From the NCBI GenBank assembly GCA_020630065.1, contig JAHDCC010000006.1:1-61694 (forward strand): 61,694 nt of DNA, read 5' to 3'. Below, one piece after another: positions 1 through 61,694 of the stretch. The notes beneath the pieces were generated by a model, which was not told the origin of the DNA, ran no database searches, and worked only from the letters and a program-made list of their open reading frames with translations. A program made the translations under genes and the position numbers. This stretch comes from Acidimicrobiales bacterium. Its GTDB lineage: Bacteria > Actinomycetota > Acidimicrobiia > Acidimicrobiales > SZUA-35. The first letter of the stretch is position 1, and each line of letters begins with the position of its first letter.

Positions 1-63
1 TTTTTATGTACGTAAAAGTGTATGACGCACTTGCGTGAAGGACCTCCGCTCGGGTAAAGACGG

Positions 64-582
64 TCAGTTCGTTTGGGCCAGCGACTCCCTCAACGAACCA
101 AGATATAAACGAATTTCCTCCGTATCATCCATACCTCCGTAGAGCCGAATCGCACGAGCATACAAACCACCCGGACTCGAAGCGTGCATCGCCGGAACAG
201 AGCGATCCTGACGTTCGTTACCTTCAACGTTGTACTCAAACAAACCGCCTCGATAGACATCGAACACGTTTCGACGCAACCCAAGACCCGACTGATCAAC
301 CGGACAGTTCCCATCGATCGTCAGCCCAAGGCCAGAAATCGTCTTCACATGATGCGACGTAATATACGGAATATCCGACCCGGAAACCGACTCACACGAC
401 GGCGGCTCATCCCCGACCCAATCAAACAAACTTCCAATAAACGCGGTACGAGTATCTACCAAACACCCCAACACCAAACCACACGCCCAGCGACCATTCG
501 GCAACGGCATACCAAAAAAGTCACCCGGCTCCAAAAACCTATTCGACTTCGGCACAAACGGAAACACACGAGACTTTGCCAT
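64..582 (-). CDS. Imm26-like immunity protein
   Basis: Probable immunity partner of the toxin encoded immediately upstream. The N-terminal part (roughly residues 5-50) has the pattern 'EPGDFFGMPLPNGRWACG', which resembles the 'GD-x-F-x-(I/M)-PL-x-(D/N)G-(R/K)-(Y/W)-A-x-G' start of the Imm26 family; the rest of the 172 residues is not recognised. The frame is open to a TTG at 597, but the ATG at 582 is preceded by AGGAG with a 5-nt spacer, and that AGGAG overlaps the toxin stop codon (591-593), so 582 is chosen and translational coupling to the toxin is likely. No signal peptide is seen, consistent with a cytosolic inhibitor. The family call rests on a motif read by eye; the position after a toxin gene supports it. 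Confidence 0.6.
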   Translation of the reverse strand: MAKSRVFPFVPKSNRFLEPGDFFGMPLPNGRWACGLVLGCLVDTRTAFIGSLFDWVGDEPPSCESVSGSDIPYITSHHVKTISGLGLTIDGNCPVDQSGLGLRRNVFDVYRGGLFEYNVEGNERQDRSVPAMHASSPGGLYARAIRLYGGMDDTEEIRLYLGSLRESLAQTN

Positions 583-590
583 ACCAACTC

Positions 591-2948
591 CTAACAAATT
601 TTTTGATACGCCCGAGCAAAGGCTCGACGTGTTTCTAGGACATTCGTTCGTCGAGACGCCATAGGCCGTTGCCGATTCAACGAACCCTGGTTCTTAGCGT
701 CAGCAATCTCAACATCTCCCCACGCATCATTATAAAAGTTCTGCTCCAACCCGCGTCTAACATCGTGGTCAGTCTGGGGAAGTTGATTGCCGTATACGAA
801 GTCGATATCGAGAAAACGGCCGCTTTCTCGATGTTCACGGATCCGCCGATCGAAATTATTTGTCTCTCCGACATAGATGACGTCTCCGGTTGCGACATCA
901 ACCAACTCATACGCACCTCCCGCTGCCGGGGCACACAGCGTTTCGAGAGCCCGTAAACCTTTCTCCTTAAGAAGCACTGCGGCGTCATCACCACCCTTCG
1001 AAATAAACTCGTTAAACCGGTTTACGTCAAACGGTACACCAGCGTCGTCGGCCTGCTTCTTAACGTTACGAACCGCCTGATCCAGATTTTGAACCGAACG
1101 ACGGCCAGGATTAGCGGTAGCAAAATCGTCAACCGTTTTCGCCAACTCCGGTAGTTCATCACTAAACTCGTCGACCAAACGGCCCGCCGGCCCGCCGTGT
1201 TTCCGGGCGATATCACAAGCCGCTGGCATGTTATGAACCAACACCTGTTCGTCGCCGACCACCACAAAGAACGATTCAGACTCGGCAACCGCCAAATCGA
1301 AAACTTCAACCAAACCATCGCCGGACGCCGACAAACCTTCGAACACAACAGTGTTACCGTCAGCCGTCAATAACCAGTCCCCGACGTCGAACTCGTCTAT
1401 AGCCTGCCAGTCGTCATCAGTTTCGTTCCACACCACATGATCGGCGGTGATCGCCAGCGTCGAACCGTCGACGGTCGCCTCCGTCAACTCTTCAAGATGA
1501 GACCACTGAGACGTTACGTCTGACGCCACAACCCTGTTGCCGTCGTCGTCCCACGACAACACCCGGTCACCGGACTCAACCATAGAGATCGGAACCGTCG
1601 AACCGTCCGCCAAGCGACTCCCGTCGACACCTTTAATAGCGCCGACAACATCGTCACCCCTACGAGCCGCAAACTGAACATTGTCAGCCGTTTTCAACGC
1701 GGCAATAGCGGTGCCACCACCCACCAAATCGGCGGTACACCCGGCAGCGTTCCACCCGTCAACCCCATTAACGGCAGCGTCGTAACAGTCGTAGCCCGGA
1801 GTGAACTCTGCAACGAGTTGAGCGCCACCTACACCCACCTCAGCTATTGTTGTGAAAATCCCTAGATCGGGTGCCAACTCGATAAACATGTTCTGGAAAA
1901 CCAGGCAAGGTTCGTCGACATACGGAGCCGGATCGTTCTCATCTTTCGGCACAGCTTTCACAACAAGGTCGTACTGGTATTGAGACGTGATCAGAGCACG
2001 AACACCTACGGGCACGTACCTACCCTCGTCCGATTTTGAAACCGGCAGGCCGCCGAAAATAGTCAGGATGTCACCACCCCGACCGATGTCATCATACGAG
2101 AGGCTGTGATAGTACCAGGGTTCGAAAAACTGCGGCCCGGAGTGTTCAATACCGGTTGTCACCAACAGTTGCATCTTCACTGGCAGGTTGTTCCACTCCT
2201 CGACATTGGTCGGCCACGGAACCGGCGTGATAGTACCTTTTGTGTTGATTTCCCAACCTTCTGGAACCCACAGGTAACTCTCGTAAAAAAGCCCGGTACT
2301 TTTCGGCCAGAAACCGGTTAACTTCACCTGCTTTCGATTGATACGGAGACGAGGGTCGAGGACGGCGCAACGCTCCTCAAACTCAGAAAAATCGGTAGCA
2401 CCAATTATCGAACCCTCCTCATCCAACAAAACCTGACCGTTCTCGTCGGTCGGAAACGGTTCATACTCTCGGAACGGGTCGTCCTTGTCGTTTACCGTGT
2501 CAATGAGTTCGTCGGCCGGGACAGGTAGCGGAAACAGGTCGTCGTAGCGGGCAACCGGTTCGCCACTAACCCCGTGGAAGAGTTCCAAATCGGCTTCGAT
2601 ACCATAGTCAAAGTCGGCAGACGCGAAATCGTCTCCCGTAACCACAACCGGTCGAGCTTCGGGGGTTTCGACATCAAACGACCGTTCACCTTGGGTGAAC
2701 CGCAATTTGTAGTTGTCGACGCCGTCGAACGCGGTGAGGTCAAACTCCCACGCAGGAAAGTCCTCACCCTCGGTCACCACAAAAGGTGAAACAGCGAAAT
2801 ACTCGTCGACGGGAGCGGTGGTCTGTTCTGGGCTGACCTGACTGCTGGTGGCCGAAGGACCATCCGGCGTATCATCCCCACCGGGTGTGCACCCGGCAAC
2901 CAACAACGCGATTGTCAACCCGACAACCCGAATTTTCATACCCGCCAT
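591..2948 (-). CDS. Secreted lipoprotein polymorphic toxin: Hint domain and C-terminal GIY-YIG nuclease
   Basis: A predicted lipoprotein of about 785 residues. The N-terminus is a signal peptide ending in the lipobox LVAGC. Residues up to about 400 are beta-rich and unrecognised. Around residues 440-575 lies a Hint (intein/hedgehog-like) autoprocessing domain: the opening 'SRLADGSTV' aligns with the usual 'CFxxGTxV', an 'ITADHVVW' block follows, and it closes with 'VHNMP', the typical end of pre-toxin Hint domains. Ser stands where the catalytic Cys is usually found. The last ~110 residues are a GIY-YIG nuclease: 'AYELVD', 'VIYVGETNNFDRRIREH', a downstream Glu in 'RRGLEQNFYND', and 'LNRQRP'. 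The start is ambiguous (GTG 2960, ATG 2948, ATG 2939); 2948 has GAAGG five bases upstream. The immunity gene follows with a coupled ribosome site. Function as a contact or released toxin is inferred from architecture. Confidence 0.75.
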   Translation of the reverse strand: MAGMKIRVVGLTIALLVAGCTPGGDDTPDGPSATSSQVSPEQTTAPVDEYFAVSPFVVTEGEDFPAWEFDLTAFDGVDNYKLRFTQGERSFDVETPEARPVVVTGDDFASADFDYGIEADLELFHGVSGEPVARYDDLFPLPVPADELIDTVNDKDDPFREYEPFPTDENGQVLLDEEGSIIGATDFSEFEERCAVLDPRLRINRKQVKLTGFWPKSTGLFYESYLWVPEGWEINTKGTITPVPWPTNVEEWNNLPVKMQLLVTTGIEHSGPQFFEPWYYHSLSYDDIGRGGDILTIFGGLPVSKSDEGRYVPVGVRALITSQYQYDLVVKAVPKDENDPAPYVDEPCLVFQNMFIELAPDLGIFTTIAEVGVGGAQLVAEFTPGYDCYDAAVNGVDGWNAAGCTADLVGGGTAIAALKTADNVQFAARRGDDVVGAIKGVDGSRLADGSTVPISMVESGDRVLSWDDDGNRVVASDVTSQWSHLEELTEATVDGSTLAITADHVVWNETDDDWQAIDEFDVGDWLLTADGNTVVFEGLSASGDGLVEVFDLAVAESESFFVVVGDEQVLVHNMPAACDIARKHGGPAGRLVDEFSDELPELAKTVDDFATANPGRRSVQNLDQAVRNVKKQADDAGVPFDVNRFNEFISKGGDDAAVLLKEKGLRALETLCAPAAGGAYELVDVATGDVIYVGETNNFDRRIREHRESGRFLDIDFVYGNQLPQTDHDVRRGLEQNFYNDAWGDVEIADAKNQGSLNRQRPMASRRTNVLETRRAFARAYQKIC

Positions 2949-3214
2949 CAAAGCCTTCACCCCACTCGTTCCGATAAAACACTAGCAACAACCGTATACA
3001 AGTACAAAAATTCGCTAGCTTCGGAAGCCCGACCTGAAACCGACCAACCGACCGTAGCTACAAATCGCCGCTGCACCTCTGCCGTGGACTACCCAAGGCC
3101 AACCGCCACGAACCTCGGGTCAGCAAGCTGAACTCTTATGTTGAGATTTGTTCAGCCAGATAAAGATTGCCTTAGAGATTAAGTCCTCCAGGTCACATCG
3201 ACCGGTCGATATGA

Positions 3215-4375
3215 CTAGGTGATTATTTGGCCGTTCCAGAGTTCGGTGAGGAATTGCCGATATGGGTAGATTTCGATGCCGTCTTCGGTGTTTCGACGGG
3301 TCGGTTCTCGGCAGAGAAGAATTTTTCTTCGCGGTTGATAATCCTTGGCCAACTCGCGCAGAGATTTCAAATGGTGGCTGGCGATTTGTTCGTTCGATTT
3401 GACTTCGACTGCCAACTCCATATCGCCGAGGATGAAGTCGACTTCGGTTCCCGTTGATAGCTGCCAGTAGCTGATGTCGTAGTGCAGGTGGCTGTAGCTT
3501 GCGTGGGCTTGTACTTCGTGGCTGATGAAGTTTTCGAAGGCGTCACCGTAGCCTTGCGAACCTGGTTCGAGTTGGCGGCGTCGGGCGAGGTAGTTGACGA
3601 CACCGACGTCAGCGAAGTAGAACTTCGGCGATTTTTTGGCTCGACGTTTAGGCCGTTTCGTGTAGGAGGGGACCCACCGGCCGAGGAGTGTGTCGACGAG
3701 TATTGAGAAGTATTCGTTGACAGTGTTGCTGGACACTCCGCATTCTCGGGCAATGTTGCTGGCGTTTACGTTGCCGCCGTCACTAAATGATGCAGCTTCT
3801 AGAAAACCTGAGAAGGTGGCCAGGTTTCGGACTAGCCCTTCTGCGGCGATTTCTTCTTTGAGGTAGTCGCCGACGTAGGAGCGAAGGTATTCCTGCGGTT
3901 TCGGGTCGGTGTAGTGTTGCGGTAGGTATCCGACGTTTAAGAGTCGGTCTAGGTCGGCGTCTTCACCTAGTTCGGGTTGGACAAGTCCGAACATTTCGGC
4001 TTTGAGTGCCCGCCCGCCGAGAAGGTTGGCTTGGCCTCGTTTTAGTTTGCGGGCGCTTGAACCGCAGAGGCAGAATTTGGTTTGCGTGTTTTCGATGAGC
4101 CAGTGGATTTCGTCGAGCAGTTGTGGGACTTTCTGGATTTCGTCGATGATCACTCGGCTGTTGGTGGGGGTGGCTGCTAGTTCTTGACGCAACAGTTCGG
4201 GGTTAGTTGAGTAGCGTCTGAAGTTGTCGGATAGCAGCAGGTCGATGTAGAGGTCGGACTCTCGACTGTAGAACGTTTTGAGCAGCGTGCTCTTGCCCGA
4301 CTTTCTAGGGCCCCAGAGGAAGAAGTTGTGACCTTCATAGTATTCGAGATCTATTTGCCGACTATACACGTACAC
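3215..4375 (-). CDS. AAA ATPase with DUF4143 / PD-(D/E)xK-like C-terminal domain
   Basis: Member of the widespread 'ATPase, DUF4143' family, whose cellular role is not established. The N-terminal AAA domain shows Walker A 'GPRKSGKST', Walker B 'VIIDEIQKVP', and a sensor-like 'CGSSARKLK'. The middle contains a winged-helix-like segment ('ASNIARECGVSSNTVNEYFSIL'). The C-terminus has the nuclease-fold signature 'GTEVDFIL...LAVEVKS'. Length (about 386-396 residues) is normal for the family. The frame is open to a TTG at 4405 lying inside a repeat; GTG 4375 (or 4369) with 'TAGG' upstream gives a protein starting 'VYVYSR' that better fits family N-termini. Two 23-bp repeats sit directly upstream. 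It stands alone and faces away from the hsdR remnant. Confidence 0.85.
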   Translation of the reverse strand: MYVYSRQIDLEYYEGHNFFLWGPRKSGKSTLLKTFYSRESDLYIDLLLSDNFRRYSTNPELLRQELAATPTNSRVIIDEIQKVPQLLDEIHWLIENTQTKFCLCGSSARKLKRGQANLLGGRALKAEMFGLVQPELGEDADLDRLLNVGYLPQHYTDPKPQEYLRSYVGDYLKEEIAAEGLVRNLATFSGFLEAASFSDGGNVNASNIARECGVSSNTVNEYFSILVDTLLGRWVPSYTKRPKRRAKKSPKFYFADVGVVNYLARRRQLEPGSQGYGDAFENFISHEVQAHASYSHLHYDISYWQLSTGTEVDFILGDMELAVEVKSNEQIASHHLKSLRELAKDYQPRRKILLCREPTRRNTEDGIEIYPYRQFLTELWNGQIIT

Positions 4376-4391
4376 AAACCTAGCAAATTTT

Positions 4392-4445
4392 AAGTAGTGA
4401 TTCAAATTTACATGTATTTTTGAAGTGGTGGTTCAAATTCGCATG
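4392..4445. repeat. Two 23-bp direct repeats upstream of the DUF4143 ATPase gene
   Basis: Positions 4392-4414 and 4423-4445 match at 19 of 23 bases (core TTCAAATT, both ending CATG) with a 31-bp period, close to three helical turns. They lie just before the start of the minus-strand ATPase gene and about 75 bp before the plus-strand hsdR remnant. An operator or promoter-proximal regulatory repeat is the likeliest role (inference). Confidence 0.5.
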
Positions 4446-4520
4446 CACTAGAGCGACGTAAATAGAGGCACCCGTTTGCGAAGCCCTGGAATATAGGGTG
4501 ATCGATTCCTCCCGCGCGCA

Positions 4521-5351
4521 TTGAAAGCGATCGAACGTGACACGCCTCTCAACGCCCAGCGGGCGATATTGGCCGGTACGTCTTTCAGCAGACAAGAAGC
4601 CCGAATCCGGGCCATCGCTGCGGCCCTAGCGATAAAACCAAACATCCCCGGCATACAGGAACAGTTAACGCTCATAGAACAAGTAGATACCGACAAATGG
4701 TGGGAACAAGCAGACCAAGCTGCTGTTGAAAACATGCGAATACGCTTGTGCGGGCTAGTCATTCACGTCGACAAAAATCAACGAGATCCAATTTTCACCA
4801 ACTTCGAAGACGAACTCGGCGACAGCATCGAAGTAGACATCATCGGTGGACCAAGCGCCTACGGCGACGCCCACTTTTCCCGCTTTCGCCAGAAAGCAGC
4901 CGCTTTCTTGAGAGAAAACTCGGCCGAAGCGGTAGTCGCTAAATTTCGCAGCGGCGAACCTATCACCGACGCCGACATCGCCGACCTCAAACGCGTTCTC
5001 GTGGCAGAAGAAATCGGAACCATCGACAATTTCGAAACCGCCAGCAAACGCGTTGGTAACTTCAGCCGGTTTATCCGATCCCTCGTCGGATTAGACCAAG
5101 CGGCCGCCCAAAAAGCGTTCGGTAAATTCCTGGACAACAAACGATACGGCAAAAACCAGATCGTTTTCGTCAAAATGATCATCGAAGCATTAACCACCAC
5201 CGGGCAAGTCGAAGCCGAACAAATTTATGGTCAACCTTACGTTGCGGTCGCCCCAACCGGCCCCGAAGCCATTTTCGCCCAAGGCGAAGTCGACGAAATT
5301 TTCGTTCTCATCAACGACTTAAGCAGCGTTGGATTAGATCAAGCCAACTAA
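4521..5351 (+). pseudogene. 3' remnant of a type I restriction endonuclease R subunit (hsdR)
   Basis: The 276-residue product corresponds to the C-terminal helical region of EcoEI-type HsdR: 'QEQLTLIEQVDTDKWW' at the front, then 'FSRFIRSLVGLDQAAAQKAFGKFL', 'QIVFVKMIIEALTTTGQVEAEQIY' and 'IFAQGEVDEIFVLINDL' at the end. Full HsdR proteins are about 800-1000 residues and carry a nuclease and two RecA-like helicase domains, none of which is present. An in-frame stop (4494-4496) closes the frame upstream, the only start is a TTG without a ribosome site, and no hsdM or hsdS lies nearby. It is therefore most simply a truncated relic; a retained accessory function cannot be excluded. Confidence 0.75.
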
Positions 5352-5412
5352 TACCTAGTCTTAGCGAAGTTCACGCCGCTCACTGTCACCGCATGAATGT
5401 AACTTCTTGGGC

Positions 5413-5814
5413 ATGGAACTTGTTCGCACCGCCCAATTCGAAAAATCGTTCCGACTTGTCCGGGATACTAACGCTGCCCTGTTCGAAGAGCTTGCCGCCA
5501 ACCTCCGTTACCTCCTTCGAGAGAAACGACATGCCGAAATGCCACAAGTTCGGTTCGGCATCCGTGACTCTTCCTATTCAGAGATGGGTGAAGTCCGCAC
5601 CCACATTCCGGGAAAGCTCCCGTTCTTGCGCACACTGTTTGCGATGCCAACTGACGAATCAGTATGTGCGTTTCTAGTCTTGGGCGACAAAAATAGTCAA
5701 CTACCAACCGCTCCGACCGGTAACGCCTGGTACGACCAAGCGATACCGGTTGCCGACAAGCTCTGGGCCGAAATTCGCACCGATCGACAACAGGGGCGCA
5801 GTCCCCCTTGTTAA
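5413..5814 (+). CDS. HigB/RelE-like (phage Gp49-type) toxin
   Basis: A 133-residue basic protein with the RelE/ParE-superfamily HigB-like pattern: 'EVRTHIPGKLPFLRTLFAM', 'CAFLVLGDKN', then 'AWYDQAIPVADKLWAEI', the usual C-terminal '(Y/F)-x-x-A-I-P-x-A-D-x-L' helix. Members are ribosome-dependent mRNA interferases; that activity here is inferred from family. ATG 5413 is preferred over the in-frame TTG at 5407. It is followed after 61 bp by an Xre-type antitoxin gene, so the order is toxin first, typical of HigBA. It sits next to the hsdR remnant in what looks like a small defence/mobility island. Confidence 0.7.
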   Translation: MELVRTAQFEKSFRLVRDTNAALFEELAANLRYLLREKRHAEMPQVRFGIRDSSYSEMGEVRTHIPGKLPFLRTLFAMPTDESVCAFLVLGDKNSQLPTAPTGNAWYDQAIPVADKLWAEIRTDRQQGRSPPC

Positions 5815-5875
5815 CTACCTCAACTAAAGTTAATCTATAGATAAACCGACTATGACGAGAGGAGAACCTCAACGA

Positions 5876-6178
5876 ATGACCAGCAACACATACAACTATG
5901 TCGATGACCTACTAGAAGGCATGGACATACCGGCCGACCAAGAAGCACGGATTAACGCCCGGGTCGCAGAAATGGTCGAAGCAGACCACGCCCTCAAAAA
6001 CCTTCGCAAACAGTTAGGCATTTCCCAAAACGTTGTCGCCGACGCTATGGGCGTCTCAAAATCGTCGGTAAACCAGCTCGAAGCCCGGAACCTACGCAAC
6101 GCCAAACTCGACACGCTCGTCCGCTACTTTGAGGGCTGCGGTTACAACCTCGAACTAACCCTCACACCCATCGACTAA
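5876..6178 (+). CDS. HigA-like Xre-family antitoxin
   Basis: A 100-residue protein whose second half is a helix-turn-helix: 'NLRKQLGISQNVVADAMGVSKSSVNQLEARNL'. It is expected to neutralise the upstream toxin and repress the operon. ATG 5876 has AGAGGAG upstream, though with a long spacer of about 11 bases; an alternative ATG at 5852 adds eight residues and lies about ten bases after a TATAGAT -10-like element (5836-5842), so a leaderless start from an internal promoter is possible. Extra antitoxin expression from such a promoter is common in these modules (inference). Confidence 0.75.
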   Translation: MTSNTYNYVDDLLEGMDIPADQEARINARVAEMVEADHALKNLRKQLGISQNVVADAMGVSKSSVNQLEARNLRNAKLDTLVRYFEGCGYNLELTLTPID

Positions 6179-6189
6179 GACGGCCAGAC

Positions 6190-6966
6190 TTATTGTTCGA
6201 TGTGAAGGCCGCATTCTCGGGTGATACCGAAGAATCGTGTGTCTTGTTCGCTCATGCCCTCTTCGAGCTTGCGGGTGGTGTGAGTATCACCGACACTGAC
6301 ATAACCCTCTTCCCACAACGGATGATAAGGAAGGTCGTACTCTTTCAAGTAGTTATGAATGTCGCGGTTGGTCCAGTCAACGATGGGATGAAATTTCACT
6401 CGACCGTGCTGGAATTCAAGAATTCGACGTTCGGCCCGACTGTCGGCCTGAACTCGACGCAAGCCGCTGTACCAGGTACCGGCCCCGACCTGACTCATGG
6501 CCCGCTGCATCGGTTCGACCTTATTCAGCGCGTTGTATTTCTTGAGACCCTCTTCGCCTTGTTCCCACAGCTGACCGAAGCGGGCTTCTTGCCAGGCCGG
6601 ACTCATCTCGGCACGGAACACTTGCAAGTTGAGTTTGAGGCGTTCGGTTAATTCGTCGGCGAACCGGTACGTTTCTGGGAAAAGGTATCCGGTGTCAAAA
6701 AACAGTACCGGCACGTCGGGGACCTGCTTGGTCATCATGTGCAGCATCACCGCCGACTGGATACCAAAACTGGACGACACTACATGGTCTCGAGGCAGGT
6801 TTTCTAGCGCCCAGGCAATGCGGGTTTCGGCGTCGACTTCGTCGAGCCATTTGTTGGCGGCGGAGAAAACCTTCGGACCGTTCGACACTCGTTCGATGTC
6901 AGGCATACGACCGGTGTCGTTAATGTCGCCAGACCGGGCATCAAGTTGCTTTGCTTCAGGGCTCAT
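6190..6966 (-). CDS. cysH: Phosphoadenylyl-sulfate (PAPS) reductase
   Basis: Cytosolic assimilatory sulfate reduction enzyme converting PAPS to sulfite with thioredoxin. Motifs seen: the PP-loop '[14 protein letters not shown]', '[14 protein letters not shown]', '[16 protein letters not shown]', and the C-terminal catalytic 'ECGLH'. The paired CC/CxxC cysteines that bind the 4Fe-4S cluster of APS-type reductases are absent, so the PAPS type is preferred. The 258-residue length from ATG 6966 is normal; upstream in-frame codons to 7020 run through a region lacking family similarity and are left out. No other sulfur genes are adjacent. The gene is divergent from the GNAT gene at 7309, with a strong palindrome between them. 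Confidence 0.9.
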
Positions 6967-7089
6967 AAGTAAAAAAATCCTGCTTCCGGTACGAAGATGC
7001 TGGCCGCTACACCGCGGCAACGAACGCTACGGCCCGTGTACCGTTGGAGTCGAAACCGCCAACAGTAAAAGGGTACCTTCCACAAATCT

Positions 7090-7114
7090 AAACCCGACTT
7101 GTCTAGTCGGGTTT
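7090..7114. promoter_or_regulatory. Perfect 10-bp inverted repeat between divergent cysH and GNAT genes
   Basis: AAACCCGACT at 7090-7099 pairs with AGTCGGGTTT at 7105-7114 across a 5-base loop. It lies upstream of genes on both strands, so it cannot be a simple 3' terminator for either; an attenuator-like hairpin in a leader or a dyad operator are both possible. The right arm is also the beginning of a dispersed repeat (7106-7153). Confidence 0.45.
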
Positions 7115-7153
7115 TAAGGTCATGAACACAACCTGCGTCGATTTATGAGTTTT
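7106..7153 (+). repeat. Dispersed intergenic repeat, copy 1, containing an 8-codon ORF
   Basis: About 48 bases starting GTCGGGTTT and containing ATGAACACAACC recur, with roughly 85% identity and two compensating indels, at 8026-8073. In this copy the ATG at 7122 opens an 8-codon frame MNTTCVDL ending at TGA 7146-7148. It lies 160 bp upstream of the GNAT gene on the same strand. Confidence 0.6.
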
Positions 7154-7308
7154 AAACTACTCACAAAACCTACATAAAGCTTAAATAAGCTGCTAAATCT
7201 AATCGGGATGTGACAAATTTGATCACAGTCGACGAATCGCAGAAGCCGCATCGGCCAGACAACCCAAATTCGGGCACCCGTTCCGCTGTTCTCGACTAGC
7301 ATTCGCAC

Positions 7309-7974
7309 ATGAAGCAGCAGTGGCCCGTATTCAATCTTCGAATAACGACTCCCCGATTGGTGCTCCGTGTAGCAAACGAGGAAGAAACCTGGGAGCTAAC
7401 CGAACTCATCGACGAATCGGTCGTAGCCGACAGCACCGACTTTCCGTTCGCGTCCGCCTGGCCGCTACTGCCAAGCCCCGACCGGGAACGCAGCGCATAC
7501 CAGTTCTACACGTCGACTCGCGCCCAATGGCAACCTCAAAACTGGATACTTCTCCTGACGGCGTTTGTCGACGGCAAACCAATCGGACTTCAATCGATCG
7601 CTGCCACCAACTTCGGGAAACTCCGGTCAGTGTCGACCGGTTCTTGGCTCGGAGCGGAATGGCAAAACAACGGCTACGGAACCGAAATGCGAGCCGGCAC
7701 CCTCGAACTAGCTTTTGGCGGCCTTGACGCTTTAGAAGCCCATTCGGCTTACCGGGACGGCAACGAACGCTCTCGCGGGGTTTCACGCAAACTTGGTTAC
7801 GTCCCGAACGGACATGAACGGGTCATGTTCGGCAGCGAAGCGGCAACCAATTTTCGTGTGATCGTCACCCCCGACCGCTGGCTCGAACACCAAACCCCCG
7901 GAATCACGGTCGAAGGCCTCGACGACTGTGTCGACTTCTTCGGCGGCAACGGTGAAACCTGGCAGCGTGTGTAG
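7309..7974 (+). CDS. GNAT-family N-acetyltransferase (RimJ/RimL-like)
   Basis: A 221-residue acetyltransferase; substrate unknown. It begins with 'ITTPRLVLRVANEEE', typical of RimJ/RimL-type GNAT proteins, has the acetyl-CoA-binding loop region 'GSWLGAEWQNNGYGTEMRAGTLELAF' and ends the fold with 'NERSRGVSRKLGYVPNG'. The C-terminal 40 residues are extra. It is a single gene with dispersed repeats on both sides (7106-7153 and 7986-8073). Codon use resembles the surrounding metabolic genes. Confidence 0.85.
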   Translation: MKQQWPVFNLRITTPRLVLRVANEEETWELTELIDESVVADSTDFPFASAWPLLPSPDRERSAYQFYTSTRAQWQPQNWILLLTAFVDGKPIGLQSIAATNFGKLRSVSTGSWLGAEWQNNGYGTEMRAGTLELAFGGLDALEAHSAYRDGNERSRGVSRKLGYVPNGHERVMFGSEAATNFRVIVTPDRWLEHQTPGITVEGLDDCVDFFGGNGETWQRV

Positions 7975-7985
7975 GTCTCGTTGGC

Positions 7986-8073
7986 CGTGTCGGCTTCATC
8001 GGAAACTGGCGGTTCGATGGGCCAAGTCGGGTTTGAGGTGATGAACACAACCTACGTCGATTTCTGGGGTTTT
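7986..8073 (+). repeat. Composite dispersed repeat: copy of the 9713 element followed by a copy of the 7106 element
   Basis: 7986-8020 resembles 9713-9748 (CGTGTCGG start, GAAACTG centre; about 80% identity over 35 bases). 8026-8073 resembles 7106-7153. Both copies here and at 9713 are followed by a GTGATG triplet pair opening a short reading frame (8041 and 9754). The element lies directly upstream of the ATP-grasp-like gene. Confidence 0.6.
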
Positions 8074-8226
8074 GCAGGCAAACGGTGGATCGATGTTCGG
8101 ATATGGGTTTGGCAACCTCGACATAGGTCATTTGTGACCCGTGGACATGCAACCATTCTTAGATATTCTTGTCGCAGCCAGAAACACCCTCTGTCTACTT
8201 TCTCCAAAATGGATGTGAGATGTTAA
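8041..8226 (+). CDS. Small ORF (61 aa) starting in the dispersed repeat and overlapping the next gene start
   Basis: ATG 8041, with GAGG just upstream, opens a 61-residue frame rich in Arg, Trp and Ser that starts MNTTYVDFWGFAGK and ends at TAA 8224-8226, overlapping the ATG at 8220 of the ATP-grasp-like gene (ATGTTAA). The first seven codons match the 8-codon frame in the repeat at 7122. It may be a translationally coupled upstream ORF or leader; a real peptide product is possible but unsupported beyond the overlap. Confidence 0.3.
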   Translation: MNTTYVDFWGFAGKRWIDVRIWVWQPRHRSFVTRGHATILRYSCRSQKHPLSTFSKMDVRC

Positions 8227-9662
8227 CCGACGCCGCTCTGATCGAGCCCGGAGAATTCGAGACCGACCATCACTTCTACCCCCGCGTTTTGAACGCCCAT
8301 ATCCATCCTCTAATTCAAAATCTGATGGATATGGGCAATGATCGAATCGCATCACGGTACTGTCATCTCCATCCAGAAGTCGACGCTGATGCTGTACATC
8401 GTTTACTTTCTCACGTCCCCCGCTTTTTCCGATGGGGAGGATGCGATCTTTTCCACGTAACCAGTGAAGAAGGGCGCCGACAAGTCGTTGTGATTGAAAC
8501 CAACTCGAGTCCTTCTGGGCAAAAATCTATGCCTCGGATCAACGAGTCGATGGAAAAAGCTGGCTACGAGCGGCTACTTAGCGAATCATTTATGACGCAA
8601 GTGCAGCGACGCAAAGGCGGACCCAAAGGCGGCCTGGCAGTCTTATACGACAAAAACCACATGGAGAATTCTGGTTACGCTGCAACCTTGGCCGATCTGA
8701 CTGGCGAAGATGTCTGGCTCGTGCCATTTCATGCCACCGACATCAACCGAACGGCTTCGTTTGACGATAAGGGTCTCCTATACGTCCACAAAAACGGGGA
8801 AAAGATCCCGATCCGAGCCGCATTCCGCTATGTGACGCAACAGCCCTGGAACCGAATTCCTTCTCATCTGACCAGAACCCTGATTTATAATCCTGTGCTG
8901 GTGTGCCTGTCTGGGGGGAGAAACAAACTAGTCGCATCAAAGGCCTACGACATCTATAACGCCTCTCAGATAACGTCCGGCCTCCGTATTAACACACCTG
9001 AGACGATATGGGACGTTTCCAAAGAAGAGGTTCCTATCTGGGTTCAGCGGATGGGAGGAGTCGCTGTTGTCAAAGTCCCGTACTCAAATGCGGGTCAGGG
9101 TGTTTACACCATCACCTCAGATGAGGAACTGGCCAACTTCATGGAAATCGACCATGTGTACGATCATTACATTGTCCAATCACTGATCGGTAACTCTCGA
9201 TGGAGTTCCCAAAGCCAATTTGGCCGACTATTCCACGTTGGCACGATGCCTGACCGCAAAATGAATTTCTACGCCGCTGATTTGCGGTTTATGGTCGCTG
9301 TCTCACCTAACGGATTCTTCCCTGTTGCGATTTATGCTCGTCGCGCCCGTAAACCTCTCACTACCGACCTGCCTGCTGGAGAACGTTCATGGGATATGCT
9401 CGGGACGAATCTGTCCATCAAGAACAGCGACGGGTCGTTCACTACACAACCTGAACGCCTATTGTTGGTCGATAGTCGTGACTTTAATCGACTCGGATTT
9501 GGGCTTGACGACCTGATCGAGAGTTACCTACAGACAGTGATGTGTATCGCAGCGATCGACGAAATGGCTACTAGTTTGATCAATACTAAAGGTAGGGTGC
9601 GTAAGCGTCTTTTCAAGTCAATTAACTCTGATCAACGCCTCAGCGATGAGATAATTTTTTAG
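8220..9662 (+). CDS. Hypothetical protein with ATP-grasp-like features
   Basis: About 480 residues (497 from an alternative TTG at 8169). I do not recognise the family with certainty. Features that recall the ATP-grasp fold: 'VVVIETNSSPSGQKSMP', 'GRNKLVASKAYDIYNA' and 'GGVAVVKVPYSNAGQGVYTI', the last resembling the nucleotide-binding loop 'VVKP-x-x-(A/G)-x-G-x-G-(V/I)'. A carboxylate-amine ligase activity would follow if that is right, with unknown substrate. No membrane segments are seen. The base composition is more AT-rich and codon use less 'acc/gac/ttc'-biased than in neighbours, and repeats flank it on both sides (7986-8073, 9713-9748), suggesting transfer or insertion. ATG 8220 overlaps the preceding small ORF. 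Confidence 0.6.
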   Translation: MLTDAALIEPGEFETDHHFYPRVLNAHIHPLIQNLMDMGNDRIASRYCHLHPEVDADAVHRLLSHVPRFFRWGGCDLFHVTSEEGRRQVVVIETNSSPSGQKSMPRINESMEKAGYERLLSESFMTQVQRRKGGPKGGLAVLYDKNHMENSGYAATLADLTGEDVWLVPFHATDINRTASFDDKGLLYVHKNGEKIPIRAAFRYVTQQPWNRIPSHLTRTLIYNPVLVCLSGGRNKLVASKAYDIYNASQITSGLRINTPETIWDVSKEEVPIWVQRMGGVAVVKVPYSNAGQGVYTITSDEELANFMEIDHVYDHYIVQSLIGNSRWSSQSQFGRLFHVGTMPDRKMNFYAADLRFMVAVSPNGFFPVAIYARRARKPLTTDLPAGERSWDMLGTNLSIKNSDGSFTTQPERLLLVDSRDFNRLGFGLDDLIESYLQTVMCIAAIDEMATSLINTKGRVRKRLFKSINSDQRLSDEIIF

Positions 9663-9712
9663 TCCAACTCATTCAGGGCGACGATTGTCTAGGTCAGGCA
9701 CCAACAGCTGAT

Positions 9713-9748
9713 CGTGTCGGTTTTATCCGAAACTGACGGTTCAATAGG
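9713..9748 (+). repeat. Dispersed intergenic repeat copy upstream of the cimA leader
   Basis: Resembles 7986-8020 at about 80% over 35 bases (CGTGTCGG, ATC, GAAACTG, CGGTTC). It ends six bases before the ATG of the Ile leader peptide, so it probably contains promoter or 5' leader sequence shared between the two transcription units (inference). Confidence 0.55.
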
Positions 9749-9753
9749 TAGTG

Positions 9754-9795
9754 ATGGTTGAACGCACACCCGCAAGCATCATTATTATTACGTAG
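9754..9795 (+). CDS. Isoleucine leader peptide (MVERTPASIIIIT)
   Basis: ATG 9754 to TAG 9793-9795 encodes 13 residues, with codons ATC ATT ATT ATT for four consecutive isoleucines (9778-9789) followed by one threonine codon. Ile is the end product of the pathway that starts with the citramalate synthase encoded next, and Thr is the usual alternative precursor. The frame is followed without gap by two hairpins. This is the classical layout of ribosome-mediated transcription attenuation. Confidence 0.8.
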   Translation: MVERTPASIIIIT

Positions 9796-9848
9796 AACAC
9801 GTGGCCCATTCCACGTGTTCTTTACAGCCGCCCCGTGGGCGGCTTTTT
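9795..9848 (+). promoter_or_regulatory. Transcription attenuator of cimA (two hairpins and U-tract)
   Basis: Hairpin 1 is GAACACGTGG (9795-9804) with CCACGTGTTC (9811-9820). Hairpin 2 is GCCGCCC (9827-9833) with GGGCGGC (9837-9843) followed by TTTTTA, an intrinsic terminator ending 26 bases before the cimA ATG. The 3' arm of hairpin 1 (CCACG, 9811-9815) can instead pair with CGTGG at 9834-9838, which would break the terminator. A ribosome stalled on the Ile codons would cover the 5' arm of hairpin 1 and favour that antiterminator. Hairpins are read directly; the switching model is inference. Confidence 0.75.
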
Positions 9849-9873
9849 AGATTCTCATCGAAAGATCCCCCAC

Positions 9874-11460
9874 ATGCGTCAAGTCGAAATCTTCGACACA
9901 ACCCTGCGCGACGGCCTTCAACTCGAAGGGGTTTCGGCCACCGTAAACGACAAACTCATCATCGCCGAACAGCTCGACCACCTCGGCGTTCATTTCATCG
10001 AAGGTGGATGGCCCGGCGCTAACCCGAAAGACATCGAGTTCTTCCAACGCTGCCAAACCGAACTGTCTCTTTCGACCTCCACGCTGGTGGCGTTCGGTTC
10101 TACCCGCCGACCCCGAGGCAAAATCGACGACGACCAAACCCTCAAAAACCTGATCGAAGCCAACACCAGCGCAGTCTGCATCGTAGCTAAAAGCTCCGAA
10201 TACCAGATCACCGAAGCGCTGCGGGCAACCATCGACGAAGGTATCGCCATGATCGGCGACTCAGTCAAGTTTCTCACCAGCGAAGGCCGCCAAGTCCTAG
10301 TAGATCTTGAACATTTCTTCGACGGGTATAAACAAAACCCGGAAGTTTCGCTTCGAGCTATCGAGTCGGCTGTCATCAACGGCGCCACCCACCTTGTTCT
10401 CTGCGACACCAACGGCGGCACCTTGCCCGACGAGATTGGTCGCATCGTCAGCGAAGTAAACCGGGACGTCGGCGACGACGCCATCATCGGGATTCACTGC
10501 CACGACGACACCGGCTGTGCGGTCGCTAACTCGATGGCCGCCGTCAACGCCGGTGCCCGTCACGTTCAGGGAACGTTAAACGGCATTGGGGAACGAACCG
10601 GCAACACCAACCTCACAACCGTTATGCCGAACCTCATGTTGAAACAAGGCTACGACTGTCTGCCGGAAGGTCGACTCGAACGGCTCACCGTCGTTAGCCA
10701 TCGTGTCGCCGAAGTTTTGAACCGGGCGGTCAACCCTCAAGCGCCCTATGTTGGTTCGTCGGCGTTCGCCCACAAGGCAGGCCTTCACGTTTCGGCCATT
10801 AACCGGGCACGCGACGCCTATGAACATATTGACCCTGACACCGTCGGCAATAACACCAAGTTTGTGGTGTCGGAAATGGCGGGCCGGTCGACGATCGCGA
10901 TCAAAGCTGATGAGCTTGGGCTGGAACTCGACGGGGCCGCAATCAACTCAGTTATCGACGATCTGAAACGGCTCGAACATGAGGGCTACCATTTCGAAGC
11001 CGCCGACGCGTCGCTTGAACTTCTTCTCCGAAGAACAATCGGAGGTGTGCCCGAATTTTTTGATGTGGAGTCGTTACGGGTCATCACAGACGAACACACC
11101 GGCCGCGAGTTTTCGACCGAAGCGACCGTCAAAGTTTGGGTCCCAAGTCTAAACGCTGAACCGACTCGTCACGTTTCTATCGCAGAGGGCAACGGGCCAA
11201 TAAACGCGATCGATACCGCCCTGCGAGGAGCGATCGAACAGTCGTTGCCTCAACTGGCCGACATTTCACTCACCGACTATAAGGTCCGCATTCTTGACGG
11301 AACGAACGCTACTGGGGCGACCACCCGAGTACTGCTTTCGGCGTCGAACGGGCAGCGGGACTGGACGACAATCGGCGTTTCAGCCAACATTATTGAAGCG
11401 TCGTGGCGGGCGTTAGAAGACAGCATCACCTACGGACTACTTCTCGCACAGAACGACTGA
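9874..11460 (+). CDS. cimA: (R)-citramalate synthase
   Basis: Condenses pyruvate and acetyl-CoA to citramalate, the first step of threonine-independent isoleucine synthesis. The 528-residue protein starts 'MRQVEIFDTTLRDGLQLEG', the HMGL/LeuA-type active site, with 'HFIEGGWPGANPKD' typical of the CimA subgroup and the metal ligands in 'GIHCHDDTGCA'. The last ~150 residues form the LeuA-like allosteric domain ('TEATVKVWV', 'GNGPINAIDTALRGAI', 'TNATGATTRVLL'). ATG 9874 is chosen because an upstream GTG (9835) would lie inside the terminator hairpin. Expression is very likely attenuated by the Ile leader upstream. trhO follows after two bases. Confidence 0.93.
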   Translation: MRQVEIFDTTLRDGLQLEGVSATVNDKLIIAEQLDHLGVHFIEGGWPGANPKDIEFFQRCQTELSLSTSTLVAFGSTRRPRGKIDDDQTLKNLIEANTSAVCIVAKSSEYQITEALRATIDEGIAMIGDSVKFLTSEGRQVLVDLEHFFDGYKQNPEVSLRAIESAVINGATHLVLCDTNGGTLPDEIGRIVSEVNRDVGDDAIIGIHCHDDTGCAVANSMAAVNAGARHVQGTLNGIGERTGNTNLTTVMPNLMLKQGYDCLPEGRLERLTVVSHRVAEVLNRAVNPQAPYVGSSAFAHKAGLHVSAINRARDAYEHIDPDTVGNNTKFVVSEMAGRSTIAIKADELGLELDGAAINSVIDDLKRLEHEGYHFEAADASLELLLRRTIGGVPEFFDVESLRVITDEHTGREFSTEATVKVWVPSLNAEPTRHVSIAEGNGPINAIDTALRGAIEQSLPQLADISLTDYKVRILDGTNATGATTRVLLSASNGQRDWTTIGVSANIIEASWRALEDSITYGLLLAQND

Positions 11461-11462
11461 CT

Positions 11463-12281
11463 ATGACGTATCATGTCGCCACGTTTTATCGGTTCACATC
11501 TCTGCCTGACGTCGACACGTTAGTCAAAAACTTGAAGATGCGATGCACTGAACATCGCATCAAAGGAACGATCCTTTTAGCTGAAGAAGGATTAAACGCC
11601 ACGATCGCCGGCGAACGCGGCGACGTTGAACAGATCCTTGCGTTTTTGGCTGACGATGAACGGTTTGACAATATGGAAGTCAAATGGTCTGAATACGAAC
11701 GTCGACCGTTCCAACGGATGAAAGTTCGACGCAAGAAAGAGATCGTGACGATCGGGCGAACCGACGTGGACCCGACAACGACCGTCGGCGAATACGTTAA
11801 ACCCGCTGATTGGAACACCCTTCTCGACGACCCTGCGGTGACCGTCATCGATACCCGCAACAGTTTCGAAGTCGAGATGGGCACGTTCGACTCGGCCATC
11901 AACCCGAACACGTCGTCGTTTCGCGAATTCACTACCTTCGTCGAAACCGAACTTTCACCCGACGAGAACCCGAATGTCGCGCTGTTTTGTACCGGCGGTA
12001 TCCGCTGCGAGAAGGCGACGTCGTACATGCTTAATCAGGGATTCAAAAACGTGTACCATCTCGAAGGTGGCATCCTGAAATATCTCACGTCGGTCGATGA
12101 ACCCGACAGCCGTTGGAACGGTGAATGTTTCGTATTCGATGAACGGGTAACTGTCGTTCACGGCGCTAAACCGGGAACCCTTCAGAGTTGCCAAAAATGC
12201 AGCCAGCCGCTGCAACCTGAAGATTCTAAGATACGAGATTTCGAAGCCGGGCTTTGCTGCGATAACTGTCTAGCCGATTAG
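11463..12281 (+). CDS. trhO: tRNA uridine(34) hydroxylase, rhodanese family
   Basis: A 272-residue TrhO/YceA protein that forms 5-hydroxyuridine at tRNA position 34. The N-terminal acylphosphatase-like domain ends near 'EEGLNATIAG'; the rhodanese domain contains 'VIDTRNSFEVEMGTF' and the active loop 'FCTGGIRCEKATSYM' with its cysteine; the C-terminus has a cysteine-rich zinc-like segment ('CQKC ... CCDNC'). Start at ATG 11463, two bases after the cimA stop, so it may share the attenuated transcript. The link with isoleucine synthesis is probably positional only. Confidence 0.9.
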   Translation: MTYHVATFYRFTSLPDVDTLVKNLKMRCTEHRIKGTILLAEEGLNATIAGERGDVEQILAFLADDERFDNMEVKWSEYERRPFQRMKVRRKKEIVTIGRTDVDPTTTVGEYVKPADWNTLLDDPAVTVIDTRNSFEVEMGTFDSAINPNTSSFREFTTFVETELSPDENPNVALFCTGGIRCEKATSYMLNQGFKNVYHLEGGILKYLTSVDEPDSRWNGECFVFDERVTVVHGAKPGTLQSCQKCSQPLQPEDSKIRDFEAGLCCDNCLAD

Positions 12282-12359
12282 ACGCTGAGACCGGTTTGAG
12301 GGCTACGCTCTCGATGGTACTCCTTGTCAACAAATCCGAGAGTTTCTCTGAAAGCAACG

Positions 12360-13025
12360 ATGTCTCCTCAGTCTTTGACCCTAACCAACGAGCTTCACCA
12401 GTACATCGTCGACACTGGTATTCGAGAACCGCAAGTGTTGGCCGAACTGCGGGCACGCACGGCGCAACATCCTCAGCAGCGGATGCTCCTGTCCCCCGAA
12501 CAAGGGCAGCTGATGTCGATGCTAGTGAAACTTCTGGGTGCTCGCCGCACGCTCGACGTCGGCACGTTCACCGGTTACTCTTCGACGGTGGTCGCGCTCG
12601 CTCTACCCGACGACGGTGAAGTGATCAGTTGTGATGTCAACGAACAAGACACCACGGTCGCCCAAGAATTTTGGCGTCGGGCCGGTGTCGAATCGAAGGT
12701 CGATCTCCGTCTCGCTCCCGCGCTGGGGACCTTGGACGGGTTGATTGAAGACGGCGAATCGTCAACGTTTGATTTCTCCTTTATCGACGCCGACAAAGGG
12801 AACTACATCAACTATTTTCAACGTTCACTTGAGCTGGTTCGAGTCGGCGGGGTCATAGCGGTTGACAATACCCTGTGGTCCGGTCGGGTTTTGGAAGCCG
12901 ACCCGGAACATGGCACCACTGTTTCAATCAAAGCTTTTAACGACTACGCCCACGCTGAGCAACGAGTGGAGCTAGTAATGGTTCCTGTTGGGGATGGGCT
13001 CACGTTAGCTCGAAAGATTCGGTAG
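12360..13025 (+). CDS. Class I SAM-dependent O-methyltransferase
   Basis: A 221-residue methyltransferase of the catechol/caffeoyl-CoA O-methyltransferase type. SAM motif I is 'RRTLDVGTFTGYSS', followed by 'DGEVISCDVNE', the metal-ligand region 'FSFIDADKGNYINYF' and 'VDNTLWSGRV'. The methyl acceptor is unknown; mycobacterial relatives act on small phenolics or are uncharacterised. ATG 12360 with GAAAG upstream is preferred to a TTG at 12324. It is convergent with the acyltransferase gene, seven bases away. Confidence 0.88.
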   Translation: MSPQSLTLTNELHQYIVDTGIREPQVLAELRARTAQHPQQRMLLSPEQGQLMSMLVKLLGARRTLDVGTFTGYSSTVVALALPDDGEVISCDVNEQDTTVAQEFWRRAGVESKVDLRLAPALGTLDGLIEDGESSTFDFSFIDADKGNYINYFQRSLELVRVGGVIAVDNTLWSGRVLEADPEHGTTVSIKAFNDYAHAEQRVELVMVPVGDGLTLARKIR

Positions 13026-13032
13026 AGCGTTC

Positions 13033-13614
13033 TTAAGTTTTTGTTACCGAACCGTCTTCGGAACGAAGCTGTACCGGACCGAACTGATCTGGTTTCAACC
13101 CATGGGCGTCGGCATAGAACGCCCGAATTATGTCCATGTCGGCTTTGACGTCACCACTCGGATCAAAGCCCGGCTTGATGCCGACTTCTTTGAGTTTCGA
13201 GTTGATGGTGCCAAAAACAACGGGGACGTCGGCTTCGGTAGCTATCCGGTAAAACCCGGACTTCCAGTATTCGACCCGTTTACGGGTCGCTTCGGGGGTG
13301 ATAACTACCGCCATCGGGTCACCCGATTCGAATGCGGTAACCATTTGGGATACGACCCCTCCGGCAGCGCCACGATTAATAGGGATACCGCCCATGCGTT
13401 TAAACAGCCATCTAACTGGAAGTGGGAACATTTCTTTTTTGCCCATCCAGCGGACCGGGGCTTTTAACGACCAGGCAGCCAAAATAAAGTAAATAAAGTC
13501 CCAGTTGCTGGTGTGAGGGGCGGCGACGATCACAGCCCTCATAGTTGGGCTTTCTTCACCCACAACCGTCCAGCCTAAAAGGCGAAGTATTCCACGTCCT
13601 ACAAACGACAACAT
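13033..13614 (-). CDS. PlsC-like lysophospholipid acyltransferase family protein
   Basis: A 193-residue acyltransferase. The HX4D catalytic motif is 'HTSNWD' (His34, Asp39), then 'KKEMFPLPVRWLFKRMGGIPINRG' and 'VITPEATRKR', the latter replacing the usual 'PEGTR'. Acts at the inner membrane face in relatives; the acceptor lipid is unknown. It is a single minus-strand gene between the convergent methyltransferase and the cobB stop. Confidence 0.82.
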   Translation of the reverse strand: MLSFVGRGILRLLGWTVVGEESPTMRAVIVAAPHTSNWDFIYFILAAWSLKAPVRWMGKKEMFPLPVRWLFKRMGGIPINRGAAGGVVSQMVTAFESGDPMAVVITPEATRKRVEYWKSGFYRIATEADVPVVFGTINSKLKEVGIKPGFDPSGDVKADMDIIRAFYADAHGLKPDQFGPVQLRSEDGSVTKT

Positions 13615-13693
13615 AGGGTTCTACCGTACCGACTCGACGCCGTTGTTGACGCGCTGATTGTTCTCGGTAACGCTGCTGTGAGCCGTTATCCGA

Positions 13694-15049
13694 TCAGGTT
13701 CGACCCCTGGAACCGAACGTTTGACAGGTATCGACGAAACGTTTTGCCGGTTCGGGATGGTCGCCTAGATGTTGATGAAGATAGGTCGCTAGCAGCGTCG
13801 GGGTGGCGAAACCTTCTTGTCTGCTGGCAAACCGTGATGTTAACGTCAGCGCGTCCCCGGTCGGTGTCGTTGTTGAATAGTGAAATTCGTGTCCCCGTAA
13901 TGTTGCCCCGGCTGGGGCTAACGGGTTGCCGGTTTGTACGGTCGCTTCGCGGTAGCCAAGCGTCAGTTTTGAAGTCATTGCCGCAGTTGTTTTAACAGCA
14001 TCGACCATTTGGTTTCCGTCCACGCCGTTCGACAACCAAAGCAACCCCCCGCATTCGACCCAGGCCACCAACCCATCGTTCAGCCGTCTCCGCACGTCGG
14101 CTAAAAGTTCAACGTTGCCTGATAACCGGTCAGCGTACACTTCGGGAAAACCTCCACCAACGACTAGACCGGCACAGTCCGACGGGAGCTGTTCGTCGAC
14201 TAGCGGATCAAAAGATACCAGGTTGGCTCCGGCTGCCGATAACGCTTCGATGTTGTCGTGATACATGAATGTGAATGCCGGGCCTGCTGCCACTGCAACG
14301 TTAACCGACGGGTCGGCCGGATTTGACAGTCGAACAGGGCGATGATGTCGGGAGGCTACGTCGGCGGCAATCTTTTGAATCTTCGTCAGGTCACAGTGTT
14401 GTTCGATGACGTCGGCGAGTCGTTGTATTGATTCGGTTACCTCGCCACGATTTTCGGCGACAGGCACCAAACCCAGGTGACGGTCTCGCCAAACCAGATC
14501 CGAGCGGCGAGGCAGACACCCCAATACATCAACCCCGATTTCGTGTAACGCTTCGGTTAGAAGCTGTTGATGAACCGGTGAACCGACCCGATTCAAAACG
14601 ACACCCGCCAGGTGTAGCGAGGGTCGATGGTCTCTGAAACCTCGAACTAGAGCCGCTACCGACGCGCTCATCGAAGACCCGTCTACCACCAAAATAATTG
14701 GGGCGTTTAGCATCTCAGCCACATCTGCGGTCGACGACAGCGAACCGTCGACGGCCCCGTCAAACAAACCCATGACGCCTTCGACCACCAGCATGTCAAC
14801 GCCTTCAGCGGCACGCCCCGCCAACGGTCCGATACTGTCGGCACCGCTGATCCACGGATCGAGATTTCGGCCCGGCCTGCCGGTCGCGACCTGATGAAAG
14901 CTGGGGTCGATAAAGTCGGGCCCGACTTTGGCCGAACCTACCTGAACCCCCCGGTTAGAAAACGCCGCCATTAGACCGGTCGCCACCGTAGTTTTCCCGA
15001 CACCCGAATGGGTTCCGGCCACGATCAGCCGGTCGGTTAACAACGACAT
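13694..15049 (-). CDS. cobB: Cobyrinic acid a,c-diamide synthase
   Basis: ATP- and glutamine-dependent amidation of cobyrinic acid (or hydrogenobyrinic acid) side chains a and c. The 451-residue protein has the P-loop 'AGTHSGVGKTTVA', 'KVGPDFIDPSFH' and 'GVMGLFDG' in the N-terminal ligase domain. The C-terminal class I glutamine amidotransferase shows 'GLVVGGGFPEVYADRL', the nucleophile-containing 'VECGGLLWLS' and 'GHEFHYSTT'. It follows cobO by ten bases on the same strand, forming an operon. Because CobN is encoded in the window, the substrate is most likely hydrogenobyrinic acid (late cobalt insertion), which is inference. Confidence 0.93.
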   Translation of the reverse strand: MSLLTDRLIVAGTHSGVGKTTVATGLMAAFSNRGVQVGSAKVGPDFIDPSFHQVATGRPGRNLDPWISGADSIGPLAGRAAEGVDMLVVEGVMGLFDGAVDGSLSSTADVAEMLNAPIILVVDGSSMSASVAALVRGFRDHRPSLHLAGVVLNRVGSPVHQQLLTEALHEIGVDVLGCLPRRSDLVWRDRHLGLVPVAENRGEVTESIQRLADVIEQHCDLTKIQKIAADVASRHHRPVRLSNPADPSVNVAVAAGPAFTFMYHDNIEALSAAGANLVSFDPLVDEQLPSDCAGLVVGGGFPEVYADRLSGNVELLADVRRRLNDGLVAWVECGGLLWLSNGVDGNQMVDAVKTTAAMTSKLTLGYREATVQTGNPLAPAGATLRGHEFHYSTTTPTGDALTLTSRFASRQEGFATPTLLATYLHQHLGDHPEPAKRFVDTCQTFGSRGRT

Positions 15050-15059
15050 CGAAACCCGA

Positions 15060-15581
15060 TCAGTATTCGATGCCTTTGATAGCTTTGATGCCTTGGTCGT
15101 AGGCGTGTTTGACTTTGACCATTTCGGTTACGGTGTCGGCTATTTCGATTAGCTCAGGTGGGGCACCGCGGCCGGTGACCACAACATTGGTTTTGGGGTG
15201 ACGGTTCGTTAACCCGTCGACTACTTCAGCGACCTCAACCCAGCCGTATTTGACGGCGTACGTTAACTCATCCAATATCAACAGGTTGTAGTCTCCGCTG
15301 GCGAGTTTTTCTTTAGCCACTGTCCAGGCGTGTCGACCTTTGGCGACGGTTTCGTCCATGTCGGTCGATTCCCACGTGAACCCGTCGCCGAGAACGTGCC
15401 ATTCGATTTCGAGGTGGTCGGCGAGTTTACGTTCCCCAACTTTCCACTTGCCGCCTTTGACGAACTGTACAACACCTACGGTCCATCCACGGGCCCACCC
15501 GCGGCTCATCACACCGAACGCAGCAGACGATTTTCCTTTACCTTCACCGGTGTTTATGAGGAGCACAGATTTTCTAGCCAC
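15060..15581 (-). CDS. cobO: Cob(I)yrinic acid a,c-diamide adenosyltransferase (CobO/BtuR type)
   Basis: A 173-residue corrinoid adenosyltransferase attaching the upper 5'-deoxyadenosyl ligand. It has the P-loop 'NTGEGKGKSSAAFG', 'VVQFVKGGKWKVGE', 'LILDELTYAVKYG' and the 'VVVTGRGAPPELIEIAD' segment that identify the CobO/BtuR family, and the C-terminal 'HAYDQGIKAIKGIEY'. It is the first gene of the minus-strand cobO-cobB pair and is divergent from the ammonium transporter gene. Confidence 0.95.
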   Translation of the reverse strand: MARKSVLLINTGEGKGKSSAAFGVMSRGWARGWTVGVVQFVKGGKWKVGERKLADHLEIEWHVLGDGFTWESTDMDETVAKGRHAWTVAKEKLASGDYNLLILDELTYAVKYGWVEVAEVVDGLTNRHPKTNVVVTGRGAPPELIEIADTVTEMVKVKHAYDQGIKAIKGIEY

Positions 15582-15702
15582 ACGTCATTCTGCCAGGTTC
15601 GAAATGACTTCTGCGCCGCTTTCTTCGACTTTCAGCTAAATAACGACCTGGTCGAGGCCGATCAATCACTGTCCACTAGTTTCTTTTAAAAGGCAGACAC
15701 AG

Positions 15703-17142
15703 ATGGCTACAAGTAGCATTGATACGAAAGCTCAGAGGATACGGAGCATCTTTTCGCTCCTTTTCTTGGCTGGGGTTATCGGTATCGCCGGAATTTCCGT
15801 TTTTTACCGCACCCCGGTAGACGCTAATCTCGGTTCGGCGGGCGACATTCTTTCCCGCACCGACGAGCTGTGGGTACTATTCGCCGCATCGCTCGTGTTC
15901 TTTATGCAGGCCGGTTTCCTGTGTTATGAGGTAGGGCTCGCTCGTCCCGCTCACACCACTGCGGTGGCGATTAAGAACCTTGTCGACTGGGGGGTCAGTA
16001 CCGTTGGTTTCGTAACCATAGGTTTTGCGGTCATGTTTGGCGCTTCCGGCAACGGCCTTTTCGGACAAGAGTTCTTTCTTCTCGAAGGTCTCTTTGCCAC
16101 CAACGTCACCGTCAGTGGACCTACCTTCTTTCTTTTCCAGCTCGCCTTTGCTGGTACCGCTATTACTCTGGTTTCTGGTTCTCTAGTAGAACGAACTTCG
16201 CTCCTCGCTTACAGCATCATTGCCGTAGCGCTCGCCACCGTCATCTACCCGCTGTACGGTCACTGGGTTTGGGGCAACCTTCTCGTCGAAGATAACAGTC
16301 CTTGGTTAGCGTCTCTCGGGTTTCACGACTTCGCCGGTGGAACCGTCATCCACCTTCTCGGAGCGACCGTAGCCCTCGTTGGTATTATCATGATCGGGCC
16401 TCGAATTGGACGCTTCGGCCCAGACGGAACCCCGAAAGAAATGCAGCCATCTAGTATCGGTCTGTCGATGCTCGGTGTGATCATTCTTTGGTTCGGCTGG
16501 TGGGGTTTCAACGGTGGTAGTTTCCTCGAATTCAATCGTGACGCCATCACCGCCATCATCTTGACTAACTTGGCTGCCGTTTCCGGTCTTATCGGTGCGG
16601 GCGCCTTCGCAGCGTTCTTCCAAAACCGATACATGACTACGATGAAACTCGTCGGCGGAGCGGTGACCGGCCTGGTCGCTATCACACCAGGCGCCGACGT
16701 TGTCACCCCTATCGGTGCTGTCGCTCTAGGCCTCATCGGCGGAATCGTGTTCAGCTGGGGTAACGACTTCATGCTCAAACACAAAGTCGACGACGCGTTG
16801 GGTGTTATTCCCGCCCACGGAGGTGGCGCAATTGTCGGCACCCTAGGGTTGGCGTTCTTCGCCGAAGAAGGCACCTTTGCCGACGGCATGGTCAATCAGT
16901 TCTTGGTTCAACTCGCTGGTGTTGTCGTATGTATCTTGTGGGCGGGCGGCGCATCCTACCCCGTCTACTGGTTCATTAAGAAACGAGTTGGTCTACGTGT
17001 TTCTCCTGTTGAGGAAATGGCCGGAATCTCGTTGGACAATCCAGACTGGCCCTATCAAGAAGATGTCGAAGAAGACGAAGATGACAAACTTGACTGGTCA
17101 AGCGCTGCCGAGCTTCTAGGGGCTAACAATGAAGCCGATTGA
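15703..17142 (+). CDS. amt: Ammonium transporter
   Basis: A 479-residue Amt/Rh-family channel with about 11-12 hydrophobic segments. The pore twin histidines are in 'DFAGGTVIHLLGA' and 'IPAHGGGAIVGTLG', and the conserved 'GFLCYEVGLARPAH' segment is present. An extended N-terminus (about 35 residues before the first conserved helix) and an acidic C-terminal tail 'EDVEEDEDDKL' are notable. ATG 15703 has AAAAGG upstream. No glnB/glnK follows; instead a coupled gene of unknown function overlaps its last 14 bases. Confidence 0.94.
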   Translation: MATSSIDTKAQRIRSIFSLLFLAGVIGIAGISVFYRTPVDANLGSAGDILSRTDELWVLFAASLVFFMQAGFLCYEVGLARPAHTTAVAIKNLVDWGVSTVGFVTIGFAVMFGASGNGLFGQEFFLLEGLFATNVTVSGPTFFLFQLAFAGTAITLVSGSLVERTSLLAYSIIAVALATVIYPLYGHWVWGNLLVEDNSPWLASLGFHDFAGGTVIHLLGATVALVGIIMIGPRIGRFGPDGTPKEMQPSSIGLSMLGVIILWFGWWGFNGGSFLEFNRDAITAIILTNLAAVSGLIGAGAFAAFFQNRYMTTMKLVGGAVTGLVAITPGADVVTPIGAVALGLIGGIVFSWGNDFMLKHKVDDALGVIPAHGGGAIVGTLGLAFFAEEGTFADGMVNQFLVQLAGVVVCILWAGGASYPVYWFIKKRVGLRVSPVEEMAGISLDNPDWPYQEDVEEDEDDKLDWSSAAELLGANNEAD

Positions 17143-17749
17143 TCAAATAATGGTTCGAAAGCTCGGCGGCTGGAACCTTATCTATCCAGCCGACTGGGTC
17201 AAAATGTCGCTGACTGAACGCGACGCATTGCTGGCTGATGACGCCGTCCAATTCTTCGGCGACGGCGCTCAAATCGACACGATGGAAGCCATCGCATCGT
17301 TGAGCCCCGATATGGGTGCCGAGCCACAACCTGAAGAAAAGAAACCTGAGCCGACGGTCCCCGAAAATCAGATCGTTGAACTCACACCCGCCGACTTGGT
17401 AACCGCAACCTATTCACGTCAAGTAATCTCTGGACCGGCATGGCAAATACAACGATCCAACGTCGACGATATCAGCGTGCCGTTTAGCAAGTTCCGCGGA
17501 CATCCCAGCGATGACGTCTACGACTTGTTAACAAAAGAAGGAACGTTGACACTTATCGCCGACTTGATGACCGACGTTTTTGGCCACACCGGCGACTCGC
17601 GGGAGCTGATTCCGTTGGAGGCAGCCCAGTTCTTCGACGACAACTTCTTCTCTACCTCCCTAGGGGACCGGTTCTGGGAAGTAACCGCAAAAGACGTTCG
17701 AGCACAGGTAGCTAAGAACCCGTACATAAAGCTGCTCAATAACGCCTAG
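17129..17749 (+). CDS. Hypothetical protein translationally coupled to amt
   Basis: A soluble 206-residue protein not recognised. It opens 'MVRKLGGWNLIYPADWVKMSLTERDALLADDAVQFF' after eight residues and has a Pro/Glu-rich linker near residues 65-85, then an acidic C-terminal domain. ATG 17129 lies 14 bases before the amt stop, so it is co-translated with the transporter. By position it could modulate or respond to ammonium transport in place of a PII protein, but no PII-like T-loop motif is seen. A hairpin at 17791-17825 probably ends the transcript. Confidence 0.75.
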   Translation: MKPIDQIMVRKLGGWNLIYPADWVKMSLTERDALLADDAVQFFGDGAQIDTMEAIASLSPDMGAEPQPEEKKPEPTVPENQIVELTPADLVTATYSRQVISGPAWQIQRSNVDDISVPFSKFRGHPSDDVYDLLTKEGTLTLIADLMTDVFGHTGDSRELIPLEAAQFFDDNFFSTSLGDRFWEVTAKDVRAQVAKNPYIKLLNNA

Positions 17750-17790
17750 CGTTTTTGCTGCAACCAACCTAGCTTCTACATAACAATCCG

Positions 17791-17825
17791 AATGGGGTAT
17801 GAGCCGACTACGGTTCTGCCCCATT
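17791..17825 (+). terminator. Hairpin downstream of the amt operon
   Basis: AATGGGG (17791-17797) pairs with CCCCATT (17819-17825), enclosing GAGCCG/CGGTTC (17801-17806 with 17811-17816). The U-tract is short (TT), so termination may be weak; it separates amt from the cobalamin riboswitch unit. Confidence 0.55.
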
Positions 17826-17865
17826 TGACGTTTAGTGGATCTCACTCTGATTCTATTTGCAGTTC

Positions 17866-17995
17866 TGGCCACTGTATGCAGTAGACTCTGGAAGGTCTCT
17901 GTTGGGGAATGCGGTGCAATTCCGCAGCTGTCCAGCAACTGTGAAGCGTCACCAGATCGGTGCCGCACAGCCAGATTGCCAGCGAGATGTAGAAC
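17866..17995 (+). promoter_or_regulatory. Cobalamin riboswitch
   Basis: The conserved core is visible: GGGGAATGCGGTGCAATTCC followed by GCAGCTGTCC and AGCAACTGT (17904-17942), then the AGCCAGATTGCC box (17969-17980). One base differs from the usual CCCGCAACTGT (CCAGCAACTGT). It precedes cbtB-cbtA-cobQ-cobN by about 20 bases, so it should shut off cobalt uptake and corrin synthesis when adenosylcobalamin is abundant. Exact boundaries are approximate. Confidence 0.92.
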
Positions 17996-18016
17996 ACCAC
18001 TAGGATGGAGAACCAG

Positions 18017-18229
18017 ATGTCAACCCCAAACGCTGCTGAAGTCACAGCCGTTGACCAACCGATCGAAGCGATTCACGTACCTATCGAAGCTTGGATAGCC
18101 GCTTTTGTCGCCATGTTTATCGGGTATCTGCTTTTCTCCGAGAATGGGTTTCTTCTCACCGAGAATTGGGAGATGGCTCACGAATTTTTCCACGATGGTC
18201 GGCACTCCTTCGGGGTACCCTGCCACTAA
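18017..18229 (+). CDS. cbtB: Cobalt transporter subunit CbtB
   Basis: A 70-residue single-span membrane protein. The C-terminal 'HEFFHDGRHSFGVPCH' is the metal-ligand signature of CbtB. ATG 18017 is preferred to ATG 18005 because GGAG (18007-18010) is correctly placed for it. Directly downstream of the cobalamin riboswitch and upstream of cbtA, as in known B12-regulated cobalt transporters. Confidence 0.9.
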   Translation: MSTPNAAEVTAVDQPIEAIHVPIEAWIAAFVAMFIGYLLFSENGFLLTENWEMAHEFFHDGRHSFGVPCH

Positions 18230-18260
18230 CAAGCGGCCCAACATCTAGCAGAGGCGTTTT

Positions 18261-19019
18261 ATGCACACGAACCCAGTGTCGATAATTACCCGCGCCGCGT
18301 TGGCCGGGGCGGCGGCAGGTCTTTTAGCCGCACTGTTTTTCCTCACCGTTTCTCAGTCGACTCTCGACGAAGCTATCGCGTTCGAAGAGCAGGCATCTAG
18401 ACAACAAGATTCCGAAACAGTCGGCGACTCGTCGGTGGACACTGAAGAGGAACCGCTTGTTTCCCGCGAAACCCAAACCATAGGAGCCGTTGTAGCGTCG
18501 CTGCTCTACGGCGCGTTAACCGGCGTCGTGTTTGGCACCGTGTTCGCCGCGGTGCGGCACCGCCTACCGTCGGAAACCGATTTCGGTCGAGCGAGCCAGT
18601 TAGCGTTGATGGGGTTTTTCGCCACTGCCGTTATTCCCGCAATCAAATACCCTGCTAACCCTCCTGGGGTAGGCAACCCCGACGATGTCAACCAACGGAC
18701 CATCGTTTTTGTTACCTTGCTCGGAGCGTCGATAGCGGTCGTAACCGGTTTAGTTGTTCTCTACCGGTGGCTGAAAACCCGTTTCGACCGTCCGACCGCT
18801 CAGGTGCTCGTCGCCGCCGCGTCCGTCATTTCGTTCGTTGCGGTGCTTGTCCTTTGGCCCGCCGACACCACGGTCGTACCCGAGGATTTCCCCGCCGATC
18901 TTCTCTGGCAGTTCCGCATCCAAGCGTTAACCACTCTTTTGATCACCTGGGGTGGGCTTGGACTGTTCACCGGGTGGCTTCTAAGTCGAGGCGGGAAACT
19001 TCTCGACCTACGACAATGA
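18261..19019 (+). CDS. cbtA: Cobalt transporter subunit CbtA
   Basis: A 252-residue membrane protein with about six hydrophobic segments; the CbtA hallmark 'PAIKYPANPPGVG' lies near residue 130. Together with CbtB it is predicted to import Co2+ for corrin synthesis. ATG 18261 has GAGG seven bases upstream. Its TGA overlaps the cobQ ATG (ATGA), indicating coupled translation in the riboswitch-controlled operon. The segment between the first two helices is unusually acidic and polar. Confidence 0.9.
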   Translation: MHTNPVSIITRAALAGAAAGLLAALFFLTVSQSTLDEAIAFEEQASRQQDSETVGDSSVDTEEEPLVSRETQTIGAVVASLLYGALTGVVFGTVFAAVRHRLPSETDFGRASQLALMGFFATAVIPAIKYPANPPGVGNPDDVNQRTIVFVTLLGASIAVVTGLVVLYRWLKTRFDRPTAQVLVAAASVISFVAVLVLWPADTTVVPEDFPADLLWQFRIQALTTLLITWGGLGLFTGWLLSRGGKLLDLRQ

Positions 19020-20494
19020 CTCGTCCACCATGGCTCGATCAATCCGTGCAGGGAAAGCTGATGGTGTGCGGCACCACGTCCAACGCGGGCAAAACAACAC
19101 TCGTCGCCGGATTGTGCCGGTTGTTGTCCCGGCACGGTGTTCGAGTCGCTCCGTTTAAAGCCCAAAACATGGCCCTCAATTCGGCGGTCACCGTTAACGG
19201 TGACGAGATCGGTCGGGCACAATATTTGCAAGCCTATGCGGCTGGTTTAGATGCAGACGTGACGATGAACCCGGTATTGTTAAAACCAACTGGGGAACGC
19301 AGCAGCCAAGTCGTCGTGATGGGCAAACCCATCGGGGTCATGTCGGCGGTGGAGTATCATAACCACAAACCCGAACTGTTCGACGTTGTCATCGAAGCGC
19401 TAGAAACGTTGTCTTCTGACCATGACGTGATCCTGTTGGAAGGGGCGGGCAGCCCGGCTGAGCTTAACCTGCTACAACACGACATCGTCAATCTGCGGGT
19501 CGCTAACCGAGCTGAATGTAACGCTGTGGTAGTTGGCGATATCGATCCGGGTGGAGTTTTTGCTTCGCTGTACGGGACGGTTAAAGTCCTACCTGACGAG
19601 CTGGCTCAAATCATCAAAGGCTTTGTCATCAATAAGCTGCGGGGAGATCCCGCGTTGTTACTTGACGGCACCGACCAGCTCGAAGCGTTATGCGGGGTGC
19701 CGACGCTTGGTGTTGTCCCAATGTTGGCCGGGCTGGAACTCGATGCCGAAGACTCTCTAAACCTCGTTTCATCTACTGGCCTTAACCGATCTCTAGACAT
19801 TGCCGTTATCCACCTGCCACGGCTGTCGAACTTCACCGACGTTGACCCGTTGCGGGCTGAGCCGGACGTCTCGGTGCGGTTTATCTCGTCGGCTTCAGAA
19901 CTTCAATCACCGGACCTCATCATCATCCCAGGAACTAAATCGACGGTAGAAGACTTAGACTGGATCAGAAAATCCGGGTTAGCCGAATGCGTCGAACACG
20001 CCGCCCAGCGTGGCACACCAATTCTCGGTATCTGTGGCGGCTATCAAATGCTCGGTTCCACGATCGACGACACGGTTGAAACCAAAACCGGTCGGGCCGA
20101 AGGCCTTGGCCTCTTGGACTGCTCAACCGTTTTTAGCGCCGATAAAGTTTTAGCTCAGACAACTGGCATCGCATTCGATGCGCCTATCACGGGCTTTCAA
20201 ATTCATCATGGCCGGGTTCGTTCCACCGATGATTCGTCCGGATGGATTGATCTTGGGTCGGGGCGTCTGGAAGGAACCCGCAAGGACAACGTTTTCGGAA
20301 CAACTATCCATGGCCTGTTCGAAGCCGACGAGTTTCGACGACGATTTCTCACCTACATCGCGGAGCAGGCCCAAAAACCGTTCACGGCAGGAACCGTGCC
20401 GTTCAGCAGCCGCCGAGACAGCCAACTCGACCGGTTAGCCGACCATCTCGAAGAACATATCGACATGGCGAAAATCGTCGACCTAATCATCTAG
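19016..20494 (+). CDS. cobQ: Cobyric acid synthase
   Basis: A 492-residue glutamine-dependent amidase that amidates side chains b, d, e and g. The N-terminal domain has 'CGTTSNAGKTTLVAGL' and 'APFKAQNMALNSAVT'; the C-terminal amidotransferase has 'LIIIPGTKSTVEDL', the nucleophile loop 'PILGICGGYQMLG' and 'FQIHHGRV'. Start taken at ATG 19016, which overlaps the cbtA stop; the frame is open further upstream but in cbtA sequence. Followed by cobN after 33 bases. Confidence 0.95.
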   Translation: MTRPPWLDQSVQGKLMVCGTTSNAGKTTLVAGLCRLLSRHGVRVAPFKAQNMALNSAVTVNGDEIGRAQYLQAYAAGLDADVTMNPVLLKPTGERSSQVVVMGKPIGVMSAVEYHNHKPELFDVVIEALETLSSDHDVILLEGAGSPAELNLLQHDIVNLRVANRAECNAVVVGDIDPGGVFASLYGTVKVLPDELAQIIKGFVINKLRGDPALLLDGTDQLEALCGVPTLGVVPMLAGLELDAEDSLNLVSSTGLNRSLDIAVIHLPRLSNFTDVDPLRAEPDVSVRFISSASELQSPDLIIIPGTKSTVEDLDWIRKSGLAECVEHAAQRGTPILGICGGYQMLGSTIDDTVETKTGRAEGLGLLDCSTVFSADKVLAQTTGIAFDAPITGFQIHHGRVRSTDDSSGWIDLGSGRLEGTRKDNVFGTTIHGLFEADEFRRRFLTYIAEQAQKPFTAGTVPFSSRRDSQLDRLADHLEEHIDMAKIVDLII

Positions 20495-20527
20495 CACACC
20501 CGACAACAAACCTTTGCAGGTACCACC

Positions 20528-23500
20528 ATGATTCTCTTCATCTCCAACGCCGACACCGAACTGGTAACGATCCGCGCATCGATAGACGATCTGCCCGAAT
20601 CGTTTAGCGGCGTCAGAAGGTACAACCCGCAACGTTTGACCGAGCCACCTAATCTCGACGGCGTCAGTTTAGTAGTCGTGCGACTTCTCGGCGGTGTTAC
20701 CGCATGGGAGGAAGGGCTCGCCGACCTAACTAGTCGCTGCGCTACGCTATCTATCCCAGTGGTTGCGGTTGGTGGGGAAGCAACCCCTGACGCTGAACTA
20801 GCGGGACGGTCAACGGTTCCGGCCGGGATCGTCGCTGAAACTCATCGATACCTCGTAGCGGGCGGCCCGACGAACATGAGCCAACTTCTGCGGTTTCTGT
20901 CCGACACGGTATTGTTGACCGGATTTGGGTTCGAGGCCCCCCAAGAACTACCAATGTACGGAATATGGGAAGGAGCCGGTTTAGGGCGACCGGGAACAGA
21001 GCGATCTAACGGTCGTCCCCTCATCGCTGTCGTGTTTTACCGGGCTCATCTCATCGCCGGAAATACCACCTATGTGACGGCTCTCTGTGACGAGATCACC
21101 CATGCTGGCGGTGACCCTCTGCCCGTTTACACGTACTCGCTTCGCGCCGATGCCGAAGGGAACGTTCCCGCCCTCGACCTGTGTGCCGATGCCGGAGTCG
21201 ACTGCATCATCACATCCACGTTTGCGGCTGGCAGCACCGCAGGCGAAGACGACGACCAGTGGGAAGTGCCGAACTTGGCTGAGCTCGACGTCCCAATTTT
21301 TCAGGCACCTTCGTCGTCGCGCAGCGCAGAAGAATGGTACGCCGACGACGCTGGCCTGTCACCAATCGACATCGGAATGGGGGTTGCCATCTGCGAGTTC
21401 GACGGCCGACTCATCGCCCCTACCTACGCGTTTAAAGAAACGATCAGCTCAGATGACGGAGACCTCGTAGTAACTCGGGTCGATCAGGAGCGGACCACCA
21501 AAGTCGCCCGCATGGCGGTTCGTCATGGCCGTCTCCGTCACCTCCCCCCTTCGAATAAACGCGTCGCCATCGTGTTGTCGGCGTACCCGACGAAACGAAG
21601 CCGTCTCGGCAACGCGGTCGGGTTAGACACCCCGGCGTCTGCCATCGAACTGCTACACGCCTTGGCTGCTTCGGGGTATCAGGTCGATCGGATACCCGCC
21701 GACGGTGATGCGTTGATGGCCGAACTGGCCGACACCTTAACGTACGACCTGCCGACCCTATCCCAAACCCAAATCGATCAAGCCGCCGGGGGTCTGGATT
21801 CGAAGCGGTATGTCGAATGGTTCGAAAGCCTCAGCAATCAGGCTCGTTCCGAGGTAGAAGAGTTGTGGGGCGAGGCTCCAGGCGAGGTTTACCACCACAA
21901 CGATCAGCTTGTTTTCCCCGGCATCGACCTTGGCGGTGTGCTGGTCACAATCCAACCGCCACGAGGGTTCGGACCCGACCCGATCGGCACCTACCATGCC
22001 CCCGACATGCCGCCACCTCACCACTACTTAGCGTTTTATCGGTGGCTGGCCAGTTCAACCGCCGAAGGTGGATGGGGAGCCGACGCCGCTATCCACCTTG
22101 GAAAACATGGGACACTTGAATGGTTACCGGGCAAAGCAAACGCCTTATCGGCCGACTGTTTCCCCGATGTCGCGCTCGACGACCTGCCGTTCATTTACCC
22201 GTTTGTCGTAAACGACCCCGGCGAAGGCACCCAAGCAAAACGGCGAACCCATGCCACCATTATCGACCATCTTCCTCCTCCGCTGACCCGAGCAGACACC
22301 TACGATGAGATCGCCCGACTTGAACAGCTTCTAGACGCGTACGCTCAAGCTGAAGCGATGGACCCGGCGAAGCTTCCCGCTATCCGACAACAGGTTTGGG
22401 ACCTCTTGGTCGAAGCTGAAATTCATCGAGATCTTGACTTGGGAGACGAGGCACCCACAGGCGACGAGTTCGATGACATGGTCGTACACGTCGACGGCTA
22501 CATCTGTGCGTTAAAAGACGCCCAAATTCGGGGCGGGCTTCATCTCCTCGGCCAGGGCCCAGACGGCGACCAGCTAGTTGAAACCGTGCTGGCGGTAACT
22601 CGGCTTCCACAAGGTTCGGTTCCGTCTCTTCGTCAAACCGCCGCCGACAATCTCAACATCGATATTCGTACTGAGAAACGGGCCGACGTCGACCGGCTGG
22701 AACAACAGTGCCGCAGCCAGGTCGAAACCTTGGCTAGAAACGAATGGAACCCCGACGGGCTAGTCGACCCGACCTTGCGTTGGGTCGGCGAAAACTTGGT
22801 CCCAAATTTGGCTAAGACCACCAACGAAATAACTAACACTCTTCGATGTCTCGACGGACGCTACGTGCCGGCTGGTCCGAGCGGCGCACCGAGCCGCGGC
22901 GGCGCCCACGTGTTACCGACCGGAAAGAACTTTTATTCGGTCGACCCGAAAGCGATTCCGTCTCGGCTGGCGTGGGACGTCGGTGTCAAACTAGCGGACG
23001 CGTTGATCCAAAAACATGTCGACGAAACCGGAGCGGCTCCCAAAACGGTTGGTTTGGTTCTGTGGGGAACCGCCGCTATGCGCACGACGGGCGACGACGC
23101 CGCCGAAGCGCTAGCCCTACTCGGAGTTCGACCGGTATGGAACGACGAGAACCAGCGGGTCACCGGACTATCCGTTATTCCCCTAGACGAGCTGGGGCGA
23201 GCCCGAGTCGACATTACGTTACGAATCTCCGGGTTCTTTCGTGACGCGTTCCCTCACGTCATCGACCTGCTAGACGACGCCGTCAGTTTGGTGGCAAACC
23301 TCGACGAACCGGCCGACATGAACCCTCTGGTCGAAACCACAGACACCGATGCCCGCATTTTCGGTCCGCCTCCAGGCGGATACGGTTCGGGTATTCTCCC
23401 GGTGCTTGAATCTAAGAACTGGCGGAGCGACGCTGACTTGGCGGAAGTGTATTTAGCGTGGTCTGGGTTTGCGTACCGTCGAGGCAACTACGGGGAGGCT

Positions 23501-24067
23501 CAACCCGATGCGATGCGTCGGAGATTTAGCGCCATCGAAGTAGCGGTCAAAAACCAGGACAACCGAGAACACGACATTTTCGACTCGGACGACTATCTCC
23601 AAGATCACGGAGGCATGGTTGCCGCCGTTCGCCTCCTGAGGGGTGAAGAACCCAAAGCCTGGTTTGGGGACACATCCGACCCTGCGAACCCGAAAGTTAG
23701 AACGCTAGCGGCCGAGGCGGCCCGGGTTGTTCGTAGCCGAGTCCTGAACCCTAAATGGATCGAAGCGATGAAACAACACGGATACAAAGGGGCGTTTGAA
23801 CTGGCCGCAACCGTCGACTATCTGTTTGGATACGACGCCACCGCCCATGTAGTTGAAGACTGGATGTACGAGCGGGTAACTGAAGCTTACGTACGAGACA
23901 AACGAACACGAGAGTTTTTCGAAAGCTCTAACCCATGGGCGCTACGCTCAATAGCGGAGCGCCTTCTAGAGGCAGATCAGCGAGGAATGTGGGATGCCTC
24001 CGAGCAAGCGCGAACAACGCTAAAGAACGCTATTTTAGAGTCTGAAGGCTGGGAAGAGACCCGATGA
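20528..24067 (+). CDS. cobN: Cobaltochelatase large subunit CobN
   Basis: An 1179-residue CobN/BchH-family protein that holds hydrogenobyrinic acid a,c-diamide for ATP-driven cobalt insertion in the late (aerobic-type) pathway. Family segments read include 'HLGKHGTLEWLPGKANALS', 'DPGEGTQAKRR' and 'GYGSGILPVLESKNW'. Length matches actinobacterial CobN. It overlaps the AAA/VWA partner gene by four bases (ATGA), consistent with a stoichiometric complex. Part of the riboswitch operon. Confidence 0.95.
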   Translation: MILFISNADTELVTIRASIDDLPESFSGVRRYNPQRLTEPPNLDGVSLVVVRLLGGVTAWEEGLADLTSRCATLSIPVVAVGGEATPDAELAGRSTVPAGIVAETHRYLVAGGPTNMSQLLRFLSDTVLLTGFGFEAPQELPMYGIWEGAGLGRPGTERSNGRPLIAVVFYRAHLIAGNTTYVTALCDEITHAGGDPLPVYTYSLRADAEGNVPALDLCADAGVDCIITSTFAAGSTAGEDDDQWEVPNLAELDVPIFQAPSSSRSAEEWYADDAGLSPIDIGMGVAICEFDGRLIAPTYAFKETISSDDGDLVVTRVDQERTTKVARMAVRHGRLRHLPPSNKRVAIVLSAYPTKRSRLGNAVGLDTPASAIELLHALAASGYQVDRIPADGDALMAELADTLTYDLPTLSQTQIDQAAGGLDSKRYVEWFESLSNQARSEVEELWGEAPGEVYHHNDQLVFPGIDLGGVLVTIQPPRGFGPDPIGTYHAPDMPPPHHYLAFYRWLASSTAEGGWGADAAIHLGKHGTLEWLPGKANALSADCFPDVALDDLPFIYPFVVNDPGEGTQAKRRTHATIIDHLPPPLTRADTYDEIARLEQLLDAYAQAEAMDPAKLPAIRQQVWDLLVEAEIHRDLDLGDEAPTGDEFDDMVVHVDGYICALKDAQIRGGLHLLGQGPDGDQLVETVLAVTRLPQGSVPSLRQTAADNLNIDIRTEKRADVDRLEQQCRSQVETLARNEWNPDGLVDPTLRWVGENLVPNLAKTTNEITNTLRCLDGRYVPAGPSGAPSRGGAHVLPTGKNFYSVDPKAIPSRLAWDVGVKLADALIQKHVDETGAAPKTVGLVLWGTAAMRTTGDDAAEALALLGVRPVWNDENQRVTGLSVIPLDELGRARVDITLRISGFFRDAFPHVIDLLDDAVSLVANLDEPADMNPLVETTDTDARIFGPPPGGYGSGILPVLESKNWRSDADLAEVYLAWSGFAYRRGNYGEAQPDAMRRRFSAIEVAVKNQDNREHDIFDSDDYLQDHGGMVAAVRLLRGEEPKAWFGDTSDPANPKVRTLAAEAARVVRSRVLNPKWIEAMKQHGYKGAFELAATVDYLFGYDATAHVVEDWMYERVTEAYVRDKRTREFFESSNPWALRSIAERLLEADQRGMWDASEQARTTLKNAILESEGWEETR

Positions 24068-26172
24068 ACACGCCCGAAATTGATGTCACTGTGGGGGAAC
24101 TCCCCTCCGATTTTGTTGATGAACGATCTGAAATAGATTTCGTGGAAACAAGCGGTACTTTTCCTTTCTCCGAAGTCGTTGGTCTTGAAGACGCCAAGCT
24201 TGCCCTTCTGTTAACTACCATCGAACCGGCGATTGGTGGCGTGCTGCTACGGGGAGAAAAGGGTTCCGGTAAAACCACGTTGGCTCGAGGCCTTGCAGAT
24301 CTTTTGGGGGCGGCCACCCCGTTTGTGAACCTGCCGCTCGGATCCGGCGAAGACCGTCTTATCGGAACGCTAGATCTCGGCGCAGCCCTAACCGACAACA
24401 ACATTCAGTTCTCTCCTGGTTTGTTCGCTCAAGCCCATGGCGGCGTGCTCTACGTCGACGAGGTGAACCTGCTTGCTGACCATCTAGTCGACACGTTGCT
24501 CGACGTTGCGGTGTCCGGGATAAACCGAGTCGAACGTGAAGGAATTTCTCACGCCCACCTCGCCGAGTTCGTGCTGGTAGGTTCGATGAACCCTGAGGAA
24601 GGCGAACTTCGACCTCAGCTATTAGATCGCTTCGGTTTATGTGTCGACGTTGCCGCCAGTCGCGAAATTGACGAACGGGTCGAAGCGGTGACGAGACGGC
24701 TGCGTTTCAGTTCAGCACCAACCGAGATGATCTCAACGGCCGGAGACGACGATCTACGTCAACGCCTTGTCCATGCGGCGCCGGCTTCGCTTGACGCCGA
24801 TGTGATCAAGCTCTGCTGCGAACTGGCGATCCATTTCGACGTCGAAGGGTTACGAACCGATCTGGTCTTAGCCCATGCGGCAGCAGCATTTGCCGGATTC
24901 GAAGGTCGTGCTGCGACGGCTGTTTCCGATGTTCAACGTGTTGCATCACTTGTACTCGCTCACCGTGGACGAAAAACGATGTTCGATTCGGCTTATCGCC
25001 CGGCCGACCAGATAGACCAAATCGTTGATGATTTACTTGGAGACCTAGACAGCGAGCAGCCCGAAGAGGCCCTGACTGGCGAGTTTCCACTCGTCGAAGA
25101 CACACCTCAACCGGCCGGGCAGGGGGCGAACCATTCCCCTGAACGATACGAACGTGACCAAGAGGACGACTTTTACCCGGAGACTTCGGAGCATTCGACC
25201 GAAACCTACGACGACTCTGGTGGATGGTCTGATGACGACGTTGCCGACAGCTACGACTCGTCGTTAGACACCGACGAGATCGACCTGAACGCAACCGAAA
25301 CCGAAATCGAAGACCCGTCTGAACGTGAAGGTCTCGCGCCAGAACGCGCCATGCGGGCACCGTCGATGCTCGACGAAACTATGGCCGAAACACCGCCGCT
25401 TCCTCCTAGCAACTATCGCCGAGACTCCAAAACTAATTTGGCTGGCACTGCTGTTCAGGGCCGCAATATTGGTGACTTGCCGTTCGACCCGACCACAACA
25501 AATCCGATAGCGGTTGCGGCAACGGTCCGAAATCTGGCGACTCGACGATCTGTCGACCCCGAAGCGAAACTGTCTACCTCTGACCTTCGCCAGACAATGC
25601 GCGAGAACACTAAAACCAAATTGTTAATTTTCGCGGTCGACACGAGCGGGTCTATGGGGGCAGAAAGTCGTACCGACGCTGCGATTGGGGCTATTCGCTC
25701 GTTGTTGACAAACGCCTACCAGAACCGTAGCCAGATAGCTCTCGTCACGTTTAAAGGCGAAGAGGCTAACGTTATTTTGTCGCCAACCAGCAGTGTCGAA
25801 GTCGCCAACCTGCGTCTGGGCAACATCAGCACTGGGGGAACAACCCCGTTAGGGGCTGGCATAGAAAAAGCGTTTTCGTTGGCTCAAGATCGTCGGTATG
25901 CCGATCGTGAACGGTCCATAATTTTGTTGACTGACGGCCGCGCTACCGGATCTGAAGATGCTATGACCCAAGCTCAAGCGGCGGCTGAAGCGGTGAAAGT
26001 TTCGGGAATCCCAGCCGTCGTGCTGGATTGCGAAAATACGTTTCCTCGGCTCGGGCTGGCCAAAGAACTAGCCACTACGATGAATGCCGCCTATGTCGAA
26101 CTCGACGATGTAACGTCTGACTCGGTAACATCGGCTGTTACCTCTGCCCGACAAACCGAGAAGGTGCTGTAG
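24064..26172 (+). CDS. ChlI/ChlD-type chelatase ATPase (AAA and VWA fused)
   Basis: A 702-residue fusion that would supply the ATPase motor for CobN, replacing separate CobS and CobT. The AAA part has Walker A 'GEKGSGKTT' (about residues 64-72), 'VLYVDEVNLL' and 'SMNPEEGELRPQLLDRFGL'. A long acidic linker (about 330-430) is followed by a VWA domain with the MIDAS motif in 'VDTSGSMGAE' and 'TGGTTPLGAG'. Annotated elsewhere as magnesium chelatase, but the neighbours make cobalt the likely metal (inference). Confidence 0.9.
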   Translation: MNTPEIDVTVGELPSDFVDERSEIDFVETSGTFPFSEVVGLEDAKLALLLTTIEPAIGGVLLRGEKGSGKTTLARGLADLLGAATPFVNLPLGSGEDRLIGTLDLGAALTDNNIQFSPGLFAQAHGGVLYVDEVNLLADHLVDTLLDVAVSGINRVEREGISHAHLAEFVLVGSMNPEEGELRPQLLDRFGLCVDVAASREIDERVEAVTRRLRFSSAPTEMISTAGDDDLRQRLVHAAPASLDADVIKLCCELAIHFDVEGLRTDLVLAHAAAAFAGFEGRAATAVSDVQRVASLVLAHRGRKTMFDSAYRPADQIDQIVDDLLGDLDSEQPEEALTGEFPLVEDTPQPAGQGANHSPERYERDQEDDFYPETSEHSTETYDDSGGWSDDDVADSYDSSLDTDEIDLNATETEIEDPSEREGLAPERAMRAPSMLDETMAETPPLPPSNYRRDSKTNLAGTAVQGRNIGDLPFDPTTTNPIAVAATVRNLATRRSVDPEAKLSTSDLRQTMRENTKTKLLIFAVDTSGSMGAESRTDAAIGAIRSLLTNAYQNRSQIALVTFKGEEANVILSPTSSVEVANLRLGNISTGGTTPLGAGIEKAFSLAQDRRYADRERSIILLTDGRATGSEDAMTQAQAAAEAVKVSGIPAVVLDCENTFPRLGLAKELATTMNAAYVELDDVTSDSVTSAVTSARQTEKVL

Positions 26173-26174
26173 TA

Positions 26175-27161
26175 ATGATCGTTGAGCGTTGGAATGGCCT
26201 ATCTATAACGTCGTCGTCAGTAAAGGACGACCCGTTAGGTCGAGTCCAAACGTTAGGGCCAGAACAACCGGTCGACGGTCTTCTACTTGTCGGACACGGA
26301 TCTCGCTGCCTAATCAGCGCCGACCAAATGTATCAAATTCGGGATCATACCCAAGCCTGCATGCCCGAAACGTTGGTCGAAGTTGGGTTTCTTGAAATGA
26401 CGGACCCGCCAGCTGGTGTAGTTCTGGACCATATGGTTAGCCGTGGTTGTCAGCGAATCGTGATTCTTCCTTTGATGCTGTTGGCGGCCAGCCATTCGAA
26501 GAGTGACGTGCCCGCCATCGTGTTAAACGGACGGAAACGACATCCGGGTGTGGAACTAACATTCGGGTCACCTCTGGGCGTAAGCCCGGAACTGATCGAA
26601 ATCGGGGCGGCCAACATTGCCGACGTCGGTGCCGAAGGTTTACCGTTGCTTGTTATTGCCCGCGGCACGTCCGAACCCGACGCCAACGGCGACGCGGTGA
26701 AAGCTTCGCGTCTGCTTGCCGAGTGGACTGACACCGACTTCCTTTTTAACGGGTTTACGGGAATGACCTGGCCGCGGGTTCCGGAAGCGCTTCGAACCGT
26801 CCAAAAACTCGGTGCACCAAAGTTTGCTGTGTTCTTCTGGTTCCTGTGTAACGGCAAGTTGATTGAACGAGCCCGCGACGAGATCGCTGAGTTCGTAAAG
26901 GAAACCGGTATCGAAGTGGTCGATGCTGGATATTTCGGACCCGACGCACGCCTGGCTCAACTTATTGAGCGGCGCTACACCGAAGCGTTAGCTGACAGCC
27001 CAACAATAAACTGCGACACATGCACCTACCGGGCTCCGTTCCCTGGGTATGAAGAGAAAGCGGGTCAACCAGTTGGGGTGGGCCATTCTCATTTGGCTGC
27101 TTCCCATGCCGCTGGGGGACATGACCATCACCACGACCACGGAACCCATCACACTCATTGA
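26175..27161 (+). CDS. cbiX: CbiX-type sirohydrochlorin chelatase
   Basis: A 328-residue two-domain CbiX-family protein with a His-rich tail (eleven His in the last ~25 residues). Active-site residues appear in 'GLLLVGHGSRCL' and 'LAASHSKSDVPA'. It inserts Co2+ (early pathway) or Fe2+ (siroheme) into sirohydrochlorin; the His tail may bind or store metal. It is two bases downstream of the ChlID gene. With CobN in the same operon the role could be siroheme formation, an alternative cobalt entry, or metal delivery; sequence cannot decide. Confidence 0.88.
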   Translation: MIVERWNGLSITSSSVKDDPLGRVQTLGPEQPVDGLLLVGHGSRCLISADQMYQIRDHTQACMPETLVEVGFLEMTDPPAGVVLDHMVSRGCQRIVILPLMLLAASHSKSDVPAIVLNGRKRHPGVELTFGSPLGVSPELIEIGAANIADVGAEGLPLLVIARGTSEPDANGDAVKASRLLAEWTDTDFLFNGFTGMTWPRVPEALRTVQKLGAPKFAVFFWFLCNGKLIERARDEIAEFVKETGIEVVDAGYFGPDARLAQLIERRYTEALADSPTINCDTCTYRAPFPGYEEKAGQPVGVGHSHLAASHAAGGHDHHHDHGTHHTH

Positions 27162-27170
27162 TCAAAATGT

Positions 27171-27283
27171 GGTAGTTCGGAGGCCGGAATCGCTTAGCCC
27201 ATGAGAAGGGACTGAGCGTTGCGTGTGGAGGAAACCGGCCCCCGAATCTACCGAGTGCCCGATGAAGGGTGACTGATCATCGG
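27171..27283 (+). ncRNA. Candidate structured intergenic RNA element
   Basis: 27171-27187 pairs with 27235-27252 as a 16-bp stem with one bulge and one mismatch (GGTAG/CTACC, TTCGG/CCGAA, GGCCGG/CCGGCC). Inside, CGCTTA (27191-27196) pairs with TGAGCG (27213-27218) and CCC with GGG. A second hairpin, CCGATGA with TCATCGG (27259-27265 with 27277-27283), follows. It matches no riboswitch or RNA core I can recall. It lies 10 bases after cbiX and about 85 before a small membrane protein gene. It could also serve as an elaborate terminator. Confidence 0.4.
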
Positions 27284-27365
27284 TTGTATGTACGATCGTC
27301 AACAGGCGGCAGATACTTAAGTGTTTAGGTTGCAATTCTTCGGAGTCGCTGAAACCATCAACTGT

Positions 27366-27581
27366 ATGATCCTTCAAGTTTTTTTGGGTGAGAACCTTCT
27401 TCCGTATCTGGTTCTCGCTATAGGTGGCGCCATGATTGTCGGCCCGGCGGCCGCTATTTTGAAGCCCCGAAATGAAACTCAGGAAGGTGATTTGGAGAAG
27501 CCGCCGCTGCTCCGATCCATTGTTTTTATGGTGATGGGTGCTGTTGCCGCACTATGGGCTTTCGTGTCGCTCATCACCTGA
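27366..27581 (+). CDS. Small membrane protein, unknown function
   Basis: A 71-residue protein with two hydrophobic segments ('LLPYLVLAIGGAMIVGPAAAIL' and 'IVFMVMGAVAALWAFVSLI') separated by a charged loop. Start at ATG 27366 gives a first helix at the N-terminus; an upstream GTG at 27321 is possible. Not recognised. It is convergent with the RamB-like gene, twelve bases away, and downstream of the structured element. Confidence 0.6.
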   Translation: MILQVFLGENLLPYLVLAIGGAMIVGPAAAILKPRNETQEGDLEKPPLLRSIVFMVMGAVAALWAFVSLIT

Positions 27582-27593
27582 GTGTGTTGGGTT

Positions 27594-29177
27594 CTATTGG
27601 GTTTCTTCAACGATTTGTCGACGTATACGGTTGATGTCGACCGGAGAGGAACGGGCTCGTTCAAACCCTCCGCAACTCGGTGTTCGCGGACACGTCGAGC
27701 TGCGCTGACAGGTTAGCACTGTCGGGGCTTCGATTCCGGTGTCAATCCAGCCGATATTCAAGATTTTGGCGACGCTTCGAAGGGGGCGTTTCAGGCCGAC
27801 GGGTACCGGCGCTACGCCTCCATTGCGGGCGCAGACGTCGGCTAGTGTGCCTGCGATTTCTGCCGAGTCGAGCCCTTGATTGTCGAGCGCTGGATTAAGG
27901 TCCACACCAGCGCAAAGAATATGGCGATTGCCTGCGAGGTCTTTGACACCAACCGATTCGCTGGCATAAATATGATGACGGTTCCCGACTCGCATCACCG
28001 ATATCTGGGCGCGGGGGCCGTTCGCCCCGGTAGTCAGCAGCCGGAAAATTCCCCAGTGTTGACATGCGTCTTCGGTTAGACGCATACTTCCGAGCGGCAG
28101 CGGGATGCCGTTTCCTCGGTAGATGGCTTTGAGTTTGCCTGGCGGGTAGGCGTCAAAATAGTGCCAATCTGGATATCTGGCAACTGACGTCATTCGTCTC
28201 ATCATGATCGACCGGGATACGCCAATATCTCCGGCGCTGCTGCACGAGTATGCTTGCCGGTCGAGATGCTGACGGAATGGCACTTTGGGGCACAGTAAGG
28301 CGCCGGCAAAGAAACTACATTCGAAGTTCTGCCATGCTCGTAGGATTTCTTGGGAATCAATCGACATTGATCGGGCTGAATCGTAGGTGTCTTCTCGCAC
28401 GTCTTCTAACAAGCCATGGCCTGCGGCGTTGAGGGTTACCGATCCGGTTGGACTATGCAGGACTCGGTTTCCGATGTGAGTTGCCAGATCGTATTTGAGA
28501 CGATCGGGGTGGTTCCGCATAATCGAGTTCACGTAGATCACGTTTGGTTCTTCGAAGAACGATCTCACCGCAGTTTTGACTTGCATTCCGGTTTCGTCCA
28601 CGACGTCATCGGTTGGACGATCGAACCATTTGATAACAAGACCTAGTCGTTTACAAATGTCGATTACGTCTTCGAGTGAAATCGGGAACCGTTTTTTTCC
28701 GACTTCTTCTGCTGCTCGTTCCAGGTCAGGGAACCGGTTTCGGTTGTGTTCTTGATGGGCCCTGATGAGTAGGTGAGCGAACTGTCTTCCGGTTGTTCCG
28801 GTTTGTAGCAGCAGTTCGGGCAGCGCGATCTGCAGGTGTTCTTTGGAGAAAAGAAAACCGGGCTCTAACGCAATTCCGCTGATGCCACCTGATTCTTTCT
28901 TTGCTGGGGCCGGGGCTTCAGGCTGATTGGCGTGGTCGAAGAACCATGAAACCTCTTTTTGGAATACTTCGGCCAGTACGTGAAGGGTGGCTTCGCTAGG
29001 GCTTCGTTTGCCGTTTTCGATCATCGAAATGTATGAAACGGAGGGCGCTGCTTCGGAATCGATTTGGACGCAGCGAACTGAGAGATCTTTCATCGTCAGG
29101 TGATGGCGTTTTCTGAGATTTCTGATCTTTGTGCCCAAAAGATGGGTCTTTCGACTGAGCGACGGTATCTCATCCAT
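27594..29177 (-). CDS. ramB: RamB/ScfR-family transcriptional regulator
   Basis: A 527-residue regulator: N-terminal Xre-type HTH (about residues 12-72, 'SYISMIENGKRSPSEATLHVLAEVF'), a central IrrE/ImmA-like region ('RRLGLVIKWFD' to 'LATHIGNRVLH'), and a C-terminal DUF2083-type domain. In corynebacteria and mycobacteria RamB proteins control isocitrate lyase and malate synthase in response to acetate or propionate metabolism. The divergent malate synthase and isocitrate lyase genes support the same job here. No canonical RamB box was found in the intergenic region by eye. The C-terminal tail is longer and Arg/Ser-rich. ATG 29177. Confidence 0.85.
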   Translation of the reverse strand: MDEIPSLSRKTHLLGTKIRNLRKRHHLTMKDLSVRCVQIDSEAAPSVSYISMIENGKRSPSEATLHVLAEVFQKEVSWFFDHANQPEAPAPAKKESGGISGIALEPGFLFSKEHLQIALPELLLQTGTTGRQFAHLLIRAHQEHNRNRFPDLERAAEEVGKKRFPISLEDVIDICKRLGLVIKWFDRPTDDVVDETGMQVKTAVRSFFEEPNVIYVNSIMRNHPDRLKYDLATHIGNRVLHSPTGSVTLNAAGHGLLEDVREDTYDSARSMSIDSQEILRAWQNFECSFFAGALLCPKVPFRQHLDRQAYSCSSAGDIGVSRSIMMRRMTSVARYPDWHYFDAYPPGKLKAIYRGNGIPLPLGSMRLTEDACQHWGIFRLLTTGANGPRAQISVMRVGNRHHIYASESVGVKDLAGNRHILCAGVDLNPALDNQGLDSAEIAGTLADVCARNGGVAPVPVGLKRPLRSVAKILNIGWIDTGIEAPTVLTCQRSSTCPRTPSCGGFERARSSPVDINRIRRQIVEETQ

Positions 29178-29327
29178 CGCTGACCAGCCCTTTACTCGAC
29201 TTCGATGTGAAGTTAACTGAGTGAACTTTTCGCTGTGACATTCGACTCCAATTCTGGCTTACGATGTTACCACACAGAAGCAGCCCTGACGACAGACGAC
29301 ACCTACCGATGGAGGTCGGCGCTAACA

Positions 29328-31538
29328 ATGACTCCAACCAACCAAGATCAAACCTTTGTTATCGACCCCCTTCTGGTGAACTTCATTTCGAACGAAGTGA
29401 TGCCCCACCTCGACCTCGACGAACCAACATTCTGGCGTGGCGTCCAAACCCTCCTAACCGAACTTTGCGACGCCAACCAAACACTGCTCGACACCCGTCA
29501 CGACCTGCAAACCAAAATCAATCGATGGCACGAGACCAACAACTACACCGAAACGAATTACGACGACTACCGACAGTTCCTCACCGACATCGGCTACATC
29601 ACACCTGAACCAGAACCGTTCACGATCTCGACCAGCAACGTCGACCCAGAAGTCGCCACCATCGCCGGACCACAACTGGTAGTCCCGGTCCAAAACGCTC
29701 GTTTCGCCCTCAACGCAGCCAACGCACGATGGGGCAGCCTCTACGATGCCCTCTACGGCACCAACGCCCTATCGGCTCCGAACCCGCAAGACTTTGAACA
29801 ACACAACTCCGACCGTGCAACCGAAGTTGTCAGCTACGTCCGTCAATTCCTAGACGCCACGTTCCCGCTCAGCCAATACTCACATGCCGAGGTTAAGAGC
29901 TACGAAATAACGGGCCAAAGTCTCATCGCCACCGACATCAACGGCAAACGATCGTTACTTGGATACAGCAGCCAGTTCGTTGGCTTCGACGGAACTAAAG
30001 AACAACCCACATCTATCCTTCTGCGCAACAACGGGCTTCACGTCGAGCTACGGATAGACCGTCAAGGCAATATTGGGCGAACCGACCTCGCAGGAATCGA
30101 CGACGTCATCATCGAATCTGCCGTCACAACTATCGCCGACTGCGAAGATTCTGTCGCCGCCGTCGACACCGAAGACAAAGTTGACGTCTACCGAAATTGG
30201 CTCGGATTGATGACCGGGGATTTGACGGCCACGTTCACCAAAAACGGCGATTCAATCACCCGCTCGCTTAACGCCGATCGCGAGTTCGTATCCAAATCCG
30301 GCGGAGCCTACATTGTTCCTGGACGAAGCCTTCTGTTCATCCGCAACGTCGGCCCGTCCATGTACACCGACATGGTCACGACCTCAGCCGGTGATAGCGT
30401 CCCCGAAGGCATCATCGATGGCATCGCCACTTCGCTTATAGCGTCGATCGACATACACAACAAAGGGACATTCCGCAACAGCCGCACCGGCAGCATCTAC
30501 ATCGTCAAACCAAAACTGCACGGCCCCAAAGAGGTCGAGTTCACCAACACGATGTTCAGTCGGATTGAATCGATACTCGACCTCGAACCCAACACAATCA
30601 AACTTGGGATCATGGACGAAGAGCGGCGTACCACCGTCAACTTGGCGAGCTGCATCCATGAGGCTCGAACCCGGGTCGCTTTTATTAACACCGGGTTTCT
30701 TGACCGGACCGGAGATGAAATCCACACCAGCATGTTGGCTGGCCCGTTCGTCCGCAAGAACGCCATGAAGTCCGAACCTTGGATCGCTGCCTATGAGCGA
30801 CGCAACGTCGATATCGGGTTGGCGACTGGTTTCCATGGTCGAGCACAAATCGGCAAAGGCATGTGGGCGAAACCTGACGAGATGGGTGAAATGCTCCAAA
30901 CCAAAGGTGGGCATCCACGGTCTGGAGCGACGACCGCCTGGGTTCCTTCACCAACCGCTGCGGTCCTACACGCGTTGCACTATCACGAAGTCGATGTTCA
31001 AGCACTCCACTTCGAGCTAACCAACCGGAGCCAAGCCGACCTGGAAGATATTCTGACCATTCCTTTACTTAAACCCGGCCTCGAACTTAGCCCCCCTGAG
31101 ATACAAGACGAACTCGAGAACAACATTCAAGGCATTCTCGGCTATGTCGTCCGGTGGGTCCAGTCCGGCATCGGATGTTCCAAAGTGCCCGACATCGACA
31201 ACATCGGTTTGATGGAAGACCGAGCCACGCTTCGCATCTCAAGCCAGCATGTCGCCAACTGGTTAACCCACGAAATCTGTTCACCCAAACAAGTTCAAAC
31301 CGTGCTCGAGGAGATGGCCGTCATCGTCGACGAACAAAACCGAACCGAACCCGGGTATCGGCCAATGGCTGACGATTTCAGCCGAAGTCTGGCCTTCAAC
31401 GCAGCCCGCGACCTTATCTTTTATGGGGCCAGTCAACCCAATGGCTACACCGAAACGATCTTGCACCGCTATCGGGCAATAACCAAATCAATGTTCAATC
31501 CCAGTTCAGACCATCCATCAACTCTCACGCGACAGTAG
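29328..31538 (+). CDS. glcB: Malate synthase G
   Basis: A 736-residue monomeric malate synthase, condensing glyoxylate with acetyl-CoA. Recognised by the G-isoform layout: N-terminal helical clasp, the inserted beta domain, 'GSLYDALYGTNAL', 'LGIMDEERRTTVNL' with acidic metal/base residues, 'IGKGMWAKPDEM' and 'GATTAWVPSPTAA'. ATG 29328 with GGAGG upstream (spacer about 11) is chosen; the frame extends to 29235 into the promoter region. Isocitrate lyase follows after nine bases. Confidence 0.95.
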   Translation: MTPTNQDQTFVIDPLLVNFISNEVMPHLDLDEPTFWRGVQTLLTELCDANQTLLDTRHDLQTKINRWHETNNYTETNYDDYRQFLTDIGYITPEPEPFTISTSNVDPEVATIAGPQLVVPVQNARFALNAANARWGSLYDALYGTNALSAPNPQDFEQHNSDRATEVVSYVRQFLDATFPLSQYSHAEVKSYEITGQSLIATDINGKRSLLGYSSQFVGFDGTKEQPTSILLRNNGLHVELRIDRQGNIGRTDLAGIDDVIIESAVTTIADCEDSVAAVDTEDKVDVYRNWLGLMTGDLTATFTKNGDSITRSLNADREFVSKSGGAYIVPGRSLLFIRNVGPSMYTDMVTTSAGDSVPEGIIDGIATSLIASIDIHNKGTFRNSRTGSIYIVKPKLHGPKEVEFTNTMFSRIESILDLEPNTIKLGIMDEERRTTVNLASCIHEARTRVAFINTGFLDRTGDEIHTSMLAGPFVRKNAMKSEPWIAAYERRNVDIGLATGFHGRAQIGKGMWAKPDEMGEMLQTKGGHPRSGATTAWVPSPTAAVLHALHYHEVDVQALHFELTNRSQADLEDILTIPLLKPGLELSPPEIQDELENNIQGILGYVVRWVQSGIGCSKVPDIDNIGLMEDRATLRISSQHVANWLTHEICSPKQVQTVLEEMAVIVDEQNRTEPGYRPMADDFSRSLAFNAARDLIFYGASQPNGYTETILHRYRAITKSMFNPSSDHPSTLTRQ

Positions 31539-31547
31539 GAGAAAGCA

Positions 31548-33143
31548 ATGAGTATCTACGAATCCGAAATTAAGGCTATCGAGGCTTCGCTCCCAGACCA
31601 GGCGTATACCACCTCTGGGATCGATCCAGAAAATGTTGCCCGGATGCGAATCCAAAACCGATTCCAAACGGGGTTGGACATTGCCCGATATACCGCCAAG
31701 ATCATGCGCGAAGATATGGCGGCCTACGACCAGGACCCAACCCAATACACCCAGTCACTCGGCTGCTGGCATGGCTTCATCGGTCAACAAAAAATGATCT
31801 CAATCAAAAAACACTTCGGAACCACAAAGGGGCGTTACCTCTATCTTTCGGGTTGGATGGTGGCAGCGATGCGATCAGAGTTCGGGCCACTACCCGATCA
31901 GTCCATGCATGAAAAGACAGCAGTGCCCGCACTAATCGAAGAGCTTTACACCTTCTTACGTCAGGCGGATGCTCGAGAACTTCGAGAACTCTATGGAGCC
32001 GTCGACGCAGCAAAAGCCTCCAACAATAAGTCGGCTTACGAGTCGGCCATCAAAGCCGTCGACGAATTCGAAACCCACGTCGTACCGATCATCGCCGACA
32101 TCGACGCCGGTTTCGGAAACGAAGAAGCCACATATCTGCTAGCGAAGAAGATGATCGAAGCGGGTGCGGCCTGCATTCAAATCGAGAACCAAGTGTCGGA
32201 CGCTAAACAGTGTGGGCATCAAGACGGCAAAGTAACGGTTCCTCACGAAGATTTTATCGCCAAGCTCAAAGCAGTCCGCCATGCTTTTCTTGAGCTCGGA
32301 GTCGAGGATGGCGTTATAGTAGCCCGAACCGATTCGCTCGGAGCCGGCCTAACTCAGAAGATTCCGGTATCAACATCGGAGAACGACCTGGCAAGCCAAT
32401 ACACCGACTTCGTCGACGGTGAACCTGTCACCTCACTCGATCAGACCGACGCCGGAGATTTCCTCCTCAACCAGAACGGCCAAGTAATCAAGGCTGCTCG
32501 TTTACCTAACGGCTTGTTCAAATTCAAAGCGTCAAGCAACGAAGATCGGGTAGTTCTCGATTGCATCACATCACTACAAAACGGCGCCGACCTCTTGTGG
32601 ATCGAAACTGAGAAACCACACGTGCAACAAATTGCTGGCATGGTAAACCGTATACGTGCGGTAGTTCCCGACGCCAAATTGGTTTACAACAACAGTCCTT
32701 CGTTCAACTGGACACTCAACTTTCGTCAACAGGTTTATGAGTCGATGGTCAAGGCAGGCAAAGATGTGACCGCCTACGACCAAGACGATCTGATGAGTTC
32801 AGCCTATGACCACACCGACTTAGGTTTAGAGGCGGACCGAAGGATACGGTCGTTTCAAGCGAACGGTTCCAAAGAGGCGGGCATTTTCCACCATTTGATT
32901 ACCCTGCCGACCTACCACACCGCAGCGCTGTCAACCGATGAACTAGCCAAGGACTACTTTGGAGACCAAGCGATGTTGGCCTACGTCGCTGGCGTTCAAC
33001 GTACCGAAATCCGAGAATCGTTGGCGTCGGTTAAGCATCAGGATATGGCCGGATCGAACATCGGCGACGATCATAAAACCTACTTCTCGGGTGGTAACGC
33101 TCTGCGGGCGGCCGGCGAGAACAACACGATGAACCAATTCTAA
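31548..33143 (+). CDS. aceA: Isocitrate lyase (long form)
   Basis: A 531-residue isocitrate lyase of the longer Pseudomonas/AceA2-like subgroup, splitting isocitrate into glyoxylate and succinate. The catalytic motif is 'KQCGHQDGK' with the active Cys, preceded by 'IADIDAGFGNEEATYLLAKKMIEAGAACIQIENQ' region. AGGAG precedes ATG 31548. Operon with malate synthase; a stable hairpin at 33177-33216 terminates it. Together with RamB this forms a complete glyoxylate shunt module for growth on C2 units. Confidence 0.95.
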   Translation: MSIYESEIKAIEASLPDQAYTTSGIDPENVARMRIQNRFQTGLDIARYTAKIMREDMAAYDQDPTQYTQSLGCWHGFIGQQKMISIKKHFGTTKGRYLYLSGWMVAAMRSEFGPLPDQSMHEKTAVPALIEELYTFLRQADARELRELYGAVDAAKASNNKSAYESAIKAVDEFETHVVPIIADIDAGFGNEEATYLLAKKMIEAGAACIQIENQVSDAKQCGHQDGKVTVPHEDFIAKLKAVRHAFLELGVEDGVIVARTDSLGAGLTQKIPVSTSENDLASQYTDFVDGEPVTSLDQTDAGDFLLNQNGQVIKAARLPNGLFKFKASSNEDRVVLDCITSLQNGADLLWIETEKPHVQQIAGMVNRIRAVVPDAKLVYNNSPSFNWTLNFRQQVYESMVKAGKDVTAYDQDDLMSSAYDHTDLGLEADRRIRSFQANGSKEAGIFHHLITLPTYHTAALSTDELAKDYFGDQAMLAYVAGVQRTEIRESLASVKHQDMAGSNIGDDHKTYFSGGNALRAAGENNTMNQF

Positions 33144-33176
33144 GCTCTACATATTGCGTCCATCCCAATGCATCAA

Positions 33177-33216
33177 GACGCAGGCGCCACAACAGTGCAG
33201 TTGCAGCGCCTGCGTC
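33177..33216 (+). terminator. Terminator of the glcB-aceA operon
   Basis: GACGCAGGCGC (33177-33187) pairs perfectly with GCGCCTGCGTC (33206-33216), 11 bp, with an 18-base loop; a T-rich stretch follows (to about 33236). It starts 34 bases after the aceA stop. Confidence 0.7.
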
Positions 33217-33326
33217 TCCGTTCGTCTTCGCTCTTTTACGTCAGGCAACACTGCCCATGCCGCATTACTAAAGATCCGGCATGTCCAGGTCGATTAGTGC
33301 TACTAGCGGACGGGAGAGGTGAAGTT

Positions 33327-33743
33327 TTGGCTATAGAAACAACTACCAAAGAAACAGTCGACGAACTAAAGAGGCCATTACCTGCCGCGGCTCCCACCAA
33401 AGCCGACCCTGTTACGCCGGTTTCTTCCACTGTTCGTGTCCCCCCTTCTTCGTCGATGCCCCAGAGCCTCGGGTCATCGTTTCAGGTGGACGGCCTCACA
33501 ACACCTTCCACCATTGTCTATAATCATTCTGGACCAACAAGGTACAGTACGTTGTTCTTTCGGGTGCTGTTGGTTTCTGCCATCGGATTAACCTTGCTGG
33601 GCATGAGTCAGTCACAAAACGAACCTGCACCTGCGCCGTTTGTTCCAGAAATATCTACCGGTGAGTTACAGGTCAACCCGCAAACAAACAGCGGTTCAGT
33701 CGATGACCCTCCGCCAGCAATTTTCGTTCAGCCCTCAAACTAG
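33327..33743 (+). CDS. Hypothetical single-span membrane protein
   Basis: About 138 residues: a Pro/Ser/Thr-rich N-terminal half, one hydrophobic segment ('TLFFRVLLVSAIGLTLLGM'), and a Pro/Asn-rich C-terminal tail. Unrecognised. The frame is open back to ATG 33168, but that start lies inside the aceA terminator; TTG 33327 has GGGAGAGG eight bases upstream and is preferred. The tail could be extracytoplasmic. Low complexity means a spurious frame cannot be fully excluded. Confidence 0.5.
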   Translation: MAIETTTKETVDELKRPLPAAAPTKADPVTPVSSTVRVPPSSSMPQSLGSSFQVDGLTTPSTIVYNHSGPTRYSTLFFRVLLVSAIGLTLLGMSQSQNEPAPAPFVPEISTGELQVNPQTNSGSVDDPPPAIFVQPSN

Positions 33744-33794
33744 CGTTTCTAACTAGGCCGAAGCTCCCAGGCTTCGACGTTGAATCGCCCATCT

Positions 33795-33849
33795 TCTCAC
33801 CAATGTTCAGATGATACAATTTTGAACAGTACGGCGGGAAGGAATTTCT
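33795..33849 (+). promoter_or_regulatory. Promoter region with TGTTCA/TGAACA inverted repeat
   Basis: ATGTTCA and TTGAACA (about 33803-33828) flank a GATACAAT -10-like element about 20 bases upstream of the GGGAAGGA ribosome site of the next gene. The dyad overlapping the -10 suggests an operator, which is inference. Confidence 0.35.
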
Positions 33850-34149
33850 ATGTTTTATGGCTGGGGTCGCTCTTCACGAGATTGGCCAATGAGGGACGGG
33901 CGCACGGTGGTTGCGGTATCTAGGTATCTCAGCATCATGTTTATACCTTTGATCATCAGCACCAAATGGTCAATCATTGGCGATGTGCGTTCTCAGGACG
34001 CTCAGGTCTCACGCGACCAAATCGAGCAAGTTTACGGTGACGACGCACCTTCGATCAATCTGTTTAGCAGGTTTGGTCTGCTGTTCGTCGCCGCTGCCTT
34101 TTTCTTATTCGTAGTAGGCGCTTCTGTTATCGGCGCTCTCAGCGGCTAG
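33850..34149 (+). CDS. Small membrane protein, unknown function
   Basis: A 99-residue protein with two hydrophobic segments ('YLSIMFIPLIISTKWSIIG' and 'GLLFVAAAFFLFVVGASVIGAL') and an acidic polar middle. Good ribosome site (GGGAAGGA before ATG 33850). Not recognised; convergent with the ispD-like gene. Confidence 0.65.
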   Translation: MFYGWGRSSRDWPMRDGRTVVAVSRYLSIMFIPLIISTKWSIIGDVRSQDAQVSRDQIEQVYGDDAPSINLFSRFGLLFVAAAFFLFVVGASVIGALSG

Positions 34150-34176
34150 TCGGCATTCTCTAAAACCAGCAAACGT

Positions 34177-34851
34177 TTAGGCATCAGGCACGAGAGGAAG
34201 AAGCCGTCGCGCTATTTCCAACTCCTCTGGAGTCGTTATATGTATATTGGTTGGCTCGTTTTCAACAACCACTACACGCCCCCCTGCCACTTCGATGGCT
34301 TCGAGCTCTTCGGCATAGTCGATGCTCGGGCCTTCGTTGCCGGCGGGGTTTAACGCTTTTCGTAACGCGGCGGCGTTGAACACTGCCGGGAACGGTACCG
34401 CCAGCAAACCGGTTCGAGATTGTGTGCGAATCACTGATCCGTCGGCGACTTCTTTGAGAGCGTCTGGCAACGCTGACGCTGGAGCACAGGCCGAAGCGTC
34501 CTGTTGTCGAAGCCGTTCTAACAGTTTCTGATAGAGCGCCGCCGAGGCTAACGGGTGACTGGGCAACCCGATTATGATCGTAGAGACGTCGGAGGGGACC
34601 GCCGCTAACCCGCATCGGGTTGAACCCATATGGGATGAGCCGCCAACGACGACGTGGTCAACCGCGGGACCGTCCCATTCGAACCCTTCGGGGATGACGA
34701 CCGTGACACCATCGGATACCGAGGATGCTACGCGGACGGTGCGATCGACGAGCCGTTCATCACCAAGCTGGGCGAACTGTTTTGGTTGCCCGAAGCGTCG
34801 ACCTGAGCCGCCAGCGAGAATAAGCGCCCAAACTTTTTGGTTCGGTGGCAT
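34177..34851 (-). CDS. IspD-like cytidylyltransferase with degenerate active site
   Basis: A 224-residue protein related to 2-C-methyl-D-erythritol 4-phosphate cytidylyltransferase. The nucleotide loop 'LILAGGSGRRFGQPKQF' is intact, with the equivalents of Arg20 and Lys27. The usual 'VHDAARP' is 'IGLPSHP', losing Asp106 and Arg109 equivalents, 'NIK(I/V)T' is 'NIHIT', losing Lys213, and 'TDEASA' is 'SIDYAEE'. Either a divergent paralogue with another substrate or a non-functional relic; a standard IspD may be elsewhere. It starts five bases after the dnaB stop, so it is in the dnaB operon. Confidence 0.7.
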   Translation of the reverse strand: MPPNQKVWALILAGGSGRRFGQPKQFAQLGDERLVDRTVRVASSVSDGVTVVIPEGFEWDGPAVDHVVVGGSSHMGSTRCGLAAVPSDVSTIIIGLPSHPLASAALYQKLLERLRQQDASACAPASALPDALKEVADGSVIRTQSRTGLLAVPFPAVFNAAALRKALNPAGNEGPSIDYAEELEAIEVAGGRVVVVENEPTNIHITTPEELEIARRLLPLVPDA

Positions 34852-34856
34852 CTGGT

Positions 34857-36284
34857 TTAGAAACTACCCATGTCGGCTGGAGGCATTCCGTTAGCGGCTG
34901 GCACCGTGCCCGGCGGCGCTGAACTTGTCGGCTGGTCGCCTTCTGGCCCCATACGAGCCATGTTTTCGAATCGGGTGAACTGTCCTCGGAAGGCAAGCTT
35001 CACTTTACCTGTTGGGCCGTTACGGTGTTTACCGATTATCACCTCGGCAACACCTTTGTGTGGCGATTGCTCGTCGTAGATCTCGTCTCGATACAAGAAG
35101 AGCACGACGTCCGCGTCCTGCTCTAACGAACCCGACTCACGCAGGTCAGATAGCATTGGCCGTTTATCGACCCGTTGTTCCAACGAGCGGTTGAGCTGGG
35201 CTAGTGCAACCACTGGGGCTTCGAGTTCACGGGCTAAAATCTTTAAGTTACGGCTGATCTCGGAAACTTCAACTTGGCGACTTTCGGCGTTACTGCGCCC
35301 GGTCATAAGCTGAATGTAGTCGACAACTACCAGACCCAAGTCACCGACACGGCTTTTAAGCCGGCGGGCTTTAGCTCGAATGTCCATCACAGATGTATGA
35401 GGATTGTCGTCGATATAGATGGGGGCTTCGCCAAGTTTGCCGACTGCCTGAGATATCTTTGCCCAGTCAGAATCTTGCAGGCGTCCAGTTTTCATTCGGC
35501 TGGCGTCTACTAAAGCTTGTGAACAGAGAATACGTTGGGTGAGTTCGACTTGACTCATTTCGAGAGAGAACACAAGAACCGGTCTTTTGTCGGCCAACGC
35601 TGCGTTAGCTGCCATACCTAAAGCGAATGCGGTTTTACCCATCGCTGGTCGAGCGCCCAGAACATACAAGGCGCCTGGTTGGAGACCAGCGAGCGTGTCA
35701 TCTAAATCGAGGAAACCCGTGCTCACACCAGTTATCGAATCTCCACGGTCGTAGAGCGATTCCAATCGATCTAATGTGGCGGTAAGTAAATCTTTGATTG
35801 GAGCAGTCGTATTGGTGACTCGACGTTGCGCCACTTCGAACATTTTTGCTTCCGCGTCGTCAACGGCCTTAACCACATCTTCGGGAACGCTATAGGCCAT
35901 TTCGGCGATGTCGTTACTGACCAACACGAGACGTCGAAGAAGTGCCCGTTCTTCAATTATTTTGGCGTAGTGGGCGGCGTTGCCGATGGCGGGAGTCGAT
36001 GCTTGGAAGTCGAGTAGGACCGCTGGCCCACCGATGTCGTCCAGCAAATTACTTCGCTCAAGTTCTTCTGAGACGGTGACGGCATCAACTGGTTGACCAG
36101 TGGCGTACAGTCCGGCGATCGCCTCATAAATATGGCCGTGTGCTGGTTTGTAAAAGTCATCCGCTTTGGCCGATTCGACGACTTCGGCAATGGCTTCTCG
36201 ACTGAGAAGCATGGCTCCCAATACAGATTCCTCCGCTCGCAGATTATGCGGCGGTACACGTGTTAATGGAAGCCCTTCACTCAT
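34857..36284 (-). CDS. dnaB: Replicative DNA helicase
   Basis: A 475-residue DnaB without an intein. The N-terminal DnaG-interaction domain begins 'RVPPHNLRAEESVLGAML'; the RecA-like domain has Walker A 'GARPAMGKTAFALG', 'LVFSLEMSQVELTQRI', Walker B 'VVVDYIQLM' and 'LSDLRESGSLEQDADVVLFLYRD'. A flexible Pro/Gly-rich C-terminal tail is present. The upstream gap contains several DnaA-box-like sequences and the rplI terminator. Unwinds DNA at the replication fork in the cytosol. Confidence 0.97.
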   Translation of the reverse strand: MSEGLPLTRVPPHNLRAEESVLGAMLLSREAIAEVVESAKADDFYKPAHGHIYEAIAGLYATGQPVDAVTVSEELERSNLLDDIGGPAVLLDFQASTPAIGNAAHYAKIIEERALLRRLVLVSNDIAEMAYSVPEDVVKAVDDAEAKMFEVAQRRVTNTTAPIKDLLTATLDRLESLYDRGDSITGVSTGFLDLDDTLAGLQPGALYVLGARPAMGKTAFALGMAANAALADKRPVLVFSLEMSQVELTQRILCSQALVDASRMKTGRLQDSDWAKISQAVGKLGEAPIYIDDNPHTSVMDIRAKARRLKSRVGDLGLVVVDYIQLMTGRSNAESRQVEVSEISRNLKILARELEAPVVALAQLNRSLEQRVDKRPMLSDLRESGSLEQDADVVLFLYRDEIYDEQSPHKGVAEVIIGKHRNGPTGKVKLAFRGQFTRFENMARMGPEGDQPTSSAPPGTVPAANGMPPADMGSF

Positions 36285-36308
36285 ATCTCTATTGTCCCCT
36301 AGGTTGCC

Positions 36309-36478
36309 TGTGTATAGCTATACCAACAACCATGTGAATTGTCTGTGTATAACTTTTGGGTTCTGTTGACGGTCTGTGTATTACTACAACCCAAAGAGGG
36401 CCTGCCAACAGGCAGGCCGCTCCATAAGTGCCCAAAGTCTCTTAACGGTGACGTGGAAGTATCCACAAGCACCGCCTT
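36309..36478. promoter_or_regulatory. Cluster of DnaA-box-like sequences upstream of dnaB
   Basis: TGTGTATAA at 36344-36352 is a reverse-strand TTATACACA, matching the TTATNCACA consensus. TGTGTATAG (36309-36317) and TGTGTATTA (36375-36383) differ by one base and are spaced 35 and 31 bp. GTATCCACA (36470-36478) is a one-mismatch box on the plus strand. The cluster lies in the dnaB promoter region and may let DnaA regulate dnaB, or titrate DnaA. Confidence 0.5.
36399..36418 (-). terminator. Terminator of the rpsF-ssb-rpsR-rplI operon
   Basis: GGCCTGCC (36399-36406) pairs with GGCAGGCC (36411-36418) around a 4-base loop. On the minus strand it lies about 75 bases after the rplI stop and is followed by CTCTTTGGGTT. 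Confidence 0.6.
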
Positions 36479-36491
36479 GGTTGGGGAAATC

Positions 36492-36938
36492 TCAGCTCGC
36501 AGTTACGTCTACCGACAATGGGAACGCTACGTCTGAGTGTGGCTTAACCATCACTGAGCGGGTTCCTACCGTTCGGATAGCTTCGTCGAGTTCGATCATT
36601 TTGCGATCTAGTTCGACGCTGGTCTGTTCTTTAACCGCATCGGTAATGTCGGAGGCAGAAACAGAACCAAACAATTTGCCTTCACCACTAGCGCGAGCGG
36701 TGATGACGATGGTTTTAGAAACAAGAACCTTGGCGAGCTCTTCCGCCGATTCGCGTTCCTTCGCGTTGCGTAGCTGCCAAGCCCGTTTCATTGCTTCGGC
36801 TTGTGCGGTTACACCCTCGGTCGCTTGCTGAGCTAGACCTTTCGGAATGAGCGAGTTACGTGCGTAACCATCAGAAACCTCGACGATGTCGCCGCGACCA
36901 CCTAGGCCGTCAATTCGTTCGTGAAGTACAACTTTCAT
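36492..36938 (-). CDS. rplI: 50S ribosomal protein L9
   Basis: A 148-residue L9. The N-terminal rRNA-binding domain starts '[28 protein letters not shown]', followed by the long connecting helix and the C-terminal domain. Its ATG overlaps the rpsR stop as TAATG. Last gene of the conserved rpsF-ssb-rpsR-rplI operon. Confidence 0.97.
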   Translation of the reverse strand: MKVVLHERIDGLGGRGDIVEVSDGYARNSLIPKGLAQQATEGVTAQAEAMKRAWQLRNAKERESAEELAKVLVSKTIVITARASGEGKLFGSVSASDITDAVKEQTSVELDRKMIELDEAIRTVGTRSVMVKPHSDVAFPLSVDVTAS

Positions 36939-37369
36939 TATGCTTCAACCGCCTCTGTCTCTTCTCCAGTTTCGGGAGGTGCTTCTGCAGCTGGGGTTTC
37001 AGTTGCGGTCTCTTCGGCTGGAGTTCGAGATTCGCGTTGTTCTGAACGAGAATCGTTTCCGCGACGATCGTCACGGTTTCGGTTTCCACCTCGACCACGA
37101 GTAGTTACTCGACTAGCGTACGGCAACAGTCCCATCTCACGAGCATTTTTGATAGCCCGAGCGATGACTCGTTGTTGCTGAGTGTCGTTTCCGGTGACAC
37201 GTCGGGTACGGATTTTGGCCCGGTCCGACATGAATTTACCCAGAAGGTCGACGTCTTTGTAATCGACGTATTCAACCTTGTCCATTGACAGTGGGCTGAT
37301 CTTTTTCTTCGTCTTACGACCATTGTCGTTCGACTTTAACTTCAGTCCTTTATTTCGGCCTCTAGCCAT
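36938..37369 (-). CDS. rpsR: 30S ribosomal protein S18 with long C-terminal extension
   Basis: S18 core is clear: '[34 protein letters not shown]', then '[16 protein letters not shown]'. The family is usually 75-95 residues; this one is 143. After the core comes an Arg/Asn/Gly-rich stretch ('[16 protein letters not shown]') and then an acidic Ala/Glu/Thr/Pro tail of about 35 residues. The 5' overlap with ssb (TAATG) and 3' overlap with rplI (TAATG) are normal, so the extension is genuine coding sequence rather than a readthrough artefact. Confidence 0.95.
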
Positions 37370-37830
37370 TAGAAGGGCTCCTCATCCGCGTTGTATGCAG
37401 GGGCGGCTGCGGCTGCTGGTTGTTGATAGCCTCCACCGCCTTGGTTAGGTCCGCCACCTGGGGCTGACCGTTCGTTCTTAAGTACTTCCGCTGTAGCCCA
37501 CTTGAGACTTACAGCAATATCATCAGCAACGATCTCTACTTTGGATCGCTTTTCGCCCTCTTGATTCTCCCAGCTTCGCTGGTCGAGTCGACCGGTCACA
37601 GTCACCCGCGTACCTTTAGCAATAGACTCAGCCGAGTTTTCGGCGAGTTGAGCCCAGCAGGTAACGTCAAAGAACGAAACTTTTTCTTCCCATTCTTGGG
37701 TCTGGCGGTTTTGCCAGCGGCGGTTGACCGCCAAACCGAAGTTAGCTACCGCTTGCCCAGATGGGGTGAACCGTAGTTCTGGTTCTCGGGTTGCGTTTCC
37801 GGTGACGGTGACAGAGTTGTCGAGGGCCAT
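37369..37830 (-). CDS. ssb: Single-stranded DNA-binding protein
   Basis: A 153-residue SSB with an OB fold ('[31 protein letters not shown]', '[30 protein letters not shown]'), a Gly/Gln/Ala-rich linker and the acidic tip 'DEEPF' used to recruit partner proteins. It overlaps rpsR by three bases. Cytosolic, coats ssDNA during replication and repair. Confidence 0.97.
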
Positions 37831-37842
37831 CTTTAGGGTCTC

Positions 37843-38166
37843 CTATGCTGTGGCGCTCGCCAAACCTCGACGATGAGCTTCATCAAGAGGTAGGCGAAGG
37901 AATTTGTGGCGGATCACGTTGTCCGCGATTCGCAAGGTCCGATCGATTTCAGCCAGAGCATTAGGGGCCAAGAATTCTAGTACGACGTAAAAGCCTTCAT
38001 TTGCTTTTTTCATTTCGTAGGCGAATGATTTAACGCCCCACTTGTCGACTTTTTCGAGTGAGCCGCCAGCTTCTTTAGCTATGCCCTCAAGCTTGTTTAT
38101 GCTGGTCTGAATATCTGACTCTTCAGTCTCAGCGGCAAAAATAACCATGAGCTCGTAAGCTCGCAT
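37843..38166 (-). CDS. rpsF: 30S ribosomal protein S6
   Basis: A 107-residue S6 beginning 'MRAYELMVIFAAE' and containing 'VDKWGVKSFAYEMKKANEGFYVVLEF' and 'DNVIRHKFLRL'. ATG 38166 has AGGA upstream (AGGACATCCTA before the start); an extended frame to 38292 lies in the 5' leader. First gene of the operon; the leader contains stable hairpins that may mediate S6:S18 autoregulation. Confidence 0.97.
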   Translation of the reverse strand: MRAYELMVIFAAETEESDIQTSINKLEGIAKEAGGSLEKVDKWGVKSFAYEMKKANEGFYVVLEFLAPNALAEIDRTLRIADNVIRHKFLRLPLDEAHRRGLASATA

Positions 38167-38217
38167 TAGGATGTCCTCCCTGTGGACCCGTCTCCGGGGC
38201 TCTCGACGATCGAGAGC
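38167..38217 (-). promoter_or_regulatory. Structured rpsF leader, candidate S6:S18 autoregulatory element
   Basis: On the minus strand GCTCTCGA pairs perfectly with TCGAGAGC (38199-38217; 3-base loop), followed by CCCGGAGACGGG and by AGGACATCCT, which can fold the ribosome site back on itself. rpsF leaders of many bacteria bind the S6:S18 complex; equivalence here is inferred from position and structure. Confidence 0.4.
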
Positions 38218-38352
38218 AGGGTATATTTTTCGAGTCGCGGACGACTTAAAAATAGTACTACAGCCGGTAATGTTAGCGGATCGATAGAACAATCCGGCAA
38301 ATGGTCACTCATGATTGTCACATAGTAACGAACACGAGTGACACCGAAGAGG

Positions 38353-40872
<2,520 letters not shown>

Positions 40873-40912
40873 TAACCTCAGCCTTACTGGTGTCCTACAA
40901 CAAGCTACCTGT

Positions 40913-41305
40913 TTATACGGCTGCCTCATATGAGACAGCAAACGATTCCTGCAAATGGTTCCACCAGCATTGTTGACAGACTTCAATGCTGTAACACGTC
41001 GCCGGAAGACCTCGATCCTGCAATTTCACCAGGTCATCTTCCGACATAACCACACGACCCGACGACGGCAAACCTGCCCCAAAGGCAAACGTCACGATAA
41101 CCAGTGTGGACTCGCAACAGATGGGACATAGCTCACTCGACGGGCGAGAACAATGATGAGCTACGCGCTGAAGTTCAGCGGTTGCATCACAAATATCCTC
41201 AATTAGGTGACGACCGTCACGAAACGCCTCGACCGTGCGGTGGCGCGTTAATCGATAGCTCACCACTCCCACATTCGGGGCGGAGGTGTTGACCGTCCTC
41301 ACCAT
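40913..41305 (-). CDS. DUF5318 family protein
   Basis: A protein of about 130 residues, with zinc-like cysteine pairs: 'CPICCESTLVIVTFAFG' and 'YSIEVCQQCWWNHLQESF', matching the DUF5318 pattern found next to ponA1 in mycobacteria and other actinobacteria. Function unknown; a link with PBP expression or cell-wall synthesis is suggested only by conserved neighbourhood. ATG 41305 is chosen; the frame continues to a TTG at 41338, and a GTG-initiated shorter form beginning 'VVSYRL' is possible. Confidence 0.8.
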   Translation of the reverse strand: MVRTVNTSAPNVGVVSYRLTRHRTVEAFRDGRHLIEDICDATAELQRVAHHCSRPSSELCPICCESTLVIVTFAFGAGLPSSGRVVMSEDDLVKLQDRGLPATCYSIEVCQQCWWNHLQESFAVSYEAAV

Positions 41306-41433
41306 CGTGTCATTGTAACGGAATTTACCGAGACGCAATAGTCAGGCCAGATTTGAGCCCAGAGATAAATCCAGTCAATAAGAGGAAACTGAGACTCGCC
41401 ATCTCACAACCGCCCCAAACACCCGGCCTAATA

Positions 41434-42729
41434 TTACAGATCACGACTCCACGACAATAGGCATTCCCTCGCCGATTCAGCCGAACTCGCACCGGTCTGC
41501 ACCCAATGATCCCGAAGCATCATCTTGGCCTGACCAATAGCGGGCCCCGCAGGAGCATCGAGCAACTCCATCACTTCATGGCCAGACAACGCAGACTTAT
41601 AGTGCAACGTCCCAACCACAGCGACAGCTTCATACAACACATCGAAGAACGACCCATCAAACGAAACACCAGGAACGGCCGCCGAAACATTACTAGCCAA
41701 CTGTCGAAGATCTGACACCAGCTGATTCGGTTCATTTTGTGTTATCGAAATACCGAGACTACTCACCAACCGGCGCACATCTTGTATCGACGCATCAACT
41801 ATCAGGACTGCTTCAAGTTCTTGAAGCAGTCGTGCAGACCGGTTCTGCACCTCAACCGAATACCGCAGTTGCGCTAGTGCCTGTTGAACCGATTCGAACC
41901 GATCTGCCTGTGACAACATATAGAGCAACCCAGCCCGCCGAACGTCTGGGTTTCCCGGCGACGACGCCAACGCCGCCGACACCACAAGATCTTCTTCACT
42001 ACACCCACGCAATGCGGGAACCGCCCACGGCAAGAGCCCAACCTCCAAAAGAAAGTCGAACCCCAGTCGAGGAGCTGAAACTTCAAAAAGGCGATCCAAC
42101 TCAGCGCTTATCCGTTCCCGCGAAACAACATCCAACCGATCCTTAAGGCCAGCTGCCGCTTCCTGCAATTTCGGATCAGGCGCCAAACCAAAACGAGGAA
42201 GAAACCGTGCTGCTCGCAGCATTCGCAACGGATCATCAGAAAATGAAACCACTGGATCGATCGGGGTAACAAGCAACTTCTGATCGACGTGACTCAACCC
42301 ACCGTGAGGATCAAAAAATTCTCCGTCTGGAATCGAAATCGCCATAGCGTTGATCGTGAAATCTCGGCGAGACAAATCTACATCAAGAGAGTCCCCGAAA
42401 TTTACTTCCGGCTTGCGAGTGTCAGATGCATATATCTCGGTTCTATGCGTCGTGATTTCAACTGCCTTACCCTCAATCTGGGCTCCAATAGTCCCAAACC
42501 GTTCGCCCTGGGTCCACAGCACAGACGCATGGGGCTCAAGCACCGAGGAAATAAAGTCAGGCCGAGCGTCAGTAGTCAAATCAAGATCCGAAAGATCGCG
42601 ACTGACTCCAAAAGCTATATCCCGAACGACGCCGCCAACCAAATAAAGGCGATGACCAGCCGCGGTGAAATCCTCCGCAATAGGCGTAAGCAGACGCAAA
42701 ACTGGTTGTAACGCCGTGGGGATTTCCAT
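41434..42729 (-). CDS. pcnA: CCA-adding tRNA nucleotidyltransferase / PcnA family
   Basis: A 431-residue class II nucleotidyltransferase. The head domain shows 'LYLVGGVVRDIAFG', the metal-binding 'DLDLTTDARP' and 'RRDFTINAMAI', then 'DPLRMLRAARF', and the helical body. It builds or repairs the 3' CCA of tRNAs. Gene order next to the DUF6049 and kinase genes is as in mycobacteria (Rv3907c). ATG 42729 with GAAAAG upstream; an earlier in-frame start at 42768 is less likely. Confidence 0.93.
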   Translation of the reverse strand: MEIPTALQPVLRLLTPIAEDFTAAGHRLYLVGGVVRDIAFGVSRDLSDLDLTTDARPDFISSVLEPHASVLWTQGERFGTIGAQIEGKAVEITTHRTEIYASDTRKPEVNFGDSLDVDLSRRDFTINAMAISIPDGEFFDPHGGLSHVDQKLLVTPIDPVVSFSDDPLRMLRAARFLPRFGLAPDPKLQEAAAGLKDRLDVVSRERISAELDRLFEVSAPRLGFDFLLEVGLLPWAVPALRGCSEEDLVVSAALASSPGNPDVRRAGLLYMLSQADRFESVQQALAQLRYSVEVQNRSARLLQELEAVLIVDASIQDVRRLVSSLGISITQNEPNQLVSDLRQLASNVSAAVPGVSFDGSFFDVLYEAVAVVGTLHYKSALSGHEVMELLDAPAGPAIGQAKMMLRDHWVQTGASSAESARECLLSWSRDL

Positions 42730-42825
42730 CTTTTCAAACCTAAAGCTCGGGATAGCGAATAAAGCCAATCCAATTCTTGGTCAGCCTTACTGCTTCGCTG
42801 ACATGAAGCAGGGTAGTCTGGTATT

Positions 42826-43587
42826 TTGTTGAACCACTTATTGTCACGGCAGAACAAAGGTAGCCAAACCCCTACCTTGACGCGCCGCCTCAACCGGCGA
42901 CTCCGAGTCACCCCATGGCAAAACGACAGCAACACGGTACTACTCACACCAACCCCAAGTTTCAGCCCCCTACGGGCAAAGTCCGTTCGCGACGGTCTGG
43001 GCGAACTCCAAGAACAAGGCGTAGTTCGGTGCATGACCCCCGCCATAGCCCATCGAGACGCTCAACCATTCCTGGAAGCCGGTTTCACCCTCAAAGAACG
43101 GCTACACCTTTTATCACACACGTTGAGCCCCACCGACAGCTACACCCTAGAAAACAGGCCCTCGACTATCTCTGTTCGACCCGCCAGAAGATGGCACGAA
43201 AAAGAAGTCTTGGCCCTCGACAACCAGGCGTTTGACTCGTTCTGGTCGTTCAACCGGCCAGCGCTCCAAGAAGCCTTACGAGCCACCCCCACCACGCGAT
43301 ATCGTGTTGCCGTTCGCGACAGTCAAATCGTCGGATACGCCGTCACTGGCCAAGCGACCAACCGGGGTTATCTACAACGTCTCGCCGTCGACCCGGCCCT
43401 CCAAGGACAGCGCATCGGAACCATCCTCATCTACGACGCGCTTCGCTGGCTCCAACAACGCGGAACAAGCCGAGTTTTTGTAAACACTCAAGAAACAAAC
43501 ACCCGCGCTTTTGGACTCTACCGACACCTCGGGTTCAGTCAAGAAAAACATGGCCTCGTGGTATTAAGTTGGGAGCGTCAACCATGA
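42826..43587 (+). CDS. GNAT-family N-acetyltransferase
   Basis: A 253-residue protein. The N-terminal ~100 residues are unclassified ('VVRCMTPAIAHRDAQPFLEAGFTLKERLHLL' looks like a degenerate first GNAT-like half); the C-terminal GNAT domain has 'YRVAVRDSQIVGYAVTG', 'YLQRLAVDPALQGQRIGTILIYDALRWL' and 'RAFGLYRHLGF'. Substrate unknown. Its TGA overlaps the start of the DUF6049 gene (ATGA), so it is coupled to envelope genes. Mycobacteria have mutT4 at this position. The TTG start at 42826 is uncertain. Confidence 0.82.
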   Translation: MLNHLLSRQNKGSQTPTLTRRLNRRLRVTPWQNDSNTVLLTPTPSFSPLRAKSVRDGLGELQEQGVVRCMTPAIAHRDAQPFLEAGFTLKERLHLLSHTLSPTDSYTLENRPSTISVRPARRWHEKEVLALDNQAFDSFWSFNRPALQEALRATPTTRYRVAVRDSQIVGYAVTGQATNRGYLQRLAVDPALQGQRIGTILIYDALRWLQQRGTSRVFVNTQETNTRAFGLYRHLGFSQEKHGLVVLSWERQP

Positions 43588-45602
43588 CCGTTCCCCGACG
43601 TAGGCTCACTACAGTAATCCCAGTACTGTTCGCAGCGCTTGTGGCTATTCTCATGGTCCCTGTTCAACGAGGCGACGCCCAAGAAGCAGGACCAACATCA
43701 ACTGCCCCTAACGAACCGCCCTTCGAGTTCCTCTCCCAAACCAGCTTTGTTCCCGCCAACGGCGATTACACCATCAGGTTCTCAGGATTCGAAGAAGACT
43801 CATCACAAAGCAGCGCCGTAGTCGACGTTACGCTCTACACCGCGTTAGAAGAAGCAGCATCGGTGACAGAAGAACCTCAAGACCTGTTCAACAGACTTCC
43901 AGCCCAACCGGTAACAAGTCTGGTAAACGGCTCCGGGGAAATCGAACTCACTATCCCGATTCGAAACTCGTCTGAAGGCGATCAGAATCGGATTCTGCTG
44001 CCCGACCCCGGCGTGTACCCGGTCGTTATCGAATTTCGAATCGGTGAAAATACCGTCCAGACTATTCGAACAAACCTAATACGTCTGCCAATCGATGACC
44101 CCGACACAAACAGCGATCGACAACCAGTCCCGGCAGATCTTCCATCGGTAGCAATTGGGTTAGACGCAACCGAGACCGGGTTCAGTCTGGCCGAGGTCAA
44201 CCAACTGATCGCTGGCGACAACAATCTCCCCCTGGTAGTTGTCGTCGACCAATCAACTATTGAACAATTGGAGTCCGATGACTTAGAGTCACGGGCCTTC
44301 ATCCGCAACACCGATCAACTATCGGTTGTGATCTCCCCTGGACCGGGAGCAAACATGTCGGCGTTGGCGTCGGTTGGCCAGACCAAGTTGTATCGCGAAC
44401 GAATGGAACGCCTCCAAACAAAAGCCCAAGAACTCGGGCTGAAAACCAGCCCAGAGATTTCTTTAGCCGCTACTCCGGAAACAAACGATGGCGCCGAAGC
44501 GCTAGCAAAAGCGAACATCACCACCCTATTGTCGAGCCCACCCCCAAACACCGATCCCAGCGGCTGGCCGACCAACATTGGGGTCACCCAGACCAGCGAC
44601 TCTGCTGTCAACATCGTCGCCGCCTACCCACTTCCCGCCCGCAACGAATCGGTCGAACTTTGGAGCCACGACCTCGCGGCGGCGTTAACCATTGATCAAC
44701 GACTATCCGGCGGCCAACCCACGTTCGTGTTCCTGAGTTCTGAAACCGGGCTGGACATCGGCCCAGACCAGCTCCAGGTGTTAGCGGACGGCAACAACCA
44801 GGCCTTCATCATTGACCCCATCGAAAATATCAACAGCGACCTCGTCACAGAGCTAGCATCGACGACGTTAGATGTAACTCAGCATCGAGCAGCCATCGAA
44901 CTGGTGGTGTCACAGATAGCCACCTACGAAACCACCCATGTTGATGGCCAACAAACCCCCGACATGTTCCACGACGACCTGATAGCCACGTTCGACTCGA
45001 CATTACCAGACCAAGACCGAGCCCAACGCCTAGACCGTCTTCGCCAAGACCTTCGAGACGAGATCCAAACCCTGACATTGCCGTCTGGTCAAGCTGTTAC
45101 CGTTGCAGCCGAGACTGTCCCCGTACCACTCACCATCGAGAATGATTCCGACGGTTCCCGCCAAGTCCGACTAGTGTCGGACAGCGACAAAGTCGAAATC
45201 AAACAGGACGGCGAGATATTGACGATTCCGCCTGGAGGATCTTCTATAGACCTCGATGTCGAGGTCAGATCCCTCGGCGTGTCCCCCGTGCAAATCTCCT
45301 TATTTACCCCGGACGGCAAAAATAGGCTCGCAAGCACTAGATTTGAAGTGAGATCTACTGCAATACCAGGACTTGGCCTGCTACTTTGTTTACTCGGGGC
45401 CGTTCTGCTGGCCTTTTGGTGGTACGTCCACGCGAAAAGACGTCGGAATAAGAAACATGACACTCAGGGTGGCGACAACGACGATAGGGAAACCAACCGC
45501 CGCCAGGCGTCTAAGCCTGCCACCCCAACTTCATCCGACGATCCACCAGTCGAACCCGTTGCTATCTCCGCCGCTGAAACTTCAGGCGGTAACGTGACGT
45601 GA
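43584..45602 (+). CDS. DUF6049 family secreted/membrane protein (Rv3909-like)
   Basis: A 672-residue envelope protein: signal peptide ('LTTVIPVLFAALVAILMVP'), a long extracytoplasmic region with an Ig-like start ('GDYTIRFSGFEED') and a central alpha/beta part, and one C-terminal TM ('GLGLLLCLLGAVLLAFWWYV') with a short basic cytoplasmic tail. This layout and position match the actinobacterial protein encoded before mviN (Rv3909). ATG 43584 with GGGAG upstream is chosen over TTG 43569. Its stop overlaps the kinase start (GTGA). Function unknown. Confidence 0.75.
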   Translation: MTVPRRRLTTVIPVLFAALVAILMVPVQRGDAQEAGPTSTAPNEPPFEFLSQTSFVPANGDYTIRFSGFEEDSSQSSAVVDVTLYTALEEAASVTEEPQDLFNRLPAQPVTSLVNGSGEIELTIPIRNSSEGDQNRILLPDPGVYPVVIEFRIGENTVQTIRTNLIRLPIDDPDTNSDRQPVPADLPSVAIGLDATETGFSLAEVNQLIAGDNNLPLVVVVDQSTIEQLESDDLESRAFIRNTDQLSVVISPGPGANMSALASVGQTKLYRERMERLQTKAQELGLKTSPEISLAATPETNDGAEALAKANITTLLSSPPPNTDPSGWPTNIGVTQTSDSAVNIVAAYPLPARNESVELWSHDLAAALTIDQRLSGGQPTFVFLSSETGLDIGPDQLQVLADGNNQAFIIDPIENINSDLVTELASTTLDVTQHRAAIELVVSQIATYETTHVDGQQTPDMFHDDLIATFDSTLPDQDRAQRLDRLRQDLRDEIQTLTLPSGQAVTVAAETVPVPLTIENDSDGSRQVRLVSDSDKVEIKQDGEILTIPPGGSSIDLDVEVRSLGVSPVQISLFTPDGKNRLASTRFEVRSTAIPGLGLLLCLLGAVLLAFWWYVHAKRRRNKKHDTQGGDNDDRETNRRQASKPATPTSSDDPPVEPVAISAAETSGGNVT

Positions 45603-47350
45603 CAGAACCACCAATTCCGACAAGTCCTCCCATAGTTGCTCGCCCAGGTCTTATGTTGGCTGGCCGTTACAAGCTTGGCAAACCTATCGCCGCCGGTGGA
45701 ATGGCCCAAGTTTGGCGCGGCTACGACGAAATATTGGACCGCAACGTAGCAGTCAAAATTCTTCACGCTCACCTAGCTCACGACGACAAAGGTTTCGTGA
45801 CCCGCTTTCGGCGTGAAGCCGTAGCCGCAGCCCGCCTGTCACACGAATCGATTGTCGCCATTTACGACACGATCAGCACCAACAAGTTAGAAGCTATCGT
45901 GATGGAGCTGATCGAAGGGAAAACGCTTCGCACTCTTCTCAACGAACAGCCAACACTTCCCTCAGCTGAGATCGCCAGAATCGGCATTCATATCTGTGAA
46001 GCGTTAGCGGAAGCACACCGATACGGCATCGTTCACCGCGACATCAAACCCGCTAACATCATTCTCGGCCCTGACCGGGTGATGGTGACCGACTTTGGTA
46101 TCGCTAAAGCAGGCGACGACATTGATCTGACGGCTACCGGGACGCTGTTAGGAACAGCGAAGTACTTAGCCCCAGAACAGGTACTCGGGGAACGCATAGA
46201 CCCTCGTTCCGACTTGTATTCGCTCGGAATCGTGCTTTACGAAGCCGCCACCGGAACGGTACCGTTCCTGGCAGACACCGATGCTGCTACTGCGTTAAAG
46301 CGCCTTCACCGCGACCCGCCACGGGCCCGGTCGATAAATTCGGAAGTTCCCGGTTCTCTTGAACGAGTCCTGGATCGTTCATTGGCGCGCGATGCTGACG
46401 ACCGATTCCGGCGAGCCACCGAATTCAAATCTGCGTTGCAACGTCTTATCGACGACGAAGACAAACTTGATATCCGCAGCGGTGAAAATACTGCTGAGTT
46501 CAGTCCCTTCACGACGACACAACCCGCACTAAACACCCGTCCCAAACCAACGTCGTCTCGACCAGGATCACAAGCTACATCCGAAGTCCCCTCTCAAACC
46601 GCTCGCCGTAAGAAATCGTCCAAGGAAACGTCAAAGAAACGGCCAGTAAATTCTAAACGAACCAACCCACCTAAAAAGGCGACGAAGCGGTATCCCACCT
46701 CGGGGACTTCTCGTCGTTCTTCGGACCGCAAACGAGCAAGAAAACAATCACCCCAAGATGCTCCGCTAACATCCCAGGAACATGAGGAACCCACCCGATC
46801 ATGGTCGCTTCCCGCTATCGCCGGTTTAGCGATTGTGACCGCAATCGTTATAGGTGTCGCCCTAGCTAGCCGTGGTGGCAGCCCAGACTCAGCAGTTGAC
46901 GAGATCCCGACCCCAGTTGCTATCCAATCGGCTACCGATTTCGATCCGTTCGGGGACGGACGTGAGCGCAACGACCTTAAGGCCAACGCTATCGACAACG
47001 AACGCACAAGTTTTTGGGAAACCGAGTCATATAAACGGCCCGATTTCGGTGGTGGCCTAAAAGAAGGTGTCGGCCTGATCCTCGAGGTCGACGACGTTGA
47101 CATGCGTTCGATCGAGATCGACTCGGAAACATCTAAATGGTCGATGGAAGTATACGTTGGCGACTCCTTCGACAAAAACACAGAAGCGTGGGGCACCCCG
47201 GTCGCAACGTTCGAGAACACCACCGGTGCAGCTACCGCCACATTCGACGACAAACAAAGTGGTAAGAGCGTCCTGCTTTGGATCACCGATCACGGCTCAA
47301 CCAACGGCCGTAACGTATTTCGACTCAATGAAGTGACTGTCTCGTCTTAG
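45599..47350 (+). CDS. Transmembrane Ser/Thr protein kinase with discoidin-like extracellular domain
   Basis: A 583-residue membrane kinase. The catalytic domain (about 22-285) has 'KPIAAGGMAQV', Lys in 'VAVKIL', 'HRDIKPANI' and 'DFGIAKA', so it appears active. A basic linker, one TM ('LPAIAGLAIVTAIVIGVALA') and a C-terminal beta-sandwich ('DFDPFGDGRERND', 'IDNERTSFWETESY') follow. The kinase-TM-tail order resembles the C-terminal half of mycobacterial MviN (Rv3910), but there the kinase is a pseudokinase fused behind MurJ. No MurJ domain is found here. GTG start overlaps the preceding stop. Confidence 0.92.
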   Translation: MTEPPIPTSPPIVARPGLMLAGRYKLGKPIAAGGMAQVWRGYDEILDRNVAVKILHAHLAHDDKGFVTRFRREAVAAARLSHESIVAIYDTISTNKLEAIVMELIEGKTLRTLLNEQPTLPSAEIARIGIHICEALAEAHRYGIVHRDIKPANIILGPDRVMVTDFGIAKAGDDIDLTATGTLLGTAKYLAPEQVLGERIDPRSDLYSLGIVLYEAATGTVPFLADTDAATALKRLHRDPPRARSINSEVPGSLERVLDRSLARDADDRFRRATEFKSALQRLIDDEDKLDIRSGENTAEFSPFTTTQPALNTRPKPTSSRPGSQATSEVPSQTARRKKSSKETSKKRPVNSKRTNPPKKATKRYPTSGTSRRSSDRKRARKQSPQDAPLTSQEHEEPTRSWSLPAIAGLAIVTAIVIGVALASRGGSPDSAVDEIPTPVAIQSATDFDPFGDGRERNDLKANAIDNERTSFWETESYKRPDFGGGLKEGVGLILEVDDVDMRSIEIDSETSKWSMEVYVGDSFDKNTEAWGTPVATFENTTGAATATFDDKQSGKSVLLWITDHGSTNGRNVFRLNEVTVSS

Positions 47351-47419
47351 GTGGTTGTTTTCTCCTAGATTACTTGGAGTAACAAACCCGCTCAGCAAGG
47401 CTAACGTAAACCTATCGAT

Positions 47420-47977
47420 ATTTCCGATGTAGATCTGGTAGCGCGAAGCCAAAACGGCGATCGCGGCGCAGTTGACGAGCTTTTGCGACGTCACTACGAC
47501 TACATCTATGCTGTTTGTCGCCGCGTCGCCGGCAATGATGCCGACGCTAACGATTGCACACAGGAAGCGTTAATCGCCGTCGTCAAAGGGCTCCAACGGT
47601 TCAATTCGCAGTCTTCATTCCGGTCCTGGGCGTATCGAGTCGCGACAAACGCCTGCCTTGATGAGCTTCGCCGCAAGAAACGCCGTCCCGTTCCCACAGA
47701 CCTAGATATCGAGGTCGACGTCCACACGGCTCCGACCGAAGACCGAATTATTGTAGAACAACTCTACGTTGACGGAGCTTTACGTGATTTGGACGAGAAT
47801 TTCCGTACCGTGATAGTTCTTAGAGACATCGTCGGAATGGAATATAGGGAAATTTCGGAGTGTTTGGACATCCCGATGGGGACCGTGCGATCTCGCATAT
47901 CCAGAGCTCGGCAACAATTAATGCAAGTATTTGAACAAACGGGGAACAAGACCCCCCCTACGGAACGTCATAGGTAG
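47420..47977 (+). CDS. ECF RNA polymerase sigma factor (SigM-like)
   Basis: Sigma-70 region 2 ('YAVCRRVAGNDADANDCTQEALIAVVKGLQRF') and region 4 ('VIVLRDIVGMEYREISECLDIPMGTVRSRISRARQQL') are complete. Homologous N-terminal sequence ('ISDVDLVARSQNGDRGAVDELL') continues upstream of the first ordinary start (TTG 47483), but no ATG, GTG or TTG is available before the stop at 47402-47404. An ATT at 47420 would give 'MSDVDLVARS', exactly the usual ECF start, so a rare start codon is proposed. The anti-sigma gene follows after four bases. By position it corresponds to sigM of mycobacteria. Confidence 0.88.
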   Translation: MSDVDLVARSQNGDRGAVDELLRRHYDYIYAVCRRVAGNDADANDCTQEALIAVVKGLQRFNSQSSFRSWAYRVATNACLDELRRKKRRPVPTDLDIEVDVHTAPTEDRIIVEQLYVDGALRDLDENFRTVIVLRDIVGMEYREISECLDIPMGTVRSRISRARQQLMQVFEQTGNKTPPTERHR

Positions 47978-47981
47978 CGAG

Positions 47982-48968
47982 ATGACTGACGAACTCAACG
48001 AACTTGCATCTGCATATGTTGACGGCGAAACGACGCCAGACGAATCAGCCCGGGTCGAAAACGACACCCAGGCTCAGATCACCGTCGACAAGATTCGTCG
48101 TCTTTCATCTCGAATCAATTCGGTTGCACCACAACAAGATGAGGTGCGAGAGAACCATATCGCAGCCGCCTTAGCTGCGTTTGATGCAGCTGCTTCTGAT
48201 AAAACGATCGTGGTTGATAAACCAGATCCAGATGCGACCCAGAAGATAGATTTGCGTTCGAATAACCCGGCACCTCTTCGAGCTGTGCCGAATGAACCGC
48301 AAGATCAGGCACCTACCTCCAATGGCGGCTATTCCGACCCAAATATCGCTGGTCTTGTAGGCAATGTTGTTCCGATATCACCCAAACCTTCATATCGATG
48401 GTTGGCGCCGTTGGCTGGAGCGGCGGCTTTTGTTTTGGTTCTCGGAGCCGGGTTTACTATCGCCTCTCAAGACACTTTCACCAGTTCGTCTGACGAAGCC
48501 TCGTCGGTAGCTGTCGCTACTACCGATTCTGCGGTAGCCGCCGAGGCACGACAGGTTGAACAACAAGCTGGAAGCGCTTCGGCATCGGACGCCGCTGATA
48601 CGGATGCGGACGATCAAGCAGAATCGGCGGCAGATTTCGCTGATGAGGATGCAGCTGAAGTTGAAGAAGAGTCAGCTCCTGCCGAATCGCCAGCTCCAGC
48701 CGATAACGAGTTGTTGTCCTTTGATGTGTTACCTGATGATGCAGAACTCGAAATGATCGGATCCAACACAGAGCTATCTACCGACTTTCAGTTCTCGTCG
48801 TGTGCCACTGGGGCGAATGATCCGTCCGGCGGCGAACTACTTGGCTATCTACCGATCATGGTTGGTGGAGAACGTGGCGAATTGCTGGTCTTCTCCTCTG
48901 AGACCGGCCGAAGAGGAGTCTCGGTATCGGCGGTAGATAACCAATGCCAGTTACTCCCACAGGGTTAA
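47982..48968 (+). CDS. Membrane anti-sigma factor
   Basis: A 328-residue single-span protein. The N-terminal cytoplasmic part ('LNELASAYVDGETTPDESARVEND') has the anti-sigma 'zinc-finger-like' helical pattern but lacks the HxxxCxxC ligands. TM is 'WLAPLAGAAAFVLVLGAGFTIA'; the outer part contains a long Ala/Asp/Glu low-complexity stretch and a C-terminal folded segment with two cysteines. It follows the sigma gene by four bases. ATG 47982 is chosen over upstream codons that overlap the sigma gene. Expected to sequester the sigma factor at the membrane. Confidence 0.8.
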   Translation: MTDELNELASAYVDGETTPDESARVENDTQAQITVDKIRRLSSRINSVAPQQDEVRENHIAAALAAFDAAASDKTIVVDKPDPDATQKIDLRSNNPAPLRAVPNEPQDQAPTSNGGYSDPNIAGLVGNVVPISPKPSYRWLAPLAGAAAFVLVLGAGFTIASQDTFTSSSDEASSVAVATTDSAVAAEARQVEQQAGSASASDAADTDADDQAESAADFADEDAAEVEEESAPAESPAPADNELLSFDVLPDDAELEMIGSNTELSTDFQFSSCATGANDPSGGELLGYLPIMVGGERGELLVFSSETGRRGVSVSAVDNQCQLLPQG

Positions 48969-49041
48969 ATCTAGAAGAAATGATGGGCGAGTCGCCGGTA
49001 TGGTCGTCACGTTGGGCCGGGATCAGATATGTTTGGGTGTA

Positions 49042-49386
49042 ATGTCCGAACTTGATTCAATCGGGTCGACCGATTCGACCGCCGAAAAAGACTGGCCAGC
49101 GAAAACCTCGGAGATGGTTGTTCACTACGTAGGTTCAGTCAGAGAGAAAACTACCGGACCGGCGCTTGTCGCTTCCCGGTACGCCGTCTATTTCCTGGCT
49201 ATCGGCCTGATCGCTTCCGTTCTGTTGATACTGGCACTGATTCTGCTGTTACGTGTCCTGGTTTTAGCTACCGGCTATCTGCCATTCATAGATGCCGGTG
49301 AACCGTGGTTGGCGTACGTCATCCTGGGTGTCATTTTCACTCTCGTCGGTGGTTTGCTTTGGAAAAAGCGCGTTGTGCGGGACTGA
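49042..49386 (+). CDS. Conserved-looking small membrane protein
   Basis: A 114-residue protein with two hydrophobic segments ('AVYFLAIGLIASVLLILALILLLRVLVLATGYL' and 'WLAYVILGVIFTLVGGLLW') and a basic C-terminus. The layout resembles small actinobacterial membrane proteins of the holin-superfamily-III type, but the family is not certain. ATG 49042 is preferred; ATG 49000 would add 14 residues. It sits between anti-sigma and trxB on the same strand. Confidence 0.65.
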   Translation: MSELDSIGSTDSTAEKDWPAKTSEMVVHYVGSVREKTTGPALVASRYAVYFLAIGLIASVLLILALILLLRVLVLATGYLPFIDAGEPWLAYVILGVIFTLVGGLLWKKRVVRD

Positions 49387-49513
49387 GTCAGAGTCTCGTT
49401 GCGGGTTCGCCCGAAGCTCAACTCCGGTTAATTGGCTATAGCGGAACAGTTTTGGATTCTCACTGGTTGATATATGAAGACCTCGAAAGAATGAAGTGGC
49501 AAGGAGCAGTTAG

Positions 49514-50491
49514 TTGACTGAAGAATTTGATGTGGCGATTGTTGGAAGTGGGCCGGCGGGTTTGACCGCTGCTATCTACACGGCTCGAGCTGCCCTTAAC
49601 CCGCTTGTACTCGAGGGTGAACCTTCCTCAACGAGTGATCAGCCTGGTGGACAGTTGATGATGACCACTGATGTTGAGAACTATCCTGGTTTCCCTGACG
49701 GGATTCTGGGACCCGAGTTGATGGCGAACTTTCGGGCACAAGCTGTCCGTTTCGGCGCTCAGATCGAAACGGTCAAAGTAACTAAGGTCGATTTCTCTGC
49801 CCGACCGTTCAAACTGTGGGTGGGCGCAGAAACCGACGGAGATCCTACGTATCTGGCTAATACCGTCATCGTGTCAACCGGAGCGAAGGCGCTAATGCTT
49901 GGTTTAGAGAACGAGGAGCGTCTGGTTGGGCATGGGGTATCCACTTGCGCAACCTGTGACGGATTCTTCTTCCGGGACCAAGACATTGCCGTCGTGGGCG
50001 GTGGTGATTCTGCCTTGGAAGAGGCCGGTTTCCTCACCAGGTTCGCTAAGTCGGTTACCATTATCGTGCGCCGCGACGAACTAAGAGCTTCGAAAATCAT
50101 GCAAGAGCGGGCTCGCAACAACGACAAGATCACGTTCTTGTGGAACACTGAAGTGGCCGAAATACTTGGAGATGAGGCTCTGACCGGCGTCAACGTTAAG
50201 AACAACGTCACGGGTGAAACCAGCCAGCTCGATATTACCGGCTTGTTCGTCGCCATTGGCCATGTCCCTAACACTCAACTTTTTGAGGGCCAGCTGGCTA
50301 TGAAGGACAATGGTTATCTGATCACTCAGTCGCCGAGTTCGCGTACTAGCGTTGAGGGTGTCTTTGCTTGTGGCGACGTGCAGGATGATATTTATCGTCA
50401 GGCGATTACGGCTTCTGGGTCTGGTTGCACTGCCGCTATCGATGCTGAACGTTGGCTAGAAGCACATCATGATGGGAATAGCGAACACTGA
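49514..50491 (+). CDS. trxB: Thioredoxin reductase
   Basis: A 325-residue flavoprotein reducing thioredoxin with NADPH. FAD motif 'VAIVGSGPAGLTAAIY', redox centre 'CATC' in 'VSTCATCDGFFF', NADPH motif 'AVVGGGDSALEEAGFL' and C-terminal 'GVFACGDVQDDIYRQ'. The TTG start is supported by AAGGAG eight bases upstream. trxA follows after 86 bp. The thioredoxin made here could reduce the PAPS reductase encoded earlier in the window. Confidence 0.97.
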   Translation: MTEEFDVAIVGSGPAGLTAAIYTARAALNPLVLEGEPSSTSDQPGGQLMMTTDVENYPGFPDGILGPELMANFRAQAVRFGAQIETVKVTKVDFSARPFKLWVGAETDGDPTYLANTVIVSTGAKALMLGLENEERLVGHGVSTCATCDGFFFRDQDIAVVGGGDSALEEAGFLTRFAKSVTIIVRRDELRASKIMQERARNNDKITFLWNTEVAEILGDEALTGVNVKNNVTGETSQLDITGLFVAIGHVPNTQLFEGQLAMKDNGYLITQSPSSRTSVEGVFACGDVQDDIYRQAITASGSGCTAAIDAERWLEAHHDGNSEH

Positions 50492-50577
50492 TTCGTTGTT
50501 TCAGATATAACTACTTACAACCACCGACCGATCTATACATCATCCGAAAATGTATCCCAAACTGAAGGCAGGCTTAC

Positions 50578-50895
50578 ATGTCTGAAAATGTCGTTACTCT
50601 AACCGATGCTACGTTCGACGAAGTTATCAATGGCGCAACTGGTCCAGTTGTTGTAGATTTTTGGGCTGACTGGTGCGGTCCGTGTAAACAAATCGCTCCG
50701 ATCTTGGATGAGATTGCTGACGAGAAGGAAGACGTAACTATCGCCAAGTTGGATGTTGATGCCAATTCGGCCAGCAGCTTACGCTTTCAGGTTCGAAGCA
50801 TCCCTACGTTGATCGTCTTCCGAGATGGTGAAGTGGACAAGAGAGTCCAGGGTGCGATGCCGAAAGATCGTCTTGTAGCAGAACTCGGTATCTAA
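50578..50895 (+). CDS. trxA: Thioredoxin
   Basis: A 105-residue classical thioredoxin with active site 'WADWCGPCKQIAPIL' and cis-Pro segment 'VRSIPTLIVFRDGE'. Downstream of trxB on the same strand; ended by a strong terminator at 50935-50968. Confidence 0.98.
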   Translation: MSENVVTLTDATFDEVINGATGPVVVDFWADWCGPCKQIAPILDEIADEKEDVTIAKLDVDANSASSLRFQVRSIPTLIVFRDGEVDKRVQGAMPKDRLVAELGI

Positions 50896-50934
50896 GTTTG
50901 CACCCTGCTAGATAGCTAGCGCAAAGATTATTGG

Positions 50935-50968
50935 CTGCCCGGATATCGATCCGGGCAGTTTCGTTTTT
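50935..50968 (+). terminator. Intrinsic terminator after trxA
   Basis: CTGCCCGGAT (50935-50944) pairs with ATCCGGGCAG (50949-50958), loop ATCG, followed by TTTCGTTTTT (50959-50968). Confidence 0.9.
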
Positions 50969-51096
50969 ACGGTTTCGCTATTTGTACCCATTATTACCCA
51001 ATTTTGACTACTTCGTACCGAAGAGCCACCTGTGATTACCCCGAAAATGTATATTCATAACCACTAGTTCAAGGATCAGCGACTAGATTGGAGACT

Positions 51097-51969
51097 ATGG
51101 TGACAATCGATCATTCCGTGGTGGTTGGTATCGGTAAGGGTGGAAGCTGTAAAACCACCCTTGCGACCCAACTAGCAGCCATCTGGTCCAGCGAAGGTAA
51201 AAGGGTTCTTCTAGCTGATTTGGACACGCAGGCTTCGGCGACAAAAGTTTGTGGACTTGAACCCAACGATCATGGCGATGGCCGCCATTTGATGGATTCG
51301 GTGATGTATGGCGACAAGCTAACTACTGTCAAGGCACGAGATCGACTACACGTCGTGGTCGCGGGCAAACACACAAAGACCCTTTCGCATCATTTGGTAA
51401 CTGCCGAAGGTGGACCTGAAGCTTTTTCGCAGAGTTTCAACCAGTTACTGGAAGCAAACCAGTTCGATCGCATCGTTTTCGACCTTCCACCATCTGGTTC
51501 GTCCCGCCTAGCAGATATGGCCATGCAGACCGGCAAGTACTTGTTAGTGCCGACCAGCGCTGGAGTAGACAATATTGAAGGTTTAAGGGTTCTAGCTGAA
51601 GAGTTGGAGCTTCTCGAGTCCAACATTTTGTTGCTAGGAGTTGTGCTTATGCGTATAGGTGCCGGTGCAAGCCGGAAACGAGCAGAAGCCCAAAAAGAAG
51701 TTTCCGATATTCTCGACGGTGTGGCTGACCCCTTCAATACGGTGATTCGTGAGGCAAGTACCGCCTATGACGATAGTCGTAAAGCTAAATTGTTCTTACA
51801 CGAGTACGCCGAATGGGCCAGCACCGTCTCAATCACCAATCAAATCAAGGGCAGAATTCAAATTCCCACAAATTTGACTGATCTGGCCCACGAGTTTTAC
51901 GAACTTGCCGACGAGGTGGACGATCGAATTGCCTTAGCCGAACGACTGTTGGAGACATCGACATCATGA
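51097..51969 (+). CDS. Second ParA-family ATPase with unusual P-loop
   Basis: A 290-residue ParA/MinD-family protein distinct from the chromosomal parA at 54909. The deviant Walker A is 'KGGSCKTT' where ParA normally has KGG-x-G-K-(T/S): Cys replaces the third Gly, while both lysines are kept. Walker A' is 'LLADLDTQAS' and Walker B 'RIVFDLPPSG'. ATG 51097 (GGAG three bases before) or GTG 51100 (spacer six) are possible starts. Its last four bases overlap a DNA-binding partner (ATGA). Two ACCCA-containing motifs lie upstream (50984-51000) and a motif series lies downstream, so it probably drives a second partition or positioning system near the origin (inference). Confidence 0.85.
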   Translation: MVTIDHSVVVGIGKGGSCKTTLATQLAAIWSSEGKRVLLADLDTQASATKVCGLEPNDHGDGRHLMDSVMYGDKLTTVKARDRLHVVVAGKHTKTLSHHLVTAEGGPEAFSQSFNQLLEANQFDRIVFDLPPSGSSRLADMAMQTGKYLLVPTSAGVDNIEGLRVLAEELELLESNILLLGVVLMRIGAGASRKRAEAQKEVSDILDGVADPFNTVIREASTAYDDSRKAKLFLHEYAEWASTVSITNQIKGRIQIPTNLTDLAHEFYELADEVDDRIALAERLLETSTS

Positions 51970-52520
51970 GCGACAAAACACTAGGTAAAGCACGGGGCCT
52001 CAATTCGATAGCCGACCCCTCCGCATTCCGGGGTACTACAGGCCGTCGACGCAAAGAACCCGCCCAGGAAGAGGAAACTGCGCCGGCCTCAACCCCTGCT
52101 CCGGTCAAGCGGAGTGAACAAAAGACCGCAGCCAATCAACCGGTCGAAGAGCGAGCAGCTGCGGTGGCTTCTCCAGCCACTAACGACTCTGTCAGCTCCA
52201 CTCGACCAGATAAGCGACGAAAAAGGCGAGAGTTATCGGTTCCCCATGACATCGCGGCGGCGCTTGAGAATACCGCTATTAACCCTGCCGATATTGTGAT
52301 GAGTGCATATCGCCGCCACGGTGACGCTATTTATGCGGGCGCAGGTGGTAGACCGGTTAGTCGCGGACGTTCACGGTTACGCCTGTCGTTAACCGATGGC
52401 GACTTTGACAAGGTGATTCGTCTAGGCGAAGTTCGGGGCTGGAATCGTTCAGAGACGGTTGCCGTTCTGGTGGCCTTCGAGTTGATGCCTGAAACCATGG
52501 AACTCGGCCCCCAAACCTAA
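51966..52520 (+). CDS. Partner of the second ParA; probable ribbon-helix-helix DNA-binding protein
   Basis: A 184-residue basic protein. The N-terminal ~25 residues ('KTLGKARGLNSI') are basic, as in ParB-type partners that stimulate ParA; residues 30-75 are low-complexity Pro/Ala/Glu; the C-terminal ~45 residues 'SRLRLSLTDGDFDKVIRLGEVRGWNRSETVAVLVAFELM' region has the strand-helix-helix pattern of RHH proteins. A preceding segment ('RRELSVPHDIAAALENT') looks similar and may be a second RHH unit. Overlaps parA2 by four bases. Followed by the motif-rich non-coding region, its likely DNA target. Family name unknown. Confidence 0.65.
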   Translation: MSDKTLGKARGLNSIADPSAFRGTTGRRRKEPAQEEETAPASTPAPVKRSEQKTAANQPVEERAAAVASPATNDSVSSTRPDKRRKRRELSVPHDIAAALENTAINPADIVMSAYRRHGDAIYAGAGGRPVSRGRSRLRLSLTDGDFDKVIRLGEVRGWNRSETVAVLVAFELMPETMELGPQT

Positions 52521-52526
52521 CCTTTT

Positions 52527-53448
52527 TATACCCATCTTCACGCTGTTGATACCGACTTACACTCCCATTTGCCCAATATGCATCTTTAGGTACCCTGGCT
52601 ATAACCTCTTATACCCGTAGCCCGATTCCTGCATCTTCAGGTGGCCGTTTTTGGTGTTTCGTTAGTCCCACCCAGTGGGCGACAACCTAACCCTTCTACC
52701 GCTATCCGTTTACCTGTTTTATACGTGATTAGCCCCAAGAGCCACCTAACTAGCCACGTTTACACGTGAATATACCCAAATCTTTCTAGTTGATACCCGT
52801 TCATACCCGGATCCGCCACATAGGACCCTCCCAGTGTTCTCCTACGCGAGTGAAGTCCACGCGCCTCTTCGGGCATCATCTTTTTGCCTGAAAGTCTGCA
52901 ATCACCCACCCGGCAACACCAGAAGGCACGACGCTTGAGACGACCGCTGGAGACGGGGCGGCCCTGTTGGCGGTCGACGTCTTGCGTCCTTCATACCCCC
53001 ATCAGAACCATTTCATACCCAAATATTATTTATATACACCCAATATGAACCTATAGCTACCTGACTACTACTTGTTCTTGCCCACAATTCAACCAAACAT
53101 GCACAAGATATACCTTTTCCATCTGAACTTATACCCGAAACCGTTGGCTTGACTTAGAGAACACGAGCCAGCGGGAACCCGACAGCAAAGCCGAGTAGGA
53201 AAAGAGCGGCAAAGCTAACCGCCCTCCGCTGCACCACGTCTGGCAATGGCTCAACCATCCGCCACCTATAAATGGTTCGAGTAACCGACGGGGCAACAAT
53301 CGACCACCGGACCCAATCCAGGGTCATCCCCAGGACGGCTTATCCAGTCATCACCAGGTCACCCTATTTATACCCAATCATCACCATTTAATACGCAATC
53401 ACCCATCAAACCGTCCCACATAATCACCATCTATGCAGGCAATACCCC
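52527..53448 (+). repeat. Series of (T/C)ATACCC(A/G) motifs, candidate centromere-like array
   Basis: Near-identical octamers, all in plus orientation: 52527 TATACCCA, 52610 TATACCCG, 52771 TATACCCA, 52792 GATACCCG, 52802 CATACCCG, 52992 CATACCCC, 53014 CATACCCA, 53130 TATACCCG, 53369 TATACCCA and 53441 AATACCCC. Weaker variants occur (for example 52717, 53032, 53109, 53390). Reverse-orientation copies occur beyond parB at 54427 and 54807. An octamer is expected about once per 65 kb, so this is strong enrichment. The spacing is irregular. Binding by the RHH partner is hypothesis. Confidence 0.7.
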
Positions 53449-53464
53449 CGTTTCACGTGAAACA
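53449..53464. promoter_or_regulatory. parS site
   Basis: CGTTTCACGTGAAACA matches the 16-bp chromosomal parS consensus TGTTTCACGTGAAACA at 15 of 16 positions. It lies 88 bp beyond the parB stop. It is the loading site for the ParB CTPase clamp. Confidence 0.93.
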
Positions 53465-53517
53465 AGGCCTTTGTTACACACCCTCTACCCACAAGAGATC
53501 ATCAGTTAATCACAGCA

Positions 53518-53526
53518 TTATCCACA
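53518..53526 (+). promoter_or_regulatory. Perfect DnaA box
   Basis: TTATCCACA, an exact consensus DnaA-binding site, 54 bp from parS and 25 bp from the parB stop codon. One of the few exact boxes noticed in the window. Confidence 0.7.
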
Positions 53527-53551
53527 AACTGTGGGGAGTCGTAAACGGGTT

Positions 53552-54343
53552 CTAGATAAGTTCCTGAAAGATTCGATCAAGGTCTTCGAGGTCAGCGAAC
53601 TCGATTACAAGACGACCAGGACCTTGCTGGGGCATATTGGCTGAAACCCTGGTCGACAGTCTGTCACCCAATAGATTTTCGACCTCCAACAGACCTGGAT
53701 CAGTGGATTGTTGGGGTTTAACGGTGCTCTTTTTGCCACGGGGGGCGTCCAAATCGGCGATATAACGCTTTACTACCCGCTCCAACGCCCGAACACTAAG
53801 GGCCTCTACAATCGCCCTTTCAGCAAGCAATTGACGGCTGTGAGGGTCTGGTAGGCTGAGCAACGCCCGAGCATGCCCGGCAGAAAGCTCGCCATCGACC
53901 AGAAGCCGCTGGATTGAGGTGGGTAGTTGAAATAGACGCAACGCATTGGCTACTGCTGGTCGACTTTTTCCCACCCGTACAGCGACTTCATCTGATGTCA
54001 AGCCAAAGTCGTCCACAAGACGCTGATAGGCAGCCGCTTCTTCCATCGGATTCAGATCAGATCGATGCAGATTTTCGACCACGGCCTGTTCTAGCGATTC
54101 TCGATCGTCGATTTCGCGTATAACTACTGGCACTTCGTCTAACCCAGCTAACTGAGCGGCCCTCCAGCGTCGTTCCCCCGCAATCAGCTCAAATGAAGTC
54201 GAGTTAAGCGGGCGGACCAAGATTGGCTGGAGCACGCCTAATTCGGCGATCGAGTCTGACAATCCCAGTAACGCTTCTTGATCAAAGCGTTTACGGGGCT
54301 GAAGTCGGTTGGGAATTATTGAGTCAGCTTGAACGTATTTCAA
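53552..54343 (-). CDS. parB: Chromosome partitioning protein ParB
   Basis: A 263-residue ParB. The N-terminal CTP-binding domain has 'PNRLQPRKRF', 'LGVLQPILVRP' and the 'GERRWRAAQLAG' motif; 'ENLHRSDLNPMEEAAAYQRL' and the HTH 'LTSDEVAVRVGKSRPAVANALRLFQLP' follow; the C-terminal dimerisation region ends the protein. It lacks the usual Arg/Gly-rich ParA-activating N-terminal extension seen in most ParB proteins, because the frame is closed just upstream of the TTG at 54343. It is separated from parA by 565 bp rather than overlapping it. Confidence 0.95.
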   Translation of the reverse strand: MKYVQADSIIPNRLQPRKRFDQEALLGLSDSIAELGVLQPILVRPLNSTSFELIAGERRWRAAQLAGLDEVPVVIREIDDRESLEQAVVENLHRSDLNPMEEAAAYQRLVDDFGLTSDEVAVRVGKSRPAVANALRLFQLPTSIQRLLVDGELSAGHARALLSLPDPHSRQLLAERAIVEALSVRALERVVKRYIADLDAPRGKKSTVKPQQSTDPGLLEVENLLGDRLSTRVSANMPQQGPGRLVIEFADLEDLDRIFQELI

Positions 54344-54908
54344 GCGTTCAGATTACCCGACGACCACAAGTCCACGCATTTTGGGGGTACGAACAGGTTA
54401 TAGATGAGTATATATAGAATCTATATTGGGTATGAATGGTTATATAAATGACTTATTTAGGTATATTCACGTACATATAGGGCTCACGGGACACGCAGCC
54501 CAGCAGCTAGCACATCGGCTTCGGCCCAGAACCCCAACAACACAGCAAAGGCCGAAGAGTAAACGTTGCCTCAATCACTGAGCGGAGCTTTTAGGTCGGG
54601 CCAAGAATAGAAATTCACTCGCCAAGATCCAAGCATGAGATATAGCAATAACCCTTCGCCAAGGACCACTTTGATTCGGTACGAGTCTGCACCAGCCGGC
54701 ACATTGTTCAGCCCGACTGACTTTCATTAGTCAAACCAGTTAGAACGTCCGACATCATTCAGGTGTGGCAGTTAAGGCCACAGACCAAGCCCAGCTTGGT
54801 CACAATTGGGTATAAACAGTTACAAAAAGGAAGTACAGGGGTTTGTTAGGGTCATAATCCCTGGCAGATTTGGGTAAAGGTAGGTATGAGGCGGGAACTA
54901 TCGGGTAT
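54344..54908. other. Non-coding interval between parB and parA
   Basis: No gene seen on either strand. It contains the dyad ATATAGA-A-TCTATAT near 54410-54424, reverse-orientation copies of the array octamer (TGGGTATG 54427-54434, TGGGTATA 54807-54814), weaker TGGGTAAA and AGGTATGA variants near 54871-54889, and a long-loop CTTCGGCC/GGCCGAAG pair. It must hold the parB promoter (TATATACT-like -10 on the minus strand near 54408). Confidence 0.6.
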
Positions 54909-55727
54909 CTAGTCGCCCGGTTTACCTGCAACCTCAACCGCTAAATCTCGATAGGCCAACGCTCCCCGAGAAGCAGCGTCAAAGACCGTAATTGGCTGAC
55001 CGAAACTCGGGGCCTCTGATAAGCGCACCGTACGAGGTATAACGGTGTCGCAGACAAGTTCGCCAAAGTGAGCTCGAACCTCATCTGAAACCTGACTCGC
55101 CAGATTCGTTCGAGCATCGAACATAACAAGAACAATGTGAGACAGATGAAGCTCCGAGTTCAAGTTACGTTGTACAAGATCGACATTTCGTAAAAGTTGG
55201 CCTAACCCTTCCAGCGCATAATATTCACACTGGATAGGAACGAGAACTTCTTGTGCGGCAGCAAGAGCGTTAACCGTCAGAAGTCCTAACGACGGTGGAC
55301 AATCGATAAACACAATGTCGTAGTCGTCTCGAACTGTGCCGATCGCATTCTTCAGCCGCATCTCGCGGCTGAACGCTGGCACCAGCTCTATTTCCGCGCC
55401 AGCTAAGTCAAGATTTGCTGGAGCGATGAATAGGTTCTTGACCGCCGCCGCTTCAATAGCCTCTTCGAGTGGAACATCTTGAAGCAAAACATCGTATAAC
55501 GAGGTTTTCAGAGTCCGGGGGTTAAGACCAAGCCCTGTGCTAGCGTTACCTTGCGGATCGAGGTCCACAATTAGAACCCGGTGACCAAGCTCGGCCGCCG
55601 CAGCTCCTAGATTTACAGCAGTCGTGGTTTTACCAACGCCACCCTTCTGATTAGCGACAGCGAGGATCCGACAATCTGATTCTTCGCTCTTCGCTTTACT
55701 GGGGGCATCCTCTTTCGATTTAGCCAA
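54909..55727 (-). CDS. parA: Chromosome partitioning ATPase ParA (Soj)
   Basis: A 272-residue ParA with a canonical deviant Walker A 'NQKGGVGKTTTAVNLG', 'LIVDLDPQGNAS', 'IVFIDCPPSLGLLTVNAL' and 'QCEYYALEGL'. ATP-dependent nucleoid binding moves ParB-parS complexes. The TTG start at 55727 has TAGGAG six bases upstream and follows a short basic/acidic N-terminal tail. It lies downstream of rsmG in the usual order. Confidence 0.96.
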   Translation of the reverse strand: MAKSKEDAPSKAKSEESDCRILAVANQKGGVGKTTTAVNLGAAAAELGHRVLIVDLDPQGNASTGLGLNPRTLKTSLYDVLLQDVPLEEAIEAAAVKNLFIAPANLDLAGAEIELVPAFSREMRLKNAIGTVRDDYDIVFIDCPPSLGLLTVNALAAAQEVLVPIQCEYYALEGLGQLLRNVDLVQRNLNSELHLSHIVLVMFDARTNLASQVSDEVRAHFGELVCDTVIPRTVRLSEAPSFGQPITVFDAASRGALAYRDLAVEVAGKPGD

Positions 55728-55901
55728 CGATTACTCCTACTTCGGCCACGGCGCTGACTCACGAGTGTCTCGTCAGTAAGCCTCGAGGCCAATGTTAGCT
55801 GACAACAACCAACTTTGAGACAATAAAGGGCCGATCCATATTGTGGTTATTGGTTTGCGATGATGCCTACAACTTGCCCATGTTGATACAAGCTAGGCGA
55901 A

Positions 55902-56507
55902 TTAAAACAGCGGTTTCTTCGATGCCGCCTTAGGCTTTCGAGGTAACCGGTCGGGAATGTCACCCACCCGTTCGAAGATGGCTATTCGATCGGCTGCGGA
56001 ATGTTGAACAACCCCATACGACAAAAGGGTGGCATCGTCTGGCCATTGTCGTTCGTTCGGAGGTTCACTCACAACAAAACGGCCCCCTAACGACAACAGT
56101 CCAATCGCACATTCGAAGGTCCACGCAGGAGGACCAAACCCTCGAGCGGTCACCGCAGAAAATTTACCTCGATAGTTGTCGTCTTGTCCAAGCTCCTCAG
56201 CGCGAGCCCTTTTTACCACAACCCGATCTTGCAAACCAAGTTCACAAACCGCCCACACCAAAAATGAACAGCGACGCTGGGAAGTATCCACCAGCGTCGC
56301 GCTCAATTGTTCATTAGCCAGAAGTAGCGGGAGTGCGGGAACCCCACCCCCTGACCCAATGTCAGCCAAGTTGCTATTGTCCTCAGCCAGACCTGCGGCA
56401 AACCTCGCCGCGTGATCAATGTGAGTTTCAATATCTCCAGGCCCTAAGAAGCCAACCGATTGTGCTCTGGTTAGAACAGCCAGTAACGAATTATTATTCG
56501 GACTCAT
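55902..56507 (-). CDS. rsmG: 16S rRNA (guanine(527)-N7)-methyltransferase RsmG
   Basis: About 201 residues from ATG 56507, which lies inside the end of jag (14-base overlap). SAM-binding motif 'NLADIGSGGGVPALPLLL', then 'LVDTSQRRCSFLVWAV' and 'FSAVTARGFGPPAWTFECA'. Slightly shorter than many RsmG proteins (about 205-240). Modifies the 530 loop of 16S rRNA. A longer frame to 56588 is in jag sequence and is not used. Confidence 0.93.
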   Translation of the reverse strand: MSPNNNSLLAVLTRAQSVGFLGPGDIETHIDHAARFAAGLAEDNSNLADIGSGGGVPALPLLLANEQLSATLVDTSQRRCSFLVWAVCELGLQDRVVVKRARAEELGQDDNYRGKFSAVTARGFGPPAWTFECAIGLLSLGGRFVVSEPPNERQWPDDATLLSYGVVQHSAADRIAIFERVGDIPDRLPRKPKAASKKPLF

Positions 56508-57387
56508 CCACGTCTTTAGGTACCGCAACTGGGACCACGACAACTCGTCGTCGTGGTTCGTCACCAACAGAACGGGTTTCGACGCCATCGACTTCCATCA
56601 AGGCGTTATGGATAACTTTGCGGTCACTTGAGTTCATTGGTTCAAGTTCGACGTCGGCGCTTTCGGTTGCCGCTCGGTCTGCTGCCTTGATAGCAAACAC
56701 TTCGAGTGCTTCGTTACGACGAAGACGATAGCCGCCTACATCGACTGCGATCCGAACAGAGCTAGGAACAGTGCGCTGGGCAGACATCCGGCTTAGTTCT
56801 TGTATAGCGTCAAGTGTTCGCCCTTTAGGTCCAACAAGGAGACCATGTTGGCCTTTGATGGTTGCGACTACGCTGTTGTCTTCTACCTCGTCGACTTCAA
56901 CGTCGCCGTCGAATCCAAATGCGGTAGAGAGCCCGGATAGGAAACCGGTGAGGTGTTCAGAAACCTCTTCGAGGCTGGACTCTGGAACGTCTCGTTCGGT
57001 CCGGTTCTGACGCGGACCGCGCCCCTTGCCTCGGTTACGTTGCGAACGGCCCTTAGATCCTTGACCGTTGCTCTTTGATTCTTCGGGCTTAGCTTTCTGC
57101 TGGCGACCTGAAGACGGTTTACGGTTTCGACCGTTCTTGTTTGACGAACTATTTCCTCGTCGTTTGTCATTTCGTCGACGACGTCCGTTGCTTGACTCTT
57201 TAGTCTCGTTCTCTAATGGCTTTACTCGAGCCTTTACTCGAGCGGAGCCTCGAACCCGGCCGAAGAGGCCTTGCTTTGGTTCTTCGACGACAACTATTTC
57301 GGCTTCAGCTTGGTCTACACCAAGGTTGTCCAGAGCTAAATCAATAGCCTCGGGAACCGACTTTGCGGTTGTGCTTACCCATTCCAC
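56494..57387 (-). CDS. jag: Jag/KhpB RNA-binding protein
   Basis: A 297-residue protein with the N-terminal Jag_N domain ('MEWVSTTAKSVPEAIDLALDNLGVDQAEAEIVVVEEPKQGLFG'-like start, residues 1-50), a very basic Arg/Lys/Asn/Ser-rich linker (about 58-130), a KH domain ('LLVGPKGRTLDAIQELSRM') and an R3H domain ('MNSSDRKVIHNALMEVDGVETRSVGDEPRRRVVV'). It lies directly after yidC. The linker is longer and more charged than in most KhpB proteins. Confidence 0.95.
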   Translation of the reverse strand: MEWVSTTAKSVPEAIDLALDNLGVDQAEAEIVVVEEPKQGLFGRVRGSARVKARVKPLENETKESSNGRRRRNDKRRGNSSSNKNGRNRKPSSGRQQKAKPEESKSNGQGSKGRSQRNRGKGRGPRQNRTERDVPESSLEEVSEHLTGFLSGLSTAFGFDGDVEVDEVEDNSVVATIKGQHGLLVGPKGRTLDAIQELSRMSAQRTVPSSVRIAVDVGGYRLRRNEALEVFAIKAADRAATESADVELEPMNSSDRKVIHNALMEVDGVETRSVGDEPRRRVVVVPVAVPKDVDESE

Positions 57388-57394
57388 GTTTGTA

Positions 57395-58546
57395 TTACCT
57401 CTTCCGCTTCTTACGAGCCGCTGGTGACTTTGTGCCTTTGGGTGTTACTCGACCATTTGCCGAGTGTTTGCCATTAGCGCGGCTCTTCTGTGCTTTCGAT
57501 TTTTGTTGGCGACGATCAGCCCAAGCTTGATTGCGATCTTTTTTGCCAGACGATTCGTCAGAATCGCTTGTTCCGTTTGAACTCTTCGACTTTTCTTTCT
57601 TTCCGCTGACCTTTTTCTTAGGCTTTTTCTTAGGCTTTTTGTTAGCGGATTTGTCTTCTTCGGAATCGTCCGTGACCTTTGAATCTTGTATGGCCGACGC
57701 TGCTCGTTTACCAATTGACTCTTCCCCTCGGTAGAAGGAGCGAGTTATGTAAGCTTGCTGGCCGATTCGAAATAGACTTGACGTCGCTTGGTACAACATG
57801 AGAGCAGCTGGGAATAGGAATCCCCACACGCCTGACATCAGCGGCATGACTTTCATCAGCTGTTGCTGCATTGGGTTTCCGACTAGCGGTGCACCGTCTC
57901 GTCGAGCTGAGATCTGGCGCTGTTGATAATAGCTCCCTGCGACTACGACCAGAATTAGAAGAATGTAAGGTATCGCTTCAAACGGGTTGCGTTGGAAGAC
58001 GTCTCCAGCTCGAACAGCTAAGTCGAACGGGCCGAATGGCATTTCGTCAGAGTTGACCAGCTTTTCGTAGATTTCGGAGTCTTGGGGTACCCATTTAGGG
58101 TTGAAGTTGCTGGGCTTTAGTGAATCGCCGCCATTGGCGGAGCGAGCCGCGTCGGCTACACCAAAAAAGGGTGACTCACTGTTACGGGTAGTTAGACCGA
58201 TAAAGATTCGGTACAAGACCAAGAACACTGGCAATTGAGCGAGAATAGGAAGGCAGCCGCCAACCGGGTTGATGCCTTTCTCGCGGTAGAGAGCCATGGT
58301 CTCTTGGTTAAGCATCTGCTTGTCGTCTTTGTATTTCTTTTGCAGTGCCTTGAGTTCAGGTTGAACGAATTGCATAGCAATCGTTGAACGAGTGGCCTTC
58401 AATGTAAGCGGCATGAGGACCAGCATTACGGCGAGGGTCAGAAGGACGATCGAAATGCCGTAGGAGCCACCGACCACGGGAAGTTCAAAGAAAAAGGCGA
58501 GTAGCCTCGCTATTGCTTCAAAGATCGGGTCAAATATGTCAAACAT
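57395..58546 (-). CDS. yidC: Membrane protein insertase YidC
   Basis: A 383-residue Oxa1/YidC-family insertase of the short, Gram-positive-type layout without the large periplasmic domain. Conserved parts: 'YGISIVLLTLAVMLVLMPLTLKATRS' with the hydrophilic-groove Arg, 'QPELKALQKKYKDDKQMLNQETMALYREKGINPVGGCLP', and later TMs. The C-terminal ~100 residues are a very basic cytoplasmic tail ('KKPKKKPKKKVSGKKEK') that could contact the ribosome. Adjacent to yidD and rnpA as usual. Confidence 0.95.
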   Translation of the reverse strand: MFDIFDPIFEAIARLLAFFFELPVVGGSYGISIVLLTLAVMLVLMPLTLKATRSTIAMQFVQPELKALQKKYKDDKQMLNQETMALYREKGINPVGGCLPILAQLPVFLVLYRIFIGLTTRNSESPFFGVADAARSANGGDSLKPSNFNPKWVPQDSEIYEKLVNSDEMPFGPFDLAVRAGDVFQRNPFEAIPYILLILVVVAGSYYQQRQISARRDGAPLVGNPMQQQLMKVMPLMSGVWGFLFPAALMLYQATSSLFRIGQQAYITRSFYRGEESIGKRAASAIQDSKVTDDSEEDKSANKKPKKKPKKKVSGKKEKSKSSNGTSDSDESSGKKDRNQAWADRRQQKSKAQKSRANGKHSANGRVTPKGTKSPAARKKRKR

Positions 58547-58798
58547 CTATTTCTCCGGTACGGGGTCAAGACCTGAGGAACCAAACGGGTGGCATCGTAG
58601 AAGTCTCTTTATGGACAACCAGGTTCCCTTGGCCGCACCATAGGTTACTATCGCTTCGCTGGCGTAGTGGGAACAGGTCGGAACGTATCGGCATCGTGGC
58701 GCTCGAAGTGGTGCCGTGTGGTGATAGGCCGAAAGTAATTTCAGAAGAACTGCTTTACTCAACTGAACGCCCCTTTGGTTTCGAGGGCGGTTAAGCAC
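58547..58798 (-). CDS. yidD: Membrane protein insertion efficiency factor YidD
   Basis: An 83-residue YidD with '[20 protein letters not shown]' and '[17 protein letters not shown]', the diagnostic cysteine-containing motifs. It abuts yidC and its 5' end overlaps rnpA by 40 bases. Confidence 0.95.
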
Positions 58799-59118
58799 GA
58801 GCGGGTGCAGCTCAGCAGTTCATGGAACGACTGCTGGTTGATAGATGGTTTAGCCATTAGCAGAAAAGCGCTTCCAGCAGGCAGGCCGTTGGAGTCAGAG
58901 CAGACTTCGGTAAACGATGCACGCATACGTCTCCGGGCCCGGTTTCGTTGAACAGCGTTACCGAAACGCCTATTCAACGCAAACGCAAGCTGAACAGGGG
59001 GCTCGGCCGGTTCTGTATCAACTCGAGTAAAAACCATCTGAAGAGGTCCAGAACGAACACGCACACCCGCCGACCTAAAAGCCGAAAAGGTAGCCTTGCT
59101 CTGCACAGGGCCAATCAC
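58759..59118 (-). CDS. rnpA: Ribonuclease P protein component
   Basis: A 119-residue basic protein with the RNA-binding signature '[20 protein letters not shown]'. It assists RNase P RNA in tRNA 5' maturation. Its GTG start at 59118 overlaps the rpmH stop codon (GTGA), and its 3' end overlaps yidD. Confidence 0.95.
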
Positions 59119-59249
59119 GCACTTAGGCGTTTGCGCCCTTTAAGTCGACGAGATCGAAGTACTGCTCGACCAGCTCGAGTGGATGACCGTAGGCGGAACC
59201 CATGCTTGCGGGCTCGTTTGCGGGTGTTCGGTTGAAATGTGCGCTTCAC
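59115..59249 (-). CDS. rpmH: 50S ribosomal protein L34
   Basis: A 44-residue protein: GTG start at 59249 with GGAG six bases upstream, beginning '[19 protein letters not shown]' and ending '[10 protein letters not shown]'. This is textbook L34. First gene of the rpmH-rnpA-yidD-yidC-jag-rsmG cluster, divergent from dnaA. Confidence 0.97.
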
Positions 59250-59792
59250 AGCTTTCTCCTTCGAGCTCTATGCTCGAACCTATCTTCAATGGGCCTGTGG
59301 GGTTGACCACGATTTGCCGGGCCCGACCCTATCCAACAGAGATTGGCGGCGGACGGGGGGATCCATCGTGGCTAGCTTCGCAGCGTGGCCGACCTTTAAA
59401 GGGTACGGCGTCGTTGTTATAAGAACAACAAACCTTGCTGGGTTGGCGCTATCGTCATCGCCCTGTCAAGGGACATCGTCTTGGCTGCGTTGAGTAGTCT
59501 GTCGCGGTTACACAGGGATGACTTGTGGCGATGACGGGTAGTTCATAAGCCGTTAACTCGACGTTGTCCATGAAGTCTCCACAAACTTTTCCACAGCCGC
59601 GTGGGGACATTTTGTTAGTCCTGCTAACGTCAAAGTACTGATCCCTCAGTATTGGAGCTGCCAACGGCCCCTAGTTAATGGCTTTTGGCGTATTCTTCTG
59701 CTGGGTTCACTACTTAACCGAAGGCCACTTTTCCGGCCCCCAACTGTGGGAAACTCTGTGGAAAGTGGGGAGAAAGTGCATGTGGGGCGTTT
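59250..59792. other. rpmH-dnaA intergenic region, part of the origin area
   Basis: No gene seen. It contains near-consensus DnaA boxes: TCTCCACAA (59576-59584), TTTTCCACA (59587-59595), and reverse copies TGTGGGAAA (59745-59753) and TGTGGAAAG (59757-59765). It holds the divergent promoters of rpmH and dnaA. Compared with the TTATCCACA consensus each box has one or more mismatches. Confidence 0.55.
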
Positions 59793-61244
59793 ATGTTGAC
59801 AAGTGAGCAGTTGTGGTCAGAGGCCTCGAAGCTGCTACGAAGTCAAGTTTCTGATGGCGTCTGGCAAAGCACTTTTTCACAAGCTGTTCCCGTTGACTTA
59901 TCCGCAGATCAGTTTGTTCTGGGACTTCCCAACGGAATTGTTCGAGAGAAAGTCGATGGCCGGTATCGTCCGCTAGTCGAGGATGCGGTGGCCGAAGCTG
60001 CCGGTCGAAAAGTTGCCGTCACTTTTAAGCTGGCCTTGCCGACACTGTTCGACGATGATGGGCTTGAACCAGCTGCTGTACCAGCACAAACTCCGGTAGA
60101 ACCCGCCCAAACCGTGCAGCCGGTTACCTCTCAAGAGCACAATCCGTACCAACCACCGACTAGTCCACAGCCTGATCCCCAACCTGGACAGTCCCGGCAG
60201 CCAGCTGATCATTCGCGACGGTACACGTTTGAAACCTTTGTGATCGGTCCTTCTAACCGGTTCGCCCACGCCGCAGCGTTGTCGGTTGCTGAACGACCCG
60301 GTGGATCATACAACCCCCTCTTTATATATGGCAGCGCCGGGTTGGGGAAAACCCACGTACTTCGAGCTATAGAACACTTTATTAACGACGTATATCCTCG
60401 GCTTAAAGTTCTCTACGTTTCAACTGAAACGTTTTTGAACGAATTTGTTGACTCGATCAAGAACTCTTCCGGCAACGATTTTAAACGTCGCTACCGCCAA
60501 ATCGATGTGCTGTTAGTCGATGACATTCAGTTCATCGCCAACAAAGACTCGCTCCAAGAAGAACTTTTCCACACGTTCAACGATTTATATGGGTCAAATC
60601 GTCAGATCGTGCTGTCGTCAGATCGCCCTCCTGATGCGATACCAACCTTAGAAGACCGCTTAAAAAGCCGGTTTATGATGGGATTACTGACCGACATTCA
60701 GCCGCCCGATATCGAAACCCGAATGGCGATTCTGAGCAAAAAAGCCGATAACGAGAGCATCAATTTGCCTAACGATGTTTCCGAATTTATCGCCAGCAAC
60801 ATCACCAGCAACATTCGTGAGTTAGAGGGGGCCCTCAATAAGGTCACCGCTTTTGCGAATCTCAACAATGAGCCAATGACAACCCAAACCGCGGAGCGAG
60901 TTCTCGGTGACTTCATTGCTGATCGCCAGCCTCGACCTATAACGACCGAAATGATCCTTCTCGCCACAGAGGACCAATTCGGTTTCCCTCGCGAAGAACT
61001 CATTGGCAAATCACGACGTAGGCCGTTAGTCATCGCCCGACAAGTAGCTATGTATGTAACTCGTGAGCTAACAGATTTGAGTTTTCCTCTGATCGCTAGA
61101 GAATTCGGCGGTCGGGATCACACCACCGTCATGCATGCATGTGACAAGATTGGGGCCCTTATGAAAGAACGTTCCCAAATTTACAACGACGTTATGCGGC
61201 TCGAAAAGACTGTTCGCTCCGAAGCTCAGTCCGGCGAACGGTGA
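59793..61244 (+). CDS. dnaA: Chromosomal replication initiator protein DnaA
   Basis: A 483-residue DnaA. Domain I ('MLTSEQLWSEASKLLRSQVSDGVWQSTFSQAVPVDL'-type start), a Pro/Gln-rich domain II (about 90-145), the AAA+ domain III with Walker A 'GSAGLGKTHVLRAI' and Walker B 'VLLVDDIQFIANKDSLQEELF', and domain IV with the signature 'REFGGRDHTTVMHACDKI'. ATG 59793 follows a GTGGGG stretch. Domain II is short relative to many actinobacterial DnaA proteins. Confidence 0.98.
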   Translation: MLTSEQLWSEASKLLRSQVSDGVWQSTFSQAVPVDLSADQFVLGLPNGIVREKVDGRYRPLVEDAVAEAAGRKVAVTFKLALPTLFDDDGLEPAAVPAQTPVEPAQTVQPVTSQEHNPYQPPTSPQPDPQPGQSRQPADHSRRYTFETFVIGPSNRFAHAAALSVAERPGGSYNPLFIYGSAGLGKTHVLRAIEHFINDVYPRLKVLYVSTETFLNEFVDSIKNSSGNDFKRRYRQIDVLLVDDIQFIANKDSLQEELFHTFNDLYGSNRQIVLSSDRPPDAIPTLEDRLKSRFMMGLLTDIQPPDIETRMAILSKKADNESINLPNDVSEFIASNITSNIRELEGALNKVTAFANLNNEPMTTQTAERVLGDFIADRQPRPITTEMILLATEDQFGFPREELIGKSRRRPLVIARQVAMYVTRELTDLSFPLIAREFGGRDHTTVMHACDKIGALMKERSQIYNDVMRLEKTVRSEAQSGER

Positions 61245-61590
61245 CTGCCACTAGCCAACATGCAGGGACTCACAGCCCTGAACTCCTAGGAGGGTTAGCA
61301 AATATATTTCCCCATTCGCTAGGCTCCTAGTGGACAACTATGTGAACTACCTGTGGGTTCGCTGTTACTGTGATTGTGTACAGGTCTCGATCCACGGTGG
61401 ATAGAGGCCAAACAATCCCCAAGTGGTCCGTTGGTTCGTTGGTTGGTTGAGGGAAACGCTAAATGCCTATGGAAAGAAATTCGTGCTCTGACCTGGTGTA
61501 ATTCCATGTCTTCCACATTCCACAGGCCCTACTACTGATACTGCTTTATTTAAGTTAAGACTGATAGAAGATGAACACAGAGGAGATCAC
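61245..61590. other. dnaA-dnaN intergenic region, likely oriC
   Basis: No gene seen. In most actinobacteria oriC lies here. Box-like sequences: AGTGGACAA (61329-61337, one mismatch from TGTGGACAA), TCTTCCACA and ATTCCACA (about 61509-61524). An AT-rich stretch around 61541-61575 (CTTTATTTAAGTTAAG) could be the unwinding element. No exact TTATCCACA was found. Confidence 0.5.
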
Positions 61591-61694
61591 GTGAAGTTCC
61601 GGTGCGAGCGAGATGTACTGGTCGAAACTTTAGGCACCGCCGGCCGAGCTGTGAGTACACGCAGCGGGCTGCCAGGATTGTCCGGAGTTCAAGT
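61591..61694 (+). CDS. dnaN: DNA polymerase III beta subunit (sliding clamp), 5' part only
   Basis: GTG 61591 with AGGAG six bases upstream opens a frame running off the window end: 'VKFRCERDVLVETLGTAGRA' then 'VSTRSGLPGLSGVQ'. The N-terminal pattern (MKF-x-(C/V)-x-R-D-x-L, then A-x-R-A-V-x-x-R) is that of DnaN, and position after dnaA agrees. Confidence 0.93.
   Translation, partial: MKFRCERDVLVETLGTAGRAVSTRSGLPGLSGVQ

Follow-up and report, generated by a model that had tools for sequence, protein, structure and literature searches.

Beside the parS site of the chromosome of an uncultured Acidimicrobiales bacterium, near the origin, lies a polar, helically phased array of ATACCC-type sites that accompanies an operon for a second ParA ATPase and a predicted ribbon-helix-helix (RHH) protein. 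We consider it probable, on comparative sequence evidence, that the operon is a domesticated plasmid-type ParA/RHH partition module and that the array is the target of its RHH protein (the product of the gene at 51966), serving as operator and centromere beside a relocated parS. The arrangement suggests that two DNA-sorting machines have merged at one chromosome origin. The ParABS system with a helix-turn-helix (HTH)-type ParB is the usual origin-segregation machine of bacterial chromosomes. RHH partition proteins are known from plasmids (PMC7022226, in the part available) and also from archaea, as SegAB (PMC12284271, likewise in part). No description of a locus of this kind was found in a limited search of the open-licence PMC literature. 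A ParA/RHH module kept vertically at a bacterial origin, its sites lying next to and around parS, would amount to a natural experiment in how a partition system comes to be taken over or doubled. It opens to experiment whether a single centromere region can serve two ParA systems, which of the two bears the peptide that stimulates ParA, and whether the polarity of sites close to parS is of consequence.

The window, that is, the whole stretch of DNA analysed, comprises bases 1-61694 of contig C16 in a 3.70-Mb genome (81 contigs, 95% complete). Its gene order is trxB (named from Pfam domains and place in the order), trxA, parA2, the partner gene, the array, parS, parB (-), parA1 (-), gidB, jag, yidC (-) and dnaA (59793). 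The parA2 gene (51100..51969, + strand; an alternative TTG start is possible at 51088) encodes a Walker-type ParA ATPase with a KGGSCKTT P-loop (Pfam AAA_31, 3.7e-20), and upstream of it, as the preliminary description had indicated, are related sites at 50984 and 50994, two cores 10 bp apart that form a putative operator (50984..51000, +; position weight matrix (PWM) scores 14.6 and 13.8). The start of the partner gene (51966..52520, +) overlaps the end of parA2 by 4 bp (ATGA). There follow the array (52527..53447, +), whose sites share a single orientation directed at parS; parS itself (53449..53464), with 15 of 16 matches to TGTTTCACGTGAAACA; parB (53552..54343, -; Pfam ParB_N, HTH_ParB and ParB_C); extra sites in the parB-parA1 gap, opposite in orientation and hence also directed at parS (54384..54815, -; sites at 54390, 54433, 54464 and 54813, PWM 12.3 to 16.4); and parA1, a canonical chromosomal ParA gene (54909..55727, -; AAA_31, 1.2e-64). 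With parA1, an HTH-type parB and a 16-bp parS carrying one mismatch, the canonical chromosomal ParABS is complete. The interval between module and parB had been called gene-free, which is true of the window, where a coding reading was rejected because no M/V-started ORF exceeds 72 aa, but not of all relatives, as the corresponding gap of locus L060 carries genes. In that locus, from genome G166, genes are inserted between parS and parB (5980-7600), one of them flanked by array sites and one resembling a nitroreductase by eye.

The window of 61,694 bases contains 13 copies of the strict octamer (T/C)ATACCC(A/G), seven of them on the + strand at 52527-53376; nearby, - strand copies are found only at 54427-54434 and 54807-54814. 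The core ATACCC is present ten times on the + strand of 52521-53551 and never on the - strand, whereas 2000 dinucleotide-preserving shuffles of this interval gave means of 0.87 and 0.18, respectively, with a + maximum of 5. Both the cluster and the inverted copies beyond parB, at 54427 and 54807, had been reported from the letters alone, and the counts and coordinates bear them out. Across the genome the octamer is less common (122 + 139 = 261 in 3.70 Mb) than its reversed control (166 + 185 = 351), and same-strand ATACCC-N3-33-ATACCC pairs number seven, three of them within the array kilobase, against eight for the reversed control. Since neither count rises above its control, the cluster is local: the octamer is spread through the genome yet clustered here, which does not refute the original reading. 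A leave-one-out PWM detects seven sites toward parS in the window and none away from it (shuffles, 0.44 and 0.04). The octamer makes up the strong half of an extended unit that reads approximately aCCnnTT(C/T)ATACCCAnA and often recurs in 10-11 bp steps, with ACC half-steps one helical turn apart, and the units are asymmetric and clustered, not palindromic or scattered. Recurrence at lags 10+11 is weak in the window alone (16 vs 10.0, reached by 7/100 shuffles), where the strongest lag is 21.

The AAA_31 match of ParA2 starts at residue 13 of the 293-residue reading, and the protein has no N-terminal DNA-binding domain; it matches a PHROG ParA-like partition protein (4.9e-28) and, weakly and below the cut-off, the VirC1 Pfam family (E 0.0019). 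The partner gave nothing convincing in Pfam, NCBIfam or PHROGs, and among PDB sequences only a weak match to a nickel regulator (E 0.7). An AlphaFold2 model, based on 16 relatives, confidently predicts a strand-helix-helix unit twice, at 86-123 and at 135-173 (pLDDT exceeds 90 for most residues from 86 to 173); the first 80 residues are of low model confidence and without secondary structure. The nearest folds are F relaxosome chains (Z 8.9), then DndE, single-chain Arc and VirC2, with the caution that a Z under 8 may reflect merely a common arrangement; Foldseek likewise ranks the F relaxosome chains first, at a best E of 0.002, all its matches lying above 0.001. By size and number, the matched chains are taken to be TraY; omega and ParG are not among the fold matches listed. 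The partner is thus predicted to be a single-chain double RHH protein resembling F TraY, so the RHH assignment made earlier stands as to fold, whereas an ordinary dimeric RHH protein does not agree with two predicted units per chain. Its N-terminus, MSxxTLGKARGLNSIADP, holds the longest invariant run of the alignment, ARGLNSIA (16/16 aligned), within the motif ARGLNSIA(D/N)P. In samples of 345 class and 396 phylum genomes, to which the relatives with the module did not belong, the partner profile matched one genome besides its own, G360. G360 belongs to another family of the class, and its distant ParA/double-RHH pair adjoins a large ORF resembling, by eye, a conjugative relaxase (L103, G360:C51, 855-5331).

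ParA2 orthologues were found at 73-79% identity in 16 other genomes of the family, that is, in 17 of 39 with its own and in 4 of 11 genera; their mean column identity is 86%, and the operon is kept beside parB in all four genera. An 18th genome, G229, has distant ParA matches only, and among 198 genomes sampled from the order a close ParA2 occurs in one other, G166, of the same family, the next match having an E of 5e-23. The relatives are draft genomes, the named ones being MAGs of Acidimicrobiales, Acidimicrobiaceae or Acidimicrobiia and one 'uncultured actinobacterium'. Loci were taken around parB or parA2 from the 17 genomes with the module and from 20 of the 22 family members without it (G214 and G221, in which no parB was found, were left out), and parB, where present, set their orientation. 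Among the 16 other module genomes, the DNA next to parB was accessible in 15; G219, whose contig ends inside parA2, was left out of gap counts, as were two further parB contigs of G213, and the L070 gap was limited to 1.5 kb. Contig-end overlaps (169 bp in G222, 76 bp in G226) were removed from density, matrix, operator and lag counts and kept in the pooled 7-mer count, and a possible further overlap of G223 contig ends falls outside the counted 1.5 kb.

Where the module is missing, 84-634 bp separate trxA from parB in the 18 cases showing both; parS (<=2 mismatches) was seen in 14/20 of these genomes, in each case upstream of parA1 and in none within the trxA-parB interval. In genomes carrying the module, parA2 and its partner lie between trxA and the parB side wherever trxA shares the piece (pieces of G217, G218 and G222 show none), in some cases separated from trxA by other DNA, as much as ~9 kb in G224; G222, G223, G224 and G226 have module and parB on different contigs. 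Here parS is located between module and parB, with <=2 mismatches in 13/16 genomes (own included) and three in 3/16. Upstream of parA1 in the one group and in the module-parB gap in the other, parS has evidently changed sides of parB. A tree of trx, par and gidB genes unites the 20 genomes lacking the module in a single clade (support 0.997), the 17 carrying it making up the complementary group; such a split is compatible with one gain and, less readily, with one loss. A single acquisition of the module by the common ancestor of the four genera is probable, and the cross-genome correlations described below therefore stem from what is probably a single event. Because four genera share the module beside parB, with parS in the gap, the preliminary description's view of a plasmid-type array integrated here does not extend to a recent integration: judged by comparative gene order, the module next to parB is not one.

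The gaps between module and parB are unalignable among genomes except for two short local matches, and the motif is nevertheless common to them, indicating that it is kept while the surrounding DNA turns over. With the window excluded, ATACCCA is the top pooled 7-mer of the gaps, with 34 copies toward parS against 1.55 expected (one copy being counted twice through a contig overlap), and it still ranks first after the four next-best genomes are also removed (16 vs 0.76). The core ATACCC occurs 66 times in 22.9 kb of module gaps (overlaps removed), compared with six times in the 27.9 kb between trxA and gidB, outside parB and parA1, of the 20 genomes without the module; whole loci of the latter hold 26 copies in 230 kb and the remainder of the module loci 58 in 226.5 kb. 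By hand count, MCCNNNNYATACCCA is found 68 times in the 17 module genomes, 41 of them within 3 kb of parA2 or parB (one G226 site double), and 45 times in 22 genomes without the module, none on the contigs where parB was found. A leave-one-genome-out PWM, in which the tested genome is excluded from training, recovers, over 16 genomes, 110 sites that face parS and 12 that face away from it (shuffles, 4.0 and 0.5), while the pooled matrix yields two sites in 230 kb of loci without the module. The array is absent from the trxA-gidB loci of all 20 family relatives lacking the parA2/RHH operon. Its presence in relatives that carry the pair holds for most: G210 has the module and no array by PWM or lag test, nor does the lag test reveal another repeated motif to suit its diverged partner, and arrays are sparse in G212 (two sites) and G199 (one toward, two away).

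The orientation flip noticed earlier is real, though its pivot is not parB as supposed; relatives with sites on both sides place it at parS (53449-53464). Left of parS, 86 PWM sites point right and eight left, and right of it 24 point left and four right (Fisher 9e-15); plain ATACCC words divide 47/8 on the left side and 11/0 on the right (Fisher 7e-8). The evidence to the right of parS comes from four genomes (G166, G217, G223 and G224), and 12/16 have no site there before parB. In G211, where the module is reversed, the array still sits beside parS, with 15 sites toward and none away on its left. Orientation is mixed in two other reversed-module genomes, G198 and G199 (8/2 and 1/2), and also in G226, G227, G220 and the right side of G223. 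On this distribution of sites, polarity is set by parS, not by parB. Sites 15-80 bp apart are spaced with a periodicity of 10.5-10.75 bp (77 pairs, R 0.65-0.67). For plain ACCC words R is 0.39, the highest shuffle value being 0.24, and ACC words of the opposite strand, which are fewer, have a similar period. A matrix-free pooled 4-mer recurrence peaks at lags 10, 11 and 21 (z 13.8, 12.3 and 12.5), and 12/20 gap pieces exceed all 100 shuffles at lag 10+11. A local tandem expansion is visible in L071 (G223:C9, reverse-complement ~15-210), where array-site pairs recur every 46 bp, five times.

The matrix trained on these gaps also detects sense-orientation sites, mostly tandem, 99-157 bp before the first matched parA2 codon in 11/12 genomes whose module has the window orientation; these upstream sites were not used in training, and the twelfth genome, G227, scores 8.4, below the threshold of 9.68. 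In the five reversed-module genomes the array itself sits upstream of parA2. Repeated sites thus appear both before the operon and in the nearby candidate centromere.

Relatives of ParA2 occur in 317 plasmid records, the 15 best-ranked of which are all actinobacterial and about 30% identical. Each of the four plasmids that were opened has a partner frame behind parA: in pAL1 and a Rhodococcus antarcticus plasmid it is an annotated second gene with 4-bp overlaps, in pAS9A-2 an RHH-annotated gene, and in pDK3 an unannotated open frame. Short-period repeats of 11 or 12 bp precede parA in 3/4. The pAL1 record shows five consecutive 11-bp direct repeats by eye (L099 3598-3663; lag 11: 24 vs 3.4), pDK3 has 12-bp repeats around ATGGCCTT (L106 2068-2135; 32 vs 7.6) and the R. 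antarcticus plasmid has 12-bp repeats (9 vs 1.2), whereas in pAS9A-2, although the gene pair is present, no clear repeats of short period precede parA. In the lag test, for which nine lags were tried, the values of pAL1, pDK3 and the R. antarcticus plasmid were each reached by 0/300 shuffles; a local repeat test was reached by 0/200 shuffles for pAL1, 1/200 for R. antarcticus and 17/200 for pDK3. Repeats in three of four plasmids indicate that short-period direct repeats tend to accompany such a gene pair despite their different sequence. A tblastn search of plasmids with the partner as query gave no match at E <=1, and the partner profile did not match the pAL1 partner and matched that of R. 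antarcticus weakly (29% probability over the second RHH unit). The 11-bp direct repeats of pAL1, an Arthrobacter plasmid, are a candidate centromere in their own right, and on pDK3 a further ParA gene lies on the opposite strand, 1.7 kb downstream.

ParF/ParG of TP228 is a plasmid ParA/RHH partition system. Like it and like delta/omega of pSM19035, the present module combines a Walker-type ParA, a small RHH partner and short repeats, which in those systems are the centromere; it differs in being chromosomal, near the origin and beside a complete ParABS, and in a partner predicted to have two RHH units per chain, unlike omega or ParG. A ParA without N-terminal DNA-binding domain, an RHH partner directly downstream and repeated sites are all features of type I ParA/RHH (often termed type Ib) systems that the module shares, the partner's fold by prediction and the sites by sequence. 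VirC1/VirC2 of Agrobacterium, a ParA-type ATPase and a double-RHH repeat-binding protein, also resemble the pair, with a weak fold match to VirC2 (2rh3, Z 4.4); they are plasmid-borne and act in T-DNA transfer. The actinobacterial plasmid pairs, including those of pAL1 and Rhodococcus, share an approximately 30% identical ParA with a partner gene behind it, but are plasmid-borne, with other repeat sequences and a partner without tblastn-detectable similarity. In the pSM19035 system, full ATPase activation needs at least four contiguous heptads (PMC9499535, in the part available); the units here are of 10-11 bp, mostly with one polarity toward parS. Archaeal SegAB, as far as the accessible text of PMC12284271 describes it, likewise comprises a chromosomal ParA-type ATPase and an RHH partner with sites upstream of its own operon, but SegB sites are 13-bp palindromes scattered chromosome-wide, whereas ours are asymmetric units clustered at parS. 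The predicted partner model shares its single-chain double RHH fold with the relaxosome accessory proteins TraY and VirC2. According to the available portion of PMC12117103, F TraY is a monomer in which a single chain makes up the complete RHH dimer fold, and three TraY molecules form a train on neighbouring sites over +61 to +90 of oriT, two direct and one inverted. Dividing this published span gives ~10 bp per molecule, which suits the 10-11-bp unit of the array. F TraY, as described in that text, differs in that it works in conjugation, alongside TraI and IHF, and in the inverted placement of its third copy; in the present genome no TrwC-family relaxase was found.

We favour the following scheme. 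The 51966 protein, as a TraY-like single-chain double RHH protein, would bind each unit in one orientation, and adjacent molecules would align head to tail along one face of the helix. On the few units before parA2, binding would shut the operon down; on the long arrays beside parS, the protein would build a partition complex, its flexible N-terminus (LGKARGLNSIADP) stimulating ParA2. The origin region would then be moved by a plasmid-descended ParA/RHH system that adds to, or partly replaces, ParA1-ParB-parS and, with parS now in the array region, both partition complexes may assemble on the same one to few kilobases. The earlier reading as a plasmid-type centromere or operator array is consistent with the linkage of array and gene pair, the parA2-upstream sites, the absence of the array from the 20 relatives without the pair and the repeats in three of four plasmids; what is revised is the partner, predicted to be double within a single chain, the pivot, which is parS, and the age, since the integration is not recent.

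If the RHH protein were only a repressor or local chromatin protein, the array would regulate parA2, and perhaps parB/parA1, with no role in segregation. The sites before parA2 and in the parB-parA1 gap of the window agree with such a function, but an operator alone seems unlikely to us, given that the array stays at parS with its polarity in G211 despite the reversed module, that G223 has array-like sites 6 kb from its module, at a contig end, as well as on the parS-bearing contig, that the phased sites are more numerous than an operator requires, and that the partner is co-encoded with a ParA. The same dependence on parS could instead mark a directional element for ParB or SMC, with the oriented sites acting as roadblocks or entry guides for ParB spreading or condensin loading and ParA2 being secondary. 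That parS sets the polarity on both sides where both carry sites, and has itself relocated to the array region, speaks for this idea; it leaves unexplained the sites upstream of parA2 and the repeats before plasmid parA genes, and most genomes have nothing to the right of parS before parB, so that we regard it as improbable.

The TraY-like, VirC2 and DndE folds of the partner, the sub-threshold VirC1 match of ParA2 and the distant G360 pair beside its relaxase-like ORF would also accord with a remnant of a conjugative element, in which the partner was a TraY/VirC2-like accessory, the array transfer-origin repeats and ParA2 a VirC1-like ATPase. Against such a remnant, the 95%-complete genome has no match to the TrwC relaxase (PF08751), eight of ten neighbouring proteins scanned matched Pfam families, none of them of conjugation, and the operon has been kept beside parB in four genera with a well-conserved ParA2, which makes this origin for the present-day locus very improbable. 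A chance product of composition is the least credible explanation: a strand-skewed, gene-free stretch can yield ACCC-rich words, and the GC skew left of parS in the window is indeed about -0.3, but shuffles preserving dinucleotides and skew give 0.87 copies where ten are observed, and the same 7-mer in relatives, together with the helical phase, contradicts it further.

Within the favoured reading of a domesticated ParA/RHH module, the N-terminus of ParB raises an additional point. In chromosomal ParB, the contact with ParA is made by the 20-30 residues at the N-terminus, which carry an LG-R/K-GL motif; plasmid ParBs are described as lacking it (PMC13245405, in the part available). This canonical motif is present in 14/20 ParBs of genomes without the module, the other six reading GGGIGSLIP (one) or GIHSLIP (five), and in 0/16 with it. 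In stop-to-stop frames, whose N-terminal letters may in part not be translated, the looser (L/I)x(S/A)LIP is found in 19/20 without and 0/16 with the module, and an LxxLL-type stretch in 0/20 and 14/16, respectively. The ParB of the window has no N-terminal extension, its TTG start lying almost at ParB_N and its frame opening three codons earlier (53552-54352), while most module relatives retain a longer tail. By eye, LGKARGLNSIADP of the partner resembles LGKGLNSLIP in the ParB of G139. One could tentatively imagine, although we think it doubtful, a chromosomal segrosome with two ATPases, the peptide that activates ParA having passed from ParB to the RHH protein, so that trains converging on parS pull while ParB retains just spreading and SMC loading. 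A ParB without LG-K/R-GL and a partner with an invariant look-alike, ARGLNSIA, would suit such a hand-over. If it took place, how far or in which direction the ParB complex extends would be set by the sites pointing to parS.

A perfect DnaA box is located at 53518-53526 of the window, 54 bp from parS. Such boxes occur in 2/20 gap pieces, the window gap among them, and three one-mismatch boxes cluster beyond dnaA, at C16:62727-62755. As DnaA boxes are rare in the gaps and their cluster lies beyond dnaA instead, a reading of the gap as replication origin was rejected, and the strand flip is not explained by an oriC at parS.
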